Source of the DNA: Emticicia sp. CRIBPO
GTDB lineage: Bacteria > Bacteroidota > Bacteroidia > Cytophagales > Spirosomataceae
Direction of reading: 5' to 3'
Assembly (NCBI RefSeq): GCF_009905725.1
Contig: NZ_JAAAKV010000006.1
Span: forward strand, 186,001 to 250,000
Length of the DNA: 64,000 nucleotides
Numbering within the stretch: position 1 is the stretch's first letter; each line of letters opens with the position of its first letter. Below the pieces are notes generated by a model, which saw nothing but the letters and a program-made list of their open reading frames with translations, was not told where the DNA came from and ran no database searches. Below are positions 1 to 64,000 of this stretch, piece by piece. Made by a program: the position numbers and the translations under genes.

Positions 1-1078
1 CTTCCATGCCGGTGAGCTTTCCTTCAGCATTGTATTGTGCGGACATTGTTTTTACCAGCCGGCTATTCTCATCGTAGCTCAGGATACCTGTGATCTTATT
101 GTTGGTGTATTCGTACACATCCTTTTGTACCACATAGTTCGACATGTCCGGACGCTTGCCCAGCACCTGCTTCTGTTTCAGTTGCCCGTTCGGGTGGTAT
201 TCATAACTGGTTTTAGTAAGCGGAGAGGAAGTTGTGTTTACTACCTTGGTTTCAAATACCGTCTTCAGTTTTTTTGCGGGTCTTTCACCGCCCATGGTGT
301 ACACCATATTTTCTTTAATCTGCCCCTTCGCCAGGGTAAATTCGTCTTTGATACCCCATGTTAAAATAGAAAGCTGGTGTTTTACCGCCTTTCCTGAAAG
401 ACTGACAGCCTGCTTGCCTCCGGCCAGGGAATAGGCATGATACGTCATTTCGTTCTTAACATCCCAGCTTCTCACCACGAGCTGGGTAGGGATACTGTCA
501 TACACCACCTCTCCGATTCTGATGACCGGGTGAACAAAAATCTGCTTATCTGAATCCGGGTCTGTCTGGGGTTTGCCGAAGGTGCCTTCAGGATATCCGA
601 AGCCGGAAGCTGCGTCGGAAACGGCAACGGGAAGTACTTCCAGCCTGACCTCCTTCAACGTGTTTTCATCCAGTGTCAGGGCAATGCTAAGCGGTTTTGT
701 TACCATCAGAGCTTTCGGAGAACCCGCCACAGGCGTAGCAAACCGGGCGACTTCCTCCCCATCAGTGATAACCAGCTTTCTGATTACAAACGATCCTTTC
801 GGTAGTTTAACGACTGCCGTGGTATATTGCCGGTCAAAAACGACAGCAGCAGACAGATTCACAACCGTGCCCTTTGCACTCTCTACAGCAAGAACCGCGG
901 TGAGGTTATTCGGTACATCCCGGTATCCGGTCATATTTTCAAAGACAATCCTGAAGCTTCTCTGCGAAGTGGTATCCTGCGGAGGTGTGCCTGTGCCAGG
1001 CAAATCGACGATATCCGTTTTACAGGAAAAAACAACAAACAGTAACAATAAGAAGGCAAAAAATACATTAGTTTTCAT
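1..1078 (-). CDS. Lipoprotein of unknown function, 3' end cut by window edge
   Basis: The minus strand is open from an ATG at 1078 to the window start, about 359 codons with no stop. The N-terminus is a lipoprotein signal: MKTN, a hydrophobic stretch rich in F and L, then a lipobox ending VVFSC, with Cys as the expected lipidated residue. A low-complexity linker rich in G, T and P follows. The rest has the alternating polar/hydrophobic pattern of beta-rich surface proteins, and near the cut end a segment reads like YD/RHS-type text (Y-E-Y-x-P-N-G, then Y-D-E-N-S-R-L). I do not recognise a family. Probably attached to the outer membrane or cell surface. Several plus-strand open frames lie opposite it and are shadows. 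Confidence 0.8.
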   Translation of the reverse strand, partial: MKTNVFFAFLLLLFVVFSCKTDIVDLPGTGTPPQDTTSQRSFRIVFENMTGYRDVPNNLTAVLAVESAKGTVVNLSAAVVFDRQYTTAVVKLPKGSFVIRKLVITDGEEVARFATPVAGSPKALMVTKPLSIALTLDENTLKEVRLEVLPVAVSDAASGFGYPEGTFGKPQTDPDSDKQIFVHPVIRIGEVVYDSIPTQLVVRSWDVKNEMTYHAYSLAGGKQAVSLSGKAVKHQLSILTWGIKDEFTLAKGQIKENMVYTMGGERPAKKLKTVFETKVVNTTSSPLTKTSYEYHPNGQLKQKQVLGKRPDMSNYVVQKDVYEYTNNKITGILSYDENSRLVKTMSAQYNAEGKLTGME

Positions 1079-1258
1079 GGCTTTAACGGATACAAAAATT
1101 TTAGGTCCGGACACAGCGATTCCCTGACGGAAATCTCATCCGAAAAATGATTCAGTTTAATTTTTAACATGTTTTCAGGGCTTGTAAAACCCTCCCGGGA
1201 AATTACCTGAGCCGGTAAAGGCACTGACTTATCTCAACATACGCTTTCAGCAGAAAAC

Positions 1259-1888
1259 TCACACGATACGGTTCTTCAGGGCTTTGACTACCGCCTCACT
1301 CTTGGAGTTTACCTGCAGTTTCTCATAGATATTCCTGATGTGTGACCGGACGGTATCGATCGATATATTCAGGTCGGCCGCCACCATTTTATAGCTGTTG
1401 CCATCTACCAGCGATTTCAAAACGCCTCTCTCTTTTTCAGTGAGGCCATAGTTGATATCACCCGGCAACATTCCTGCAAACATCTGCAAGACTTGTGTCG
1501 CAATAGAGGAATTCATAGGTGCCCCTCCTTCATATACATCTTTTATGGCATTGACGATGGCAGAGGGCGTGCTTTTCTTTAAGATATAGCCGTTGGCACC
1601 GTAACGGATGGCATCGTAGATGTTCCTGTTGTCATCAAAAACCGTCAGCATGATAATTTTCACGTGCTGGTTCTTTTTACGGATCATGCGTACGCCTTCA
1701 ATGCCACTGGCACCCGGCATGTCAATGTCCATCAGCACTACATCGGGCTTAAGCAGCATCACATCTGCCTGGGCTGCTTCACAGTTGGCAAACTTACCGA
1801 TTACCGCAAACTCGTCGGTCTGATCAAGCAGCATGCCCATTGTTTCGCGGAACTGCTCAGCATCGTCGTATAAAAGAACCCTTATCAT
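1259..1888 (-). CDS. NarL/FixJ-family response regulator (receiver + LuxR-type HTH)
   Basis: The 209-residue protein has a receiver domain (about 1-120) with acidic D8 and D9, phospho-acceptor D54 in VVLMDIDMPG, T82 and K104. A LuxR-type helix-turn-helix spans about 145-205 (LTEKERGVLKSLVDG, then DTVRSHIRNIYEKL). It should bind DNA once phosphorylated. It lies 134 bases downstream of the large HisKA_3-type sensor kinase on the same strand, the usual partner for NarL-type regulators, so the two probably form one two-component system. The gap between them carries its own promoter-like sequence near 1975-1993. Target genes cannot be read from the sequence. Confidence 0.93.
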   Translation of the reverse strand: MIRVLLYDDAEQFRETMGMLLDQTDEFAVIGKFANCEAAQADVMLLKPDVVLMDIDMPGASGIEGVRMIRKKNQHVKIIMLTVFDDNRNIYDAIRYGANGYILKKSTPSAIVNAIKDVYEGGAPMNSSIATQVLQMFAGMLPGDINYGLTEKERGVLKSLVDGNSYKMVAADLNISIDTVRSHIRNIYEKLQVNSKSEAVVKALKNRIV

Positions 1889-1974
1889 AAGAATATCAAC
1901 TTAATATTTTAAATCACTGTCAACGGTCCGGGTTTAATAAAGTCGCTGAAAATCTTTTGTAAGCCCTTCATTGT

Positions 1975-1989
1975 CTTGACGATACAAAT
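1975..1989 (-). promoter_or_regulatory. Shared 15-base promoter-proximal motif, copy 1
   Basis: The 15 bases CTTGACGATACAAAT (plus strand) recur exactly at 5942-5956. Both copies lie upstream of minus-strand genes, here 87 bases before the response-regulator start. On the minus strand the motif contains TTTG, as in the Bacteroidota -7 box, and this copy also forms an inverted repeat, CGATA-CAAA-TATCG, at 1980-1993. It may be a promoter or regulator site common to both genes. Confidence 0.4.
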
Positions 1990-2022
1990 ATCGTACATGC
2001 TTTTTTTGAAAACAACGCATAT

Positions 2023-5019
2023 TCATGTGATAGGGACGGATAAACTGACGGTTGTGCCCTCTCCAGGTGCTGAAATGACCGATAATTTCCCTTTTAAACC
2101 GGCAGCCCGGCTTTGCATGTTCTTCAGGCCGTTCCCTCTCACAGCCGATCCGGCGGCCGTTGTTTCAAATCCAACCCCGTTATCTGTAATGGTCAGGGTC
2201 AGTGTACCTCCTTTTTTAGACAGGTTAAACACCACCACCGTACAGTCAGCGTATTTAACGATGTTATTGAGTGCTTCTTTGAAGATGAGGAATATTTCCC
2301 GCTTCGGCTCCATCGGCAAATGCAGTTCCGGGACGGAAGGATCTACCTCAAAACGGTAGTCGATGTGCCGGGGCTCAAGGACTGTCCCGGCGGTTTCCTT
2401 CATCCTGGCAAGTATCTTACCGATGTTGTCATTCACCGGATTGATGCTCCAGACAATATCGTCCATCGCTTCCATCATCTGGTGGGTGGTTCTGCTGATG
2501 GTACCCAGGTACTGCCTGCTTTTCTCTTCGTCCGGCGTTTTTTGGGCCATTGTACTGAGGATATTGATGGTACTCAGCGTTGAGCCCATGTCATCGTGCA
2601 GGTCCCGTGCCAACCGGTTACGTACTTTTTCAATGTGCAGGAGTTTCTGAAGCCGCAAACGGTGAAGATAAAAAAGAATGGCTGCACCGGCAGAAACCAC
2701 CAGGGCATAAAACCAGACGGTCCTCCAGAACGGCGGCCTGATCCTCAGCTTCAGTTCTGTTATAGTGGCTGAATACTGCCCCTCTTCGTTCCGTGCACGA
2801 ACCAGGAAACGATACTGCCCGTGCGGCAGAAAGTTATATTTTACACGTGGTGACGACGTAATGATAGTCCATCCGGTATCAAGCCCTTCCAGTTTGTATT
2901 CATAGGTCAGCCGGCCTCTCTGGACAAAACTGATGGCCGCGAAATCAATCCCAAATGCATTGTTGACATAGGGCAAGGTAATGGTTTTGAGTTTCAGCAA
3001 TGAGTCAGCCGGAAGGTAGCGGTCGTTCAGTTCAAAGCCTGTTATAGTAACGTCCGGCGGCCTTGCCGATGTTTTATATTCTTCAGGATTGAAAACCACA
3101 AGGTGCTGGTTTCCGCCGAAAGCCATCCGTCCATCCGACAAAACCAGGCTTCTTTCCGGAACATAGCTGTTGTTATGCACGGTAATAAGTCCGTCCTGCT
3201 GTGAATAGCGGGTGAGTATCCTTGTTGAGGTATTGAGTTTAAAAATACCGGCTGAACCACCAATCCAGATGTTGTTGTCCCTGTCTTTCTGCAAAGTAAA
3301 CAATTGTCCCCGGAACTGGCCCGTGGGAAGATAATCAAAATCAACGTGAAAACTCCTGGTGTTAACCGAGCCCAGTTTTTCACCGGCAATCAGGCAGGTC
3401 CCGTCATCCAAAGGTAAAATATCCCTGATCCCGGTAATAAGACCCGACCGGGCATTTTGTTTGCCTATAGACCGGATAATCTTTTTTTGCCGCATATCAG
3501 CCACAAACAAACCCCTGCCGTTAACAGCCATCCAGAGCTGATCTTTACCTACCCTGACCATCCTGCTGACAGGTCCTCCCAGCCGGAAAGCCCTTTCCAT
3601 TTTCCGGGGATTACCGGGATCGAAGACAAAAACATCTCCGTTTTGGAGTCCCGCCCAGAGCTGTCCTTCATCGTCCTTTATGAGTTGCCGCACCGGGTTA
3701 TTTTCAAAAGCTTCCGGCCGGTAAAGTCCGGCTTTTTTACGAAGAGGGTCGTACCTGGCAAGCCGCCCGCCGTCACACCCGGCCCAGATTTGTTGTCTGT
3801 CATCAGCACAGAGTGCCCAGACAAATTTGGTGTAGCTGTCCAGGTTATTGAGTTCTTTTACAGCCGCCGCCTGCAGGCCGCCGGAAAAAACGTAGGTGCC
3901 TCTGCCCCAGGTGCTCATCCACAGGTTCCGTTGACCATCTTCTATCAGACTGCTGATGGTGCCGCGGTGTTTTTCCTGGCTCAAAATAATGCGGACGTAG
4001 TCATGCTTGTTGCCGGAGGTATAAAAAAGACCGTTGTCTGTGGCCACCCAAAGCAACCTTTCCCGGTCCTCTAATATGCCTGAAATGGAATTAAACTGTA
4101 TCCCGTACGGATTATTTGCCGCTGACCTCAGGTCTGAAAAAAGCTTGTTCTGAAATGCCCGGAAACAATTCAACCCATACGCTACCGTAATAGAATCTTC
4201 GAAGTTGCCGAAACCATACACCTCGAAGTAATCACCCTGCTGATCGTCCGGGACTAATGCCCGGGTGGTGTATTTTTTCTTTTTCCCGTCAAAACAAAGA
4301 AAACGGGACTCCATCCTCGAAGCCTCTGCCATCCAGAACCGGTTTTCTTTGTCAATATACAGCCTGGAAACAGCCGCCGGGGTCAGCGGGTCTTTCAGCA
4401 AAGGGTCATTGAAAGGATTGTGTGAAGCTGAGTAATAAGAATGCGTCTTTTTGTCCCAGTACCCAAAACCGTTTAACGCCAGCATCCAGTACCTGTTTTG
4501 AGCGGGGTCTTCTACTACATCGGTTATCAGCAGGTTTGCCGGAACCTGAAACGGGCTGGCTGCTTTTGAAAAACCTTTTTTCTTTTCATCGAAATACTGG
4601 CAGTTTCTTCCTGTCAGAACGAGAAATATTTTCCCTGAGGCGTCTTTTTTCAGCCAGATACGGTTAGGATTAAAAACCTCCCCGCTGTTTTCATAAGGGA
4701 CGTAGTCAACTGAAAATGACCGGGGATCAAAAATCCCCACCTTATTGCCTGATCTGATCCACACACGCCCGTCCCGGTCAGAAATCATCTGGTCGGTCCG
4801 CTCATAATGGATAGTCCGCATGGTGGCTCCGTCATAACGCTGGAGTCCGCTTTGTGAGCCGATCCACAGATAACCGGTCTTATCCTGCCAGACCGAAGAT
4901 ATGTTGTTGGAAAGAAGCCCGTCACCAATAGAGAGGCGGTTGAAAATGTAGTTTTGGGCATGTCCGCTTCGCAAGACAGCCATAAAGATGCCGATGATTG
5001 CCAGATATCTCAAAACCAT
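2023..5019 (-). CDS. Propeller / Y_Y_Y sensor histidine kinase (HisKA_3 type)
   Basis: The 998-residue protein starts with a signal peptide ending HAQ (about 1-21). Two periplasmic seven-bladed propellers follow, recognised by repeated W-I-G/W-A-G-x-x-x-G-L motifs such as GYLWIGSQSGLQRYD and NNIWIGGSAGIFKLN. A Y_Y_Y domain covers about 680-760 (YEYKLEGLDTGW). One transmembrane helix lies near 768-788. The cytoplasmic part has a HisKA_3 dimerisation helix with phospho-acceptor H808 (ARDLHDDMGSTL) and a HATPase domain (EALNNIVKYA; DNGVGF; GNGLKNM). It lacks the C-terminal receiver and AraC domain of Bacteroides hybrid systems, and the regulator is the separate gene downstream. Such sensors usually detect carbohydrates or other envelope ligands; the ligand here is unknown. 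Confidence 0.95.
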   Translation of the reverse strand: MVLRYLAIIGIFMAVLRSGHAQNYIFNRLSIGDGLLSNNISSVWQDKTGYLWIGSQSGLQRYDGATMRTIHYERTDQMISDRDGRVWIRSGNKVGIFDPRSFSVDYVPYENSGEVFNPNRIWLKKDASGKIFLVLTGRNCQYFDEKKKGFSKAASPFQVPANLLITDVVEDPAQNRYWMLALNGFGYWDKKTHSYYSASHNPFNDPLLKDPLTPAAVSRLYIDKENRFWMAEASRMESRFLCFDGKKKKYTTRALVPDDQQGDYFEVYGFGNFEDSITVAYGLNCFRAFQNKLFSDLRSAANNPYGIQFNSISGILEDRERLLWVATDNGLFYTSGNKHDYVRIILSQEKHRGTISSLIEDGQRNLWMSTWGRGTYVFSGGLQAAAVKELNNLDSYTKFVWALCADDRQQIWAGCDGGRLARYDPLRKKAGLYRPEAFENNPVRQLIKDDEGQLWAGLQNGDVFVFDPGNPRKMERAFRLGGPVSRMVRVGKDQLWMAVNGRGLFVADMRQKKIIRSIGKQNARSGLITGIRDILPLDDGTCLIAGEKLGSVNTRSFHVDFDYLPTGQFRGQLFTLQKDRDNNIWIGGSAGIFKLNTSTRILTRYSQQDGLITVHNNSYVPERSLVLSDGRMAFGGNQHLVVFNPEEYKTSARPPDVTITGFELNDRYLPADSLLKLKTITLPYVNNAFGIDFAAISFVQRGRLTYEYKLEGLDTGWTIITSSPRVKYNFLPHGQYRFLVRARNEEGQYSATITELKLRIRPPFWRTVWFYALVVSAGAAILFYLHRLRLQKLLHIEKVRNRLARDLHDDMGSTLSTINILSTMAQKTPDEEKSRQYLGTISRTTHQMMEAMDDIVWSINPVNDNIGKILARMKETAGTVLEPRHIDYRFEVDPSVPELHLPMEPKREIFLIFKEALNNIVKYADCTVVVFNLSKKGGTLTLTITDNGVGFETTAAGSAVRGNGLKNMQSRAAGLKGKLSVISAPGEGTTVSLSVPIT

Positions 5020-5121
5020 ACGGCAAAGTTAAGCAAATACGATGAAGGAATTATCGCATAAATATGCGGGAGGATTGGAAAAGAGGGAATTCTGCTGAAA
5101 GTAAAATTCCTTCGGAAACAA

Positions 5122-5157
5122 AAAAAGAGGCTGCCCGATTTTACTCTGGACAGCCCC
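5122..5157 (-). terminator. Intrinsic terminator on the minus strand
   Basis: On the minus strand GGGGCTGTCC pairs with GGGCAGCCTC (10 pairs including two G-T) around an 11-base loop, followed at once by seven T. It lies downstream of the small secreted protein gene at 5483-5884 and upstream of the sensor kinase. The repeat array between the gene and this hairpin should therefore be transcribed as a 3' UTR. Confidence 0.8.
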
Positions 5158-5167
5158 TGGTTACTCT

Positions 5168-5408
5168 CACTCAATAACACCTTGAATTAGTAAACCTCCA
5201 CTCAACACTTAAATTTAAATCTCACTCAATAGCCAAATGTTTTAAAAAAGTAAATTTTTCACTCAATAATGTAAACCTCTAAAATAGTAAACCTTTCACT
5301 CAATACTTAAAATCAATTTTCACTCAATAGTCTTAATCTTTTTAAAAAAAATACGCTTTTTCACTCAGTAATGTAATTCTTAATAATAAGTAAATTTTCC
5401 ACTCAATA
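5168..5408 (-). repeat. CACTCAATA repeat array with a higher-order period
   Basis: Eight copies of CACTCAATA (one with C, one with G replacing a base) start at 5168, 5199, 5223, 5260, 5297, 5321, 5362 and 5400. The gaps run 31, 24, 37, 37, 24, 41 and 38, giving a superunit of about 92-102 bases (5168, 5260, 5362). Units 1, 4 and 7 share GTAAAC/GTAAAT words; units 2 and 5 are short and begin CTTAAA. The region is very A+T-rich and has no plausible gene. It sits between a minus-strand gene and its terminator, so its RNA would carry repeated UAUUGAGUG. The function is unknown. Confidence 0.85.
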
Positions 5409-5482
5409 AAGTAAACTTCTAATTGTTTTTGGGTCGCTTGTGTGGCTAAATTGCCAGTTAATTTTTACTTTTTGGACCACAC

Positions 5483-5884
5483 TCAGGCAAGGAACTTACC
5501 GTTGTATTTTTTGTATCTTCCCGGGCCTTTCCAGTTCGACTGAAGCTCTATCTCCCTGCTGGTCATAGTACCATATACTACAGACTCGCTGAATTCAATG
5601 TCAGAAGGGAACAGGTCAGTTTTAAAGGTCTCTCTAAAAGAGGTAGTCAGGGTAAGGGTCTTGGGAAATGTTTGTTTTGTAATGTTGATCTGCTTCATCG
5701 CAAATCCTTTAGTGTTCAGATGATATAAAACATGTACTCCTGGTTGCTTTGCTTCTGCGTGATGAACTTCTGTTAAAGAAGGCGTACTGTCTGATGTGTT
5801 ACAGTAGGCTGTCTGAATCCCTCCAAGGCTGATGATCAATGCAAGGGTCATTAATTGTTTTGCTCTTTGAATCGTCGTTTTCAT
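5483..5884 (-). CDS. Small secreted protein, unknown function
   Basis: The 133-residue protein has an N-terminal signal peptide (basic start MKTTIQRAKQ, hydrophobic TLALIISLGGIQ, probable cleavage after TAYC or nearby). The mature part of about 100 residues has no motif I recognise. It ends with a basic stretch, WKGPGRYKKYNGKF. The gene appears monocistronic: its upstream region carries the 15-base motif shared with 1975-1989, and its downstream region is the CACTCAATA array followed by a terminator. The long structured 3' UTR is unusual for so small a gene. Confidence 0.7.
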   Translation of the reverse strand: MKTTIQRAKQLMTLALIISLGGIQTAYCNTSDSTPSLTEVHHAEAKQPGVHVLYHLNTKGFAMKQINITKQTFPKTLTLTTSFRETFKTDLFPSDIEFSESVVYGTMTSREIELQSNWKGPGRYKKYNGKFLA

Positions 5885-5941
5885 CTCGTTTTATAATTTC
5901 TGGCATGACACGCTTTCTTCCGTGTGCCGTACCTGGTTCGG

Positions 5942-5956
5942 CTTGACGATACAAAT
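5942..5956 (-). promoter_or_regulatory. Shared 15-base promoter-proximal motif, copy 2
   Basis: Exact repeat of the 15 bases at 1975-1989, here 58 bases upstream of the small secreted protein start. Sharing this motif suggests that the small protein and the NarL-type regulator are co-regulated or use the same kind of promoter. The motif's minus-strand TTTG could be the core of a -7 box. Confidence 0.4.
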
Positions 5957-6002
5957 CTGGGGCTTATCCGGCGAGAATGTCGGGAGGCAGGCGGAATTTT
6001 AG

Positions 6003-6040
6003 CGGAAATATTCCCGATAAATTCAAATAAAATATTTCCG
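6003..6040. repeat. Perfect 10-base inverted repeat upstream of the membrane protein gene
   Basis: CGGAAATATT at 6003-6012 is matched by AATATTTCCG at 6031-6040 with 18 bases between. The surrounding 5990-6110 is rich in related GGAA/TTCC words. It lies in the divergent gap between the genes starting at 5884 (minus) and 6176 (plus). It could be a regulator site or an RNA stem; no T-run follows, so a terminator is unlikely. Confidence 0.5.
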
Positions 6041-6175
6041 GAAAATTTCGGCATAATTTTAGCACGAGAATTTGGGAAGAAATTTCCGAGAAACCCGGGA
6101 GATTATTCAATCATAAATTTCATTATAACTGATTATCAGACTTATAGATAATCAAATCAACAATAGGCCAATAAA

Positions 6176-7636
6176 ATGTCAGTAGTAAAAAAAGAGTCCG
6201 GATTCTCAACGGATGAGATAGAAATACTTTTTCATCTTATTCAAAAGATAAGAAAAAAGAACCTGAGGGTTACCCATGGCCTCGAAAATCTTCCTGAAAA
6301 AAATGAAATCGATCAGATGGCCATCATCCTCAACAATAAATTCAGGGCTTTGTCTAACCCCAAAGACCCGAAAAACCTGTTGGATAACATCAAGACGATT
6401 TTCAACTCGCATTACGGGATTGAAAACAAGGTGCCCCGCTATCCATCCGTACGGACCCTGGAAGCGTTGTCCTCTTTTTATTATGAAGAGTTTCCCGGGG
6501 ACGTTTATGAATGGAATGACATCACCTATAAACTGCTGGTCAACTGGAAAAGATTTAAGGAAGAACATGTCCTCGAAAATGAAGGAGAGCCTGTTCAGGA
6601 AGAAAGCGTATTCACGGTAGCTCCACGGAAGAATTCTGTGCCTGTCGCAGCCAGGGAAATCAATAAAAACATGGAAGAGATCAACAGCAGGGAAGGTGAG
6701 GTTATCCCTCCGAGGTTGTTAGGACTTAACCTTCTTCAGCTGGGGGCCACCAACACCGGCATCTCCCTGCTTTTAGGGGCCGGTTTGTTTACAGGATTGT
6801 TTTTAGTCTACAATCTGCTGAAAGCTTTGCCTGTTTTCACCAACAATTCCTTTTCGTTCCAAACGGAAGCCTCATTTGTTAACTTAGCTACCGTACTCCT
6901 TTTTATCTTTTTACACGAAACCAATTATTTCGGATTCAAAAAGATCGTCAATAAACTGGAAGGCAAAACCATAGTAGACGCATCTCTGAAACAGTTCCAG
7001 GGTGGCTGGCTGGGTATCCTGATCAGTTTGTTTGTGTTCTATGCCTGGCTGACGACCAAATACGTATGCTACGACATCTTTAACCTGGCGGATCCCGTCA
7101 ATCAGCAGATCACACAGAAATTCAACTTCATCACCAATACATTCAGCGATTTCTTCAATCTCTTTACGGCTTTCATGTACCTGTATCTGTATTATATCCT
7201 GGATGCCAGGGCTGTTGCCACTACGGAAAACACGGGAAGAAACAGGGATTTTTCAAAAAGGATGGGCTTTGCATTCGTGACCTGTGTGGCTATATTTACT
7301 TTCACGGTTTTAGACAGGATGTACGATTGGAAAATGTTCGTCATGGTCTATTCCATCTTCACGGTGGTGGCTATGCTGATGTTTTTCAGCCGCCTGAACT
7401 CCCATTTCCTGGATGAAGGGAGTTCATTTATCCCTGTATTTTATTCTTATGCGGCTCTTCAGGCAGGATATTCATTCCTGCTGGACATGTACGACATCCG
7501 GGGAAAGGTCATCCTCTTTTCAGCCATTTTATTCAAGTTGCTTTTATTTTCTGTCATCAATAATTACATGCAGCACGGGCGTTTCAGACAATATTTTGAG
7601 AGCATGCTCATGAGGGACTCTGCCGGAAAATCCTGA
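6176..7636 (+). CDS. Polytopic membrane protein, unknown family
   Basis: The 486-residue protein has two parts. Residues 1 to about 185 are hydrophilic and presumably cytoplasmic, with a motif around 95-130 (SSFYYEEFPGDVYEWNDITY). From about 190 to 470 there are seven or eight hydrophobic helices, for example around 192-222, 232-250, 275-300, 322-342, 362-380, 385-405, 418-435 and 445-460. No catalytic motif was recognised. The gene stands alone, transcribed away from the small secreted protein and convergent with the TPR kinase. The ATG at 6176 is supported by the hydrophilic N-terminus beginning there. I cannot assign a function. Confidence 0.85.
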   Translation: MSVVKKESGFSTDEIEILFHLIQKIRKKNLRVTHGLENLPEKNEIDQMAIILNNKFRALSNPKDPKNLLDNIKTIFNSHYGIENKVPRYPSVRTLEALSSFYYEEFPGDVYEWNDITYKLLVNWKRFKEEHVLENEGEPVQEESVFTVAPRKNSVPVAAREINKNMEEINSREGEVIPPRLLGLNLLQLGATNTGISLLLGAGLFTGLFLVYNLLKALPVFTNNSFSFQTEASFVNLATVLLFIFLHETNYFGFKKIVNKLEGKTIVDASLKQFQGGWLGILISLFVFYAWLTTKYVCYDIFNLADPVNQQITQKFNFITNTFSDFFNLFTAFMYLYLYYILDARAVATTENTGRNRDFSKRMGFAFVTCVAIFTFTVLDRMYDWKMFVMVYSIFTVVAMLMFFSRLNSHFLDEGSSFIPVFYSYAALQAGYSFLLDMYDIRGKVILFSAILFKLLLFSVINNYMQHGRFRQYFESMLMRDSAGKS

Positions 7637-7688
7637 TCGTTCTCCCGGAATCATCCGCACAGGTGGTTTCGGGTGAGTCTTTTCAGAA

Positions 7689-9647
7689 CTAAACTGCTTT
7701 ATTTTCCCCGGCTTCTTTATACTTCAAAAATTCAATCACCACCTCTGTCCCCTTATTTTCTTCGCTGAAAATACTGATGTCGGCGTTATTCTGATCCACA
7801 AAGTTCTTGACCAGCACCAGGCCAATCCCTATCCCTTTTTCGTTCATGGTGCCATAACTTGAGATCTCCTTTCCTTCCTTTTTAAAGATCCCGGCCACTT
7901 TTTCCGCAGACATCCCGATGCCGTTATCCTTTACCGACACCCTGACTTTTAAATCTGTTTCATGATAAGTAATGACAATAGATCCGTTTCTCCTCGTAAA
8001 CTTGATGGCATTCACGAGGATGTTCTGGAATATGATTCTGACATGATTAGGGTCTGCCATGACCGCTTCATGCTCAAACGGCACGTGTTCCACTTTGATT
8101 TTCTTCTCTTCTATGATGTTGTCGAATACCCCCAGCACCTCTTTAAACACCGGATATAAATAAATCTGATCCGGCTTTACCGAGATGCCCGACCGCTGGC
8201 TGTTAGCCCACAGCAGCAGGTTTTCCAGCATGAGGTTCGTGGAGGTGACCTGATCAAAAAATCTCCGGAAAAACGGCTGAACCTCTTCCGGCTTCAGATT
8301 TTCGTCTTTGAGCAACTGCAGAGACCCCAGGATAGCGGCCATAGGACTTCTTAAATCGTGACCGATGATCGAAAAGAGCTGGTCCTTTGTTTTATTCAGA
8401 TGAAAAAGCTTCGTGTTCTGTTCTTCAATCAGCTGCTTCTGCACCGCAATGTCGTCCGACTTTTTCTGCAGCATCTGGTTCAGGCTGTTCTTTTTTCTCG
8501 CATTTTTATAGATAATCACCACGAGCACCACCAGGAAAATGGCAATAAGCATCACCACAAAAATCACGATCCGGATGACCCTGTTCTTCTGATGTTCCAG
8601 CTGATTTTTTTTGACCAACACCTCATTTTCGGCTTGTTTCTGAACCAGGGACAGGGCGTTGATCTCTTTTTCTTTCTTTTCATTAAAAAGACTGTCGCTA
8701 TAGGCTTTGTCTATTAAAAGATAATCGTAAGCCTGTTTGTAATCACCCAGGGCCAGGTAAGTCTCATGCAGCACCTTGGCTGACCGCTGAAAATCCCATT
8801 TGGTATTCGTCTTCTTAGCCAGGCTGTGGGCTTTCAGTCCGTATTCTACCGCCTTCTGATACTCTCCCCTCTTATTAAAACACTCAGCCAGCCCTGCGTA
8901 GGCAAAGGTATTTTCCCAGTCGCTCTGATAGGTGGCGTTGTTGATCACAGAAAAATACATCGCGATGGCTTTTGAGGCCTGTCCCAGTTTCAGGTAATAA
9001 TCCCCGAGTCGGTTATTGGCCATGGCCAGCATATTCTGGTCATTGATTTTAAGACTCAGGTCTTTGGAGAATGTCAGGTAGTGAATGGCACTATCCAGCT
9101 GGTTATTTTCAAAATAAGCCAGCCCGATGTTAAAATAATTGGCCGAGAGGCGGTTTCTATTTTTGAGTTGCTGATTCAGCTGAGCTGCTTTTTTAAATTC
9201 TTTCAGGGCAGGATTCAGTTTCTTTTGTGCCAGGTAAATAAGCCCTATAATGTTGTAGGCATTGGCCTTCCCCAGGTCGTAGTTGATCCGGTTACTGATC
9301 CGCAGGGCGTTCAGGCTGTTATTCAGGGACAAATCGTAATTCCCTTTGATATAATGTATCTTGGCAAAATTAGAGAAAGCCATTGCTTTCCCCTGCTCAA
9401 ACTGCAGGAGTTCCGCCATTTTCAAAGCTTCGCCTGAAAAAAACAAGGCACTGTCGGAAGCATTCTGAATGTAGATATTGGCGATACCGTTCAGCAGGCT
9501 GACCCTGGCCGTGTCGGGTTCGGCAGACCCGGATTTCTCCCACCGGTGCCATTTCTGAAGCAGATCTGAAAGTTTTTGTTGTTGCGAAAAAACGGAAAAA
9601 GTAGCTAAAATGCACAATAATGCACTACAGAATAGCTTCCTGAACAT
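7689..9647 (-). CDS. TPR-domain sensor histidine kinase
   Basis: The 652-residue protein begins with a signal peptide (LLCILATFSVFSQ). A chain of tetratricopeptide repeats follows (about 50-330; for example ANAYNIIGLIYLAQKKLNPALKEFKKA). A single transmembrane helix lies near 355-378 (IRIVIFVVMLIAIFLVVLVVIIY), then a short coiled coil. The kinase core has phospho-acceptor H430 in IIGHDLRSPMAA and HATPase motifs QNILVNAIKFT, KDNGIGM and GIGIGLVLVK. The periplasmic TPR array should sense a protein or peptide partner. No response regulator is adjacent, so the partner is unknown. It is convergent with the membrane protein gene at 6176. Confidence 0.95.
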   Translation of the reverse strand: MFRKLFCSALLCILATFSVFSQQQKLSDLLQKWHRWEKSGSAEPDTARVSLLNGIANIYIQNASDSALFFSGEALKMAELLQFEQGKAMAFSNFAKIHYIKGNYDLSLNNSLNALRISNRINYDLGKANAYNIIGLIYLAQKKLNPALKEFKKAAQLNQQLKNRNRLSANYFNIGLAYFENNQLDSAIHYLTFSKDLSLKINDQNMLAMANNRLGDYYLKLGQASKAIAMYFSVINNATYQSDWENTFAYAGLAECFNKRGEYQKAVEYGLKAHSLAKKTNTKWDFQRSAKVLHETYLALGDYKQAYDYLLIDKAYSDSLFNEKKEKEINALSLVQKQAENEVLVKKNQLEHQKNRVIRIVIFVVMLIAIFLVVLVVIIYKNARKKNSLNQMLQKKSDDIAVQKQLIEEQNTKLFHLNKTKDQLFSIIGHDLRSPMAAILGSLQLLKDENLKPEEVQPFFRRFFDQVTSTNLMLENLLLWANSQRSGISVKPDQIYLYPVFKEVLGVFDNIIEEKKIKVEHVPFEHEAVMADPNHVRIIFQNILVNAIKFTRRNGSIVITYHETDLKVRVSVKDNGIGMSAEKVAGIFKKEGKEISSYGTMNEKGIGIGLVLVKNFVDQNNADISIFSEENKGTEVVIEFLKYKEAGENKAV

Positions 9648-9920
9648 ATACTTAAATTAATCGGGATAAGGGCTCTGACTTCACTCAAAGTCTGAGTCTG
9701 AAATATACAAGTTTTTATGTTGTATTTAAGTAGAAAATGAATTTTGTTAGATAAAGAACCGGGCATAATCTGCTCCTGGCTGTCCCTGAGGCACCTATTA
9801 TAGTGTAAAATTGAAGACAACCACAAGGAAAAGTAGTTTAGGTTACTGATTTTCCAGGGGTTGCCTTCAATTAGAAATTGTATGGACTCGATTCGATTAC
9901 TTACTTTTAACTAAAATAAT

Positions 9921-10454
9921 CTATTTTTCTTCCTGCAGTGCAGACGCATTCACAAATCCCTCCGCAATGCCTGAAAGTACTGTATCAGCTTTTTTCTCTT
10001 CTTCCAATGTCTGGTCAAGCAGCTTCTGAGCTTCTTTATGCCCAAGAATACCCGCCAATGCCGCCAGTGTCCCATAGGAAGCAATTTCGTAATGTTCTAC
10101 TTTTTGTGCTCCGGCGATAAGGGCCACATCTCTTACCATGCTTCCTTTTTCGGTGTCTTTGATAAGCTCATCGGCCTCTTCAGCAAGACCAGCCATCGCC
10201 ACACATTTCTTTGCTTTTGCTTTCTCTCCGACAGCCACAAAAACTTCCTCGAGCCTCTTAACCTGGCCTTCGGTTTCTGTCCGGTGGCTTTCAAAGGCCG
10301 TCTTTAATTCTTCCGATGTAGCGGCACCAGCCAGTTTCTTCAGGTTTTTCACAAGGTCTTTCTCTGCCCAGTAAATATCCTGCAACTGTTCGTAAAATAA
10401 AGTTTGAAGGGCACTGTTTTCGTTAACTGGTGTAACCGGTTGGTTGGTTTTCAT
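9921..10454 (-). CDS. YciE/YciF-type ferritin-like protein (DUF892)
   Basis: The 177-residue, mostly helical protein matches the DUF892 pattern: an N-terminal FYEQLQDIYWAEKDLVKNL, then HRTETEGQVKRLEEVF, the KC-x-A-M-x-GL motif near 83-89, and QKVEHYEIASYGTL. Repeated Glu and His residues (ExxH-type) would form a di-iron centre in a four-helix bundle, as known for the ferritin-like superfamily. Members are often induced by stress. It is monocistronic, in a region flanked by about 230-270 bases without other genes. Iron binding or oxidase activity is inferred from the family. Confidence 0.9.
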   Translation of the reverse strand: MKTNQPVTPVNENSALQTLFYEQLQDIYWAEKDLVKNLKKLAGAATSEELKTAFESHRTETEGQVKRLEEVFVAVGEKAKAKKCVAMAGLAEEADELIKDTEKGSMVRDVALIAGAQKVEHYEIASYGTLAALAGILGHKEAQKLLDQTLEEEKKADTVLSGIAEGFVNASALQEEK

Positions 10455-10688
10455 GGATGAATGATTTAATGGTGAATTATACTTACTGACCTAAAAACAT
10501 CATTCCGGTAACTCACCTGCCTGCAAAGCACCTGAAGCTCTCATAAATAACTAATAATCAGAAAATTTGGGGAAGATTGGGAATTAAACAGCGTGTCCTG
10601 ATACTACTGCAGGATAAAGAAGAGGTAAGGGTACTGAAAACGGCTGACAAGTCGGATGTAGCAAAAATGTACGGGCTTCCGGGCAAGA

Positions 10689-10907
10689 TTAATTCGCCGA
10701 ATCCCAGTCTCCTTCTTCCAGGCTGAAGAGTGCATCTACTTTTGTATCCAGCACAAAGGCTATCTTAAAAGCCAGCATTGTGGACGGCACATACCTGCCT
10801 ATCTCAATCGAGTTGATGGTTTGCCTGGACACATTCACCTTGGTAGCCAGTTCTGCCTGCGTCATGTTGTTCCTCGCACGTTCAAGTTTAAGCAGATTTT
10901 TCATCAA
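10689..10907 (-). CDS. XRE-family HTH regulator, short form
   Basis: The 72-residue protein is a stand-alone helix-turn-helix: LERARNNMTQAELATKVNVSRQTINSIEIGRYVPS, followed by the usual LAFKIAFVLDTKVDALF. Its start overlaps the end of the upstream membrane protein gene by 20 bases, so the two are translationally coupled. The pairing of a small membrane protein with a short XRE regulator is a recurrent arrangement in which the membrane partner modulates the regulator or is its target. Confidence 0.92.
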   Translation of the reverse strand: MMKNLLKLERARNNMTQAELATKVNVSRQTINSIEIGRYVPSTMLAFKIAFVLDTKVDALFSLEEGDWDSAN

Positions 10908-11304
10908 TTCTGTCCTGGTATTGAAGATAATAAAACAGCCCTAAGGCTATGGTTAACACAATGGATAAAGCCACATAAGCTGAAACAGACGGAGTGTACT
11001 TCCCTGAGTCAGGCTCTGCAGGACTCAAAAAGAAATAATTAATAAGGTGCGTAATGATCAGACCCGCGGGCACAGCCCAGGTCAGGGCTTTGAATTTATG
11101 ATGATGGGTGCGTTCGTCATCTGTTTTTTCACTGGAAAAAAGGATGAAAGACAAGCCCCAGCACAGCAGCCCGGAAACCAGGTTAATGTCCCACAAATGA
11201 TGCTCCCTGTACTTGACAAAGAAAGAATATATGCCCCATAAAATGAACAATATACCTATGATTTTAAACCTGGAAGAATACCAGAAAGTCCGTTGTTCTT
11301 TCAT
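10888..11304 (-). CDS. Small membrane protein paired with XRE regulator (DUF2178-like)
   Basis: The 138-residue protein has four hydrophobic helices (about 12-27, 38-55, 70-90 and 105-125). A cytoplasmic DERTHHHKFKALTWA segment between helices 2 and 3 resembles the DER-x-x-x-x-x-KA motif of DUF2178 proteins. It is first in a two-gene operon with the XRE regulator, overlapping it by 20 bases. No enzyme signature was seen; a role in sensing or membrane regulation is inferred from the pairing only. Confidence 0.8.
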   Translation of the reverse strand: MKEQRTFWYSSRFKIIGILFILWGIYSFFVKYREHHLWDINLVSGLLCWGLSFILFSSEKTDDERTHHHKFKALTWAVPAGLIITHLINYFFLSPAEPDSGKYTPSVSAYVALSIVLTIALGLFYYLQYQDRIDEKSA

Positions 11305-11362
11305 AAATGTAAGTTTTAATGTATTAAATGTACGCTAAACTTTACATAAATACAAGTAAACT

Positions 11363-12106
11363 TTACTTTTTAAACCTGTACAAGTAAGGGGCTTTGTTGG
11401 CTGCCCCGGTAAATTTTTTCTCCAGGCGTTCCAGTACATTCAGGTCCAGTATCTTTTTCTGGAAATTGTTGGGAGCAAAACGCTTGTCATATACTGCTTC
11501 GTACAACTCCAGCACATCCCGCATCGTAAAAGTGTCGGGCAGGAGATTAAATCCGATCAGTTTCTCGTCCAGGTTCTGGCGAAGTGCTGCCAAAGCATAA
11601 TCCACCATTTCATTATGGTCTATGATCAGTTGTGGAAGCTCTTTGATATTATACCAGGCAATGGATTCATGAAAGTCGGTTTTCTGAGGCACTACTTTAT
11701 TGATATCAACCAGTGCATAGTATCCGATCGAAACAAATCTTTTATAAAGCCAGTCCAGATCCAGCGTCTCCAGGATACCTTTATCCCTGAGCTCTCCTTC
11801 TATCATTTTCAGGCTTTCCAGCATCAGGTGATTTGATCGTTCAAGGCCTCCGAAAACCCTGAATTGCTGTAAAAAAATATCCTTCAGGCCAGTTCTTTCT
11901 TCTAAAATTCTCCGGGCAGCATGATCAATGCTTTCCTCGTGCATGATAAATCCCCCGGGTAAGCACCAATGGGCTTGCTTCAGGCTCAGCTTAGGGACCA
12001 GCACTTTAAGCTCGCCGTTGGCATACCCGAATATGACGCAGTCAACCGAGAGTTGTTGTATAAAATTATTTTTATCAAATATCTTCATCCTTTCCATCAG
12101 ATTCAA
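11363..12106 (-). CDS. Nudix-domain transcriptional regulator (NrtR/AraR-like)
   Basis: The 247-residue protein has an N-terminal Nudix fold and a C-terminal winged helix (about 160-235; TFTMRDVLELYEAVYDKRFAPNNFQKKIL). The Nudix box reads GGFIMHEESIDHAARRILEERTGL: relative to GX5EX7REUXEEXGU, the Glu after R is Ile and the second of the EE pair is Arg, so hydrolase activity is probably lost. In this family the fold senses an ADP-ribose-like or sugar ligand and the winged helix binds DNA. It is divergent from the ThuA gene, and a strong inverted repeat lies between them. MKIF at residue 7 is an alternative start. Confidence 0.9.
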   Translation of the reverse strand: MNLMERMKIFDKNNFIQQLSVDCVIFGYANGELKVLVPKLSLKQAHWCLPGGFIMHEESIDHAARRILEERTGLKDIFLQQFRVFGGLERSNHLMLESLKMIEGELRDKGILETLDLDWLYKRFVSIGYYALVDINKVVPQKTDFHESIAWYNIKELPQLIIDHNEMVDYALAALRQNLDEKLIGFNLLPDTFTMRDVLELYEAVYDKRFAPNNFQKKILDLNVLERLEKKFTGAANKAPYLYRFKK

Positions 12107-12168
12107 CCGTAATTCCGTTGATATCTTTAAAATTACCGTTCATAATCGATTAATAATCAAATATAAAA

Positions 12169-12195
12169 ATTATTATCTTTTTTTTAGATAATAAT
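12169..12195. promoter_or_regulatory. Candidate operator of the Nudix regulator
   Basis: ATTATTATCT (12169-12178) and AGATAATAAT (12186-12195) form a perfect 10-base inverted repeat around seven T. It lies in the divergent gap, just upstream of the -7 box of the ThuA gene, and covers the expected -33 region. A repressor bound here would block that promoter. The link to the neighbouring regulator is inferred from position. Confidence 0.6.
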
Positions 12196-12208
12196 AAAAT
12201 CTATTTTC

Positions 12209-12216
12209 TACATTTG
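12209..12216 (+). promoter_or_regulatory. -7 box of the ThuA gene
   Basis: TACATTTG matches the Bacteroidota consensus TAnnTTTG. Transcription would begin near 12223, which rules out the upstream TTG at 12214 as the start codon and favours the ATG at 12256. Confidence 0.6.
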
Positions 12217-12255
12217 TTAGAGAAATGGTACTTTAAACCAACAAGATATTACAAA

Positions 12256-13119
12256 ATGAAGAAAGTAGTACGGATTGTTTTGTGGTCAATACTGGGAATA
12301 GTGATTGTATTAGCCGGCTTAATGGCCGTTTTCATGTATAAAGTTAAAAACGGCTTCCCGGTTTCTTACGAAACAGAAGTTCCGGCCATCAACTTCCCGG
12401 CAAATCAACCCGCCGTCTTATTATTCTCCAAAACAACGGGCTTCAGGCACAGCGGTTCCATCGACGCTTCAAAACAGGTCATTGCCGGACTCGCGAAAAA
12501 GAACAATTGGTTTGTTTACGAAACAGAAGAAGGCGGGGTATTTAATCCTGACCAGCTGTCTAAATTCAGTACTGTTATTTTCGATAATTCTACGGGCGAG
12601 GTCATCAACGAAGAACAAAAAAGAGCCCTCGAAAAGTATGTGGAAAACGGCGGCAGCCTGGTGGGCATTCACGGCTCAGGCGACAACTCACACCATTGGG
12701 ACTGGTATGTTAAGAACCTGCTCGGAGCCGAATTTTCTCATCACGCCATCACCAAGGATTTACAAAAAACCGATGTTCAGCTGGAAAGTAAAACAGACAG
12801 CCTGATCGCATCCCGGATTCCCCAAAAATGGAGTCATGCCGATGAATGGTACGTGTTTTTTGAAAACCCGAGAAAAAAAGGATTCAATATCGTCCTGACG
12901 ATCAGCGGTGAGACCATCAATTCAAGCGGAAATATTCCTATCTTAGCTTCAGACAAAGATTTCGGCATGGGAAAAGACCACCCGGTGGCCTGGTACAAAA
13001 CCACAGGTAAAGGAAAAACTTTCTATACCTCGATGGGACACGATGAAACCACCTGGAAAGATGAAAACTTTGTAAAACTCATTGAAAATGCCATTAAATG
13101 GACTCAAATAAAAATATAA
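12256..13119 (+). CDS. ThuA-domain protein, membrane anchored
   Basis: The 287-residue protein has an N-terminal signal anchor (MKKVVRIVLWSILGIVIVLAG) and a ThuA/trehalose-utilisation domain. Family motifs are VLLFSKTTGFRHSGSID, VIFDNSTGEVINEEQKRALEKYVENGG, VGIHGSGDNSHHWDWY, and the late GKGKTFYTSMGHDETTW. ThuA domains are class-I glutamine-amidotransferase-like folds often found with sugar-degrading enzymes. It probably acts in the periplasm. It forms a likely operon with the small secreted protein 19 bases downstream and is divergent from the Nudix regulator, which may control it. The ATG at 12256 is preferred over TTG 12214 because the latter lies inside the promoter. Confidence 0.9.
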   Translation: MKKVVRIVLWSILGIVIVLAGLMAVFMYKVKNGFPVSYETEVPAINFPANQPAVLLFSKTTGFRHSGSIDASKQVIAGLAKKNNWFVYETEEGGVFNPDQLSKFSTVIFDNSTGEVINEEQKRALEKYVENGGSLVGIHGSGDNSHHWDWYVKNLLGAEFSHHAITKDLQKTDVQLESKTDSLIASRIPQKWSHADEWYVFFENPRKKGFNIVLTISGETINSSGNIPILASDKDFGMGKDHPVAWYKTTGKGKTFYTSMGHDETTWKDENFVKLIENAIKWTQIKI

Positions 13120-13138
13120 TTTAAACAATCAAAGCAAA

Positions 13139-13504
13139 ATGAAAAAAGTAAGCCTTATTCTGTTCGTATTATTGTGTGGAATCGCTTTCAATGGCTTCTC
13201 ACAGGCAACTCCCGGTTATTTCGAAGGAAAATGGAGTGTATTGATCAAAGAAACCCCTAACGGAGATGCTACTGTCCCAATGAGGTTTGAAACAAAAGAC
13301 GGAAAAGTAAAAGGGTATTTCATAGGCCCGGATTCAAAAGACGAAACAGAAATGGCATCAGTGGAAATCAGTGGTGACCAGCTGACAGCCGCTTTTAACA
13401 TCGCCAGCTATGACGTGACCCTCGTGATCACTAAAAAAGATGACGACAAAGCAGCAGGCAAACTGATGGACATGTTTGAAGTACAGGCCACCAGGGTAAA
13501 ATAA
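13139..13504 (+). CDS. Small secreted protein downstream of ThuA
   Basis: The 121-residue protein has a clear signal peptide (MKKVSLILFVLLCGIAFNGFSQ). The mature domain of about 100 residues begins GYFEGKWSVLIKETPNGDATVPMRF and alternates short strands, resembling a small lipocalin-like or beta-barrel domain that occurs next to sugar-acting proteins in Bacteroidota. It follows the ThuA gene by 19 bases and ends before a strong terminator, so it is the last gene of that operon. No catalytic motif was seen. Confidence 0.85.
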   Translation: MKKVSLILFVLLCGIAFNGFSQATPGYFEGKWSVLIKETPNGDATVPMRFETKDGKVKGYFIGPDSKDETEMASVEISGDQLTAAFNIASYDVTLVITKKDDDKAAGKLMDMFEVQATRVK

Positions 13505-13520
13505 GCATGACGCATACCAC

Positions 13521-13560
13521 AAAAACGGCAGGCTGATTTCTCAGCCTGCCGTTTTTGTTT
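13521..13560. terminator. Bidirectional terminator between ThuA operon and GH30 gene
   Basis: AAAAACGGCAGGCTGA (13521-13536) pairs perfectly with TCAGCCTGCCGTTTTT (13541-13556) around TTTC. Poly-T follows in both directions, serving the convergent genes ending at 13504 and 13578. Confidence 0.93.
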
Positions 13561-13577
13561 TTAAGGCCTCACTTGTC

Positions 13578-15113
13578 TTAATTCAGTACCAGAGTCAGAA
13601 CTGAGGCAGGTGGGATCACAAAACTCTTCCCTTTGATCACCCCTTTCTTCAGGCTTGCTGACGCTGAAGTTACATAAACAGCTGCTTTTTGTCTTTTAAA
13701 TACCTGAGGTATCGTCATTTTCTTTTCTTTATCTGAGGGATTGATCACCACCGTTACCACTTCAGTTTTGCTCCTGAACGCTGAAACCAACACCTCATTA
13801 TCTTCAGATTTTGCTTCTATCCTCTCCATCCCAGGGCTGATAAACCTCGAATAATTGCCCAGTGCCCACATCAGTTTCGAGTCCATCACTTCCCCATCGA
13901 ATTTATTGGCTTCATTCTCCCCCAGTTTCCCGTCTTTCGCCACATAGATCAGTCCATCTTTATAGTCATTGGCACTTACCGACAGCCACCAGTGCCATGC
14001 GGAAGCATTAGCCACCGTCAGGTCTGCGTGGATCACCTTAGCTACATAAAGGGCCGTTTTCATGCCAAGGTCCATTTTACCACCGTTGATTTCACCGGCA
14101 TTATCACCCAGAATACAGTATTCAGATTGCCAGTAGCTCACCTGGTGAGTTTTGAGCTTTTGAGCCAGCTGTTCCCTTTTCCCGTTCAGTTGCGATACAG
14201 GAGAGGTCGTAAAGTAAGAATGCCCGCTGATGGCCGGTTCCAGTGTACTCAGGTTTCCGAGGTAATCCGGGCTTTTGGTATCAAAAAACGCTTCGATCTG
14301 CCGGTCTTGTCCCTGTTCACTCCTATTGGTTTTATCACCATATAAATAATCGATCTGGGCCGTTTCGGCTACCGATATCTTTGTTTTTATGTTTCTCTTT
14401 TTCAGCTCACCATCCAGTTTCCGCACCGCCCAGGCCAGATCTGCATTCTGAATGGGTGTACCTTCCTGCGAGCCGAATCCGGAGGATGATTTCGGGCCCC
14501 AGTCCCACTGAGGTTCATTAAACGGGCTGATGTAATCAAAGCGTAATTTCTCCGACACATCTGCCAGGAAGCGGCTAAAATCATCAATTTTTGTCTTATC
14601 AAAATTCCAGTCACCCAGCTTCCCGCTCGCAATGGCCAGGCCGTTTTTGGTCATGCTCACCGGGGCAGAATTCAGAAAACCGAGGGTGTAATTTACCCCG
14701 TATCTTTTTGCAGCGTCCAGAAACCACCGCTGACCCTGTTGCTTATTCCAGTCGTAGCCGTCTTTGGTGATAAAGCTTTCCGCCCTTCTCCATTCATTGG
14801 TGATCTTGCTCTCTTTCCCCTGCTCGGTACTCCCTGCACCGATATTAAACCTCCACATCGACAAGCCGATACCTTTGGGATTCCCCTCAGCGTCGGTTGC
14901 TTTACTGAACAACCATTCGGCGATCTTCTCCCGCTTATTTTCTGGGTAATATTTACCCACCATCTGCATCGACCAGCAATCGGACGCTCCGAAACTGTGC
15001 ATAACCTGGTATTTTTTATCAGGATCAAGGTGAAGAGTCTGACTGAGAACAGGCAAAGAAAGCAGTGTGAGACCCAGAGACGCACTTAAGGCTTTTAAAG
15101 AAAGATTTGGCAT
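13578..15113 (-). CDS. GH30-family glycoside hydrolase, secreted
   Basis: Starting at the ATG at 15113, the 511-residue protein opens with a signal peptide (SLKALSASLGLTLLSLPVLSQ) and a GH30-type catalytic barrel. Visible motifs are YQVMHSFGASDCWSMQ, MWRFNIGAGSTEQ, NSAPVSMTKNG, the acid/base E200 in SPFNEPQWDWG and the probable nucleophile E331 in SYWQSEYCILG. A C-terminal beta-sandwich follows from about 415. The family cleaves beta-linked glycans (glucosides, xylans, beta-1,6-galactans); the closest-looking text is endo-beta-1,6-galactanase-like, but the substrate is not settled. The open frame extends to 15260, but those residues precede the signal peptide. Confidence 0.92.
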   Translation of the reverse strand: MPNLSLKALSASLGLTLLSLPVLSQTLHLDPDKKYQVMHSFGASDCWSMQMVGKYYPENKREKIAEWLFSKATDAEGNPKGIGLSMWRFNIGAGSTEQGKESKITNEWRRAESFITKDGYDWNKQQGQRWFLDAAKRYGVNYTLGFLNSAPVSMTKNGLAIASGKLGDWNFDKTKIDDFSRFLADVSEKLRFDYISPFNEPQWDWGPKSSSGFGSQEGTPIQNADLAWAVRKLDGELKKRNIKTKISVAETAQIDYLYGDKTNRSEQGQDRQIEAFFDTKSPDYLGNLSTLEPAISGHSYFTTSPVSQLNGKREQLAQKLKTHQVSYWQSEYCILGDNAGEINGGKMDLGMKTALYVAKVIHADLTVANASAWHWWLSVSANDYKDGLIYVAKDGKLGENEANKFDGEVMDSKLMWALGNYSRFISPGMERIEAKSEDNEVLVSAFRSKTEVVTVVINPSDKEKKMTIPQVFKRQKAAVYVTSASASLKKGVIKGKSFVIPPASVLTLVLN

Positions 15114-15466
15114 AGTTATATCAACAGGTAAATGAAAGCTTAAAGATAAGGATTTCAGTTGAAGGGATAAGAAGTATGGCAACTTCATTAGCCAGGAATT
15201 TGTGCAAATGATTGCAATTTGAGTTCCGGGACCTATTTTGAAATATTCAAGCGATTGCATAAAATTAAATCCCCTGAAATGTCATTTTCACATTTAAAAA
15301 TAAATTATTTATCTGCCTTTCTTTCCTTCTATCTTTGCTTCAACAATTTGATATTCAATTATTTAAAACAGGCAGCACAAGAAAAAACATACTTTCAGAA
15401 AACACCGGGAATCCATACCTGTTGAACCCAAAAAAACACAATAGAAATTCTTATATAAAAGCGGAA
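15114..15466. other. Divergent promoter region, GH30 and receiver gene
   Basis: No gene is seen in this A+T-rich gap. TATCTTTG at 15330-15337 matches the -7 consensus TAnnTTTG and would start a transcript near 15344 for the receiver protein, leaving a leader of about 120 bases. The upstream in-frame TTG codon at 15335 lies in that box and is not the start. Confidence 0.55.
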
Positions 15467-15886
15467 ATGAAAACATTAAAATACTTAATGATAGATGACG
15501 ACCTGGATGAACATGAAATTTTCCAGATGGCCCTGGTCTACATAGGTGAGCCTTTTCAGCATACCAGTAGCTTTAATGGCCTGGAGGCTCTCAATTCATT
15601 AAAATCTGACAACAAATATGTTCCTGACTTTATTTTTCTTGATTTGAATATCCCAATTGTCAACGGGAGGGAATGTCTTGAAAAAATCAAAAGGATTGAG
15701 TCTCTTCTGACGTCTAAAGTTATTATTTATTCGAACTCGACAGATGAAACAAACATCCGGGAAATGCAGTCGCTTGGGGCCACTCACTACATGAAAAAAC
15801 CTGGCGGATTAGAAGAACTCGTCGTTAATTTATCCTTTTTACTTCAAAACAAGGATTTACCTTTTTTGTTAAACAAAAATCAGTGA
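15467..15886 (+). CDS. Single-domain response regulator
   Basis: From the ATG at 15467 the 139-residue protein is a lone receiver domain: acidic cluster MIDDDLDEHEIF at the start, phospho-acceptor Asp in FIFLDLNIPIVNG, Ser/Thr in IIYSNSTDETN and Lys in HYMKKPGG. There is no output domain. Such proteins in Bacteroidota (Rcp1-like) relay phosphate to other histidine kinases or phosphotransfer proteins. No kinase is adjacent; the closest are the TPR kinase at 7689 and the propeller kinase at 2023, so pairing is unknown. Confidence 0.93.
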   Translation: MKTLKYLMIDDDLDEHEIFQMALVYIGEPFQHTSSFNGLEALNSLKSDNKYVPDFIFLDLNIPIVNGRECLEKIKRIESLLTSKVIIYSNSTDETNIREMQSLGATHYMKKPGGLEELVVNLSFLLQNKDLPFLLNKNQ

Positions 15887-16002
15887 CAAAAGCGGGTTCA
15901 CATGCCATTCATATCATTTAAGCCTTTCTCCTGCTTCTTCCATACCTTCTTTCTTTCAAGTATTGTTAGCCGAAAATCAGTTTTCGCCCTGAACAGCCGG
16001 GA

Positions 16003-16374
16003 TCATTCCTGATCTGTGATTTTCTTTTTGTGTTTCATGCCCCAATCGGCCAGGGTCGAAATGATATCTTTCAGTGTCTTGCTGTATTCTGTCGGGATGT
16101 ATTCCACTACTACGGGTTTCTGGTCGGCGTCCACATTTCTTTTGACCAGGCCATTGATCTCCAGGTCTTTCAATTCGCCGGAAAGTACCCTTGCCGAAAT
16201 GCCTTTCAGGGTACGCTGCAAGTCGTTAAAACGCGTGTGTCCGCTCAGCAGGGCAATCATTACCCGCAGCGTCCATTTCCCGCCCAATACATACAAGGCA
16301 TCTTCTGTTGCCGACAAATTTTTACTGCATTGTAACTCAGTAAAGGCCACTTTTTTATCCAGTATTTCTTCCAT
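16003..16374 (-). CDS. HxlR-family winged-helix regulator
   Basis: The 123-residue protein has the HxlR pattern: C19 in FTELQCSKNLSATEDALYVLGGKWTLRVMIALLSG, then TRFNDLQRTLKGISARVLSGELKDLEINGLVKR, and a C-terminal YSKTLKDIISTLADWGMKH. The conserved Cys is often the redox or electrophile sensor. It is divergent from doxX-azoR and the gap contains two tandem operator-like sites, so it probably represses that operon and itself in response to quinones, aldehydes or disulphide stress. Confidence 0.94.
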   Translation of the reverse strand: MEEILDKKVAFTELQCSKNLSATEDALYVLGGKWTLRVMIALLSGHTRFNDLQRTLKGISARVLSGELKDLEINGLVKRNVDADQKPVVVEYIPTEYSKTLKDIISTLADWGMKHKKKITDQE

Positions 16375-16400
16375 TTTTTACGAGGCACTAACCCAAATAT

Positions 16401-16438
16401 TACTACTAACCTTTAGTTTACTACTAACTTTTTATTAG
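16401..16438. promoter_or_regulatory. Candidate HxlR operator, tandem sites
   Basis: TACTACTAAC occurs at 16401-16410 and 16419-16428, an 18-base period. Each copy is followed by TTTAG or ATTAG, giving two CTAA...TTAG half-palindromes (16406-16416 and 16424-16438). The sites lie in the divergent gap immediately upstream of the -7 box for doxX. Confidence 0.65.
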
Positions 16439-16448
16439 CAAATATACA

Positions 16449-16456
16449 TAAGTTTG
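16449..16456 (+). promoter_or_regulatory. -7 box of the doxX-azoR operon
   Basis: TAAGTTTG matches TAnnTTTG and lies 22 bases before the doxX ATG. The tandem operator ends 10 bases upstream, a position suited to repression. Confidence 0.6.
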
Positions 16457-16477
16457 CAGCATCAAAAAAAATAAAAA

Positions 16478-16837
16478 ATGAAAGCAATAAAAATTACGTA
16501 TTACGCTACCACCGCACTGATATCTTTTGCCATGTTGTTCTCCACTTATGCTTATCTGACAAAGCCCGAGCTAAAGCAGGCCTTCCAGCACTTAGGTTTT
16601 CCGGATTACTTCAGGATAGAGCTGGCGATCGCTAAACTCCTGGCTGCCATTGCTCTCTGGGTCCCTGTCCGCCTCATCAAAGAAACCGCGTATATCGGGT
16701 TGGCCATCAGCTTTATTTCCGGGTTTATCGCACACCTCAACATGCAGGATTCCATCGGCCATACCCTCTACCCGGTGTTTGTCCTGGCGATACTGATCGT
16801 GTCTTACGTGACTTACACCAAAACAGCCAATAATTAA
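16478..16837 (+). CDS. DoxX-like small membrane protein
   Basis: The 119-residue protein has four predicted helices: about 8-28, 48-66 (AKLLAAIALWVPV), 70-90 (AYIGLAISFISGFIAHL) and 98-115. The motif LGFPDYFRIELAIAKLLAAIAL is typical of the DoxX-like family (DUF4870/DoxX_2 style) that often accompanies redox enzymes. It is first in an operon with azoR, 24 bases apart, and divergent from HxlR. Its exact role is unknown; a quinone or redox function at the membrane is inferred. Confidence 0.88.
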   Translation: MKAIKITYYATTALISFAMLFSTYAYLTKPELKQAFQHLGFPDYFRIELAIAKLLAAIALWVPVRLIKETAYIGLAISFISGFIAHLNMQDSIGHTLYPVFVLAILIVSYVTYTKTANN

Positions 16838-16861
16838 CATTATCATCAAACTTCAATCATC

Positions 16862-17467
16862 ATGAAAAAAGTACTGCATATCATCTCAAGCCCGCAAGGC
16901 GAGGGTTCCGTCAGCAAAAAACTCGGAAACACCATCATTGAAAAAATCCAGGCAAAATATCCCGGCAGCACCGTAAATGAACGTGACCTGACCTCAGACG
17001 TTTTTCCGCACCTGGACCAAATGCAGATCGGTTCCTGGTTTACACCCGCTCAAAACCACTCACCCGAACAGGCAGAAGCCGTTAAAATTTCAGAAGAAGC
17101 CATTGCTGAAATGCAGGAAGCAGACATTTATGTGATCGGTGCACCCTTCTACAATTTCGCCATCCCTTCTACCCTGAAAGCCTACCTCGACCATATTGTC
17201 AGACCCGGAATCACTTTCCGGTACAACGAAAACGGTCGACCGGAGGGCTTTCTGAAAAACAAAAAAGCCTACCTTGCCATTGCATCAAGCGGGGTTTATT
17301 CGGAAGGTGAGTTCCAGTCGTTTGATTTTGTCAGTCCTTATTTAAAATTCCTGCTGGGGCTTCTCGGCATTACAGATGTCAGTATTGTGCGGGCCGAAGG
17401 CTTAAGGATCGAAGGCATCAAAGAAACCGCTTTTGAAAAAGGGGTTCAAAGTATTGTGATTGATTAA
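16862..17467 (+). CDS. azoR: FMN-dependent NADH-azoreductase
   Basis: The 201-residue flavodoxin-like protein has the AzoR signature: an N-terminal phosphate-binding segment IISSPQGEGSVSKKLGNTI, PFYNFAIPSTLKAYLDHIVRPGITFRYNENGRPEGFLKNKKA in the middle and FLGLLGITDVSIVRAEGLR-like text near the end. Known members reduce quinones and azo compounds with NADH via FMN. It follows DoxX in one operon under the divergent HxlR regulator, which fits protection from electrophilic quinones. The cytoplasmic location is expected since no signal is present. Confidence 0.93.
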   Translation: MKKVLHIISSPQGEGSVSKKLGNTIIEKIQAKYPGSTVNERDLTSDVFPHLDQMQIGSWFTPAQNHSPEQAEAVKISEEAIAEMQEADIYVIGAPFYNFAIPSTLKAYLDHIVRPGITFRYNENGRPEGFLKNKKAYLAIASSGVYSEGEFQSFDFVSPYLKFLLGLLGITDVSIVRAEGLRIEGIKETAFEKGVQSIVID

Positions 17468-17481
17468 TAGTGAACAAAAAA

Positions 17482-17507
17482 GGGAGTTACAAGCTCTTGT
17501 AACTCCC
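17482..17507. terminator. Bidirectional terminator between azoR and M1 peptidase
   Basis: GGGAGTTACAAG (17482-17493) pairs perfectly with CTTGTAACTCCC (17496-17507). A-rich sequence precedes it, giving a poly-T tail on the minus strand. It separates two convergent genes. Confidence 0.8.
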
Positions 17508-17526
17508 TCCATATCCTTTCAGTACC

Positions 17527-19521
17527 CTATTTCTCCCAAACGTTATCCTTCACATTGTTGTCCGGAAAACGGCCGTTCGGATCAAGGGTAATCTTTCTGA
17601 TTTTTCTTTTTCCGAAATTCAATTCAGCATTAAACGTACGGCTGCCGTTGAACCAAACCGACACCGGCCAGGTGACCACGGCCGTAGTGGCATCCAGCAT
17701 TTTCGCATTTGATAGTGTTTTTATGGCGGGACCTTCCGTCTCAAATTCTACTTTCAATACCACCGGCGAAGGCATCTCTCCCGCCTGGTGTATGGTCACG
17801 ATGGTTTTGTCTTTATCTGCCTTTACCTGCTGGATCGATCCGTTGACAGACTCAGTCGTAAACAACCAATAGTACCAGAACCAGTCGAGGTTTTGCCCCA
17901 GGGCATTGTTCATAAAAAACATATAATCCCACGGAGAAGGGTGCTTGAAACTCCACACTTTGGTGTATTCTTTCATGGCTTTGATCACTGCGTCGTCACC
18001 TACCACGCCACCCAGCATGGAAAGCATCAGGGGAGTCTTACCGTAAGTCTGGAAACGATAACCGTTACCGGCATCATTCGCACTCCACATCATCGGTGCC
18101 TCCTCTTCGTCTCCGCTCATCTGCCCGTACCGCTGACCAAGACCGTCCAGATTATAAGGCACACCCTTGCTGTCTGCAGCCGACAGGATATTCATATATT
18201 GATTAAAACCTTCGTCCATCCAGCCATAGCGGGTTTCATTAGTACCCACCACCATCGGCCACCACTGATGGGCCGTTTCATGGTCAGCCGCTCCCTGGTT
18301 GGAATTGATCACCATCGGGTATTCCATCCCCGCACTCGGCCCGTCCTGCAAGGTCATCTGCGGAAAAGGATACGGAGCCCACAGGGCAGAATAGTATTCC
18401 AGGGCATGGCGGGTGATGGCTCCCGCACGCTCAAAAAGTTTGGCTCTTTCGGGCAGATAAAACATATGGACGGGTATCGGCCCTTTTCCGGGGATCGTAG
18501 CCCGCGTCGCTTTCCAGACAAACTTTCCGGCGGTAGCCCAGGCAAAATCATTCACTTTATCGGCCGCAAAATGCCAGGTGAGCTGATCACCCGCAGCGGT
18601 GGCCTTTCCCGGACCGGCCTCATCCTCTCCTACTATGGTGATTTCGTCATTCGAATTCAAAACTGTCGCCAGTCTTTTTCTGGCTGTTTCTGTCAGCACT
18701 TCTTCCGGATTCTGCAACACACCCGTACCGCTGACCAGCCAACCGGCCGGCACTGTGATGCGGACATCAAACTTACCGAAGTTATTAAAAAACTCCGCCG
18801 GCCCCAGGTACGGACTGGTTTCCCAGCCTCTCATATCGTCGTATTTGGCCAGACGCGGAAACCACTGTGTCGGTTGAAAAAGTCTGTCATCAAAACGCTG
18901 TGTCATCCGGTGCCCTCTGCCGTTCGGGCCACCAGGCAGTTTGGTATGCCAGGCAATCTCCAGCTCAGTCTTTGTTCCTGCCTTCACGGGCTCTTTGAGT
19001 ACAATGGTCGCGATGGTGCGGTTCAGATCCCTTACGGTGGTTTGTGCAGGGGTAGCCGCCTCCCTTCCCACGGGGGCAGGCAACGTCAGGTCTATTTCCT
19101 TTCCGGCTACTTTGACGGCTGTCACCACCATTCCTTCCGTGGCCTCAGCGGGCGTTGAACCTCCACGCGGCACATCGGCCCGGAAAACATTATGGTCGAG
19201 GCGTAAGACAAGGGTTTTCAGATCGTCCTTGCTGTTGTTATGCACCAGTATTTTCTCTGTACCGGTGATGGTCTGTGTAGCCGGATCCAGACTCGCCTGA
19301 ATGTTAAAGTCGGTTTCCAACTGCCAGTAAGCCGGGCCCGGTTTACCAGAAAAATCACGCGTGCCTGCGGCAAAGGCCTTGCGGATGGCGTTGGTCATCG
19401 GCACATCCTGCCGGATGCTCCGCCTGCTGGTTTCAATTGTTGATCGTTGAGAAACGGGAGTATTTTGCTGGGCAAAAACCGTTGATGAAATAAGTAATAA
19501 AGCTCCGAACAGAGGTCTCAT
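17527..19521 (-). CDS. Secreted M1-family metallopeptidase
   Basis: The 664-residue protein has a signal peptide (LFGALLLISSTVFAQ). Residues about 70-330 form the N-terminal beta domain, with AKYDDMRGWETSPYLGPAEFFNNFGKFDVRITVPAGW. The catalytic gluzincin core has H414-E415-T-A-H418 and a third zinc ligand E437 (WMDEGFNQYMN), the HExxH-18-E spacing of M1, preceded by PSAGMEYPMVINS, where the family has its GAMEN-like exopeptidase motif. It should act outside the cytoplasm on peptides. It stands alone, convergent with azoR. A 456-codon plus-strand frame over it is a codon-bias shadow. Confidence 0.95.
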   Translation of the reverse strand: MRPLFGALLLISSTVFAQQNTPVSQRSTIETSRRSIRQDVPMTNAIRKAFAAGTRDFSGKPGPAYWQLETDFNIQASLDPATQTITGTEKILVHNNSKDDLKTLVLRLDHNVFRADVPRGGSTPAEATEGMVVTAVKVAGKEIDLTLPAPVGREAATPAQTTVRDLNRTIATIVLKEPVKAGTKTELEIAWHTKLPGGPNGRGHRMTQRFDDRLFQPTQWFPRLAKYDDMRGWETSPYLGPAEFFNNFGKFDVRITVPAGWLVSGTGVLQNPEEVLTETARKRLATVLNSNDEITIVGEDEAGPGKATAAGDQLTWHFAADKVNDFAWATAGKFVWKATRATIPGKGPIPVHMFYLPERAKLFERAGAITRHALEYYSALWAPYPFPQMTLQDGPSAGMEYPMVINSNQGAADHETAHQWWPMVVGTNETRYGWMDEGFNQYMNILSAADSKGVPYNLDGLGQRYGQMSGDEEEAPMMWSANDAGNGYRFQTYGKTPLMLSMLGGVVGDDAVIKAMKEYTKVWSFKHPSPWDYMFFMNNALGQNLDWFWYYWLFTTESVNGSIQQVKADKDKTIVTIHQAGEMPSPVVLKVEFETEGPAIKTLSNAKMLDATTAVVTWPVSVWFNGSRTFNAELNFGKRKIRKITLDPNGRFPDNNVKDNVWEK

Positions 19522-20100
19522 AAAAATGATCTGGTTTAAGTAGACCCTAACTTAGTGAATAAATGGAGATGGGGCAAGGGGAAAGTGTGGGGAGGGGAGA
19601 GATAGTATAAAAGAATATAAAAAAGTAAGAAATAACATCAAAGGCCACACTTCAAAAAATGAGAGGTTTTAACGATGGGTATTTGATTTCACAGCATGAT
19701 CCTGAACTATGGGAAGCGATTTCGAACGTAAATGGTCAAAAGACCGGCTTAATGGGATGAGTGACGGCAGAAGTCAGTTCATGAATGATCAGCTGAAAGA
19801 AAAGAGGCCTTCTTGGCTAAAAAGTGAGAAATCTTCTAAAATAGAGTCATCGCCTGAGAAGTCAGAAGGTAAGGATATCCAACCAGAAAGATGATTCACT
19901 CAATTAAATAAGGTTTCATTTAAAATTCTTCATTACATTTAATTCTATCGAACAAAGTAGTGAACTCGTTTCTACAGAGCAAATTTGGTTAACAACTAAC
20001 TCCGTTTGGTTACACCCGTGTTTAGAATTTCCGCCACCTTCGTACCGCTGATATAAAAGCATATCTTCAAAGGATCCAGGAATAAAATTAGAATACAGTT
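19522..20100. other. Decayed region upstream of the AraC remnant
   Basis: Apart from the frameshifted small gene at 19659-19894, no intact gene is visible. The sequence is A+T-rich with no recognisable tRNA or transposase. The 19895-20100 part holds only promoter-like text before the AraC remnant. Confidence 0.5.
19659..19894 (+). pseudogene. Frameshifted small hydrophilic protein
   Basis: An ATG at 19659 opens a 33-codon frame (MRGFNDGYLISQHDPELWEA) that stops at 19758. The next frame continues as GMSDGRSQFMNDQLKEKRPSWL and ends at 19894 with a Lys/Glu-rich tail. Together they read like one small Bacteroidota protein of about 78 residues, with an FNDGYLI-type N-terminus and a basic tail, that has suffered a one-base insertion or two-base deletion near 19745-19757. 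I infer one broken gene. The alternative is two unrelated short frames. Confidence 0.5.
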
Positions 20101-20400
20101 TTGAAAAAAGAAGAAAACACGCCCCTTAAATTCAACTCTCTTTCGGAGCTGCACAAGACGTTGGGCTTGCCTAAACCATTACACCCGATGATCACACTGA
20201 ATAACTATGGAGACATATCGGCTCCCTATGAAGTTTTAAGAAGATCAATGGCTTTGGATTTCTACAAGATTTCCTACAAAACTCTCCCAAATGGCAGATT
20301 AAGGTATTGACAGCAATATTATGACTTTGTTGAAGGTGGCTTGTCTTTTGTTTCTCCCAACCAAGTTCTTGCCGGTTTCTCGTACATTTTTAACCTGTAA
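20101..20400 (+). pseudogene. AraC-family regulator remnant with in-frame stop
   Basis: From a TTG at 20101 the frame encodes 69 residues typical of the N-terminal ligand domain of AraC regulators: KFNSLSELHKTLGLPKPLHP, then ALDFYKISYKTLPNGRLRY. A TGA at 20308 follows where family members usually have Gly (GGA to TGA is one change). The same frame then continues QQYYDFVEGGLSFVSPNQVL to a TAA at 20398. The C-terminal HTH domain is missing altogether. The gene is therefore interrupted and truncated. Confidence 0.75.
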
Positions 20401-20475
20401 AGCATTGATTTAAAGCACAAATCCGAATTCTTAAATTGCAAATCGACTTATGAGAAATTGCCCGTTTTAAAACCG

Positions 20476-20483
20476 TAATTTTG
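20476..20483 (+). promoter_or_regulatory. -7 box of rlmF
   Basis: TAATTTTG matches TAnnTTTG, 56 bases upstream of the rlmF start. A TTG at 20458-20460 could act as the upstream element, although the 15-base spacing is short. Confidence 0.45.
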
Positions 20484-20538
20484 TCAAATTAAATGTTGAT
20501 CATTTCGCTCAATAAAATTTCACTATTAAAGATAAAAA

Positions 20539-21498
20539 ATGTCCCCAGAAAAAAATACGCAAGAAAAAACCAGGCTTCACCCTCGAAATAAAAATCGCGA
20601 CAGATATGACCTTTCCGCTTTAATTAAAATTGAACCCGAATTAAAAAATTTCATCAAACCCAATAAATTTGGCGAAGATTCAGTAGAATTTTCTGACTCA
20701 AAAGCTGTGAAATTGCTCAACAAAGGATTGCTAAATCATTATTATGGGATTAAAAATTGGGATTTCCCTGATGGAAATTTATGTCCGGCAATTCCGGGTC
20801 GTGCAGATTATTTGCATTTTGCAGCAGATATGTTGGCACAAAGTAATTTCGGAGCACTTCCTGCGGGAAAACAAATCAACGTTTTAGATATCGGAATTGG
20901 AGCAAGCTGCATCTACCCTATTATCGGCGTTACCGAATATGATTGGAATTTCGTAGGTTCAGATATTGATGAAAATTCGATTTCATCAGCAAAAAAAATT
21001 ATCGAATCCAATGATAATTTGAAAAACAAAATTGAATTGCGATGGCAAGAAAACAAAAATTCTATTTTTTCAGGAATTATTAATGGTGAAGATCGGTTTG
21101 ACTTAACGATTTGTAATCCGCCTTTTCATGCAACTCCGGAAGAAGCTGAAAAAGGTTCTCGCCGAAAAGTCACCAATCTTCGTGGCAAAAAAACCAAAAC
21201 CATCGAACTTAATTTTGCAGGAATCAGCAATGAGTTAATTTGCGATGGTGGCGAATCGGCTTTTATTGGCAAAATGATGACCGAAAGTGCGAAATTTGCT
21301 CAAAATTGTTACTGGTTTTCGACTTTAGTTTCAAAAAAATCGAATTTAAAAAGTATTTACAAAACCCTGAATGATTTGGAAGTGACGCAACTAAAAACCA
21401 TTCCGTTGACAACTGGCAACAAATCTTCCCGTATTATTGCCTGGAGTTTTTTGTCGAAAGGAGATCAGTTGAAATGGCGAAATTCGAAATGGAAATAA
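20539..21498 (+). CDS. rlmF: 23S rRNA (adenine-1618-N6)-methyltransferase RlmF
   Basis: The 319-residue protein has the RlmF pattern: an N-terminal HPRNKNRDRYDLSALIK, AdoMet-binding VLDIGIGASCIYPIIG, the catalytic NPPFH motif in LTICNPPFHATPEEAEKGS and a C-terminal RIIAWSF. It methylates A1618 of 23S rRNA. The gene is visibly A+T-richer than its neighbours, with many TTA/AAT/AAA codons and wobble A/T, and follows two broken genes, which suggests recent acquisition from an A+T-rich relative such as a flavobacterium. It is monocistronic with its own -7 box. Confidence 0.95.
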   Translation: MSPEKNTQEKTRLHPRNKNRDRYDLSALIKIEPELKNFIKPNKFGEDSVEFSDSKAVKLLNKGLLNHYYGIKNWDFPDGNLCPAIPGRADYLHFAADMLAQSNFGALPAGKQINVLDIGIGASCIYPIIGVTEYDWNFVGSDIDENSISSAKKIIESNDNLKNKIELRWQENKNSIFSGIINGEDRFDLTICNPPFHATPEEAEKGSRRKVTNLRGKKTKTIELNFAGISNELICDGGESAFIGKMMTESAKFAQNCYWFSTLVSKKSNLKSIYKTLNDLEVTQLKTIPLTTGNKSSRIIAWSFLSKGDQLKWRNSKWK

Positions 21499-21681
21499 AA
21501 TTTCTTGCGGATATACATCACATCTAACCAAAGGTAATCTGGCAAAAGATAGGCAACTAGGGGTAAGAAACTCTCCAAATGTCGTTTTTCTTACAAACTA
21601 AAAAAATACAACATGCTCCACAACTTTTCGACTTGATCCAGAAATGTTTGACCTATGTTTGACCCAGAAACTTTAGACATG

Positions 21682-21714
21682 AAAAAAGGGAGTCACATTT
21701 ACATGTAACTCCCT
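21682..21714 (-). terminator. Terminator after tRNA-Leu
   Basis: On the minus strand AGGGAGT pairs with ACTCCCT (21687-21693 with 21708-21714) with further pairing inside, followed by six T. It lies directly downstream of tRNA-Leu. Confidence 0.8.
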
Positions 21715-21723
21715 CATTATCAG

Positions 21724-21809
21724 TACCGGGGACGGGAATCGAACCCGTACGAGCGTTTCGGCTCACAGGATTTTAAGTCCTGCGTGTCTACCAGTTCCAC
21801 CACCCCGGC
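21724..21809 (-). tRNA. tRNA-Leu (TAA)
   Basis: On the minus strand a cloverleaf begins GCCGGGG, with anticodon TAA in the loop AGGACTTAAAATCCT, a long class-II variable arm, and the T-loop GGGTTCGATTCCC. It ends CCCCGGT plus discriminator A. CCA is not encoded. It is second in a unit after tRNA-Gly. Confidence 0.95.
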
Positions 21810-21826
21810 GGGTGGTTTACCCTCCG

Positions 21827-21852
21827 AAAAAAAAAGCCCCTATCTAGGGGAC
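21827..21852 (-). terminator. Hairpin between tRNA-Gly and tRNA-Leu
   Basis: On the minus strand CCCCTA and TAGGGG form a small hairpin followed by nine T. It would end or attenuate transcription after tRNA-Gly, or act as a processing signal before tRNA-Leu, for which no separate promoter is evident. Confidence 0.6.
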
Positions 21853-21864
21853 TTTTCGTTTCTG

Positions 21865-21937
21865 AGCAGAAGACGGGTCTCGAACCCGCGACCTTAACCT
21901 TGGCAAGGTTACGCTCTACCAACTGAGCTACTTCTGC
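21865..21937 (-). tRNA. tRNA-Gly (GCC)
   Basis: On the minus strand GCAGAAG pairs with CTTCTGC. The D-arm AGCTCAGTTGGTAGAGC, anticodon GCC in CCTTGCCAAGG and T-arm CGGGTTCGAGACCCG are all standard. The discriminator is T and CCA is not encoded. Confidence 0.95.
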
Positions 21938-21967
21938 TTGTCGCCATCCGTTCGTCGAATGTGGGTG

Positions 21968-21998
21968 CAAAGATAGACTTAGTTTTTTTACGTGTCAA
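21968..21998 (-). promoter_or_regulatory. Promoter of the tRNA-Gly/Leu unit
   Basis: On the minus strand TTG (21998-21996, in TTGACA) and TATCTTTG (21975-21968) are separated by 20 bases, close to the Bacteroidota TTTG-N19-21-TAnnTTTG promoter. Transcription would start about 24 bases before the tRNA. Confidence 0.75.
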
Positions 21999-22060
21999 GT
22001 CTATTCCAAAAAAAAATCAATTTATTTTATCCCCATGGGAATTCTTTGAGGCAGGAGTGC

Positions 22061-22068
22061 TACTTTTG
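22061..22068 (+). promoter_or_regulatory. -7 box of hisIE
   Basis: TACTTTTG matches TAnnTTTG, 21 bases before the hisIE start codon. Confidence 0.5.
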
Positions 22069-22088
22069 CCTAAATTTTACTCCCAGTT

Positions 22089-22694
22089 ATGAACAGAACC
22101 ATAGATTTCTCAAAAAGCCCCGACGGACTCGTGCCCGCCATCATCCAGGATGAACTCACCGGAAAAGTGCTGATGCTCGGTTACATGAATCATGAGGCCC
22201 TTGAGAAAACTACACAGGAAGGCCGCGTCACCTTTTTCAGCCGCAGCAAACAACGCCTCTGGACCAAAGGAGAAACCTCAGAAAACTTCCTGAATGTAAA
22301 AGATATTTCGGTAGACTGTGACAATGACACCCTGCTCATTAAAGTCAGTCCTGACGGCCCTACGTGCCACACAGGCGACGATACCTGCTGGGGTGAGGGT
22401 AACGACGGGAAAGTACTTTTCATTAACCACCTAAAGCACATCATCCGCGGACGCAAGAATAATCCTACGGATCAGTCTTACACAAGCTCGCTGTTTAAAA
22501 AGGGAGTCAACAAGATTGCCCAGAAAGTGGGTGAAGAGGCCGTGGAGCTGGTCATCGAAGCAAAAGACAACAACAAGGAATTGTTTTTGGGCGAAGCCGC
22601 TGATTTATTATTCCATTATCTTATATTGCTTGAAGAAAAAAACATCGACCTCGACGAGGTCATCGATACCTTGATTTCAAGACACAAAAAATAA
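22089..22694 (+). CDS. hisIE: Bifunctional phosphoribosyl-AMP cyclohydrolase / phosphoribosyl-ATP pyrophosphatase
   Basis: The 201-residue fusion carries HisI (about 1-110) with MLGYMNHEALEKTTQEGRVTFFSRSKQRLWTKGETS and the metal-binding DCDNDTLLIKVSPDGPTCHTGDDTCW, then HisE (about 115-200) with YTSSLFKKGVNKIAQKVGEEAVELVIEAK. It performs the second and third steps of histidine synthesis. No other his gene is in the window; it is followed 8 bases later by a holin-like membrane protein, and the two may be co-transcribed. Confidence 0.97.
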   Translation: MNRTIDFSKSPDGLVPAIIQDELTGKVLMLGYMNHEALEKTTQEGRVTFFSRSKQRLWTKGETSENFLNVKDISVDCDNDTLLIKVSPDGPTCHTGDDTCWGEGNDGKVLFINHLKHIIRGRKNNPTDQSYTSSLFKKGVNKIAQKVGEEAVELVIEAKDNNKELFLGEAADLLFHYLILLEEKNIDLDEVIDTLISRHKK

Positions 22695-22702
22695 CATTAG
22701 CT

Positions 22703-23041
22703 ATGATCAATTACCTGATTCGCCTGGCCATTTGCGGAGCCGTGGTTTACCTCATTCCCAATTATCTGAAGGATATTTATGTAGACAGCTATGTAACGGC
22801 CTTTATCGTGGCCTTTGCCATGAGTTTACTCAATAACTTCGTCAAACCGGTCCTCAACCTCATCGCCATACCGATCACGATCCTGACGCTGGGATTGTTT
22901 TATTTCGTCATCACCGTGCTGATGGTCTATATCTGCGATTTCCTGATTGATGGATTCTCTGTAAGTGGCTTTATTAATCCACTTATATTCAGCTTTTTGT
23001 TATCTATTGTCAACAGCATTGTCGGAGCATTTCAGGAATAG
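22703..23041 (+). CDS. Phage-holin-4-like membrane protein
   Basis: The 112-residue protein has four hydrophobic helices and the Phage_holin_4_2 pattern: MSLLNNFVKPVLNLIAIPITILTLGLFYFVITVLMVYICDFLIDGFSV. Members are common in bacterial chromosomes and are not phage genes as such. The start is 8 bases after hisIE, and the stop overlaps the following GTG. Confidence 0.9.
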   Translation: MINYLIRLAICGAVVYLIPNYLKDIYVDSYVTAFIVAFAMSLLNNFVKPVLNLIAIPITILTLGLFYFVITVLMVYICDFLIDGFSVSGFINPLIFSFLLSIVNSIVGAFQE

Positions 23042-23046
23042 TGAGG

Positions 23047-23433
23047 ATGTATAAATTAACAGGCAGTTTACTGATCGGCATTTTGTTCTGGGGTTGTTCC
23101 AATTCAGCCCCGGTTGATTTGGGCAGTTTCGACGTTGAAGGCTTCAGAAGTGATCGTGGTGGTTGTGAAAACAAAAGGGAAGCTTTACAGTCAGACCTAA
23201 AAGCCATCAAAGACAAACTGCTGGGTCTTTCCGAAAACCAGACCATAAAAGCCCTGGGCCGTTACGATTACCAGATCCTGGACCGTAAAAACGAGAAGGT
23301 GTTTATCTATTTCCTGGAAAAAGGGCCGCAATGCGAGCATATACAAAATCCTTCTTCAGCCCTCACCATGGCCGTTTATCTGAACTCTGTCAGCCTGGTT
23401 AAAGAAGTTACTTTTCAGAACGGAAAACCTTAA
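23047..23433 (+). CDS. Small lipoprotein, unknown function
   Basis: From the ATG at 23047 the 128-residue protein has a lipoprotein signal (LTGSLLIGILFWGCS, Cys lipidated). The mature part includes RGGCENKREALQSDLKAIKDKLLGLSENQTIKALGRYDYQIL, which looks like a small periplasmic protein. Translation can begin at GTG 23041 or ATG 23047; the ATG is nearer a normal start. It overlaps the holin-like gene's stop region, so it is probably the third gene of the hisIE transcript. Confidence 0.8.
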   Translation: MYKLTGSLLIGILFWGCSNSAPVDLGSFDVEGFRSDRGGCENKREALQSDLKAIKDKLLGLSENQTIKALGRYDYQILDRKNEKVFIYFLEKGPQCEHIQNPSSALTMAVYLNSVSLVKEVTFQNGKP

Positions 23434-23436
23434 GGA

Positions 23437-24450
23437 CTATTTGACGGGCAGACAGTATTTGTCATACAGTGCCTTGGCTTTTGACTGCTCCAGGAATATC
23501 AGTTGCTGATAATCCTTGCAGGCTTCATCCTTCTTTTTCAATATCATGTAAGTGGCCGCCCTTTGAAAATAAGCATTGATATTCAATGGATTATAACCAA
23601 TGGCTTTGGTATAATTCTGCTCGGCAAGCCTGTATTGCTTGTATTCAAAAAAGCCTTGTCCGGCAGAATAATATTCATCAGAATACGCCACAGAATCGAC
23701 CTCGATATTGGCCGTGGCGTTCTCATCCGTCCATCCGAGGTTAAGGTCATATTCTACTTCGACGGTTACTTTCTCTCCCAGGTATTCGGCCGGAATCCAT
23801 TTGCCTTTGGTCAGGTAAACGGAGTTGATGAGCTTCTTGTCGAATTTTTCATTGGAACTGGCCACTACCCTTACGCCGGTTATTTCCCCGGTTTTGGTCA
23901 CGACAAAACGCACCACGAAACCTCCTTTTCTGAACTCAGAAAAATCAAACTTCTCCACGATAAAATCAAGCGGGGAACGGTGGCTATCCACAAACAAAGG
24001 TTCGATTTTACCCGGTTCAAAAATATAGACTTCGTCGCCGTTTTTGGCGACGTAGGATTGCGGGGTGAAAGTAAGGTCATTCAGTTTTTTCAGCACGAAC
24101 TTCAGGTTCAGCGGCTCCTGGTTATCCGCACTGACAAGCTGATCAGCCACAAATGAAACCTCATCTATCGACTTGATTTTGAGTGACATGCCGCCCCAGG
24201 TAATGACACTGTCTTTCAACTTGAAAGCCTGTCTGTGGGTCTTACTGTTGAGCGTAATCAGCACACTGTCAGATGGCAGGATACGCATATCAAACTTGGT
24301 CTGTTTGACTTCCGGATCAAAAATTTTACTGCCGTCAACCAGCTTGATATCGGTCAGGGTCCAGTTCCCTGTCAGTTTTTTCTTTAAACCTGTTTGAGAA
24401 AAAGCAGAATTAAGACAAAAGAAGGCTATAAGAAAAGCAAGTTTGTTCAT
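23437..24450 (-). CDS. TonB C-terminal-domain protein with TPR tail
   Basis: The 337-residue protein has a signal peptide (LAFLIAFFCLNSAFSQ). Residues about 20-125 look like a lipocalin-type domain. A TonB C-terminal domain spans about 155-235 (SEFRKGGFVVRFVVTKTGEITGVRVVASSNEKFDKKLI). At the C-terminus are tetratricopeptide units (GFFEYKQYRLAEQNYTKAIGYNPLNINAYFQRAATY). It lacks the transmembrane anchor of true TonB, so it is probably a periplasmic protein rather than an energy transducer. It shares 4 bases with the upstream S41 peptidase gene, an ATGA overlap indicating coupling. Confidence 0.85.
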   Translation of the reverse strand: MNKLAFLIAFFCLNSAFSQTGLKKKLTGNWTLTDIKLVDGSKIFDPEVKQTKFDMRILPSDSVLITLNSKTHRQAFKLKDSVITWGGMSLKIKSIDEVSFVADQLVSADNQEPLNLKFVLKKLNDLTFTPQSYVAKNGDEVYIFEPGKIEPLFVDSHRSPLDFIVEKFDFSEFRKGGFVVRFVVTKTGEITGVRVVASSNEKFDKKLINSVYLTKGKWIPAEYLGEKVTVEVEYDLNLGWTDENATANIEVDSVAYSDEYYSAGQGFFEYKQYRLAEQNYTKAIGYNPLNINAYFQRAATYMILKKKDEACKDYQQLIFLEQSKAKALYDKYCLPVK

Positions 24451-25910
24451 TTAATGTTATTTAAATATTTTCTGGTGTACTCCACCCAATCATATTCATT
24501 ATCAGGAATAATAACGTCAGGTTTCAGTCCTATATTATCAATAGGCTGGCCTGGTAAACGCGAACTCAGGGCAAGAGCAAAAGCCAGTCTCCATCCAAAA
24601 CAAGGCATTCCGAGATCTCTGACTTCTATGTAATCGGCAAGACCTTTCGTGTTTTGCCCCATAATGATGGTCTTTGTGCTTTGCTTTGATTCCAGACTAA
24701 CGCTTTCAGCTGTGCTGGCTGTGTTTTTGTTGACTAAAATTACAACTTTTTGAGGATTATTCTGATTTTGTGGAAAAGAAAATGTTTTATCAGGCCCGTC
24801 TACCATTTGCCCCATATTACTTTCAATTTTTCTGACCACAGTTCTCAGTTTGGGTTCTAGGGTTTCCCTGAACTGGGGATAGGCCTGGATGGATTTCAGC
24901 TCGTGTGTCAGCAAAATCAGGTTTTCCTGGCTGGCCCTGAATTTACCGCCTTTCCTGGTGATAGCCCCCTGTGCGATGTAAGGGAATAAGGGCGTAAAAG
25001 CATTTTCATCTCCACCCGGATTGTTCCTGAGGTCTATGATCAGGTTTTTAGACGAAGTAATCAATGCGGCGTTTCTTGTCACAAGCTCACTTACATACTG
25101 CTCGGCATTGGGAAGTGTAAAAGGGGGCAGCACAATGAGGGTATTGTTCGAATCCAGTTTTTCGACCCTGTAATCCGGAATCCTGTGCATGAGGTCATCA
25201 TCAGACACCGGCACGGCAGGAACGGGATGTATTTTGGCAAATTTATAAATACCATCCATTACCAGTATGTTCTTTACCAGCTTGCTGAAAGTGGCTTCTC
25301 CCGTAAAATCCGCATAATAATAAACGGACCTGAACCGCCCCGGACTCAGTTCAAACAACTCGAACTTCGTTTTTCCGGCCACCCACATGTTATCTCTTTT
25401 TGAAAGCAGAAACCCATTAAATTTACCGGCTGTTTTTTCGTCCCTGACAATACCCAGGCGATATGACTGATCGTCACTTTCCCAGATGCCTTCCACTTCA
25501 TTCAGCTTGCCGGTGTTGGTGTTCAGATAATTGAGAAAAGGCAGCTCCGTGGTGTATTTCTGAACGGGAATCTTGGCAGCCCTGGCCAGGACCAGTTCCT
25601 GGGGCTCATTCTCTTCTATCTGTACCTGTGTATTGATAAAAAGGTGGCCGTCCTGGAAGAAATCGGTCCATTCCTTTAAGATTTTATAGCATGTCTTCGG
25701 ATCGGTTGACGTCAGCGATTTCTCCCTGACTTTCTGACTCAGGGCATCAAAAGCAGCCTGATTACCAGGATTGACCTTGATGGTCCAGCCCGCATAATTG
25801 TCCCTGATCTTCTGATACATTTCCTCAAAGTTCTTCCGGCAATTACACTCCTGTTGAGCAAAAACCCTCCCTGAAAAAAGAAGCAGCAGCAATAAAAATT
25901 GTTTATTCAT
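24447..25910 (-). CDS. S41-family C-terminal-processing-type peptidase
   Basis: The 487-residue secreted protein (signal MNKQFLLLLLLFSGRVFAQ) has the S41 catalytic region: LIIDLRNNPGGDENAFTPLFPYI and the Ser motif VVILVNKNTASTAESVSLESKQ, followed by an ITGQNTKGLADYIE-like segment. No PDZ domain is evident. The N-terminal part (CNCRKNFEEMYQKIRDNYAGW) is the usual helical cap. It probably cleaves polypeptides in the periplasm. Its stop overlaps the TonB-domain gene by 4 bases; the two form an operon. Confidence 0.9.
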   Translation of the reverse strand: MNKQFLLLLLLFSGRVFAQQECNCRKNFEEMYQKIRDNYAGWTIKVNPGNQAAFDALSQKVREKSLTSTDPKTCYKILKEWTDFFQDGHLFINTQVQIEENEPQELVLARAAKIPVQKYTTELPFLNYLNTNTGKLNEVEGIWESDDQSYRLGIVRDEKTAGKFNGFLLSKRDNMWVAGKTKFELFELSPGRFRSVYYYADFTGEATFSKLVKNILVMDGIYKFAKIHPVPAVPVSDDDLMHRIPDYRVEKLDSNNTLIVLPPFTLPNAEQYVSELVTRNAALITSSKNLIIDLRNNPGGDENAFTPLFPYIAQGAITRKGGKFRASQENLILLTHELKSIQAYPQFRETLEPKLRTVVRKIESNMGQMVDGPDKTFSFPQNQNNPQKVVILVNKNTASTAESVSLESKQSTKTIIMGQNTKGLADYIEVRDLGMPCFGWRLAFALALSSRLPGQPIDNIGLKPDVIIPDNEYDWVEYTRKYLNNIK

Positions 25911-25968
25911 ATAAATCTTTCACTTATTATGCTGAACACTCACCAATTTCATGCCTGTTTTTCAGGAT

Positions 25969-27177
25969 TTAAAGATTTTCTTCTCCGGGCAGCTCCAGGT
26001 ACTGGATCGGAGCAATCGCATTACCGGCAATCCCCTTGATACTTCCGTACATGTCTATGGTATTACCGATCACCCTTTCGATCTGTATCTCTCTTTCTTT
26101 CCAGATCCTTTGCATAGATCTTTTCTCCCTGTCCAGCTCCGTTTTGAGGTTCGAAAACCCTTCTACAATGGCTTCCATCTGCTGACGGAATTGTGAGCTT
26201 GTCAGGAAATTATAGAGCATTGCCATTTTATCAGCCTTGTTTTCTTCAGAAGAACGCACCAACTGGCTTCTCAGTAAAATCTGGCGAAGCACAAACACCA
26301 ACCCATTCACCTCCTGGTAAGTACAGATCCAGACCCCGTCTTTCTGCCCGAACCTGTCCATGTCCTTAGGCATGGTCTGGGTCACCAAAACCGCGATTTC
26401 AGCCCCTACTCCCCGCTGATCTTCTTTCAGTTTATCTATCCAGTCGGCAGAGAAATTCTGTGTTCTTTTGCTTTCAAAAATAATCTTGCCGCAGGTCTGT
26501 CCAAACTCGTTGACCACTGTCTGCACACAATCCGCTCCCCTGATGCCCTTACCGACCTCCTCAATGAGGTCATAAATGTAGGTTTTACGCAGGATTTCTT
26601 CGAGACCCAACTCCTGTACTTCCCCTTGCAGCTGCATAGAACCCTGCTCAGCTTTCCGCTGCATTTCCTTCACGAGGTTCATCTGGTTTTCGAGTTTCTT
26701 TTCGTACTCTTTCTTGACCAGTTCAAACTCCTCATCCTTCCGTTTTTTGGCAGCCTCCTCTATTTCTTTGGCCCTTTCTATCATTTGCTTCTCCAGTTGC
26801 AGCTTCATCTGCTCCTGCTGGGTCTTCAGCTCATTTTCTTTCCTGAGCAGGTCGAGTTCTTTTAGCTGAGCTTCTTTGATTTGCTTTTGCTTGCTTTCGT
26901 TATCTTCTCTCAGGGCCTGCAGCTGGGCTGAGTTTTTCTCTTCGGCCTTTTTCAGGGCTTCCGACTGGGCGATGGCCCACATTTTCTTTTTCTCTTCCTG
27001 TTCAAACTGCCGTTTTTCTTCCTGCAGCTGTTTCTTGATTTCTTCCAGTTTGGTGGCGTTCAAACGCTCCTGCTCCTCCATCCTCTTTTTGAATTCTATG
27101 TCAAGATGCTTTTGCAATGCTTCACCGGCATCAAAAACATGGCCGCAGTTGGGACAGGTGGTTTGATTTGTCTTCAT
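25969..27177 (-). CDS. DUF2130 protein with zinc ribbon and coiled coil
   Basis: The 402-residue protein starts with a zinc ribbon motif (CPNCGHVFDAGEALQKHLD). A long charged coiled coil (about 30-175) rich in K, E and Q follows. The C-terminal DUF2130 domain (about 190-370) contains GLEEILRKTYIYDLIEEVGKGIRGADCVQTVVNE and ESKRTQNFSADWIDKLKEDQ. The domain has restriction-endonuclease-like features in the family (E-S-K), but activity is unproven. It is monocistronic and followed by A+T-rich spacer. Confidence 0.9.
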   Translation of the reverse strand: MKTNQTTCPNCGHVFDAGEALQKHLDIEFKKRMEEQERLNATKLEEIKKQLQEEKRQFEQEEKKKMWAIAQSEALKKAEEKNSAQLQALREDNESKQKQIKEAQLKELDLLRKENELKTQQEQMKLQLEKQMIERAKEIEEAAKKRKDEEFELVKKEYEKKLENQMNLVKEMQRKAEQGSMQLQGEVQELGLEEILRKTYIYDLIEEVGKGIRGADCVQTVVNEFGQTCGKIIFESKRTQNFSADWIDKLKEDQRGVGAEIAVLVTQTMPKDMDRFGQKDGVWICTYQEVNGLVFVLRQILLRSQLVRSSEENKADKMAMLYNFLTSSQFRQQMEAIVEGFSNLKTELDREKRSMQRIWKEREIQIERVIGNTIDMYGSIKGIAGNAIAPIQYLELPGEENL

Positions 27178-27255
27178 GATAATAAATGCTGTTTTAAAAA
27201 TGAGGGGAGTCGTGAAGAAAGCAGGGGCGATGACCGCCCCTGCCTGAAAAATATT

Positions 27256-28110
27256 TTATGCGTACGCTTCTGCTGTCTGTTTCTGAGTGCCAAGTCCTTC
27301 AATACCCAGTTCTACCACGTCACCCGGTTTAAGATAGGTCGGCGGTTTTAAACCAAGGCCCACACCGGCAGGCGTTCCGGTAGAAATCACATCACCCGGT
27401 AAAAGGGTCATGAAATTGCTCAGGTAACTCACCACAAACGGCACATTGAAGATCATGTCGTTGGTGTTTGAATCCTGTAGCCTTTTGCCGTTCAGGTCAA
27501 GCCAAAGGTGCAGGCTGTTCGGATCAGCGATTTCGTCTTTAGTGGCCAGGAATGGTCCGAGCGGAGCAAAAGTATCACATGATTTACCTTTCACCCACTG
27601 TCCGCCCCTTTCTATCTGGAATTCTCTTTCGCTGTAATCATTATGAACGCAATATCCGGCAATATAATCAAACGCTTCACTTTCTTCTATATAACTTGCT
27701 TTTTTACCGATCACTATAGCCAGCTCCACTTCCCAGTCTGTTTTGACAGAATTTCTCGGAATCACCACATTGTCGTTCGGCCCTACCAGAGCAGAAGTAG
27801 CTTTAAAGAACACTACAGGCTCTTTCGGAATATCAGCTCCTGATTCAACGGCGTGTTTGGCATAATTCAAACCGATGCAAATGATTTTGGACGGACGTGC
27901 CACACAGGAAGCCAGTCTTTCGCTCTCTCCTACTTCAGGAGCAGAGCTGCCGTTTTCAGCTACCCATTTTTCAAGCCTGGCCAGACCGTCAGTGGCGAAA
28001 AACTTCTCATTAAAGTCCTCTCCGAATGCCGAAACACTGATTTTCTTTCCCGACTCGAGGATTACGCCCGGCTTTTCGTTGTCCGGATTACCATATCTGA
28101 ATAATTTCAT
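27256..28110 (-). CDS. Fumarylacetoacetate-hydrolase-family protein
   Basis: The 284-residue protein matches the FAH fold: KIICIGLNYAKHAVESG, FFKATSALVGPNDNVVIP, the metal-binding VKTDWEVELAIVIGKKA with YIAGYCVHNDYSEREFQIERGGQWVKGKSCDTFAPLGP, and LLPGDVISTGTPAGVGLG. Close relatives cleave 2,4-diketo-3-deoxy-L-fuconate and similar acyl-pyruvates. It lies 29 bases downstream of an SDR gene on the same strand. Together they could form the end of an L-fucose or related sugar-acid route, but the upstream steps are not in the window. Confidence 0.92.
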   Translation of the reverse strand: MKLFRYGNPDNEKPGVILESGKKISVSAFGEDFNEKFFATDGLARLEKWVAENGSSAPEVGESERLASCVARPSKIICIGLNYAKHAVESGADIPKEPVVFFKATSALVGPNDNVVIPRNSVKTDWEVELAIVIGKKASYIEESEAFDYIAGYCVHNDYSEREFQIERGGQWVKGKSCDTFAPLGPFLATKDEIADPNSLHLWLDLNGKRLQDSNTNDMIFNVPFVVSYLSNFMTLLPGDVISTGTPAGVGLGLKPPTYLKPGDVVELGIEGLGTQKQTAEAYA

Positions 28111-28139
28111 TTTCTGTTATTTTTGAATAAATGTATTGC

Positions 28140-28913
28140 TTAATTATTGAGTTTGACAAAACCGCCGTCAATCAGATAGTCAGCTCCCGTGATAAACGAA
28201 GCTTCATCCGAGGCCAGGTAAACTGCCAGTCCGGCAATCTCCTCAGGTTTGGCCATGCGACCGATCGGCTGGGTTTTTGATAGCTTATCAAACATCTCTT
28301 TCTCTTGTCCCGGATACGTTTTCTTTAAAAATCCGTCTACAAAAGGCGTGTGTACCCTGGCCGGGGAAATGCTGTTGCATCTGATACCGTCCTTAAGAAA
28401 ATCTTTAGCTACCGACAAGGTCATGGTGAATATCGCCCCTTTGCTGACAGAATACGCAAACCTGTCAGGAATACCGACGGTAGCGGCTATGGAGGCCATG
28501 TTGATGATCACCCCGCCACCATTGTCTATCATATGAGGTAACACACAATGGATGCAGTTGTAAACGCCTTTGATGTTGACAGAATAAATCCGGTCCAGGT
28601 CTTCTTCAGTAGTGGTTTCAGCTGTTCCGATGTGGGCAATACCTGCATTATTCACGAGGATATTGATGGGCTGGATGGTGTTGATCTTATCAATTTTACG
28701 CTTCACGTCCGCCTGTTTAGACACATCCACCTTATGACAGAAAGCTTTTCCGCCGTTGGCATTGATCAGATCGGCTTCACGCTCAGCCAGATCAATATTC
28801 AATTCAAAAATATGAACCGTGGCCCCCTGCCTGGCAAAGAGTCTTGAGATTTCCAGTCCTATACCACTGGCACCACCTGTGATGACCGCTACTTTCTTAT
28901 TTAATTTAAACAT
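28140..28913 (-). CDS. SDR-family dehydrogenase
   Basis: The 257-residue Rossmann protein has TGGASGIGLEISRLF for NAD(P) binding, NNAGIAHIG, the catalytic Ser in NMASIAATVG and the Y-x-x-x-K motif YSVSKGA. The C-terminal ASDEASFITGADYLIDGGF is typical. It is first in an operon with the FAH-family gene, which suggests the dehydrogenase step of a sugar-acid pathway (for example 2-keto-3-deoxy-L-fuconate oxidation). This is inference from the neighbour. A second SDR gene is divergent. Confidence 0.93.
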   Translation of the reverse strand: MFKLNKKVAVITGGASGIGLEISRLFARQGATVHIFELNIDLAEREADLINANGGKAFCHKVDVSKQADVKRKIDKINTIQPINILVNNAGIAHIGTAETTTEEDLDRIYSVNIKGVYNCIHCVLPHMIDNGGGVIINMASIAATVGIPDRFAYSVSKGAIFTMTLSVAKDFLKDGIRCNSISPARVHTPFVDGFLKKTYPGQEKEMFDKLSKTQPIGRMAKPEEIAGLAVYLASDEASFITGADYLIDGGFVKLNN

Positions 28914-29010
28914 TTTCCGGATTTACTTATTTGATCCAAAATTAACAGGCTTTTGAAGAAGAAAAAATAAAAATCTGTTACTTTGTAAAAAAACAACCTT
29001 TATTCAACCA

Positions 29011-29814
29011 ATGACTTTACGCTTAAAAAATAAAACCGCCCTGATCACCGGAGGGGGCAGAGGCATCGGGGCCTCCATAGCTCTCGGTTTTGCGGCCGAA
29101 GGGGCCGACATCCTGCTCAACGAAATGCCCGGAGCAGACTACACCGAAGAACTCGCCGCACAAATCAGAGACATGGGGAGGCAATGCAAAATCTATTACG
29201 CCGACATTTCTTCCGTAGAACAGATCCGGAATATGTTTGCAGAAATCCGTGCTGACTTCGGAAAACTGGACGTGCTGGTCAACAATGCCGCCATTACCGG
29301 CTGGTCTGATTTCTTCGAAACTTCAGAAGAGCTTTTTGATAAAGTCATGAATACCAATATCAAAGGTACCTTATTCTCTTCTATCGAAGCCGCCAAAATC
29401 ATGAAAGATAACGGCAAGGGAAGCATCATCAATATCTCCACCATCTGTGCTGCCCTGAGTGTGAAAAACCTCATTACTTACTCAACCAGTAAAGGAGGCA
29501 TCCACGCCATGGCCGAACAAATGGCGGTTGAATTAGCTCCTTATAACATCAGGGTCAATACTTTCGGACCAGGCCCGATCAATGTGGAAAGGAACCTCCG
29601 CGAAGATCCCAATTACAGAACCAACTGGGGCAGAATGGTACCGATGGGCCGCACAGGCGAGCCCGAAGAGATGGTAGGACCGGCCTTATTCCTGGCCTCA
29701 GACGAGTCGGCTTATGTAACCGGCCAGCTGTTTTTTGTAGACGGCGGCTGGAGCGTACAAGGTAAAATCCCGGAAGACAGCATGAACAATCAACTCATGA
29801 ACAGCGAAAAATAG
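29011..29814 (+). CDS. SDR-family dehydrogenase, divergent
   Basis: The 267-residue protein has TGGGRGIGASIALGF, NNAAITGWSDF, the catalytic Ser in NISTICAALS and the YSTSKGG motif. The C-terminal end carries LASDESAYVTGQLFFVDGGW. It resembles 3-oxoacyl/glucose-1-dehydrogenase type classical SDRs; the substrate is not determined. It is divergent from the SDR-FAH operon with a 97-base gap, so all three may share a regulator. The next feature downstream is tRNA-His. Confidence 0.92.
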   Translation: MTLRLKNKTALITGGGRGIGASIALGFAAEGADILLNEMPGADYTEELAAQIRDMGRQCKIYYADISSVEQIRNMFAEIRADFGKLDVLVNNAAITGWSDFFETSEELFDKVMNTNIKGTLFSSIEAAKIMKDNGKGSIINISTICAALSVKNLITYSTSKGGIHAMAEQMAVELAPYNIRVNTFGPGPINVERNLREDPNYRTNWGRMVPMGRTGEPEEMVGPALFLASDESAYVTGQLFFVDGGWSVQGKIPEDSMNNQLMNSEK

Positions 29815-29836
29815 TTACAAAAAATCGGGAGATTTT

Positions 29837-29867
29837 TTTGGCTGTTGTTATTTTTTCAATACTTTTG
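29837..29867 (+). promoter_or_regulatory. Promoter of tRNA-His
   Basis: TTTG (29837-29840) and TACTTTTG (29860-29867) are separated by 19 bases, an exact fit to the Bacteroidota consensus TTTG-N19-21-TAnnTTTG. Transcription should begin near 29874. Confidence 0.85.
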
Positions 29868-29883
29868 CAGTCCCAATCAAGAT

Positions 29884-29958
29884 GGAGATTGTAGCTCAGT
29901 TGGTTAGAGCATCGGTTTGTGGTACCGAGGGTCGTGGGTTCGAGCCCCATCAGTCTCC
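29884..29958 (+). tRNA. tRNA-His (GTG)
   Basis: GAGATTG (29885-29891) pairs with CAGTCTC (29951-29957), the extra G at -1 is encoded (29884) opposite C73 at 29958, as is usual for tRNA-His. D-arm GCTCAGTTGGTTAGAGC, anticodon GTG in TCGGTTTGTGGTACCGA and T-arm GTGGGTTCGAGCCCCAT are intact. CCA is not encoded. A terminator hairpin follows directly. Confidence 0.96.
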
Positions 29959-29963
29959 CGGAA

Positions 29964-29991
29964 AGCGTGTCAGCAATGGCACGCTTTTTTG
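29964..29991 (+). terminator. Terminator of tRNA-His
   Basis: GCGTGTC (29965-29971) pairs with GGCACGC (29978-29984, one T-G pair), followed by six T. The same hairpin recurs after each tRNA-like copy downstream. Confidence 0.85.
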
Positions 29992-30060
29992 TTTTATGAC
30001 TGTTTAGCTATTGGCAGTTAGATTTTAGTGGCTGCTCAGACGAAAAATACCTAATAACCG

Positions 30061-30138
30061 TGGTTGGTTAGAGCATCGGTTTGTGGTACCGAGGGTCGGG
30101 GTGGTGCGACACTCGCTTCGAGCCCCCATCCCTCTCCC
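30061..30138 (+). pseudogene. tRNA-His-like segment 1
   Basis: Contains TTGGTTAGAGC and the intact anticodon arm TCGGTTTGTGGTACCGA, but no matching acceptor 5' strand or D-stem partner. An insertion gives GGGGTGGTGCGAC before a T-loop-like GCTTCGAGCCCCC. It cannot fold as a normal tRNA and no promoter box was seen upstream. Confidence 0.7.
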
Positions 30139-30239
30139 GGAAAGCGTGTCAGCAACGACACGCTTTTTTGTTTTATGACTGTTTAGCTATTGGCAGTTAG
30201 ATTTTAGTGGCTGCTCAGACGAAAAATACCTAATAACCG

Positions 30240-30317
30240 TGGTTGGTTAGAGCATCGGTTTGTGGTACCGAGGGTCGGGGTGGTGCGACACTCGCTTCGA
30301 ACCCCCATCCCTCTCCC
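30240..30317 (+). pseudogene. tRNA-His-like segment 2
   Basis: Almost identical to segment 1 (one G to A change in the T-arm region). It is followed by its own terminator hairpin. Same defects as segment 1. Confidence 0.7.
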
Positions 30318-30418
30318 GGAAAGCGTGTCAGCAATGGCACGCTTTTTTGTTTTATGACTGTTTAGCTATTAGCAGTTAGATTTTAGTGGCTGCTCAGACG
30401 AAAAATACCTAATAACCG

Positions 30419-30496
30419 TGGTTGGTTAGAGCATCGGTTTGTGTTACCGAGGGGCTGGCGGTGCGACGAATCGCTTCGAGCCCCCATCCCTCTTCC
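30419..30496 (+). pseudogene. tRNA-His-like segment 3, most degenerate
   Basis: The anticodon arm reads TGTGTTACC rather than TGTGGTACC, and the insertion has diverged (GGCGGTGCGACGAATCGC). Its terminator copy (GCGTTTC) has lost a base pair. Confidence 0.65.
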
Positions 30497-30540
30497 AAAA
30501 GCGTTTCAGCAATGGCACGCTTTTTTGTTTTTTGGCTGTT

Positions 30541-30885
30541 TAGCTATTGGCTGGCAGCTTATTTCATGCACCGGCACCAAGTTAAATAATAAGAGTTGGC
30601 TTTAAAGTTTCTGGTGGAGTTGTCCCGTAGGGACAAAATATTTGTAAAAAGAATTTCTAAAATATGATTTCCCTCCCGGCGGCCCCGCCCGGCTTGACCA
30701 CCAGGTCAGACGGAAATTAAACATATCCTGTTGAAGAATATGAAATATCTGCCACTGCCCCCACCTCCTTTAATTAATAAGCCCCGGCCTTCAGGACACG
30801 GGGCATTACACATTTATAATCATAAGCGACAAGGCCTCACAACCCTGAAAAATAAAGCTTGCAATCAAAAGCTAATGGCTCTCAC
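30541..30885. other. Gene-free stretch with a GTCCC palindrome
   Basis: No gene was found. TGTCCCGTAGGGACA at 30621-30635 is a short palindrome (six-base arms) of the kind dispersed in many Bacteroidota genomes. CCCGGCGGCCCC-rich text at 30670-30690 and a weak GCCCCG...CGGGGC hairpin near 30780-30805 may be the end of the YceI transcript. Confidence 0.5.
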
Positions 30886-31503
30886 TCAATTTACCTTATC
30901 AAAAACCAGGTCCAGCTTCATCTTAATATCCGAATCAATCAGCCCTTCTTTTACCAGTGCCAGCAGATTCATGCTCCTGTAAGTGATGCCCCACAACACC
31001 CGGTTGAAAGTCAGATCGGCCTGTACTTTAATTTTGTCACCGTCCTTTATAATAATAGCCGGAAACATAATGCCGTTGGTTACCCCTTTAATCGTCAGGT
31101 TACCGATCACCCTCACTTCATTGGCTTTCACACCCGGACTTACTTTCGTGATTACAAAATAGCTCTGCGGAAATTTCTTTGATGAGAAGAAATCATCAGA
31201 CTTCAAATGCTCCGCAATACCATCCTTACCACTTTTATCTTCCGCCTTTTTATGACTTATGCTGTTCATGTCCATCACAAAACTTCCCCCTTTCATCAGT
31301 ACATTACCATCCATAGACATCTTCCCGGACAGCAGCTCGATGGTACCGTCTATCACCCCGCCTACAGACTTCTTGCCGAACCATTTTAAAACACTTTGTT
31401 TTTTATTGATTTCATATTTCACCTCTGCGGGTTTCTCCGTCTTCGGAACTTCCGGGTTATGAAGGAGCAGGTGAAAGAGCAGAGAAATTTTCAGATAAAG
31501 CAT
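30886..31503 (-). CDS. YceI-family protein
   Basis: The 205-residue protein begins with a short hydrophobic stretch (MLYLKISLLFHLLLH) that may be a signal. It then has YceI features: KYEINKKQSVLKWFGKKSVGGVIDGTIELLSGKM, NSISHKKAEDKSGKDGIAEHLKSDDFFSSKKFPQSYFVITKV, VIGNLTIKGVTNGIMFP and FNRVLWGITY. YceI proteins form a lipocalin-like barrel that binds isoprenoids such as quinones. It is likely periplasmic and monocistronic. Confidence 0.93.
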   Translation of the reverse strand: MLYLKISLLFHLLLHNPEVPKTEKPAEVKYEINKKQSVLKWFGKKSVGGVIDGTIELLSGKMSMDGNVLMKGGSFVMDMNSISHKKAEDKSGKDGIAEHLKSDDFFSSKKFPQSYFVITKVSPGVKANEVRVIGNLTIKGVTNGIMFPAIIIKDGDKIKVQADLTFNRVLWGITYRSMNLLALVKEGLIDSDIKMKLDLVFDKVN

Positions 31504-31685
31504 AATGACTTGTTTTTAATTGTAAATGCCCAAATGTATCTCTCCGACAAGCCCTGATATGTAAACCGATGGTAAATCAAATGTAAATTCTCGTTAAGAA
31601 CACTTTCGTGGAAGTGATCAGATGAAAAAATTTATGCTTAATTTTATGAGCAATACAGCCATCCCTTAAAAAGAGGAATTATTCA

Positions 31686-32312
31686 ATGATCAGATCAAAA
31701 GCGTTTTTAGCAGGACTATCCGGTTCTGTCTTATTTATTATCACCACCATTTTCGGCGGGTTCCTTCATCCGGGATACAATCACATGACTCAGTTTATCA
31801 GCGAGCTATATGCACAAGGTGCCCCGGGTGCCGACATGCTTAAATATGCAGGATATATTCCAAGTGGTGTTTTTATCGTATTCTTTTCCATCTATGCCAT
31901 CAAGGAGCTGCCCAAATCACCCCTGACTTTCGGAGGCTTCCTTATCATCGGGGTATTTTACGGCATCGGCACTGTACTTGCCAGTTTTTTCCCTTGCGAC
32001 GAAGGCTGCAATCCTCAATACATTGACCCGAGTTTATCACAATTACTCCATAATCTCATCGGATTCCTGACTTACATCACCGTTCCTTTTGCCCTGCTGA
32101 TCCTGGGCATCAGTGCCGTCAAATGGGGCAATGCCGAAAAACTCTCTTATCTGTCCTATTTCTGTGGTCTTTTATCCATTAGTTTTGTTTACCTGTTGTT
32201 TTCCGGAGACTCAGCTCCCTACACGGGTCTGTTTCAAAGAATCATAGAACTTTCTATCCTGGTCTGGATTATTAGTTGTTCTTCTTACCTGAACAGCAGA
32301 AAAAAACAATAA
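31686..32312 (+). CDS. DUF998 membrane protein
   Basis: The 208-residue protein has six hydrophobic helices. The DUF998 pattern is visible: FGGFLHPGYNHMTQFISELYAQGAPGADMLKYAGYIPSGVF and ASFFPCDEGCNPQYIDPSLSQLLHNLIGFLTYI. The function of the family is unknown. It is monocistronic, followed by a simple repeat and then rimO. Confidence 0.9.
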   Translation: MIRSKAFLAGLSGSVLFIITTIFGGFLHPGYNHMTQFISELYAQGAPGADMLKYAGYIPSGVFIVFFSIYAIKELPKSPLTFGGFLIIGVFYGIGTVLASFFPCDEGCNPQYIDPSLSQLLHNLIGFLTYITVPFALLILGISAVKWGNAEKLSYLSYFCGLLSISFVYLLFSGDSAPYTGLFQRIIELSILVWIISCSSYLNSRKKQ

Positions 32313-32410
32313 ACATCAAAAGCAGATGGCCGTGTGTATCTGCAAAAATAAAAATCAGGTATTTTGAAAGCCCCCGGTAATGGGATCTGACAAACATTCA
32401 ATCATTGATT

Positions 32411-32463
32411 CATTCTATCATTCTATCATTCATCCATTCTATCATTCATCCATTCTATCATTG
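32411..32463. repeat. CATTC-type tandem repeat upstream of rimO
   Basis: A 16-base unit CATTCTATCATTCATC occurs about three times (with a partial CATTCTAT before it), then CATTG and two AACATTCCCCC words at 32464-32500. The stretch holds no gene. It lies 90-140 bases before rimO. Confidence 0.75.
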
Positions 32464-32553
32464 AACATTCCCCCTCCAATCACTAAACATTCCCCCATTC
32501 ACTAAATATATTGCTCTTTTTTAGCGAACTTTGCCTTTTGAAACAGAGATGAG

Positions 32554-33864
32554 ATGAAAACAAAAGGTAATCAAAAGACCAAAATCAATATTGTCACACT
32601 GGGTTGTTCTAAAAACCTGGTGGACTCGGAAGTGTTATTTACACAGCTGAAAGGAAACGGAATGAATGTGAGTCACGAATCTTCGAAAGACGATTCGAAC
32701 GTTGTCGTCATTAATACATGTGGATTTATAGACAATGCCAAGCAGGAATCTATAGACACCATTCTGAGATATGTTGAAGCCAAAGAAGCAGGCGTTGTCG
32801 ATAAAGTATATGTAACAGGCTGTTTGTCGCACCGCTACAAAGATGATCTTGAAAAAGAAATCCCTCTTGTGGATTCGTGGTTCGGGACCAACGAGCTGCC
32901 CAGACTTCTGAAAACCCTGAAGGCAGATTACAAACATGAGCTGGTAGGTGAGCGTTTGCTGACCACCCCGGCCCACTATGCCTATCTGAAAATCGCCGAA
33001 GGCTGCGACAGGCCTTGCTCTTTCTGTGCTATTCCGCTTATGAGAGGCAAGCACGAATCACGTCCTATAGAAGAACTGGTATTGCAGGCTCAGAACCTGG
33101 CCAGAAAAGGCACCAAGGAACTTATCCTGATTGCCCAGGACCTGACTTATTTCGGACTGGATATTTATAAGAAAAGAAACCTGGCTGAACTCCTCGATAA
33201 ACTGGCCGATGTGGAAGGTATCGACTGGATCAGACTTCAGTATGCTTATCCTTCAGGCTTCCCGCTGGATATCCTGGATGTGATGAAAAACCGCCCGAAT
33301 GTCTGCAACTATCTCGATATGCCACTGCAACACGGTTCTTCGGAAATGCTCAAGATCATGAGAAGGGGAATAGACAGACCCAAAACAGAGGAACTGATCA
33401 ACAAAATCCGTGAAAAAGTGCCGAATGTGGCCCTGAGAACCACCCTGATAGCCGGGCATCCCGGTGAAACAGAGGAAATGTTTGAAGAAATGTACTACTT
33501 CGTAGAGAAAATGAGGTTTGACCGCCTGGGTATTTTCCAATACTCACACGAAGACCAGACCCACTCCTTTTCTATGCCGGATGACATTGCCCCTGAGGTG
33601 AAGCAGGAAAGAACAGACATCATCATGGAACTACAGCAACAGATTTCACAGGAACTAAACCAGCAGAAAATCGGCAATACCTATAAAGTCCTTTTTGACA
33701 GAAAAGAAGGAGGTTACTTTATCGGCAGAACTGAACATGATTCTCCGGAAGTAGACAACGAAGTACTGGTTTCAGCTGAACAATATGTAAGATTGGGTGA
33801 TTTTGCGAATGTAAAAATAAACCAGGCAGAAGAATTTGACCTTTACGGAACGGTGGTTTCTTAA
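32554..33864 (+). CDS. rimO: Ribosomal protein S12 methylthiotransferase RimO
   Basis: The 436-residue protein has an N-terminal UPF0004 domain with three cluster Cys (C18 in TLGCSKNLVDSEV, one in INTCGFIDNAK and one in VTGCLSHRY). The radical-SAM CxxxCxxC motif is in GCDRPCSFCAIPLMRGKHESR, and RRGIDRPKTEELINKIRE and the C-terminal TRAM domain follow. It methylthiolates an Asp of ribosomal protein S12. SCSK and the S12-type central region distinguish it from MiaB. It is monocistronic and convergent with the outer-membrane protein gene. Confidence 0.96.
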   Translation: MKTKGNQKTKINIVTLGCSKNLVDSEVLFTQLKGNGMNVSHESSKDDSNVVVINTCGFIDNAKQESIDTILRYVEAKEAGVVDKVYVTGCLSHRYKDDLEKEIPLVDSWFGTNELPRLLKTLKADYKHELVGERLLTTPAHYAYLKIAEGCDRPCSFCAIPLMRGKHESRPIEELVLQAQNLARKGTKELILIAQDLTYFGLDIYKKRNLAELLDKLADVEGIDWIRLQYAYPSGFPLDILDVMKNRPNVCNYLDMPLQHGSSEMLKIMRRGIDRPKTEELINKIREKVPNVALRTTLIAGHPGETEEMFEEMYYFVEKMRFDRLGIFQYSHEDQTHSFSMPDDIAPEVKQERTDIIMELQQQISQELNQQKIGNTYKVLFDRKEGGYFIGRTEHDSPEVDNEVLVSAEQYVRLGDFANVKINQAEEFDLYGTVVS

Positions 33865-33873
33865 ACTACCGTT

Positions 33874-35109
33874 TTATCTCAGGTAACCCGGGAAACGCAT
33901 AAAACGTAGCCCTATGGAAAAATCAAGACGGTTCAGATCAACAGGAAACTCCAGAGCGACATCGCCTCTGCCATCCCCAAAATTCAACTTATTGATTTTT
34001 CCATAATTATATCCCCCTTCAAGACTCAGGATAATGTCTCTTCCTGTGATGTCATTGCCCAGCAGAAAATCAAGCCCGAGGGTGGCTGCCGCTCCGTAGG
34101 ACTTGCCTTTAAAATTAAAATCAACCCCGTTAGACTGGCCTTTGTTGGTATAAAAATGCATACCGGGACTCAAGCCCAGCACCACGTAAGTTTTAAAATC
34201 AATGCTTTTTCTGACATAAAATGCCGGTCCGACAAATTTGTGAGATATCTTATTGGACAAGGTGCCGTCGGTAACCGTTACACCGGTAATCAGGTGGGGA
34301 TAAGTGAGTTTATCCGAGCTGTTTTTTGACTTGAAATCAGTATAAACAGCCCCAAGTCCAAAGTTATCCGTTATAAAATAAGCCGCGTCACCTCCGATCA
34401 CCCAGCCCTTCAGCAGCTTTTCCTGGTACAACCCGAAAGCCTCCGTGTTGGTCCCTCCTTTATTGATGATATTGCCCAGCCCGGCTTTAATACCGACTCT
34501 GTACTTCATAAAATTCTGATAATCAGACTTTTTTTCAGGCTCCGTCAATCCCGTCAATTCCCTCTGTTCTTTTGCAGAAAGCGGCTTTTCAGTGGTTTTT
34601 GCTACCTGTTCTTTCTCTTTAACGACCTCTTTGGGAGCAGCTTCCTTTGTTTTTTCGGTATTATTGGCAGGCTTTTTAGTCTCTTTCGGGGGCTCTTCGG
34701 CTGGCTTTTTCTGAACAGGCGGCGGATTGCTGCCGGTCTTCGGAGACTGCTGGGTGCTTTCACCCGTTTTTTTAGTATTGTTAGACGGGTTATTTTTCCG
34801 GGTATCTATACGGGCCGGGGCATCTCCTGATGAAGCATTGGATGCCGGCAGTTTATCCTGCTTAACGATGTCTGCCGGGAAGTGGTTATACTTGAATGAA
34901 CCTACCAGGTTTTTAAAGATTTCAGACCTCAGTACTTTATTATTAGCTCCCAAATAAGCATAAACAAAGCGTGAAGGTGTTTCGTCGAGGATTCTGCACC
35001 GGATTTGTTCTCCGGCCTGGGTTACGATAAGGTCTCTCTGGGCCACTAGCTTGGTGGACATTAACCCAAACAATACCAGGAATAATATTTTTGTAAAATT
35101 CGGACTCAT
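33874..35109 (-). CDS. Secreted outer-membrane protein with charged linker and beta barrel
   Basis: The 411-residue protein has a signal peptide (TKILFLVLFGLMSTKLVAQ). A small domain (about 22-90; DLIVTQAGEQIRCRILDETPSRFVYAYLG) follows. Residues about 95-190 are a long linker rich in K, P, E, T and N. The C-terminal barrel from about 205 (YRVGIKAGLGNIINKG) ends in FSIGLRFMRFPGYLR, aromatic-terminated like outer-membrane strands. It is convergent with rimO and divergent from the ECF sigma gene. A ligand or enzyme role is not evident. Confidence 0.85.
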   Translation of the reverse strand: MSPNFTKILFLVLFGLMSTKLVAQRDLIVTQAGEQIRCRILDETPSRFVYAYLGANNKVLRSEIFKNLVGSFKYNHFPADIVKQDKLPASNASSGDAPARIDTRKNNPSNNTKKTGESTQQSPKTGSNPPPVQKKPAEEPPKETKKPANNTEKTKEAAPKEVVKEKEQVAKTTEKPLSAKEQRELTGLTEPEKKSDYQNFMKYRVGIKAGLGNIINKGGTNTEAFGLYQEKLLKGWVIGGDAAYFITDNFGLGAVYTDFKSKNSSDKLTYPHLITGVTVTDGTLSNKISHKFVGPAFYVRKSIDFKTYVVLGLSPGMHFYTNKGQSNGVDFNFKGKSYGAAATLGLDFLLGNDITGRDIILSLEGGYNYGKINKLNFGDGRGDVALEFPVDLNRLDFSIGLRFMRFPGYLR

Positions 35110-35544
35110 AATTTTATATAATTCTGTGATTCACTCAATGATATTTTACAGGAAAGCAACTATTGATTAAAAATACGCAAAAATTGTACCGGAAAAAACA
35201 TAACGGACAAAATGGACGCTGAAGCCGGGCTTAGTCTTTCTTTTTATCTGAAAAAGTTATTTAACGGTCAAAAACCTCATTATGCTACCATTCAATCATA
35301 AACCGTATTAAATTCTGTCGATTATTTTCATTAACGAATTTAAGTACTTAAACAATTGATTTTCATTTATTAAAGTATCGGATTGGCTTAAATTAACATA
35401 CCGTTAACTAATTTTTTGGGCAATATTGTTGACTTATTAAATTTTATTTTTCTATCTTTCGAAAAATTCAATTTTTCTACAAATAAAAACCCAAGATGTA
35501 TAATATGATATAAAGCTTTACGTTAACTAATTACCTAACAGAAA
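35110..35544. promoter_or_regulatory. Promoter region of the ECF sigma gene
   Basis: The gap holds no gene. TTG at 35429-35431 and TATCTTTC at 35453-35460 are separated by 21 bases, close to the housekeeping consensus, so the sigma gene is probably read by the main sigma factor. The leader is then about 75 bases. An isolated CACTCAAT at 35132-35139 resembles the array unit at 5168. Confidence 0.5.
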
Positions 35545-36150
35545 ATGGAAAAAGTCCAAGTTAACGAGAGTGAGCTTGTATCAGCGTACATCCGTGGAGA
35601 TGAAAGTGCCTTCGCCACGCTTGTTGAGCGTTACAAATCAAAAGTTTATACCACGATTTACCTTGTCGTCAAAGATGCCTATGTGGCAGAGGATTTAATG
35701 CAGGATACATTTATCAAAGCCATTAAAACCTTAAGAAACGGCAGATATAACGAAGAAGGAAAGTTTCTTCCGTGGATATTGAGGATTGCTCACAACCTTG
35801 CAATAGACTATTTCCGTAGAGCTAGACGCTATCCGAATGTAGTGTTTGAGGACGGAAGTAATGTGTTTAATTCGCTTAATTTTGCTGAGGATTCCATTGA
35901 ATCAAAACAGATCAAAAAGGAATCACATGAACATCTCAGAAGCTTAATTAAGCGATTGCCTGATCAACAACGCGAGGTCTTAATCATGAGACACTATGAA
36001 GACTTAAGTTTTCAGGAAATCGCGGACGCGACAGGGGTGAGTATCAATACTGCATTAGGACGTATGCGTTACGCTCTCATTAATCTTAGAAAAATGATGA
36101 GTAAAACTAAATATGCCTATGACACAAACCTGTACATCGACGCAGAATGA
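35545..36150 (+). CDS. ECF sigma factor, broadly conserved Bacteroidota type
   Basis: The 201-residue protein has region 2 (YKSKVYTTIYLVVKDAYVAEDLMQDTFIKAIKTLRNGRYNEEGKFLPWILRIAHNLAIDYFRRARR) and region 4 (LPDQQREVLIMRHYEDLSFQEIADATGVSINTALGRMRYALINLRKMM). The very conserved NEEGKFLPW segment resembles the SigP-type ECF factor known to control por genes in Porphyromonas gingivalis; with porU and porV 6 kb away this is a reasonable but unproven match. Its end overlaps the next small gene by 38 bases. Confidence 0.92.
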   Translation: MEKVQVNESELVSAYIRGDESAFATLVERYKSKVYTTIYLVVKDAYVAEDLMQDTFIKAIKTLRNGRYNEEGKFLPWILRIAHNLAIDYFRRARRYPNVVFEDGSNVFNSLNFAEDSIESKQIKKESHEHLRSLIKRLPDQQREVLIMRHYEDLSFQEIADATGVSINTALGRMRYALINLRKMMSKTKYAYDTNLYIDAE

Positions 36151-36355
36151 CGTAATTCGTTATGTTTATAACGAAACCACTCCTTCTGAGAATCTTATTA
36201 TCGAGGAATCTATCTTACATGACAATGATTTATTAAGTTTCTATCTTAATTGCATTGACCTGAAAGAAGGGCTGAACAAAGTAAAAGTTTCACCCTCCGA
36301 AAAATCGACCAACAGGATTCTGGAATTTTCAAGAAATTATGTGCCCGTGATTTAA
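36113..36355 (+). CDS. Small protein overlapping the ECF sigma gene
   Basis: The frame gives 80 residues (ATG 36113, or 36119 a second ATG). The text NDVIRYVYNETTPSENLIIEESILHDNDLLSFYLNCIDLKEGL reads like a small regulatory or anti-sigma-like helical protein. It overlaps the sigma gene's 3' end by 38 bases, and its own TAA stop lies in the loop of a perfect terminator hairpin at 36344-36362, so it is the last gene of the transcript. A role in controlling the sigma factor is inferred from position only. Confidence 0.75.
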   Translation: MPMTQTCTSTQNDVIRYVYNETTPSENLIIEESILHDNDLLSFYLNCIDLKEGLNKVKVSPSEKSTNRILEFSRNYVPVI

Positions 36356-36370
36356 TCACGGGTTTTTTTT
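36344..36370 (+). terminator. Terminator containing the stop of the small gene
   Basis: CCCGTGA (36344-36350) pairs with TCACGGG (36356-36362), loop TTTAA, which holds the TAA at 36353-36355. Eight T follow. Very compact end to the sigma operon. Confidence 0.93.
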
Positions 36371-36462
36371 GTTCTTAATTTTGAATGAATGAGTGATTCA
36401 AGGATAGGATTATTGTGATTAAAAATTAATTTTTCAATCATCATTCTGCATTGAGCATTGGC

Positions 36463-37200
36463 TTATATCTTCCGCTTAAGCTCAAAATGCATCCCCAGGT
36501 ATACCCTTCTCACCATTTCATCGGCGGCGAGTTCTTCTGCGGTGCCTTGTTTAAGGATTTTACCTTCAAATAACAGGTAGGCCCTGTCGGTAATGGATAA
36601 GGTCTCATTTACGTTGTGGTCCGTAATAAGGATACCTATATTTCTGTGTTTCAGTCTGGCCACAATACCCTGGATTTCTTCAACGGCAATCGGGTCAACC
36701 CCCGCAAACGGCTCATCAAGTAAAATAAATTTCGGATCAACCGCCAGAGCCCTGGCAATTTCCGTCCGCCTCCTCTCCCCTCCTGACAATACGATACCCT
36801 TGTTTTTACGGACGTGGGTCAGACTGAATTCTTCCAGCAAGCCTTCCGTCTTTTCTCTCCTCTCTGCTTTCGACATTCCGGGCTTGGCCAGTTCCAGTAC
36901 ACCGAGAATATTCTCTTCTACCGTCAGATCTCTGAAAATCGAAGCTTCCTGTGCCAGGTACCCGATCCCCAGTTTGGCTCTTTTGTACATCGGCAGGCTC
37001 GTAATATCCAGGTCATCAAGCCAGACCTTACCTTCATTCGGTTTCACCAAACCAACGGCCATGTAGAAAGAAGTGGTTTTCCCGGCACCATTAGGTCCGA
37101 GCAATCCGACGATCTCTCCCTGAGCCACCTGGTAACTCACCTGATTATTGACCAGACGTTGTCCGTATTTTTTGATAAGATTTTCGGTCCGAAGAAGCAT
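36463..37200 (-). CDS. lptB: LPS export ABC transporter ATP-binding protein LptB
   Basis: The 245-residue ATPase has Walker [20 protein letters not shown]-loop [22 protein letters not shown], signature [16 protein letters not shown] and Walker [21 protein letters not shown], then the H-loop [24 protein letters not shown]. This text is diagnostic of LptB, which drives LPS across the envelope with LptFG (not in the window). It is monocistronic. Confidence 0.95.
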
Positions 37201-37283
37201 TTACACAAAAATTAAAATACAAATTGTTTGAAACCACAAAGTTAAGCCTAAATATCAGCTTTTCCTGTTAAAATATGTTACAA

Positions 37284-39014
37284 TCAGGCAAACTTAATAT
37301 CCCTGATAAACAATTGCAGGGAGGTCTGCCCTCTGAAGGTATTCTCATCAATGCTGTAAACCATATCGAAAGGACGGCCGGCCGCCAGGCCCTTGTAAAA
37401 ATCGTCGACCATACCAAAACCGATCGCAGAAAGAACAGCTCCTGTTCCTGTATCGAGCACATCGATTTTAAGGTGTTTTTCTTTCAATATCCTGGGCGTG
37501 GAAGCCAGACGAAGGTTACGTGAAACAAAGACGGGCTGCATATTTTTGGGTCCGAATGGCGACATCTGCTTCAGAATCCGGTAAAATTTCCGGTCAATAT
37601 CTGAAATTCCGATCTCCAGGTCAATGTTAATCTCAGGAATCAGGGGTTCGGCTCCCATCCGGTTATTCACCGCCGTATCAAAAGCAAGCCTGAACGCCTG
37701 AATGTTTTCAATCGGAATGGTCATCCCGGCGGCATGCATGTGGCCGCCAAACTGCTCCAGCAGATGGGAGCACTCCTCAATGGCTTCATAAAGGTTAAAT
37801 CCGACAACGGACCTGGCCGAACCTGCGGCATAGTCTCCCGTGGTTTTTGTAAAAATAATGGTGGGCCTGTAAAAATGCTCTATGCATCGCGAGGCCACAA
37901 TCCCAATGACGCCCTTATGCCAGTTTTCATTAAAAAGCACCGTACTTCTGGCCTGATTCAGCATCCACTCATCTCCCCTGATCATTCCCAGGGCCTCATC
38001 TGTTATTTTGGCATCCAGGCCTTTCCGCTCGGTATTATTTTCCTGGATTTTATACGCAAAAGCCAGGGCTTCATCAAAGTCATCGGAAAGTAAAAGTTCA
38101 ACGGCAGCTTTCGCATGTTTGATCCTTCCGGCGGCATTGATCCGCGGCCCGATCACAAACACGACGCTTTCTATGCTCATTTCGCCCTGATGGCCGGCTA
38201 CCTGCTTGAGGGCTTTCAGACTCTGACGAGGGTTCTCATTCATCTTTTTCAGCCCGAAATAGGCCAGAGTCCGGTTTTCTCCTACGATCGGAACAATATC
38301 GGAAGCGATACTGACCATGGCCAGATCAAGATATTCGCACAGTTTTTCAAAAGGAATGTCATTCCGAAGGCAATAGGCTGTCAGCAGCTTAAATCCTACG
38401 CCATTGCCGGTAAGCTCTTTGAAAGGATATTCACAATCTTTTCGTTTCGGATCCAGCACAGCCACAGCCTCAGGCAGGTCCTCCCCGGGCTCGTGGTGAT
38501 CGCAAATGATAAAATCAATCCCGTATTTCTCCCTGGCATACTGCACCTTGTCGGCCGCCTTGATTCCGCAATCCAGACATATGATCAGTGAAACGCCCAT
38601 TTCGGCCGCCTGATCGATCCCCTTCACCGACACCCCGTACCCTTCTGTATAACGGTCGGGATTATAATAAGTCAGGTGTTCGTAAAATCCGGACAGAAAA
38701 CCATACACCAGGGCCACGGCGGTGGTACCATCCACATCATAATCTCCGTAAACCATGATTTTCTGATTCAGGCTGATCGCCTGTTCAAGCCTTTCTACAG
38801 CCCTGTCCATGTCTTTCATGAGAAACGGATCATGCAGATGACTCAGCTGAGGCCTGAAAAAAGTTTTGGCCTCATCAAAATCATGCACACCCCTCTGCCA
38901 AAGGATATTGGCTAAAACAGGGCTGATGCTGAGTTTTTCGATAAGTGATTGTGTGGCCTGAAGATCCTCAGCGGATTCAGGTAGTTGTTGTAATTTCCAG
39001 CGTTTCTCTACCAT
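37284..39014 (-). CDS. recJ: Single-stranded-DNA-specific exonuclease RecJ
   Basis: The 576-residue protein has the DHH-family motifs: MVYGDYDVDGTTAVALVYGF, LIICLDCGIKAADKV, IICDHHEPGEDLPEAVAVLDPKR and the DHHA1 region VIGIVASRCIEHFYRPTIIF with GSARSVVGFNLYEAIEEC and QFGGHMHAAGMTI, then an OB-fold end. RecJ degrades single-stranded DNA from the 5' end in recombination and repair. It has its own upstream region; a terminator for the next gene precedes it. Confidence 0.96.
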   Translation of the reverse strand: MVEKRWKLQQLPESAEDLQATQSLIEKLSISPVLANILWQRGVHDFDEAKTFFRPQLSHLHDPFLMKDMDRAVERLEQAISLNQKIMVYGDYDVDGTTAVALVYGFLSGFYEHLTYYNPDRYTEGYGVSVKGIDQAAEMGVSLIICLDCGIKAADKVQYAREKYGIDFIICDHHEPGEDLPEAVAVLDPKRKDCEYPFKELTGNGVGFKLLTAYCLRNDIPFEKLCEYLDLAMVSIASDIVPIVGENRTLAYFGLKKMNENPRQSLKALKQVAGHQGEMSIESVVFVIGPRINAAGRIKHAKAAVELLLSDDFDEALAFAYKIQENNTERKGLDAKITDEALGMIRGDEWMLNQARSTVLFNENWHKGVIGIVASRCIEHFYRPTIIFTKTTGDYAAGSARSVVGFNLYEAIEECSHLLEQFGGHMHAAGMTIPIENIQAFRLAFDTAVNNRMGAEPLIPEINIDLEIGISDIDRKFYRILKQMSPFGPKNMQPVFVSRNLRLASTPRILKEKHLKIDVLDTGTGAVLSAIGFGMVDDFYKGLAAGRPFDMVYSIDENTFRGQTSLQLFIRDIKFA

Positions 39015-39126
39015 TACCCAAAATTAGGAAAAATAATTATCCCTGCGTGCTTTCCCCGCCATTGTATTTTCGGTTTTATTATCCCGGAAAACGCAAAACA
39101 GTATTCAAATTTACAAAAAGGCACAA

Positions 39127-39151
39127 AAAAAACGCCACGAAGGCGTTTTTT
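39127..39151. terminator. Terminator after the AhpD-like gene
   Basis: AAAAAACGCC (39127-39136) pairs with GGCGTTTTTT (39142-39151), loop ACGAA. It works in either direction; on the minus strand it ends the AhpD-like transcript before recJ. Confidence 0.85.
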
Positions 39152-39170
39152 AAAACTATAAATGTATCTC

Positions 39171-39758
39171 TTACAAAATCACGGTAAGACTTTTTACAAC
39201 AGCCACCAACCTGACAGCATCAAAAATACGCTGTTCGGATCCACCATGACTCTTTACAGAAGCTTCGTGCGAGGTAACACACATTTCGCAACCATTCAGG
39301 GCAGAGATGGCAAGGCTTAATAATTCAAAAAATTCTTTTCCCAATACCGGGTTCATCATGATAGACATCCTGATGCCGGCCTGGGCATTCTGATAGAACT
39401 CTTTGGCATGAAGGAAGTGTTTGAAACGGTAGAATACATTGTTTGCATTCATCAGAGACACGCACGAAACCACTTCATTGATCTCTTTCTGATCGGCACC
39501 CACAGCCAGTGCTTTTTCTTCCAGGGCTTTGATCAGCACCTCAGACTTCTCGTTGACAGCGGCAGAAAAGGCCAGTAAATATGCCTCTTTTTCTGTCAGG
39601 GAAGTAGCCTTAAGAGAATTTGAAAGATTGATTTTCAGATCTTTCAGATACCTGCTGTCCGATTCATTCAGTTTGTCAATCAGGGCACTTTCAAGCTCCG
39701 CAGATAAATTAACGATTTCGAACAGACTGTTTTTTGTGTTTGCAGTTACTCCAAACAT
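39171..39758 (-). CDS. AhpD-like carboxymuconolactone decarboxylase family protein
   Basis: The 195-residue helical protein has the alkylhydroperoxidase motif C-x-x-C followed by His: LNGCEMCVTSHEASVKSHG, with MSIMMNPVLGKEFFELLSLAISAL before it. The two Cys should act as the redox couple that keeps the peroxiredoxin reduced. It lies downstream of the peroxiredoxin gene on the same strand, separated by 66 bases that contain an 18-base perfect hairpin. I would call it AhpD but the symbol is not certain. Confidence 0.9.
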   Translation of the reverse strand: MFGVTANTKNSLFEIVNLSAELESALIDKLNESDSRYLKDLKINLSNSLKATSLTEKEAYLLAFSAAVNEKSEVLIKALEEKALAVGADQKEINEVVSCVSLMNANNVFYRFKHFLHAKEFYQNAQAGIRMSIMMNPVLGKEFFELLSLAISALNGCEMCVTSHEASVKSHGGSEQRIFDAVRLVAVVKSLTVIL

Positions 39759-39773
39759 ATTTTTATGATTTAA

Positions 39774-39810
39774 AAAGAAACAGGAAGGTCCGGGACCTTC
39801 CTGTTTCTTT
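39774..39810 (-). terminator. Perfect 18-base hairpin between peroxiredoxin and AhpD-like genes
   Basis: AAAGAAACAGGAAGGTCC (39774-39791) pairs perfectly with GGACCTTCCTGTTTCTTT (39793-39810) around one base. On the minus strand it begins 14 bases after the peroxiredoxin stop and ends 15 bases before the AhpD ATG, with a T-rich tail. It should end most peroxiredoxin transcripts and let a fraction through, setting unequal levels. Confidence 0.8.
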
Positions 39811-39824
39811 TGATTTCTTATTAC

Positions 39825-40367
39825 TTAAGCGTTGATGGTCTCTTCGCCTTTTTTCCAGTTACAAGGACAAAGTTCGTCTGTCTGAAGAGCATCCAATACC
39901 CTTAAAACTTCGTCTACATTACGGCCGACAGAAAGATCATTGGCACATACCCATCTGATGACACCCTGAGGATCAACGATGTAGGTCACACGATAGGCGA
40001 TTTTCTCATTAGCTTCAAGAATTCCCAATTCTTCAGCAAGCGACTTTGAAGTATCAGCCAGCATCGGGAAATGAAGACCTCTCAGATCGTCATGATTTTG
40101 CCTCCACGCCAGGTGAACAAACTCAGAGTCAGTAGAAGCACCGATCAAAACTGCATCACGATCAGAAAAATCTTCAACACGCTGATTGAAAGCGGCGATT
40201 TCTGTAGGACATACAAAAGTAAAGTCTTTCGGCCACCAGAACATCACCATCCACTTGTCTGCATTTTTGTGATCTTCCGAAGAGATTTCGTAGAATTCGT
40301 TACCTTTTTCAAGTGATACTACTGAAGTTTTTTTGAATTGAGGAAATTGTGATCCTAAACCTAACAT
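39825..40367 (-). CDS. AhpC/TSA-type peroxiredoxin
   Basis: The 180-residue protein has the peroxidatic Cys in FTFVCPTEIAAFNQ and a C-terminal resolving Cys region TDELCPCNWKKGE, a two-Cys layout with an extra Cys. It reduces hydrogen and organic peroxides. The downstream AhpD-like protein is the probable reductase partner. TATTTTTG on the minus strand (40438-40445) matches the -7 consensus about 71 bases upstream. Confidence 0.95.
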   Translation of the reverse strand: MLGLGSQFPQFKKTSVVSLEKGNEFYEISSEDHKNADKWMVMFWWPKDFTFVCPTEIAAFNQRVEDFSDRDAVLIGASTDSEFVHLAWRQNHDDLRGLHFPMLADTSKSLAEELGILEANEKIAYRVTYIVDPQGVIRWVCANDLSVGRNVDEVLRVLDALQTDELCPCNWKKGEETINA

Positions 40368-40628
40368 ATTGATTAATAATTTAATTATTTATTGATAAAA
40401 TACAATTTATAAAAATTACCAGCCCGTAATTTTTTCACAAAAATACTACTCAATTATCAAATTACTAAACATTTCTGATTTTTTACGGATATTACCACAC
40501 CCGGAATAGTGCAAAAGTTACAGTTCCGCAAATCATACAAAAACCTCCCGGAATCTTACTATAACCCTGCTGATCTGCAACGAATTGACTTCTCACTTTT
40601 TTTTCATAAATTGCTAAGAGGAAATCGT

Positions 40629-40636
40629 TAAATTTG
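40629..40636 (+). promoter_or_regulatory. -7 box of the SprT-like gene
   Basis: TAAATTTG matches TAnnTTTG. The start codon lies 19 bases on. Confidence 0.55.
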
Positions 40637-40654
40637 CAAAAAAAAGGAAGCTAA

Positions 40655-41326
40655 ATGTTATTCGGTCTTTTCCGCAAGGAAACTCCCAAAGAGGACTTAA
40701 AACACAAAAACCAGACAACTCTCGAGAACATTCTTGAGAAAAAAATCCCGTCTATGGCCCTGAAATATGCCATGGACCTGTGGATAGACCAACCGTTTTC
40801 ATTTAAAGTGACCCGGACACGCAATACCTGTCTCGGGAATTACTCATTCCGGAACGGCCAGCATCAGATCACTGTCAATCATGACCTTAATCCGTATTCT
40901 TTTCTGATTACCTATATTCACGAAGTGGCACATCAACGCACACTGTTACAATACATGGGCAAAAGAAAAAGACCCTTGCCCCACGGCCAGGAGTGGAAAA
41001 ACAATTTCAAGCAACTGATGGCCCCGGTTCTCAACAATTACGTTTTCCCGCCGGATGTCCTGAAAGTACTGAGTGCCCATATGCAAAACCCTGCAGCCTC
41101 TTCTTCGAAAGATCCGCTGCTGGTCAAAACCCTGGCCAGGTATTCAGAAAATCAGAATCCCGATAAACTATCGCTGGGTGAATTAAAAAACGGAAGTCTT
41201 TTTAACTTCCACAACAAAGTCTATAAAAAACTGGAAGATCGCAGAACCCGCACCCTGGTAGAAGCCACTGTGGGTAAACGAAAATATACGATTTCGTCTC
41301 ACGCAGAAGTTGAACAGGTCAATTAA
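40655..41326 (+). CDS. SprT-like zinc metalloprotein
   Basis: The 223-residue protein has the SprT-like motif H89-E-V-A-H93 in YIHEVAHQRTLL and a third metal ligand H110 in PLPHGQEWKNNFKQLM, like SprT. No C-terminal zinc ribbon with CxxC is present. No signal peptide is seen, so it acts in the cytoplasm. It lies 83 bases before porU on the same strand; a link to type IX secretion is not established, although the pair may share a transcript. Confidence 0.9.
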   Translation: MLFGLFRKETPKEDLKHKNQTTLENILEKKIPSMALKYAMDLWIDQPFSFKVTRTRNTCLGNYSFRNGQHQITVNHDLNPYSFLITYIHEVAHQRTLLQYMGKRKRPLPHGQEWKNNFKQLMAPVLNNYVFPPDVLKVLSAHMQNPAASSSKDPLLVKTLARYSENQNPDKLSLGELKNGSLFNFHNKVYKKLEDRRTRTLVEATVGKRKYTISSHAEVEQVN

Positions 41327-41409
41327 ACACTATTTACTGCTTAAAAAGGGGGCTTTTGATACAAAGAGTATAAATAAATCGTTCTAATTTGACCCCTTAA
41401 GTTTTTTTA

Positions 41410-44400
41410 ATGAAGTATACCCTGAAAATATCATTACTGCTCCTTGTCCTTACGATATCCGGTTTTGCAAACGCCCAGAATTCGGTGCTTGCAAAAGGTA
41501 AATGGATAAGGATAGGCGTAACAGAAACAGGTATTTATGGGATAGATGAGAATTTCCTTAAAAAGCTCCAGGTCAACACTTCAGGCATCAATCCTGCACA
41601 CATCAGGGTATTCGGAAACAACGAGGGCAGCCTTCCCCAGGCCAACACGGCACCAAGGATACCGGACCTGACGGAGCTTGCTGTATTATGCACTGATCAG
41701 GACGGCAAATTCGACAAAAACGACAAGATATATTTCCTGGGGCGATCGCCTCACAAAGTATTTCCGGACGAAACCGGAAGTCATTTTTTACATGAAATCA
41801 ACCCATACAGCGATACCACTTTTTACTTTGTGACTTACACAGAAGGTGCGTCTAAAAAAATAACGGCTGCCCCCGCTAAAGCTTCAGCATTTCCGGTCAT
41901 CGACACATTCAATCACTTCGAATTTTATGAGATCGACCAGAAAAACCTGCTGAATTCAGGAAGGGTGTGGCTGGGCGAATTCATCAATAACCAAGCCTCG
42001 TTTCCTGTAAAAATTGAAGGGTTAGTCAAAACCAAGCCTCTTCTTATTCATTCGTCACTTGCCGGGGTAGGCCGGTCTGCCCAGCAAATGGACTTTAACA
42101 TTGATGATAAAACAGTAGCTACGCATGAACTGATGCGAACGCTTTATATCAATAATGACATTTATGCCCGCTACAACCGGGTAGCCAACTGGAGCGACCT
42201 TGATTTTTATGCTTCCCCTTTAAATGAATCATTTAATGTTACTTATAAATTAAAAAACGCCACCTCCTCCAGTGCCGGGGCATATCTGAATTATTTTACA
42301 ATCAACGGGCAGCGGCAACTAAAAGAATATCCGCGGCAAACGGTAGCCAGGATATTGAACCCTGGCACAACGCCATCCTACAATTTCAAAATGAGCGGCA
42401 TTGGCCCTAATACCCTGATCTGGGAAGTGGATGATAAATTTAATCCGAAATCTGTTTCCAATCAGGCCATATCCGGAGTCCTTACTCATTCCGGAGACTT
42501 CGTCAGCAAGGTTAAGACATTTCTGATCACCGATCCTCAGTATGTTTATACTCCGGCTTTTTCTGCCCTCGTATCCAATCAGGACATCAGGAGCTCTGAT
42601 ACTCCGGACATGGTCATTGTCTTTCCGGAAAGCTTCAGGAATGAGGTCAAAATACTCGCTGAACACCGAAAAACAAAAGACAAGCTGGATGTGCTTATGC
42701 TCAGCACTGAGGAAATTTATAATGAATTCAGCTCAGGCAGTCCCGATCCGACCGCCATCCGGGATCTTTGCAGGTTCTTTTACCAAAAAGATAAAAGCAA
42801 GTTCAGATACCTGCTCATTTTCGGAGACGGGTCTTACGACTATAAAAATATTTCCTCGTTTTCGTTTGTCAACAAAAAACTGGAAGTTCCTGCCTATCAG
42901 AGCCGTGAGTCGATGGAGCCAGTTTACAGCTACTCCTCTGACGACTACTTCGGCTTCCTCGAAGACCATGAGGGCGAATGGAAGGAAGGATATAGCGAGA
43001 ATAATTTCTGGTATAAATCAAGAGAAGACGACCATACTTTAGATATCGGCATAGGCAGGATACCCGCCAAATCGAGGGAAGAAGCCAGGGCTGTGGTAAA
43101 CAAGCTGCTTTACTATGATTCCATATCCAGGAGCCCCGGAAACTGGAAAAACAGGATCAGTTTTGTGGCTGATGATAAAGATTACAACATCCATCAGAGA
43201 GATGCTGAAGGTCTTTCATCTATCGTCAGTACCAAAAGTCCGGCGTTCCTGATTCAGAAACTTTACCTGGATGCCTATCCGATGGTCAGCTCACCCAACG
43301 GATCAAGGTCACCCAAAGCCACGGAAGCATTGCAAAAAGCGGTAGAAGACGGCTCGTTCATCATTAACTATAACGGGCACGGATCAGAAGACGGCTGGGC
43401 AGAAGAAAAACTCCTGACCACTCCCCAGATCACCCATTGGAGAAACCTTAAGAATCTTCCTCTTTTCTTTACAGCCACCTGTCAGTTTGGGAAATTTGAT
43501 AATCCCTCGTTGGTTTCCGGGGCAGAGCTGGCCCTGCTGAATCCGTCGGGAGGGGCCATCGGATTGCTGACCACTACCAGGCCTGTTTATTCCAGTACCA
43601 ATTTTACCATCAATACGGCGTTTTACGATTTCTTATCTACATCCGAAGCCAAAAGGGTCGGAGATCTCTTCAGGTTGACAAAAAACAGTGCCATCGACGG
43701 AGAAATAAACAGAAATTTTACTTTTTTGGGTGACCCCTCGTTACTTATTCCAAATTTCACGTCTAAAGTAGAAGTGACAAAGATTAATGGAGCGACGCCC
43801 AAAGGTCAGTTGCTGAAAGCTCTTTCAAAAATGAATATAGAAGGTGAGGTAAAAACGCAGGGATTCAATGGTACGCTTAACCTGGTAGTTTATGATAAAT
43901 TATCAAAAGTGAGCACATTGGGTTCTTCTTCAGAAAGCCCTAAAATGGAATACGAAACCCTGAGGAGCAAGCTTTTTGAAGGACGTTTTGAAGTCATCAA
44001 CAGCCGGTTTTCGGTTTCCTTTGTGATACCAAAGGATATTGATTACAGAACAGGACAGGGAAAAATGTTTCTTTATGCCATCAGCAAGGACAGCTCGTCT
44101 GAGTATTTCGGCCATTTTGAAGATTTCCTGATCGGGGGTTCCGATGACCAGGCCGTTAAAGACAACACAGGTCCGAAAATAGAAATGAAGGTAAACAATA
44201 ATATACTGTCGGCGGCCATATCCGATGAAAGCGGGATCAACATTTCTCAATCGGGTATCGGACATGAGATGCTGATCATACTGAATGATACGATGAAAGT
44301 AGTGGCGAATCCCCACTTTTATAATATCTCCGGATACACCCGGGGGCAGTTGAATTATAACTTCGGAAACCTGGCGGAAGGAAAGCACCATGTAAAGCTA

Positions 44401-44766
44401 ATTGTCTGGGATACTCATAATAATAAATCAGAGGAAACGTTGGTATTCAATATCCAGAAACCAACACTAAAAATAGAAGATTTGAAAAATTATCCGAATC
44501 CGTTCAAAGACTTTACTACGTTCAGCTTTACGCATAACCGGCCTGATGACGACCTTGAAATCAATATGAAAATCACGGATGGACTGGGCAGGGTAATTTT
44601 TAATCAGCAATACAATTGTTATGTTTGTGAGCCTAAAAAGGAAATCGGCATAGATTTTAACGCTAATTTCATCACTAACGGACAATTATTTTATAAAATT
44701 GATGTTAAATCATTAAGGGAAAACATTTCCGGATTTGCCAGCGGTAAACTGTTGTTTTGGAAATAA
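41410..44766 (+). CDS. porU: Type IX secretion system surface sortase PorU
   Basis: The 1118-residue protein begins with a signal peptide (LLLLVLTISGFANAQ). The Peptidase_C25 domain has catalytic H657 in INYNGHGSEDGW and C691 in FFTATCQFGKFDNPS, the known gingipain/PorU dyad. It starts WIRIGVTETGIYGID, and contains YLLIFGDGSYDY. The C-terminus (from about 1020; YPNPFKDFTTFSFTHNR) is a Por secretion-type CTD. PorU cleaves CTD signals of type IX cargo and attaches cargo to the surface with PorV, whose gene follows. Confidence 0.96.
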   Translation: MKYTLKISLLLLVLTISGFANAQNSVLAKGKWIRIGVTETGIYGIDENFLKKLQVNTSGINPAHIRVFGNNEGSLPQANTAPRIPDLTELAVLCTDQDGKFDKNDKIYFLGRSPHKVFPDETGSHFLHEINPYSDTTFYFVTYTEGASKKITAAPAKASAFPVIDTFNHFEFYEIDQKNLLNSGRVWLGEFINNQASFPVKIEGLVKTKPLLIHSSLAGVGRSAQQMDFNIDDKTVATHELMRTLYINNDIYARYNRVANWSDLDFYASPLNESFNVTYKLKNATSSSAGAYLNYFTINGQRQLKEYPRQTVARILNPGTTPSYNFKMSGIGPNTLIWEVDDKFNPKSVSNQAISGVLTHSGDFVSKVKTFLITDPQYVYTPAFSALVSNQDIRSSDTPDMVIVFPESFRNEVKILAEHRKTKDKLDVLMLSTEEIYNEFSSGSPDPTAIRDLCRFFYQKDKSKFRYLLIFGDGSYDYKNISSFSFVNKKLEVPAYQSRESMEPVYSYSSDDYFGFLEDHEGEWKEGYSENNFWYKSREDDHTLDIGIGRIPAKSREEARAVVNKLLYYDSISRSPGNWKNRISFVADDKDYNIHQRDAEGLSSIVSTKSPAFLIQKLYLDAYPMVSSPNGSRSPKATEALQKAVEDGSFIINYNGHGSEDGWAEEKLLTTPQITHWRNLKNLPLFFTATCQFGKFDNPSLVSGAELALLNPSGGAIGLLTTTRPVYSSTNFTINTAFYDFLSTSEAKRVGDLFRLTKNSAIDGEINRNFTFLGDPSLLIPNFTSKVEVTKINGATPKGQLLKALSKMNIEGEVKTQGFNGTLNLVVYDKLSKVSTLGSSSESPKMEYETLRSKLFEGRFEVINSRFSVSFVIPKDIDYRTGQGKMFLYAISKDSSSEYFGHFEDFLIGGSDDQAVKDNTGPKIEMKVNNNILSAAISDESGINISQSGIGHEMLIILNDTMKVVANPHFYNISGYTRGQLNYNFGNLAEGKHHVKLIVWDTHNNKSEETLVFNIQKPTLKIEDLKNYPNPFKDFTTFSFTHNRPDDDLEINMKITDGLGRVIFNQQYNCYVCEPKKEIGIDFNANFITNGQLFYKIDVKSLRENISGFASGKLLFWK

Positions 44767-44853
44767 GAATAAAAACCCATTAATTTGAGGATTCAAATTG
44801 GGGTAATTTTTACGTAATACACATTAAACGATATATTTTTTTATTTTTCATTT

Positions 44854-46017
44854 ATGAAAATCAAAAGTTTCAGAATTTTTGGAATAATTCTACTTCTTCC
44901 ATATTTGGGTTATTCACAAGCTCTTACAAAACAATACAGGGTTGTCTCATCAGCTGTTCCTTTTCTGACCATCTCTCCTAACTCGAAGGCTGCTTCGATG
45001 GGTGACGCGGGTGTGGCCTCAACTCCTGACGCGAGTTCACTTTTCTGGAACACCTCAAAGCTGGCATTCATAGAAAACAAAACCGGGGCCAGTTTATCGT
45101 ATGCCCCATGGCTTCGCGACCTGGTACAGGACATGAGCCTTCTTAACGCTGTGGGATATCACAAAATATCTGATAAACAAACACTTACAGCCGGATTGAC
45201 TTATTTTAACCAGGGAGAGATCGAATTTACCAATGCCCAGGGTAATACCAACGGTAAATTCACCTCAAGAGAATTTGTCTTCGCTGCGGGGATCGCCCAG
45301 AAGCTGAACCAGGATTTCTCTATGGGTTTAAATCTTAAGTATATCAGTTCAAACCTTGTAGGTACGAATGTTATCGGTGGTCAGGCAGGTAAGCCGGGCA
45401 GAACCGCGGCGTTTGACCTCGGCATATATTACAACAAGAACAGACCTACCGACAAAGACGTTAAAAAGGTAGATTATGCATTCGGGTTGGTTTTGCAGAA
45501 CCTTGGAGGTAAAATCAATTATGGCTTCGGAGAATACTATATTCCTGCCAATCTTAAGCTAGGTACAAGCATTTCTATCAAACCGGATAACCACAATAAT
45601 TTCAATTTCTTAATTGATTTTAATAAATTACTAGTGCCCACACCTGATTCTACCGGAAAAGTGCCGAATGTCGGTTCGTTCTCGGCCGTGTTCAGTTCTT
45701 TCTCAGATGCTCCTGACGGATTTAAAGAAGAGATCAGGGAGTTCATGGGATCTGTAGGTGTAGAATACAACTATGACAATTTCTTTGCCATCAGAGGCGG
45801 TTATTTCTTCGAACCTATTTCAAAAGGCGGCAGAAAATACGCTACGATGGGTGCAGGAATTAAACTCAAAGAAACTTACAGCATCGACCTGGCTTATCTG
45901 ATCCCGACCAATGCCGGTAACCCGCTGGCCAATACCTGGAGATTGAGTTTCAACATCAACCTTCCGAATAAGTCTAAAGGAACGGTTAAAGAGACGGAAG
46001 CCGACATTACAGAATAA
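44854..46017 (+). CDS. porV: Type IX secretion outer-membrane protein PorV (LptO)
   Basis: The 387-residue beta-barrel protein has a signal peptide (FGIILLLPYLGYSQ). Family text includes VPFLTISPNSKAASMGDAGVASTPDASSLFWNTSKLAF, YFNQGEIEFTNAQGN and GYFFEPISKGGRKYATMGAGI. PorV is a FadL-like barrel that shuttles cargo from the translocon to PorU. It lies 87 bases after porU and ends in a strong terminator, so porU-porV is the end of the operon. Confidence 0.96.
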   Translation: MKIKSFRIFGIILLLPYLGYSQALTKQYRVVSSAVPFLTISPNSKAASMGDAGVASTPDASSLFWNTSKLAFIENKTGASLSYAPWLRDLVQDMSLLNAVGYHKISDKQTLTAGLTYFNQGEIEFTNAQGNTNGKFTSREFVFAAGIAQKLNQDFSMGLNLKYISSNLVGTNVIGGQAGKPGRTAAFDLGIYYNKNRPTDKDVKKVDYAFGLVLQNLGGKINYGFGEYYIPANLKLGTSISIKPDNHNNFNFLIDFNKLLVPTPDSTGKVPNVGSFSAVFSSFSDAPDGFKEEIREFMGSVGVEYNYDNFFAIRGGYFFEPISKGGRKYATMGAGIKLKETYSIDLAYLIPTNAGNPLANTWRLSFNINLPNKSKGTVKETEADITE

Positions 46018-46042
46018 GATACATTTTTACTTCTTATAACAT

Positions 46043-46070
46043 AAAAAGCCACCCGTCGGGTGGCTTTTTT
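46043..46070 (+). terminator. Terminator of porV
   Basis: AAAAAGCCACCC pairs with GGGTGGCTTTTT, followed by T. It follows the porV stop by 25 bases. Confidence 0.93.
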
Positions 46071-46183
46071 AATGGGGTAAAAGGATTATGTTAACGATTA
46101 CATGCTTTTCTGATAAACAATCCTCACGCGTATCACAGACATTATCCGGTAACCCCGCGTCTCTCAGGAAAGCTGCTGAAAGC

Positions 46184-49100
46184 TTATTTCAGCAGGTGAA
46201 GGTACTCGACAAGGTCTATCACCTCCTGGTCTTTCAGCCCGAAATCAGGCATCAGCGAGTCTTTCATAGGCTCAACTGATTTTACTTCACCTTTCTTAAG
46301 TATTTTAATATCTGATTGCCCGACATATTTGACCATGTATTCCGTAGCTGTCTTGCTCGTAATGATGCCCTGAACCTGCGATCCGTCAGTGAGGGTGATT
46401 ATACTGCCCTCATAGCCGAAGCTTACTCCCTGACTGGGTTTCAGAATGGCGGTAACCAAGCCTTCCTTGGTCAGTTTCTTTCCGATCTGGCTCAGTCCCG
46501 GACCAAAATCAACTCCTTGTTTATTAACCATATGGCAGCCTTTGCAATAAGTCTCAAATATCGTTTTTCCCGATCCGGCATCGCCTGTTTTCTGAGCAAG
46601 TAAATGCTGGTCTCCTTTTACTTCCTCTACCTGCTTATTACCAAACATTTTCACGGTTTCTGTCCTGATGTTACTTCTGAAAGACATCGTCAGCATCTTC
46701 CTGACGTCTTCTTTAAACTCAGCAGGTATTTTATTTACTTTATAAAGATCCCACAGCGTAACTTCACCAACCCACCCACGCATAGCCAAAAGGGCCGCTT
46801 TCCTGTAACTCATCGGGTATTTCTCTGATGTAAAGATCAAAACCAGCTGACGGTTGATGTTCTCATTATCCACCATACCGATCCTTTCTATCAATTTCAC
46901 CACTTCCTTTTTATTTCTTCCGGGATCAGTGACAGCTTCTTTCAAAGGTACTATTCCGTAAAGGCCAACAGTAACTACAGCAGCTTCAAGGGTCAGGTTA
47001 TCATCCTGGCTTTCCATTAATAACTTTCTTAAACGGGCAGATTCACTTTTAATCTCATACCTGGAAATAATGTCCAGGAAATCGTACGGATCTTCAATAG
47101 ACTTGATTACTTCAGGAAGGATTTTATTGAATTCAGCATTCCGGGTGATGGTGTTTTTATCAAAGTGCCGGAAAATGATGACCTTCTCCTGGGCATTATC
47201 CGTTTTTTTCAGTAAGCTGATCAAAACATCATTTTTCGATTTATTTTCCTGGAAATCAAAGGCACGGTAATACCTGGCTTTGCTCGCAAAACCCGATTTC
47301 CCGATGATCTCTGCCAAAAGTTGCGGTGTGTTCGTCGCCCTGCTCCTCCAGACGATATCTTTTGCCGCATCCGTTTCCAGCCATCTTTCACCTTTCAATT
47401 CCTGATAGGCTTTCAGGCAATTATCCCAGTCCTGATCAGCACCAATACCCAGGGCCTCGAGGTACCAGCGATCTCCGCTTACGTAGCTTTCCGCCAGGCT
47501 GGCCCATATCTCAGGCTGATTCTGATGACGGATGGCCAGGGCTACTTCTCTTTTGACCTCAAATGATTTATCCTTTGACATTTTCAGATAAAAGGCCTTG
47601 TCAAATTTTCTCGATTGCCTGGCTATTTTAACTGCCACCATCCTGATGTCTTCGTAGGCATCCTGACCTGCTTTCTGAATATAGTGCGTTTCGCGGTTCT
47701 TGATCTTGCTCAGCAGCCACAAGGCTCTCGCCCGGTAAGCAGGCTCACCTTTTTCATACAATTCCAGCAGCGAAGTCTCAGCTTTCACGCCAAATCCCTG
47801 CAAAGCCTGAAAAGCCAGGTACCTGACATCCAGGTTCGGATTTTTAAGAGCTTCAATGGCCCCTTTAATTGATTTATAGTCAAAAACCGGCTTGCTGAAC
47901 TTTGATCCTTTCGGGGCAATCCGGTAGATACGCCCTTTCTTAAGGTCTCCGATACCGTGCCCTCCTACCCCGCCATCATACCAGTCGGCCACAAAAAGAG
48001 AGCCGTCAGGTGCCACGGTCACATCAGATGGCCTGAACCACTGGTCTTTACCCGAAGCGTCAGCGATAGGCAGTTTACTCACCTTAAAACCTGCTCCGTC
48101 CTGTATGGATGGATAAGCACTGACGAGGTTGGTGCCCGCATCACAAAGAATAAGCTCTCCCTTATATTTTGGTGGCAATAAGTCTCCTTCATAAACCAGC
48201 ATCCCCGTCGGTGAGCCCGCATAGGTTTGTCTTAAATTCGGGATAACACCCGGATCGTTCAGATGCCAGTGCTGTAGAAAAACCGAATCTTCCATGTTGG
48301 TCCTCTTAACCCGCCAGTCGGCCCCCGTCATTTCATCTTTATAGCCGTAATTACCATAGTCCACTATAAAGTTGATGCGGTTTCCGCGATTGCCGTCATC
48401 ATCATTATCTGACTGCCATATCCTTCCGAATGAGTCGAGTGCCAGTTCATAATTGTTTCTGAAGTTCCAGCCTAAAACCTCAGGATTTTTTCCGTCCGGA
48501 TCAATCCTCAGTACCATTCCTTCACGCAGCGGTTTGCTATCATCGGAGATCGGCGTATTGTAAATATCATTCATAGGCTTGCCGTCTGCAGTGGTCAGCC
48601 CCTTGACGAAGTTTCCGAAGTTAAAATAAAGCTTGCCGTCTGGTCCGAAAACAAAGGCATGGAGACCATGGTCACTCTGAAGGCCGCCAACCGTTTTAAA
48701 CAAGATCTCCTTTTTGTCGGGCACATCGTCACCGTTGGTGTCCGTAAAAACCAGTACATTCGGACTGCAGGACACAATCAATTTATTACCTGTCACACAA
48801 ATACCCAAAGCCGAATTCACATCCTCTCCCTGGTAATAAACCTTGGATTTATCGGCTTTGCCATCATTATCTGTATCTTCAAGAATCAGGATTTTGTCCC
48901 CTTTTTTCTCATAGGGGATTTTGTTGAAATCATTGCGGTAATTATAGGCCTGACACATCCAGACCCTGCCCTTCTGATCGATATCCATGTTGGTCGGATT
49001 GGCAATCATGGGTTCAGAGGCAAAAAGGGTTATTTCAAGTTCGCTGTCTTTGATTGAAATGCCTTCAGTTGTGATAAAACTATTGTTTTCGGTAAATAAG

Positions 49101-49189
49101 CCGGTTTCATTTTGTGTGGCCGTTTTTTCCTCTTTGTTGCAGGAAATCAAGAGAACAAAACTAAAAATAAGCAGAATCGGGATTTTCAT
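46184..49189 (-). CDS. PVC-type cytochrome c lipoprotein with dehydrogenase propeller
   Basis: The 1001-residue protein is a lipoprotein (LLIFSFVLLISC). Residues about 50-420 form a propeller of the membrane-bound dehydrogenase (PVC-type) family, with MDIDQKGRVWMCQAYNYR and SDVTVAPDGSLFVADWYDGGVGG. A HEAT-like helical region spans about 450-840. A C-terminal cytochrome c has CKGCH (FETYCKGCHMVNKQGVDFGPGL). Family members may oxidise sugars or polyols. It is monocistronic. Confidence 0.93.
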   Translation of the reverse strand: MKIPILLIFSFVLLISCNKEEKTATQNETGLFTENNSFITTEGISIKDSELEITLFASEPMIANPTNMDIDQKGRVWMCQAYNYRNDFNKIPYEKKGDKILILEDTDNDGKADKSKVYYQGEDVNSALGICVTGNKLIVSCSPNVLVFTDTNGDDVPDKKEILFKTVGGLQSDHGLHAFVFGPDGKLYFNFGNFVKGLTTADGKPMNDIYNTPISDDSKPLREGMVLRIDPDGKNPEVLGWNFRNNYELALDSFGRIWQSDNDDDGNRGNRINFIVDYGNYGYKDEMTGADWRVKRTNMEDSVFLQHWHLNDPGVIPNLRQTYAGSPTGMLVYEGDLLPPKYKGELILCDAGTNLVSAYPSIQDGAGFKVSKLPIADASGKDQWFRPSDVTVAPDGSLFVADWYDGGVGGHGIGDLKKGRIYRIAPKGSKFSKPVFDYKSIKGAIEALKNPNLDVRYLAFQALQGFGVKAETSLLELYEKGEPAYRARALWLLSKIKNRETHYIQKAGQDAYEDIRMVAVKIARQSRKFDKAFYLKMSKDKSFEVKREVALAIRHQNQPEIWASLAESYVSGDRWYLEALGIGADQDWDNCLKAYQELKGERWLETDAAKDIVWRSRATNTPQLLAEIIGKSGFASKARYYRAFDFQENKSKNDVLISLLKKTDNAQEKVIIFRHFDKNTITRNAEFNKILPEVIKSIEDPYDFLDIISRYEIKSESARLRKLLMESQDDNLTLEAAVVTVGLYGIVPLKEAVTDPGRNKKEVVKLIERIGMVDNENINRQLVLIFTSEKYPMSYRKAALLAMRGWVGEVTLWDLYKVNKIPAEFKEDVRKMLTMSFRSNIRTETVKMFGNKQVEEVKGDQHLLAQKTGDAGSGKTIFETYCKGCHMVNKQGVDFGPGLSQIGKKLTKEGLVTAILKPSQGVSFGYEGSIITLTDGSQVQGIITSKTATEYMVKYVGQSDIKILKKGEVKSVEPMKDSLMPDFGLKDQEVIDLVEYLHLLK

Positions 49190-49270
49190 AAGAATTAGAA
49201 AACTTCTTTAATTGTGAATGTGAAAAGGTAAACAAAGTTAATTACATGTCTCGAATTAAAAAAATTACTT

Positions 49271-49278
49271 TACTTTTG
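49271..49278 (+). promoter_or_regulatory. -7 box of the glycerophosphodiesterase gene
   Basis: TACTTTTG matches TAnnTTTG, 26 bases before the start codon. Confidence 0.55.
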
Positions 49279-49303
49279 ACAGCATTTTACAAATCATGGA
49301 TAC

Positions 49304-50203
49304 ATGAAAAAAAAGTCAGCCTTACTATTTGTAATTCTCTTTAATTTTCAGTCGTTAATGGCTCAGCAATCAACTTCTTTCGAAATTCAGGGACACAGAG
49401 GTTCCAGGGGCTTAAGACCTGAGAATACCCTGCCTGCTTTCCTGAAAGCCATTGACGAAGGTGTACATACGCTTGAAATGGACGTTGTGATTTCGAAAGA
49501 CAAAAAAGTAGTGGTCTCACACGAACCTTATTTTAACCCGGTCATTTCTACCGATCCCTCCGGCAAAAAAGTGACAGGAGAAACTTCTGTCAACCTCTAC
49601 CATCTCACTTATGCCGAAATTAAAAAATATGATGTAGGGAAAAAGGGCAACCCGGCATTTCCGGAACAGCAAAAAATGGAAGCTCATAAACCGCTGCTGC
49701 GTGAAGTCCTCAGGGAAACAGATAAATATGCCAGAAGCAAAAACATAAGCGGCCTGAAATACAACATTGAGATCAAAAGCGAAGTCAAAGAATACGGCAT
49801 TTCACAACCTGACATAGAAGTATTTTCCGACCTGGTCTCAGAAGTTCTGGTGGATGAAGTCTCCCCTGCAAGGGTGACCATCCAGAGTTTCGACTTTAAT
49901 GTTCTCAAGCACTGGCATGCCAGGATAGAAGCCGGAAAGTATCCTAAAGTAACTCTTTCTGTTCTGATCGAACCGGAAGAAAACAATGACATTACCTACA
50001 ACCTGGATCGCCTCGGATTCAAACCTGAGATCTGGAGCCCTAACTTTATGCAAGTTACTCCGGAGCGGCTTGAACAACTCCACAAAATGCACATCCGTGT
50101 CATTCCCTGGACTGTTAACAAGCCTGATGACCTGAAAAAAATCAAAGCCATGGGCTGTGACGGTTTAATCACAGATTACCCGAATAGGGCAAAAGATTTG
50201 TGA
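49304..50203 (+). CDS. Glycerophosphodiester phosphodiesterase family protein
   Basis: The 299-residue secreted protein (signal SALLFVILFNFQSLMAQ) has the GDPD signature QGHRGSRGLRPENTLPAFLKAIDEGVHTLEMDVVISKDKKVVVSHEP. Catalytic His pairs (HRG and SHEP) and the metal-binding E-x-D are present, and the C-terminus has WTVNKPDDLKKIKAMGCDGLITDYP. It should hydrolyse glycerophosphodiesters to an alcohol and glycerol phosphate in the periplasm. Confidence 0.95.
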   Translation: MKKKSALLFVILFNFQSLMAQQSTSFEIQGHRGSRGLRPENTLPAFLKAIDEGVHTLEMDVVISKDKKVVVSHEPYFNPVISTDPSGKKVTGETSVNLYHLTYAEIKKYDVGKKGNPAFPEQQKMEAHKPLLREVLRETDKYARSKNISGLKYNIEIKSEVKEYGISQPDIEVFSDLVSEVLVDEVSPARVTIQSFDFNVLKHWHARIEAGKYPKVTLSVLIEPEENNDITYNLDRLGFKPEIWSPNFMQVTPERLEQLHKMHIRVIPWTVNKPDDLKKIKAMGCDGLITDYPNRAKDL

Positions 50204-50245
50204 AATTGGTAAAATCATATTTAGTTTACATCTGCATTCAAAACA

Positions 50246-51769
50246 TTGATCATATTGGGACTGTTAAATGACATTCTTGCTTTCTTTATTAAACGCCGGT
50301 CAGAGCGTATAGAAGACTTTAAACTTTATCCTATAGAAACACAGCAATCGGTGTTTCTTGACCTGATCAGCAAGGGTAAAAATACGGAGTACGGAAAGAA
50401 ATATTATTTTGATGACATCAACACCATCAGGGATTTTCAGGAGAGGGTCCCGGTTTCAACCTATGAAGACCTCTACCCGTACATAGAAAGAATGCTGAAA
50501 GGGGAGCCGAACGTATTGTGGTCTACAGAAATACAATGGTTCTCAAAGTCATCCGGAACAACCAACGCCCGCAGCAAATTCATCCCTGTTTCTGCCGAAT
50601 CTCTTGAAGATTGTCATTACAGGGGGGGCAAAGATATGATGACACTCTACCTGATGGAGCACCCTAAGTCTAACCTGTTTGATGGCAAAGGCTTGTCTAT
50701 CGGGGGAACCTTACATCCTAATCCGTTCAATGAAAATACTTTTGCCGGGGATATCTCTGCGGTGATCATGCATAACCTTCCCACCTGGGCTGAGTACCTC
50801 AGGACCCCTTCCATTGAAGTGGCCCTGATGGACAACTGGGAAGAAAAGATGGACAAGATGATAGAAATCTGCTCCAGGGAAAACGTAGCCAGTATCCTGG
50901 GTGTCCCTACCTGGACAGTGGTCCTGCTCGAAAACATCATGGAACGGACCGGAGCGAAAAATATGCTGGAAATCTGGCCTAATTTTGAGCTCTTTGTTCA
51001 TGGAGCGGTATCGTTCGGGCCTTACCGCGACTTATTCAGAAATAAGCTGTTCCCTTCCGACGAGGTTAATTATCTTGAAACGTACAATGCCTCAGAAGGA
51101 TTTTTCGGCATCCAGGATGACCTGTCACTTAAGGACGAAATGCTCCTGATGCTTGACTATGGCATTTTCTACGAATTTATCCCTATGGAAGAATGGGACA
51201 AGGAATACCCGAAAGCCCTGACCCTGGAAGAAGTTGAAACAGATAAGAACTATGCCCTGGTGATTTCCACCAATTCAGGCCTATGGCGATATAAGATCGG
51301 AGATACCATCAAGTTTACTTCAAAGTCTCCTTTCAGAATAAAGGTATCAGGAAGAACCAAGCATTTCATCAATGCTTTCGGTGAGGAAGTCATTATTGAA
51401 AATGCCGAAAAAGCCATTACTGCAGCGGCCAAAGCATCAGAAGTGGACATCAAAGATTATACTGCAGGACCGATTTACATGAGCGAGGGAGAAAAAGGCG
51501 GCCACGAATGGGTAATAGAATGCAATACCATTCCGAAAAGCAAGGAGCTCTTCATCGACACCCTGGACAAAACCCTGCGTGAAGTCAATTCTGATTATGA
51601 CGCCAAACGCCACAAAGACATGGCACTCAGACTGCCTAAAGTGCATTTTGTACAGCCCGGCACGTTTTACAACTGGATGAATAAAAGAGGTAAGCTGGGT
51701 GGACAGAATAAAGTGCCACGCCTGAGCAATTCAAGAGAATATCTCGAAGAAATCATTAAGCTGATCTGA
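50246..51769 (+). CDS. GH3 auxin-responsive-promoter-like protein
   Basis: The 507-residue protein has the GH3 family pattern: YFDDINTIRDFQERVPVSTYEDLYPYIERM, WFSKSSGTTNARSKFIPV (adenylate-forming motif), YNASEGFFGIQ, SGLWRYKIGDTIKFTS and SGRTKHFINAFGEEVI. GH3 enzymes conjugate amino acids to acids in plants; the bacterial substrate is unknown. No ATG lies near the start; TTG 50246 gives the N-terminus LLNDILAFFIKRRSERIEDF. It lies 42 bases after the phosphodiesterase. Confidence 0.92.
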   Translation: MIILGLLNDILAFFIKRRSERIEDFKLYPIETQQSVFLDLISKGKNTEYGKKYYFDDINTIRDFQERVPVSTYEDLYPYIERMLKGEPNVLWSTEIQWFSKSSGTTNARSKFIPVSAESLEDCHYRGGKDMMTLYLMEHPKSNLFDGKGLSIGGTLHPNPFNENTFAGDISAVIMHNLPTWAEYLRTPSIEVALMDNWEEKMDKMIEICSRENVASILGVPTWTVVLLENIMERTGAKNMLEIWPNFELFVHGAVSFGPYRDLFRNKLFPSDEVNYLETYNASEGFFGIQDDLSLKDEMLLMLDYGIFYEFIPMEEWDKEYPKALTLEEVETDKNYALVISTNSGLWRYKIGDTIKFTSKSPFRIKVSGRTKHFINAFGEEVIIENAEKAITAAAKASEVDIKDYTAGPIYMSEGEKGGHEWVIECNTIPKSKELFIDTLDKTLREVNSDYDAKRHKDMALRLPKVHFVQPGTFYNWMNKRGKLGGQNKVPRLSNSREYLEEIIKLI

Positions 51770-51772
51770 TTT

Positions 51773-52837
51773 TTAAAACTCTTCTACTTTACCGACGTCT
51801 CCCAACAGGTAACCCCAGGCTTTGAGCTCATCTACAGAATCGAAGATGACTTTCAGTATGGCGGTGATCGGCAATGCGAGCACCAGCCCGGAAATCCCCC
51901 AAAGGTTTCCGAAAAGGATGATGGAGATAATGGCTGCAAGCGAATTCATGCTCACTTTTGACCCTACGATATAAGGCGTGATGAAATTCCCCTCAAGAAA
52001 CTGCACTACTGCAAAGGAAATGGCTACTCCCAAAGCATAAAGAGAGGAGTCTTTGGTAATCAAAGCCACCAAAACCGGCAACAACGCCCCGATGGCAATC
52101 CCGATGTAAGGAATCAGGACCAGGATGGCTGCAAAAAAACCAAAAAAGACCGCATTGGGGATATCGAGAAACAATAAAGCGATCGTATTCAGCGAGCCGA
52201 TGATGATGATAACGAGAATCAACCCGGTCATGTAGCTCAAAACCACTTCTTTGATGCGTTTGATGACGGCATTGATCTTGTGTACACTCGTCTTCTTGAA
52301 GAGTTTATAAAGGAATATTTTCAGGAAATCGCGGTACAATAAAAACAGGAAAACATACAGGGGAATCAACGAGAGGTTGACCAGAAAACCGGAGGTCGTA
52401 CTCAAGGTAGATGAAATAAAGGACGAGCTGTTTTTGAGTATTTCGGTCAGGTATTTTTGGCCTTCTGCAAACAGTGTTGCTTTCCGGATATGGAAATTGC
52501 GGTTAACCATGTGTTGAAAATCTTTCATCCAGACTTCTGCTTTCTGGGTAAAGAGCGGCACCAGGGTGTTCAGATCGGCAATCTGGATGTAAGCCAGGTA
52601 AAACACAAAGAAGATACAGGAAAGGGCGATGATCAGGGCAAAAACAATGGCCAGGGCTCTGGGTACTTTCCTGTTTTCAAAAAATACACAGATGGGTAAA
52701 AGAATAAAGGCCAGCAGACCTGAAAAACAGAGGGGCACCAACACGTCTTTTAACAGAAAAAGAACAAATACCAACACGACCAATACAATCAGTGATGCGG
52801 CAAATTTGATGGAAAAAGGTGGGGTATGTGATCTCAT
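51773..52837 (-). CDS. AI-2E family transporter (PerM-like)
   Basis: The 354-residue protein has about eight helices. The family pattern is visible: DVLVPLCFSGLLAFILLPI at the start, IKEVVLSYMTGLILVIIIIGSLNTIALLFLDIPNAVFFGFFAAILVLIPYIGIAIGALLPVLVAL and FVVQFLEGNFITPYIVGSKVSMNSLAAII. The substrate is unknown for most members. It is convergent with the GH3 gene, with only 3 bases between stops. Confidence 0.94.
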   Translation of the reverse strand: MRSHTPPFSIKFAASLIVLVVLVFVLFLLKDVLVPLCFSGLLAFILLPICVFFENRKVPRALAIVFALIIALSCIFFVFYLAYIQIADLNTLVPLFTQKAEVWMKDFQHMVNRNFHIRKATLFAEGQKYLTEILKNSSSFISSTLSTTSGFLVNLSLIPLYVFLFLLYRDFLKIFLYKLFKKTSVHKINAVIKRIKEVVLSYMTGLILVIIIIGSLNTIALLFLDIPNAVFFGFFAAILVLIPYIGIAIGALLPVLVALITKDSSLYALGVAISFAVVQFLEGNFITPYIVGSKVSMNSLAAIISIILFGNLWGISGLVLALPITAILKVIFDSVDELKAWGYLLGDVGKVEEF

Positions 52838-53086
52838 GTTGTTTTATCTGAAACTCAATAATACGTAAACATTTTGACAAAACTACAAATTAAATCAAAA
52901 TCGGTAAAATGCCGGCAAACTCCTCAGAACGAACACTTGTACAATGCCGGGAAATCGTTGCCAGGTCAAATCAGATTCCTGTGCGGAAAAAGATTCTCAG
53001 AATTTAGCGTTCACCTGATAATACAAATTAAATAAAATGTTGTACTTTTCGATTAAAAACCTGTATTCAACTAATTGAAACGCTTC

Positions 53087-54622
53087 ATGAAAACTTTAAC
53101 GTCCTTAAAACCAATATTGTTTACCTTTTTAATCTTTTGTACTTCGCTGGCACAAGCCCAGTTGAAGAAGGTAAAAACGGCTTACGGATCGGTTACGGGA
53201 ATCATCAAAGACCATGTTTCGATATTTAAAGGAGTGCCTTTTGCGGCACCGCCGGTGGGCGAATTACGCTGGAAAGCCCCCCAGCCGCCAAAAAAATGGA
53301 ACGGATTATTAAATTGTGATACTTTCTCTGCCAGCCCTGTTCAGAACAATCCTGTGCCGTTCATGATGTGGACGCAGGAGTTCATTGCCCCGGCCAAGCC
53401 CCTCAGCGAAGACTGCCTTTATCTGAATATCTGGACACCCGCGGCCTCAAACAAAGCCAAACTGCCTGTGATCGTGTGGATTTACGGAGGCGGGTTTGTT
53501 TCGGGTTCTGCCGCCTGCCCTATTTATGACGGAGAAGAACTGTCAAAAAAGGGAGTTATTTTTATCAGTATCAATTACCGGGTAGGTATTTTCGGATTCC
53601 TTGCCCATCCTGAACTGAGCAAAGAGTCTGGTCACGGTTCCGGGAATTATGCTTTGCTGGACCAGATAGAAGCCTTGAAATGGATCAGGCAGAATATCGG
53701 AGAATTTGGTGGTGATCCTGAAAATGTCACCATTGCCGGGCAATCAGCCGGTTCCATGAGTGTCAATGCGTTAATTGCTTCTCCTTTAGCCAAAGGATTG
53801 TTTCAAAAAGCCATTGCCCAAAGCGGCGGTATATTGGGCGGGCGTATTTCAAGGCAATTGTCAGAAGCTGAAAAGACAGGGGAGGCAGTTTCAAAGCAAC
53901 TATCGGCTAATTCAATAGCAGAACTGCGGTCAAAATCTGCAGAAGAAATCCAGAAAGCAGCTTCTGCCCCCGGTTTAAGATTTGGTCCGGTGCTGGATGA
54001 TTACGTATTGCCCCTTGACCCCGTAAAATATTTTCAGCAAAAGAAACAAAACAATGTAGCCATTATGACGGGCTGGGTAACCGGCGACGGGGCACTGGCC
54101 GGCATTCAGCCTTCTACCCCGGAGAAATTCAGACAGGAAGCCGTGGCCAAATACGGAGACCAGTCGAATACTTTCCTGACGCTGTTCAAAGCGGATAATG
54201 ATGAAGAACTGAAAGCTACCCAGTCAAAACTGGGATTGATCTCTTTCGGGGTTTTGCCTTCAAGGCTGCTTTCCGATTATAATGAAAAGCCGGTGTATAT
54301 TTACCAGTTTAACCATGTACCACCGGATAAACCGAACTTTCCGAATTACGGGGCATTTCATACTGCAGAGGTGCCTTATGCGTTAAAAACACTTAAGATG
54401 TGGGACAGGGCCTGGAAAACTGAGGACCTTAACCTTGAGAATGCGATGTCTGATTACTGGGTCAATTTTGCCAGAACAGGCAATCCTAACGGGAAAGGAC
54501 TTCCCGAATGGCAGCCCTATAACAAAACAACCGGAGTTATTATGGAATTTACAGATTCTCCGAAAGCAGTACCCGGTTTGCTGAAAAAAGAACTCGATTT
54601 TCTGGTGGGACAAGTAAAATAA
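53087..54622 (+). CDS. Type-B carboxylesterase family protein
   Basis: From the ATG at 53087 the protein has 511 residues, a signal peptide (LKPILFTFLIFCTSLAQA) and the alpha/beta-hydrolase pattern: EDCLYLNIWTP, VWIYGGGFVSGSA with the oxyanion hole, and nucleophile Ser in TIAGQSAGSMSVN. The His is expected near GAFHTAEVPYAL. It hydrolyses carboxylic esters. An in-frame TTG at 53075 precedes the ATG; the ATG with its signal is preferred. Confidence 0.93.
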   Translation: MKTLTSLKPILFTFLIFCTSLAQAQLKKVKTAYGSVTGIIKDHVSIFKGVPFAAPPVGELRWKAPQPPKKWNGLLNCDTFSASPVQNNPVPFMMWTQEFIAPAKPLSEDCLYLNIWTPAASNKAKLPVIVWIYGGGFVSGSAACPIYDGEELSKKGVIFISINYRVGIFGFLAHPELSKESGHGSGNYALLDQIEALKWIRQNIGEFGGDPENVTIAGQSAGSMSVNALIASPLAKGLFQKAIAQSGGILGGRISRQLSEAEKTGEAVSKQLSANSIAELRSKSAEEIQKAASAPGLRFGPVLDDYVLPLDPVKYFQQKKQNNVAIMTGWVTGDGALAGIQPSTPEKFRQEAVAKYGDQSNTFLTLFKADNDEELKATQSKLGLISFGVLPSRLLSDYNEKPVYIYQFNHVPPDKPNFPNYGAFHTAEVPYALKTLKMWDRAWKTEDLNLENAMSDYWVNFARTGNPNGKGLPEWQPYNKTTGVIMEFTDSPKAVPGLLKKELDFLVGQVK

Positions 54623-54693
54623 GATGAGTTAAAATGATCCAATGTTAGCCATTATCCAATAAATTAGCATCACTATTAAACCTTAAAACATTT

Positions 54694-55293
54694 ATGGAAA
54701 TTTCTCACATGATTTCAGATGGAATTCTGACACTTGCCGGCCTTTACGTTTTTTTTAAATATCTTCTGAAGTTAAACCTTACGCATACTGTCCTGTGGGA
54801 ATCATTCGTACTCTCTGTTACCTGTGCGGCACTTTTCGGATGTATCAGGTTTGCGGGTTACAAACAGGCAGAGAATGCTTCTGTTTTCTTTCAGCACATG
54901 GCTATTACAGTGGGGGCAGTGGGTATCGTGGCAGCTTCATGGGCACTGGTTACGAACTGCACCCTCAGCAAAACCATCTGTTATGTTTTGCTGACTGCAG
55001 GTTTCCTGGTTTTTGCGATATCCGACGGATTTAACATCCCGGTGATCCTGAAGTTTACCCCGTTAATTTCTATGCCTCTGGTAGCCCTTGCGGGCATCTA
55101 CGGGCTTTTCAAAGGAAAGACAAAAGCAGGAGCCTGGCTTCTGGGAGGGGTTGCCTGTATGGCCCTGGCTTCTTTCAGCGGCAGCCTGATCAAGTCACCT
55201 TCTGTCAACATAGACATTTATCATTACCTCCTGGATTTAGGACTGGTTTGCTTCGGGTTGTCAACCGAACATCATCTGAAATCGAGATACTGA
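54694..55293 (+). CDS. Membrane protein of unknown function
   Basis: The 199-residue protein has about seven hydrophobic helices starting at ISDGILTLAGLYVFFKYLL and ending in LGLVCFGLSTEHH. It resembles DUF6962-like multipass proteins but I could not confirm this. It lies 71 bases after the carboxylesterase, and its terminator follows. No catalytic residues were seen. Confidence 0.75.
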   Translation: MEISHMISDGILTLAGLYVFFKYLLKLNLTHTVLWESFVLSVTCAALFGCIRFAGYKQAENASVFFQHMAITVGAVGIVAASWALVTNCTLSKTICYVLLTAGFLVFAISDGFNIPVILKFTPLISMPLVALAGIYGLFKGKTKAGAWLLGGVACMALASFSGSLIKSPSVNIDIYHYLLDLGLVCFGLSTEHHLKSRY

Positions 55294-55301
55294 GCATAAA
55301 A

Positions 55302-55330
55302 AAAGAGGCAGGTTAAAAACCCGCCTCTTT
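55302..55330. terminator. Bidirectional terminator
   Basis: AAAGAGGC (55302-55309) pairs with GCCTCTTT (55323-55330) with inner GGTT-AACC pairing. It ends the membrane-protein transcript and the convergent PepSY-like gene. Confidence 0.85.
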
Positions 55331-55345
55331 AAGATATAAAAAAAA

Positions 55346-55963
55346 TCACTTACGTTTACCTTTTCCTCCTTTTTTGCCGCCATGTCCATCTTTCAGACTC
55401 AACTCGGCAATGAATTTTCCATCAGCATCAAAACCCAGCAAAACCTTGGTTTCGTCTGCTTTCTTCACTAACACTCCATATTTCCCGTCCTCACTTTTCA
55501 TTGCTTTTTCTACGGCAGACCCGGCATAGGTTGCAGAAATATAGCTGGTAATCGCCGCAGGCAAATCTGCCACTGCCACTTCAGTTCCTTTCAGGCCTTT
55601 ACCCTTGTGTTCTTTAACAAAAGCACCCGCTGCGGTAAAAACCAGGCCGGCTTTGGTACCATCTGCTTTCAGAATCTGCAGAACAAATGATCCGTCGGTG
55701 GTTGTGCCAGCTTTTTCAATAGTAGCACCAGGATAATTGGTGGTGACGTAACTGGTGATGGTGGCCGAAAGAGCACTTACATCAACAGCCGTCAGGTTAC
55801 ATTTCCCGCGGGTATGGGTTCCTGTCGAATCATTTGTGGTAGCAAGGAATAAAAAATCAAACAGCTCAGAATCGTCCCCAGGAGACACTTCATCGTTGTT
55901 ACATGCTACAAAAGCCACTGACAGTCCGAGTACCATCAGCCACACTAAATTAATTTTTCTCAT
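55346..55963 (-). CDS. PepSY-like lipoprotein
   Basis: The 205-residue protein has a lipoprotein signal (LVWLMVLGLSVAFVACN). Two PepSY-like repeats follow: SALSATITSYVTTNYPGATIEKAGTTTDGSFVLQILKADG (about 65-105) and DLPAAITSYISATYAGSAVEKAMKSEDGKYGVLVKKADE (about 130-170). The C-terminus is Gly/Lys-rich (KGGKGKRK). PepSY-like proteins are probably inhibitors or binding proteins in the periplasm. Confidence 0.9.
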   Translation of the reverse strand: MRKINLVWLMVLGLSVAFVACNNDEVSPGDDSELFDFLFLATTNDSTGTHTRGKCNLTAVDVSALSATITSYVTTNYPGATIEKAGTTTDGSFVLQILKADGTKAGLVFTAAGAFVKEHKGKGLKGTEVAVADLPAAITSYISATYAGSAVEKAMKSEDGKYGVLVKKADETKVLLGFDADGKFIAELSLKDGHGGKKGGKGKRK

Positions 55964-56386
55964 GTTTGAAAAAGGTTTTAAGTTTAAATAAACTGCAAGG
56001 GTTTCTTACAAGTACAAGTGCTGCATAGGCATGCAAAGGTATTTTTTCGGTTTTCTGTCAATAAGGTCAAAGTCAGAAAGTTAATGAGGCCCCAAAACTT
56101 TCCTTACTCGGTTTAATTATCAATACGAAAAGGTGTTTATGCGTCGTTGCCTGTTATAAAAAAATATTCATGAATTGTAAGGAAAGTGTCGTTTCAGCGG
56201 GCATATCTTTTTACATTTGGGCATGAAAATTTTTAAGATAGCCTTTTGGATCTGAATGAATTAGCCCGGAAATGATATTTAATTCAGAATGTGGGAAACC
56301 ACAGGCAACGTTTAAGACACCCCTTATCGTATGTCTTGATGGAAAGATAGTTTAAAATTTTATCGGTTTATTTTAACAAATTTCTC
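55964..56386. promoter_or_regulatory. Divergent promoter gap, PepSY-like and ECF sigma genes
   Basis: No gene is present. TACCTTTG on the minus strand (56041-56034) matches the -7 box, with TTG at 56061-56059 (TTGACA), 17 bases upstream, serving the PepSY-like gene. For the ECF sigma gene no clear housekeeping box was found in 56060-56386, which fits an autoregulated ECF promoter of unknown motif. Confidence 0.5.
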
Positions 56387-56965
56387 GTGTTTTTTAAAAA
56401 AAGTAAAACTTTTGACCTTCGAAATGTATTGGAGGGCTGTAAGGCAGGGCGTGCGTCTGCTCAAAAACAGCTCTTTGAGCAATACTATGGACTGGCCAGA
56501 AGCATCAGCATGCGATATGCAGGCAACCGGGACGAGGTAGATGAAATGCTCAACGACGGCTTTTTGAAAGTCTTCGCTAAAATTGACCAGTATAATCCTG
56601 ATCAGTCTTTTGACGCATGGTTCAGAACGCTCGTGGTCAGGACCTGCATTGATTATTACAGAAAGAACAACTCAAAGTTCTCATTCATTGATATTCAGGA
56701 TGCTCCGTATCTTGAACATAATGACGGGCTGATTGAGAAACTGACTGCGGAAGAAATCCTGGAACTGGTTCAGAAGCTGCCTGCTTCCTACCGTACTGTG
56801 TTTTCTTTGTACGTTGTCGAAGGTTTTTCTCATGCTGAGATCGCCGAAATGTTGGGAATCAACGAAGGGACTTCAAGATCTAATCTTTCGAAGGCCCGTT
56901 TAAAATTACAAGAATGGATAAAAATTTATTTAGAAGAATCCGTAAATCAAAATAATCATGTCTGA
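56387..56965 (+). CDS. ECF sigma factor paired with dual-membrane anti-sigma protein
   Basis: The 192-residue protein has region 2 (LFEQYYGLARSISMRYAGNRDEVDEMLNDGFLKVFAKIDQYNPDQSFDAWFRTLVVRTCIDYYRKN) and region 4 (LPASYRTVFSLYVVEGFSHAEIAEMLGINEGTSRSNLSKARLKLQEWI). It starts at GTG 56387. It overlaps the following anti-sigma gene by 8 bases, so both are translated together. The sigma-plus-barrel pairing matches the ECF sigma/dual-membrane anti-sigma modules described in Bacteroides thetaiotaomicron, which control envelope functions. Confidence 0.93.
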   Translation: MFFKKSKTFDLRNVLEGCKAGRASAQKQLFEQYYGLARSISMRYAGNRDEVDEMLNDGFLKVFAKIDQYNPDQSFDAWFRTLVVRTCIDYYRKNNSKFSFIDIQDAPYLEHNDGLIEKLTAEEILELVQKLPASYRTVFSLYVVEGFSHAEIAEMLGINEGTSRSNLSKARLKLQEWIKIYLEESVNQNNHV

Positions 56966-58199
56966 GGAAAATTTTGATAACAACATCCGAAAGAAACTGC
57001 AGTCCGTCAAACCGGACTTCAGCGAAGACGCCTGGCGTAAATTCCGATCTTCAATGCCGCTGCCGTGGTATATACCGTTCATTAAAGACTTCGGCGGATG
57101 GATCTATGGCGGGCTGGCAAGTATTGCCCTGCTTGGAACGATATATACCAATTACCTGACTAACAAAGAAAACGAACTGTTGCATGATAAGATAATTACT
57201 CTACAAAATAACCCTGTTTCAAAAACCGATACTGTTCTTGTTGAAAACTCAAGAGTGGATACCGTGTATGTTGTCAAATATATTGTCCAAAAGCAGAACA
57301 TAGCTCAGTCTGAGGCTGATGAAAGCAGCAATCCGTCAGGCAAAAACAATCGTACGAACCTCAGGACCCGTAAAGGTGAACTGCCGGTAAACAATGATGA
57401 GCAGGTAGCCGCAGTGGCTCCTGAAAAAGACGCCGCCAAATCTGACGGCGTGGTAAGCACTTCCGGAAACGAAGAAAAAGCCGCGAAGAAAGAGCCTGAG
57501 GAATTCAGGGAAAAAGAGAATAAAGACGAGGTTAAAGTGCCTGAACTGAAAATCCCGGTCAAAGAGGAATTGCCGGAAGAGAAGAAGAAATTCAGGTTCC
57601 CTTCCATTCATGCCAGGGTGGGTATCGGTTCTGATTATCTCGGCTTTAACTTGCCGGCCATCGGCCCGGATATCGAGATTTTCCTGAACGACAGGATCAG
57701 TTTCAACACCGGGTTGCTGATTTCAGGACAGCAAACCAAAACCCATACTTTTGCCAAAGACTTTAATGTCATTACCGGTAAAACGTTTGAGGATGAATAC
57801 AAAGGTTATATCCATGCCAAGCCTGCACGGATTGAAAATATCTCGATCAAAACCTCGTTTATCAAACTTCCGCTGTATTTTAACTATTATATACCGGCGT
57901 CTAAAAGCATTGCGTTTGCGGTTTCTGCAGGGACCAAACTCGATTTGTCGGTTTACCAGGACGTAAGTTATACCAGTGGAGTGTTGGGTGATCAGCTGAT
58001 CAACAGGTTTGAGGCATCACCGAAGCCGGCCACTTTCAACAGTTTGTTCTATGGACTCGGACTCCAATATAAGCATAAACGGCTTGTGGCTCAGTTCTCG
58101 CCTTATTTTGACTTTCCTTTCAGGAATTTGTCCTATGGAAATGCCCCGAGAAAATTCGGTATAAATGCTTCATTGAAAATAGATCTCGGTAAAAAATAA
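56958..58199 (+). CDS. Dual-membrane-spanning anti-sigma factor (inner helix plus outer barrel)
   Basis: The 413-residue protein has a cytoplasmic N-terminus (about 1-44; DFSEDAWRKFRSSMPLPWYIPF) that should hold the sigma factor. A transmembrane helix spans about 46-66, and a long charged, K/E/P-rich periplasmic linker about 70-213. The C-terminal 200 residues form an outer-membrane-type beta barrel, beginning FPSIHARVGIGSDYLGFNL and ending in alternating strands. It has no signal peptide, so the TM helix must direct export. This architecture would link outer-membrane state directly to cytoplasmic sigma activity. The gene overlaps sigma by 8 bases. Confidence 0.85.
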   Translation: MSEENFDNNIRKKLQSVKPDFSEDAWRKFRSSMPLPWYIPFIKDFGGWIYGGLASIALLGTIYTNYLTNKENELLHDKIITLQNNPVSKTDTVLVENSRVDTVYVVKYIVQKQNIAQSEADESSNPSGKNNRTNLRTRKGELPVNNDEQVAAVAPEKDAAKSDGVVSTSGNEEKAAKKEPEEFREKENKDEVKVPELKIPVKEELPEEKKKFRFPSIHARVGIGSDYLGFNLPAIGPDIEIFLNDRISFNTGLLISGQQTKTHTFAKDFNVITGKTFEDEYKGYIHAKPARIENISIKTSFIKLPLYFNYYIPASKSIAFAVSAGTKLDLSVYQDVSYTSGVLGDQLINRFEASPKPATFNSLFYGLGLQYKHKRLVAQFSPYFDFPFRNLSYGNAPRKFGINASLKIDLGKK

Positions 58200-58218
58200 A
58201 GCATTGAGAGACAGAGAT

Positions 58219-58248
58219 AAACCCGGGAAAAATACAATTCCCGGGTTT
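58219..58248. terminator. Terminator of the anti-sigma gene
   Basis: AAACCCGGGAA (58219-58229) pairs perfectly with TTCCCGGGTTT (58238-58248), followed by a weak T-rich tail. Confidence 0.75.
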
Positions 58249-58338
58249 ATTATTTATTAGCCTCCTCTTTCTTTGCTTTAAGCCGTCTTTTCCTTAATTT
58301 TGTCCCTCATTTTTGAATATACCGGGACGCCAAGTCGT

Positions 58339-58346
58339 TAATTTTG
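58339..58346 (+). promoter_or_regulatory. -7 box near the outer-membrane protein gene
   Basis: TAATTTTG matches TAnnTTTG, 14 bases before the start codon; a second TAATTTTG lies at 58295-58302, which would give a leader of about 50 bases and is the more likely promoter. Confidence 0.4.
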
Positions 58347-58359
58347 AAAACAAAATATC

Positions 58360-59001
58360 ATGAAGAAAACCTTAGTTCTTATTTTTATTTCCCTGACCAC
58401 ACTTTCTTACGGACAATTGAAGCCAAGGCTTTTCGAATACGGACCAAAATTAGGTTTGAATGTAACGACAATTTCTATCCCTAATAACCCGACCACCATT
58501 GATCCCAAACTGGCCATCAACTACCAGGGCGGAATATTCACCCGTTTTAACTACGGGAGATTCAGTCTTCAGCCGGAAGTTATCTATCAGCAAAAGGGAG
58601 CCACTTTTAAATCTCCAAGCGAAAAACATACTTACAGATATCTTTCTACCCCGGTGTTACTGGGCTATACTCCGCTAAAAGGTATTTATCTCGAAGCAGG
58701 TCCTGAATACAGCTGGGCCCTGAATGCAGGTTACAAAAAAGACGGTACGAGTATCTACGGACCGGACAGGGACAGGGATGTAGCCATGGTAGTTGGTGCA
58801 CGCATCAACATGCTGGATATGTTTTCTCTTTTCAGTCTGAACCTGCGGTACGCCCATGGTCTTCAGAATACAACGAAAAGACTGAGTAACACCACCCCGC
58901 TTGATTTCAGAACCCGTACTTTCCAGCTGTCTGTAACCTATACTTTTTCGGAATATTACAGATGGTATAAAAAAGACAAGGAAAGAACAAAGAAGAAATA
59001 A
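58360..59001 (+). CDS. PorT-family outer-membrane beta-barrel protein
   Basis: The 213-residue protein has a signal peptide (TLVLIFISLTTLSYGQ) and an eight-strand barrel pattern (FEYGPKLGLNVTTISIP, GGIFTRFNYGRFSLQPEVIYQQKGATF, LLGYTPLKGIYLEAGPEYSWAL), ending with FQLSVTYTFSEYYRW. Similar proteins are small outer-membrane barrels of unknown function. It follows the ECF operon and might be a target of that sigma factor; no promoter motif proves it. Confidence 0.88.
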   Translation: MKKTLVLIFISLTTLSYGQLKPRLFEYGPKLGLNVTTISIPNNPTTIDPKLAINYQGGIFTRFNYGRFSLQPEVIYQQKGATFKSPSEKHTYRYLSTPVLLGYTPLKGIYLEAGPEYSWALNAGYKKDGTSIYGPDRDRDVAMVVGARINMLDMFSLFSLNLRYAHGLQNTTKRLSNTTPLDFRTRTFQLSVTYTFSEYYRWYKKDKERTKKK

Positions 59002-59071
59002 TCAATCCCGGTAAACGGAGAATTTATAAAAGGCGCCAAAGCCTGAAGTATTATACAAGATCACATTTTCA

Positions 59072-60373
59072 ATGAATTTTATAGAAGAATTACGCTGGAG
59101 AGGAATGCTCCAGGACATGATGCCCGGTACCGAAGAACAACTTTCCAAGGAAATTACGGGGGCATACATCGGCTTTGATCCTACTGCCAAGTCACTTCAC
59201 ATCGGAAACCTGGCCACCTTAATGCTGCTTAAGCAGTTCCAGTTGTCAGGACATAAACCTTATGCACTGGTCGGAGGAGCTACAGGTATGGTGGGTGACC
59301 CATCGGGAAAATCTGCAGAAAGACAGTTTTTATCAGAAGATGTTTTGAAAGAAAACCAGAATGCCATCAAAAAGCAGCTGGAGCGTTTTCTGGACTTTGA
59401 CTGTGGTGCCAATTCGGCTGAAATGGTCAATAATTATGACTGGTTTAAAGAAATCAGCTTCCTTCAGTTTCTGAGAGAGGCCGGGAAATTCCTGACCGTC
59501 AACTACATGATGAGCAAGGATTCCGTTAAAAACCGTCTTCAGACCGGTATTTCTTTTGCGGAATTCTCTTACCAGCTAATCCAGGGATACGATTTCTACT
59601 GGTTATACAAAAATAAAGGTGTCAGACTTCAGATGGGAGGCTCTGACCAGTGGGGCAATATCACCACCGGAACAGAACTGATCAGACGCAAAGAAAACGA
59701 CAACGACGAAAACGCGTCGTACTCTGCGTTTGCTCTTACGACTCCGCTCGTGACCAAGGCTGATGGAACCAAGTTCGGGAAGTCTGAGTCAGGTAACGTC
59801 TGGCTGGATCCGGAGATGACTTCTCCGTACCAGTTCTACCAGTTCTGGATCAACCAGACCGATGTGGACTGCCCGAGACTGATCAGGGTGTTTACCTTGT
59901 ACTCAAAAGCTGAGATTGAGGCTATTGAGGCCGAACACAACCAGGCCCCTCACCTCAGAACAGCCCAGAAAGCCCTTGCCAAAGATGTTACCATCAGGGT
60001 GCATGGTCTCGAGCAATACGAACTGGCCGTAAAAGCCTCGGAAGTACTTTACGGAAAAGCGACTCTGGAAACCCTGCAAAGCCTGGACGAGAAGACATTC
60101 ACCAGTGTTTTTGAAGGTGTGCCTCAGACAGAGATCACAAGAGAGGCTTATGACAACTGTCCGAGCTTGCTCGACCTGATTTCAGTGACTTCTGAAAATG
60201 AAATTTATCCTTCTAAAAGCGAAGCCAGAAGGGCCCTTCAGTCAAATGCCGTCAGCCTTAACAAGGAGAAGGTAAGTGATGAAAAACTCCCGGTTTCTGA
60301 AATCACCTTACTGCAGGGCAAGTACCTGCTGGTCGGTAAGGGTAAAAAAAATCATATTATTAAGGTGAATTAA
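59072..60373 (+). CDS. tyrS: Tyrosyl-tRNA synthetase
   Basis: The 433-residue class-I synthetase has the HIGH-type motif in DPTAKSLHIGNLATLMLL, GGATGMVGDPSGKSAER, the tyrosine pocket YQLIQGYDFYWLY with QMGGSDQWGNITTG, and the KMSKS-like KFGKSESGNVW. A C-terminal S4 domain (SKSEARRALQSNAVSLNKEKV) binds tRNA. It is monocistronic with a strong terminator. Confidence 0.98.
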   Translation: MNFIEELRWRGMLQDMMPGTEEQLSKEITGAYIGFDPTAKSLHIGNLATLMLLKQFQLSGHKPYALVGGATGMVGDPSGKSAERQFLSEDVLKENQNAIKKQLERFLDFDCGANSAEMVNNYDWFKEISFLQFLREAGKFLTVNYMMSKDSVKNRLQTGISFAEFSYQLIQGYDFYWLYKNKGVRLQMGGSDQWGNITTGTELIRRKENDNDENASYSAFALTTPLVTKADGTKFGKSESGNVWLDPEMTSPYQFYQFWINQTDVDCPRLIRVFTLYSKAEIEAIEAEHNQAPHLRTAQKALAKDVTIRVHGLEQYELAVKASEVLYGKATLETLQSLDEKTFTSVFEGVPQTEITREAYDNCPSLLDLISVTSENEIYPSKSEARRALQSNAVSLNKEKVSDEKLPVSEITLLQGKYLLVGKGKKNHIIKVN

Positions 60374-60390
60374 GAATATTTATCTGAAAC

Positions 60391-60422
60391 AAAAGCCGCG
60401 GGTCAACACCTGCGGCTTTTTT
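60391..60422 (+). terminator. Terminator of tyrS
   Basis: AAAAGCCGC pairs with GCGGCTTTT, with inner GGT-ACC pairing, followed by T. Confidence 0.92.
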
Positions 60423-60517
60423 GCTTTAAAGGCAAGTGAACTTCAAACCAAAAACGCTTTTTTGCAATTCTTCTTTTATTTCATAATTTGCTGATAAATA
60501 GACCTAAACCCCATGCC

Positions 60518-62182
60518 ATGAAATACTTTTCAGGGTTGATTCTTTTTCTGATCAGCTGTTCATCTTTCGCACAAAACGTATTTTCATACAGGGATACTTC
60601 CGGCCTGGTCTCTGTTGAAGCATACACTTCTTACTTGACTGATTCGAGCGGGAAACTGACTTTTGAACAGATAAGGGCCGGTTCAGACACTGGTTTCGTC
60701 CGCAACACCCGGAACTTTCTTAATTTCGGAAACACAGAATATCCGGTATGGGTACGGATTGACCTGAAAAACAATTCAGACAAAGACCTTTATCTCATCC
60801 AGGAACTTCACGATGTCAGAATGCTGGATGTTTATGTGATCAATGAACTTGGGGTACGGTCATGGGCTGCAGGCTCCATGCGTCCGTTTGGTGCCAGTTT
60901 CCTTAAACGCAATATCACCGTCTTTGATCTCGGGAAATTCCCGGAAAAGGTCTTCCTGAAAATACAAAATCCCAATGTGTACATTCCGCTTAAAATAGGG
61001 AATCTCCGGGCAGTTGACAGTTATCTCCATCGTTATGACTTACTTTATGGCAGCCTTTACGGTCTCATGATTGCTCTCATCGTTTACAACCTGTTTGTTT
61101 ATGTAGTGGTGAGAGATAAACTTTTTCTGTATTATTTCTTCTATATCCTGTCTTCCGCCTACGTCATTTTCAGGGCTGACAACCATCATCATGAGTTCAT
61201 ATTCGGTCAAATTCCTTATTATGGTTTCGACATTAACCTTTCGTCCACCATTACGATCTTTTTTACCCTGGTATTTGCCAACGCTTATCTTAAGATAAAA
61301 GAGCTGGCCCCTGTTTTTTACCGTATCCTGGTGGTCATGATGTCCGTCGGGATTTTATTGCTGCCCAGTGAATGGCTTCCTTACAGGCCATGGATCAATG
61401 ACATTTACCAGTTACTTTATATCCTCCTGGTCCTGGTTCTCCTTTCTGCAAGTATTTACATTCATTTCCTGGGATATAAACCTGCCAGGTTCTTTATTTT
61501 AGCTTTCGGGGTTTACATTTTCGGGGTGGTGAGCATCCTCCTGGGTTTTATGGGTGTATTACCCATGGACAAACTGCGTTCCGCTTACATTTACCAGATA
61601 TGCTCGGCTCTTGAAGCATTGCTTTTTGCCCTGGCAGTAGCATACAGGTTCAATACCTACCGCAAGGAAGCTAAAGACGCCCGTGAACTTGCCCTCAGAC
61701 GTTCGCAGGAACATGAAGAGCTGCTATATAAAAACAACCAGCTGCTCTCAGAAAAACTGAAAATAGAAGAAACATTCAGGAATTATCATCCGGAAAAAGA
61801 CCTGGGCAGGGTAATGGAACAGGTGCAGCACAGCAACCTGATGATCCGAAAAATCTCGATACCGACAGTTGAGGGGATAATCATGTTTCCCGAGCAGGAT
61901 ATCAACCGTCTGGAAGCTATGGGAAGTTATTGCACCATACACCTGAGTGACCATAAGAAAATCATGACTTCAAAGCCAATGGTGCATTTCGAACAAATGA
62001 TTGATAATACTCAGTTTATGAGGATCCACAAGTCTCATATCGTTAACCTCAATAATATCGTAAGGTACATCAGGGGTGAAGGAGGATGGGTAGAGATGAA
62101 GGACAAAAGTGAGATACCGGTTTCCAGGAGGTTGAAAAGTGAACTGCTGCAGAGGTTAACGCGGGAGCAGCATGCCGTTTAG
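60518..62182 (+). CDS. 7TM-DISM membrane sensor joined to a LytTR DNA-binding domain
   Basis: From the ATG at 60518 the protein has 554 residues. A signal peptide (MKYFSGLILFLISCSSFAQ) and 7TMR-DISMED2 extracellular domain (about 20-175; EYPVWVRIDLKNNSDKDLYLIQELHDVRMLDVYVI) come first. Seven helices span about 185-385, then a coiled coil. The C-terminus (about 455-554) is LytTR (EGIIMFPEQDINRLEAMGSYCTIHLSDHKK; FMRIHKSHIVNLNNI). It is a one-component system: ligand sensing outside and DNA binding on the same chain. The upstream TTG at 60488 is an alternative start but precedes the signal. Confidence 0.93.
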   Translation: MKYFSGLILFLISCSSFAQNVFSYRDTSGLVSVEAYTSYLTDSSGKLTFEQIRAGSDTGFVRNTRNFLNFGNTEYPVWVRIDLKNNSDKDLYLIQELHDVRMLDVYVINELGVRSWAAGSMRPFGASFLKRNITVFDLGKFPEKVFLKIQNPNVYIPLKIGNLRAVDSYLHRYDLLYGSLYGLMIALIVYNLFVYVVVRDKLFLYYFFYILSSAYVIFRADNHHHEFIFGQIPYYGFDINLSSTITIFFTLVFANAYLKIKELAPVFYRILVVMMSVGILLLPSEWLPYRPWINDIYQLLYILLVLVLLSASIYIHFLGYKPARFFILAFGVYIFGVVSILLGFMGVLPMDKLRSAYIYQICSALEALLFALAVAYRFNTYRKEAKDARELALRRSQEHEELLYKNNQLLSEKLKIEETFRNYHPEKDLGRVMEQVQHSNLMIRKISIPTVEGIIMFPEQDINRLEAMGSYCTIHLSDHKKIMTSKPMVHFEQMIDNTQFMRIHKSHIVNLNNIVRYIRGEGGWVEMKDKSEIPVSRRLKSELLQRLTREQHAV

Positions 62183-62280
62183 AAAGTAGTTCCCGCAGTT
62201 CAGAAAACGGAGTTGCTTTAAGTACACAGGAGGTTATACTTTTGGTGAAAGTCTATTTTTTCACCTTAAACCTCATAAAC

Positions 62281-62643
62281 ATGACTAAATCAGCCAAATC
62301 TGTCCTGTTTTTCAGCTACTACCTTTTTATTGTCGGACTCGAACTGCTTTTTATCCCCGACTTCTTCACCAAAACAGCCCGGTTACCACAGGCCAATGAA
62401 CCTTATATCAGGGTGGTTGGGGCCCTGGCCTTCATTATAGGTCTGTATTATCATCAATCTGCCAAAAACAATCTCATTCCGTTTTTAAAGGCCTCTATTC
62501 TCGGACGCTCTTTTTATTTCCTTTCGGCTGCAGGTCTCGTGGTTTTCAAAATTGCCCCGTCGGTATTTATCGCCTTTGGTCTTATTGATCTGCTAGGGGC
62601 CATATGGACCTGGACCTGTCTGAAAAGCGAAGGGCACATGTAA
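62281..62643 (+). CDS. Small four-helix membrane protein
   Basis: From the ATG at 62281 the 120-residue protein has four hydrophobic helices (about 8-25, 43-60, 72-88 and 92-112). The motif LLFIPDFFTKTARLPQANEPYIRVVGALAFIIGLYYHQSA resembles small DUF4345-like membrane proteins. The open frame reaches back to TTG 62242, but the ATG is a better start. Function unknown. Confidence 0.8.
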   Translation: MTKSAKSVLFFSYYLFIVGLELLFIPDFFTKTARLPQANEPYIRVVGALAFIIGLYYHQSAKNNLIPFLKASILGRSFYFLSAAGLVVFKIAPSVFIAFGLIDLLGAIWTWTCLKSEGHM

Positions 62644-62687
62644 AGTCTTGTATAATAACTTCCATTTATTTTAATACATCATCCATT

Positions 62688-63107
62688 ATGAAAAAAATTA
62701 TCTTTTCTCTTATTCTTCTTACCGCGATAAAAACAACATTTGCCCAAAGCAAGGCAGAGCAAATGTTTCAGGCGACAGTCAGTGAATTCCAGGCGAATCC
62801 GGCCAAAGCGATTCGCGAAAGGGCATCCGATGATTATGTTCTCATCTCATCAAGCGGTTACATGATAGACAAGGCTAAAACTGAAGCTATCTTTAAAAAT
62901 GTGAATTCTGTGTCCGTCAGTTTTACAAATCTGAAAGTGAGGCAAACCGGCCTGATAATAATCGTCACCGGAAAAGAACATGCCGTGAGACACCACTCCG
63001 ACGGCACTCCCGACCTCGCCATTGACTATCTGTCGACATATGTTTACGAAATCAAAGGGGACCATCTGATATACCTGAGCGGCCATCACACTAAACCTGC
63101 CCCCTGA
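62688..63107 (+). CDS. Secreted NTF2-like protein (DUF4440-type)
   Basis: From the ATG at 62688 the 139-residue protein has a signal peptide (IIFSLILLTAIKTTFAQ) and an NTF2-like/SnoaL fold: AIRERASDDYVLISSSGYMIDKAKTEAIF, IIVTGKEHAVRHHSDG and IDYLSTYVYEIKGDHLIYLSGHHT. The family binds small ligands; no catalytic role is known here. The open frame starts at 62604 within the previous gene, but the signal starts at 62688. Confidence 0.85.
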   Translation: MKKIIFSLILLTAIKTTFAQSKAEQMFQATVSEFQANPAKAIRERASDDYVLISSSGYMIDKAKTEAIFKNVNSVSVSFTNLKVRQTGLIIIVTGKEHAVRHHSDGTPDLAIDYLSTYVYEIKGDHLIYLSGHHTKPAP

Positions 63108-63159
63108 AAGAAGAGCATCCCGGAGCGATGGAATTAAAACCCATCACCGGTTTCAAGTC

Positions 63160-64000
63160 TTATCCTTTCCCCAGATAAAACTCCACCAACTCTTCAATAG
63201 GGCTTTTGACTATTTTGCCTACGGAGACTTGTCTCTGAGCTGCGGCTTCGCGGATAAAATCTGCGTAGTAATGGGCAATAGAGCCCGCAAAACCTACTTC
63301 ATGTTTCTGATAATCCGGGTATTTGACAATGTATTTATCCAGGAACAACAGGAATGAATTCATGATCAGTGAATGCATGAATGCGTCTGTCCTGTGTTCA
63401 GAAACAAAAGTTGAAAAAGAAGCAAAATACCGGTTGGGAAAAGGCTGCCGGTAGGCATGATCAATAATAGTAATGCGGTCTATTACCCCATATTTTTCTT
63501 CAAAAATTGTTCTCAGACTTTCAGGCAGTTCTTTATGCAGATAAGCCAGGATCAGGCTCTTGCCGAGGTGCCCCCCGCTGCCTTCATCTCCCAGCCAGAA
63601 ACCGAGTGGTGGTACCTGGAAAGCAATTTTTTCACCATCAAAAAAACAGGAGTTGGAACCGGTACCTAAAATACAGGCAATGCCCTGCCCTTCTCCGAAT
63701 ACTGCCCTGGCTGCCGCCACCACATCGCTGTAGGTCTCTACTTTTTTACAACCCGTGAAAACATCGGTAAGGGCATCCGCCATAATTTTACCTTTTATTT
63801 CGTCGGTAATCCCTGTGCCGTAATAATAGATTTCCTTCACACCTTCCACCTCGCTGATAAAGGGCTTCAAAGTCTCAAGCAACACCCCTGTTATTTCTTC
63901 ACGGGTTTGAAAATAGGGGTTAAACCCCGGAGTTTGAACCTTTTGTACAGATTTGTTCTTATCTATAAGTCTCCAATCAGTTTTTGTGGAGCCACTTTCG
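63160..64000 (-). CDS. N-acetylglucosamine-kinase-like protein (BadF/BadG family), 5' end cut
   Basis: The frame is open to the window end. Reading in from 63999 gives ESGSTKTDW, the phosphate-binding loop of the family, so only a few residues are missing. Further motifs are CILGTGSNSCFFDGEKIAFQVPPLGFWLGDEGSGGHLGKSLI and VGFAGSIAHYYADFIREAA. The protein should phosphorylate an amino sugar, perhaps N-acetylglucosamine, with ATP. The apparent start at 63885 is internal. It is convergent with the NTF2-like gene. Confidence 0.92.
   Translation of the reverse strand, partial: ESGSTKTDWRLIDKNKSVQKVQTPGFNPYFQTREEITGVLLETLKPFISEVEGVKEIYYYGTGITDEIKGKIMADALTDVFTGCKKVETYSDVVAAARAVFGEGQGIACILGTGSNSCFFDGEKIAFQVPPLGFWLGDEGSGGHLGKSLILAYLHKELPESLRTIFEEKYGVIDRITIIDHAYRQPFPNRYFASFSTFVSEHRTDAFMHSLIMNSFLLFLDKYIVKYPDYQKHEVGFAGSIAHYYADFIREAAAQRQVSVGKIVKSPIEELVEFYLGKG

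Follow-up and report, generated by a model that had tools for sequence, protein, structure and literature searches.

Among described systems, the one closest in layout to the locus analysed here is the E. coli tyrT locus, where direct repeats of 178 nt stand directly after tyrV. These repeats overlap the end of the tRNA gene by 19 nt and are spaced by 178 and 178 nt, with an additional 66% copy at 297, and a unit there carries annotations for an RNA (RttR) and for a small protein gene (tpr). Small dispersed repeats of cyanobacteria, reportedly described by Elhai and colleagues in 2008, are said to be very small (~21-27 nt), mobile and nested in other repeats; they differ in size, in sequence and in phylum from the hairpin described below. 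REP elements are given in PMC3733652 as sequences of 20-40 bp with a terminal GTAG or CGTC tag. Additionally, PMC2800124 reports that in sponge mitochondria small hairpins are repeated both between genes and in the rRNA gene rnl, and that nad genes have hairpin inserts that cause no frame shift; these elements are organellar and of other sequences and sizes.

Here we analysed a stretch of 64,000 nt (the window) in which an intact tRNA-His gene is followed by an array of this kind. Its tandem units of ~178 nt also hold the 3' end of the upstream tRNA and have nearly the period of the tyrV repeats, while differing from them in the tRNA involved and in the RttR and tpr annotated in the E. coli unit. 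A search of the literature, covering titles and abstract openings and with most subscription papers outside it, found no description of the hairpin or of these arrays. Our data suggest that the array is probably not a set of new RNAs but a burial ground for a very small mobile palindrome.

Structure of the array

The first-pass annotation had reported three direct repeats after a functional tRNA-His, and the spacing of 179, 179 and 178 bases proved to be exact. TRF gave a period of 179, 3.4 copies, 94% matches and a score of 1084, far above chance, and together with the exact spacing this score rules out a chance origin of the repeats. In the register of the repeat comparison, unit 2 is 97% and unit 3 is 91% identical to unit 1, and every unit keeps 39 nt of tRNA-His (97%, 97% and 87% identical in units 1, 2 and 3, respectively). 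The features of the array are as follows.

29860..29867, + strand: promoter-like box TACTTTTG of tRNA-His, the sole TAnnTTTG in 29840-30570
29885..29959, + strand: intact tRNA-His(GTG), called by ARAGORN and Rfam (63.9 bits)
29960..29989, + strand: tRNA-His terminator (terminator scan)
30063..30138, + strand: unit 1, truncated tRNA-His copy from D-loop to 3' acceptor strand (repeat comparison)
30103..30116, + strand: hairpin insert of unit 1, GGTGCGACACTCGC (pattern scan, occupied/empty comparison)
30139..30168, + strand: terminator copy of unit 1, with a G-U pair changed to A-U (sequence, terminator scan)
30242..30317, + strand: unit 2, truncated tRNA-His copy (repeat comparison)
30282..30295, + strand: hairpin insert of unit 2, GGTGCGACACTCGC (pattern scan, occupied/empty comparison)
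30318..30347, + strand: terminator copy of unit 2 (terminator scan)
30421..30496, + strand: unit 3, the most diverged truncated tRNA-His copy (repeat comparison)
30460..30474, + strand: hairpin insert of unit 3, GGTGCGACGAATCGC, an exact fit to the family-wide pattern (pattern scans)
30498..30527, + strand: last terminator copy, one pair lost (repeat comparison, 89%)

Each unit runs from the D-loop through the 3' D strand, the anticodon arm, the insert, the T-loop and the 3' acceptor strand to a terminator copy, and the copied stretch continues beyond the terminator into the spacer. The anticodon arm, as annotated, is present in each unit within the 39 nt of tRNA-His. The acceptor 5' strand and the D-stem had both been described as lost; what is missing is the 5' strand of each, and the units still have the D-loop together with the D-stem's 3' strand. 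Likewise, the roughly 15 bases said to be gained before the T-arm are there (net +14) but lie inside it, after its 5' strand and ahead of the T-loop TTCGA (units 1 and 2 aligned, unit 3 by eye). The reported terminators were recovered as a tRNA-His terminator copy in each unit. One of them, that of unit 1 (assigned to unit 2 in the earlier numbering), reads GTGTC...GACAC vs the original GTGTC...GGCAC, a one-sided G-U to A-U change that preserves pairing as had been noted, and the final copy (GTTTC...GGCAC) has lost a pair, again as noted, and receives no call in the terminator scan.

The statement that the units contain no promoter box also stood, as the only TAnnTTTG in 29840-30570 is the box upstream of tRNA-His, which we take to be of the Bacteroidota TAnnTTTG promoter type; furthermore, promoter scans found no sigma-70-like or TAnnTTTG site within the units. 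Neither ARAGORN nor Rfam called any unit as a tRNA gene, 29885-29959 being the only call in the region, and at the curated cut-off the array matched no Rfam family other than the tRNA of the upstream gene. Two matches to the Rhizobiales Atu_C9 family on the opposite strand (24-25 bits vs a cut-off of 40) were taken as chance. The units fold weakly better than their shuffles (z of -0.7 to -1.6), in a test of low power given that the intact tRNA itself scores -1.4. Elsewhere in the window, tandem repeats lie at 5188-5408 (98-base unit, 2.2 copies) and at 32395-32462 (units of 8/16/24 bases between a DUF998 gene and a radical SAM/TRAM protein gene), and no relation to the array was seen for either of them.

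The insert is a recurrent hairpin

The extra bases of the units are a recurrent hairpin, GGTGCGACnnnTCGC, set between T-stem and T-loop, a point absent from the first-pass annotation. The T-arm of the intact tRNA-His reads GGTCGTGGG-TTCGAGCC, that of units 1 and 2 GGTCGGGGTGGTGCGACACTCGC-TTCGAGCC or -TTCGAACC, and that of unit 3 GGCTGGCGGTGCGACGAATCGC-TTCGAGCC, the inserted words pairing as GCGA/TCGC around a short loop. Within the 64-kb window the hairpin pattern has three matches, all of them inside the array.

The family-wide form of the hairpin is GGTNCGRCGNNYCGN, and both stem pairs tested covary strongly. For this analysis we took sites matching CGGTNCGRCGNNYCGNTT, in which both stem pairs are left free. 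Among the matches listed (150 sites), and with pair counts that ignore the shared ancestry of sites, the outer pair was Watson-Crick in 129 (shuffles: mean 63, maximum 82) and the inner pair in 137 (shuffles: mean 83, maximum 101). Over the 60 distinct words the outer pair was found in 41 and the inner one in 49, against shuffle maxima of 34 and 45. Since both pairs covary above the shuffles, it is the hairpin itself that is kept.

Our scans also identified the hairpin as a dispersed repeat of the bacterial family of the host (Lacihabitans, Jiulongibacter and relatives), a family whose name we take to be Spirosomaceae. The 23-base pattern GGYGRTGCGRCRNNYCGNTTCGA, which includes the tRNA T-loop letters TTCGA and was searched with up to 1 mismatch, gave 35 sites in 23 of 150 family genomes vs 2 sites for the reversed control. 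By reading, 27 of these 35 sites fall within partial copies of tRNA-His, Val, Asp, Arg(CCT), Arg(CCG), Glu and Thr(GGT), the other 8 being in protein genes or ambiguous. The pattern GGTGCGACGNNTCGC, which leaves out the tRNA letters TTCGA and was searched as an exact match, gave 141 sites in 52/150 genomes vs 25 reversed-control sites, so that about one sixth of its sites are expected by chance, and some of the in-gene copies are therefore probably chance matches. ARAGORN placed a tRNA within 300 nt of 22 of the 136 distinct GGTGCGACGNNTCGC sites and of 11 of the 56 flank groups (one site per group, at a loose threshold), where ~0.4% is expected by chance (36 tRNAs in 6.06 Mb); among these 22, the sites near Pro and Phe were not seen inside tRNA copies. 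This pattern added Ala, Arg(ACG) and Thr(TGT), for which the copy lies upstream of the intact gene and has its insert in the anticodon loop or D-loop. Overall, ten tRNA species were found to have partial copies with the hairpin.

With the 23-base pattern we also scanned 194 genomes of the order; the 177 belonging to other families gave 1 site (with 1 mismatch) vs 3 control sites, which is not above chance. Among the matches listed in an all-species scan with the same pattern, most appeared to be chance matches in GC-rich genomes, and Runella and Emticicia records matched as well. A second hairpin type, built around GGAANGCC, often followed by TCCG and variable in its stems, was recognised by eye at L034, L067, L094, L099, L256, L287, L289 and L315; it too occupies tRNA loops and in some cases adjoins the first type. 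In addition, locus L051 (G001:C123) is a tandem repeat of ~130 bases whose units hold GGGGCGACCTTTCGC and a terminator-like hairpin, and no tRNA was found nearby.

Copies after tRNA-His and in the genome of the window

The locus was searched against 59 genomes, including its own. The same-genus genome G001 (Lacihabitans) has two hairpin-bearing units after tRNA-His, 139 bases apart; elsewhere in the genus, G004 has one copy, G005 two, and G006 two plus a more degenerate one seen by eye, and none was found after tRNA-His in G002, G003, G007, G008 and G009. Copies after tRNA-His are therefore present in 5 of 10 genus genomes, from 0 to 3 per genome and with differing unit lengths, and outside the genus in 1 of 20 further tRNA-His loci examined (G023, Jiulongibacter). 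In all 6 of the 30 examined genomes that have tRNA-His copies, at least one of these copies carries the hairpin. As judged by eye, its orientation is opposite in G004, G005 and G023, and in G004 and G005 it lies within the acceptor strand.

The earlier reading of the repeats as an amplified tRNA fragment is supported by the unit identities (97%/91%) and by the 0 to 3 copies of other unit lengths in relatives. The comparison with related genomes that had been proposed as a check shows turnover of the copies, which comes close to the outcome then named as speaking against a functional RNA: a copy number that goes from none to three within one genus argues against a conserved RNA function.

In the genome of the window (G000), where tRNA-His is the sole gene of its kind found, adjacent partial copies occur only at tRNA-His (three) and tRNA-Val(TAC) among 35 distinct tRNA sequences. 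For these 35 sequences no partial copy free of an insert was found, in a scan (BLAST E up to 0.01, flanks of ~0.9-1.5 kb) that short or very degenerate copies may escape. The truncated tRNA-Val(TAC) copy (L329) contains a different hairpin, CGGAAGGCCGCCCCG, and its own terminator; it lies ~160 nt after the intact gene, and the spacer is repeated. An orphan partial tRNA-Asp copy with the hairpin of the window stands at a contig start (G000:C8:1-260; L049, L069), together with a run of CCCAACCAGGCGTT-like repeats, and the intact tRNA-Asp is on C15.

Insertion sites of the hairpin

To describe the sites we paired occupied copies with the empty tRNA nearby, taking those whose 7-nt and 8-nt flanks match that tRNA with at most 1 mismatch, a set in which unit 3 of the window does not fall. 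In the resulting 21 pairs, which are not all independent because several come from one array or one tRNA, the net gain was +15 in 12, +16 in 6 and +14 in 3, units 1 and 2 of the window being two of the last three. T-loop inserts occur in His, Asp, Arg(CCG, CCT), Glu, Thr(GGT) and Val, D-loop inserts in Thr(TGT), Asp and Arg(ACG), and an anticodon-loop insert in Ala. Where the T- or D-loop is occupied, the hairpin immediately precedes the loop's TT and replaces one to three tRNA bases. Since the bases on either side of an insert match the tRNA of its own host, the inserts of different tRNA species and of different loops would represent separate events. Copies on the downstream side of the tRNA gene retain its 3' end, many of them together with the terminator; those on the upstream side, seen for Ala, Arg(ACG), Thr(TGT) and Asp, retain its 5' end.

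The hairpin was also found within reading frames and within DNA palindromes, in both orientations. In the in-frame copies the 15 bases read GATxR (for example at L093, L255 and L291), and a frame of at least 120 codons, counting any of the six frames and including chance frames, spans 20 of 56 groups. Inverted doublets of the hairpin were observed in other genera. At L103, L266, L267 and L277, for example, the hairpin lies between the convergent arms of a longer palindrome; out of 56 groups, these 4 are the ones in which 9 or more of 10 flank bases pair. Over the flank groups, the mean best pairing of ten flank bases was 5.77 vs 5.13 for permuted partners (0/500 permutations reached the observed value), in a test that left out 1 of 136 sites (flank <40 nt or N) and takes no account of local composition. 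When flanks displaced within these loci and flank shuffles served as controls, the effect was smaller and persisted: the mean was 5.75 vs 5.11-5.30 for displaced flanks (sites with <150 nt of flank left out), at least 7 of 10 bases were paired in 16/57 flank groups vs 3 to 8 in the displaced controls, and 0/500 shuffles reached the observed mean. A modest preference for palindrome tips is present, and it is not general.

We also looked at Y1 transposase genes. A structure-true copy of the hairpin was found at 3 of 54 Y1 loci (not all of them distinct genes), all three among the 4 loci examined in G083, an element-rich genome of another genus with 28 sites. The other 50 loci, including all those examined from the genus of the window, gave no structure-true copy, and the 12 genus loci gave 3 one-mismatch matches, none with the stem pairs. 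These data are suggestive of a link to Y1 transposases for the genus of G083 only. In G083 the hairpin lies inside the Y1 frame at L421, 44 nt after it at L414, and on both sides of the Y1 gene at L436:1000-2720, within an array of GCCCCGCTAGGGGC palindromes; a third hairpin copy at L436 seems to be interrupted by a nested 15-base insert.

Discussion

Taken from sequence comparison, our preferred reading, to which we assign a probability of roughly 0.6, is that the array consists of inert partial tandem duplicates of tRNA-His that host a 15-base palindromic mobile element and were later amplified. The array, its recurrence in relatives, the sites, the covariation in the stem and the turnover of copies are observed, and it is from these that mobility, the sequence of steps and the lack of function are deduced. 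The units would be non-coding and 5'-truncated, each duplicating the 3' portion of tRNA-His along with terminator and spacer, and the 15-base palindrome would insert next to the loops of palindromes, the palindrome at this array being the T-arm. A partial tandem duplication would have left tRNA-His intact and made a redundant truncated copy. The hairpin would then have entered this copy at the T-loop, replacing one or two bases; the entry site is that seen in the occupied/empty pairs, and the direction and mechanism are part of the proposal. Unequal recombination may afterwards have multiplied the unit, as the identities of 97% vs 91% suggest. An insertion into tRNA-His itself should be lethal because it is the only such gene found in the genome, and if so only inserts in redundant copies would survive. 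The inherited terminators are predicted to end transcription within each unit.

Copy and insert could also have arisen together, if the hairpin joined the loop of a folded tRNA, either as transcript or as DNA left single-stranded when a fork stalls, and the joined molecule was copied back beside the parent gene. The hairpin is present in at least one copy in each of the 6 genomes with tRNA-His copies (the most degenerate last copies of G006 and G023 being unscored), the insert sites are tRNA loops, and downstream copies keep the 3' end, often with the terminator, as upstream copies keep the 5' end; additionally, both kinds of copies in the window's genome (His and Val) and the orphan tRNA-Asp carry inserts. 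Since the scan of that genome found no partial copy free of an insert, one event fits at least as well as two steps. Nevertheless, we consider this course of events unlikely: the insert lies inside the copy and not at its edge, the copied stretch in the window passes the terminator into the spacer, and the inserts in reading frames and palindromes, in both orientations, indicate that a tRNA transcript is not needed. A broader proposal, that within one family the 15-base hairpin, which would be among the smallest mobile DNAs proposed, inserts precisely at the loops of folded nucleic acids (tRNA T-, D- and anticodon loops, and terminator tips) and also makes truncated tRNA copies beside the parent gene during its own spread, is one we hold tentatively and with more doubt than belief.

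The retention of a terminator in every unit, together with the terminator change that preserves pairing, might instead point to transcription that reads through from the tRNA-His promoter and yields tRNA-like small RNAs, by analogy with RttR of the E. coli tyrT operon, an RNA annotated in 178-nt repeats after tyrV. Such a function is rather improbable here, given units with no TAnnTTTG box and no Rfam match at the curated cut-off, a terminator-like hairpin between promoter and units, copies absent from 5 of 10 genus genomes and unit lengths that differ. Integrases commonly use tRNA T-loops and the attachment scars that they leave repeat the tRNA 3' end, so the copies could be thought of as scars of integrative elements targeting the 3' end of tRNA-His. 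We regard this origin as very improbable, as the copies reach 5' to the D-loop and take in terminator and spacer, others lie upstream of tRNAs with inserts in the D-loop, and no integrase was found among the 10 proteins tested at 24.4-36.2 kb.

With REP elements and REPINs the hairpin shares a paired, covarying stem, short length, insertion inside other palindromes and in genes and, in some genomes each, a copy number of several to many and the presence of inverted doublets. It differs from them in that the window-type hairpin sits in the loops of tRNA copies, and in that its 15-nt core starts with (C)GGT and has no terminal GTAG or CGTC tag as given in PMC3733652. A link to Y1 genes, seen at 3/54 loci and in one genome, is not a regular one. 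The hairpin works like a REP-type or small dispersed repeat and falls outside the REP size and tag of that source.

Arrays of tandem tRNA fragments have so far looked like isolated curiosities, as in the case of E. coli tyrT. They are now seen beside ten tRNA species of one family, with a common tiny palindrome placed almost to the base, which provides a natural series of occupied and empty sites for studying the movement of very small palindromes. This recurrence also offers a candidate reason for the build-up of broken tRNA copies beside tRNA genes.
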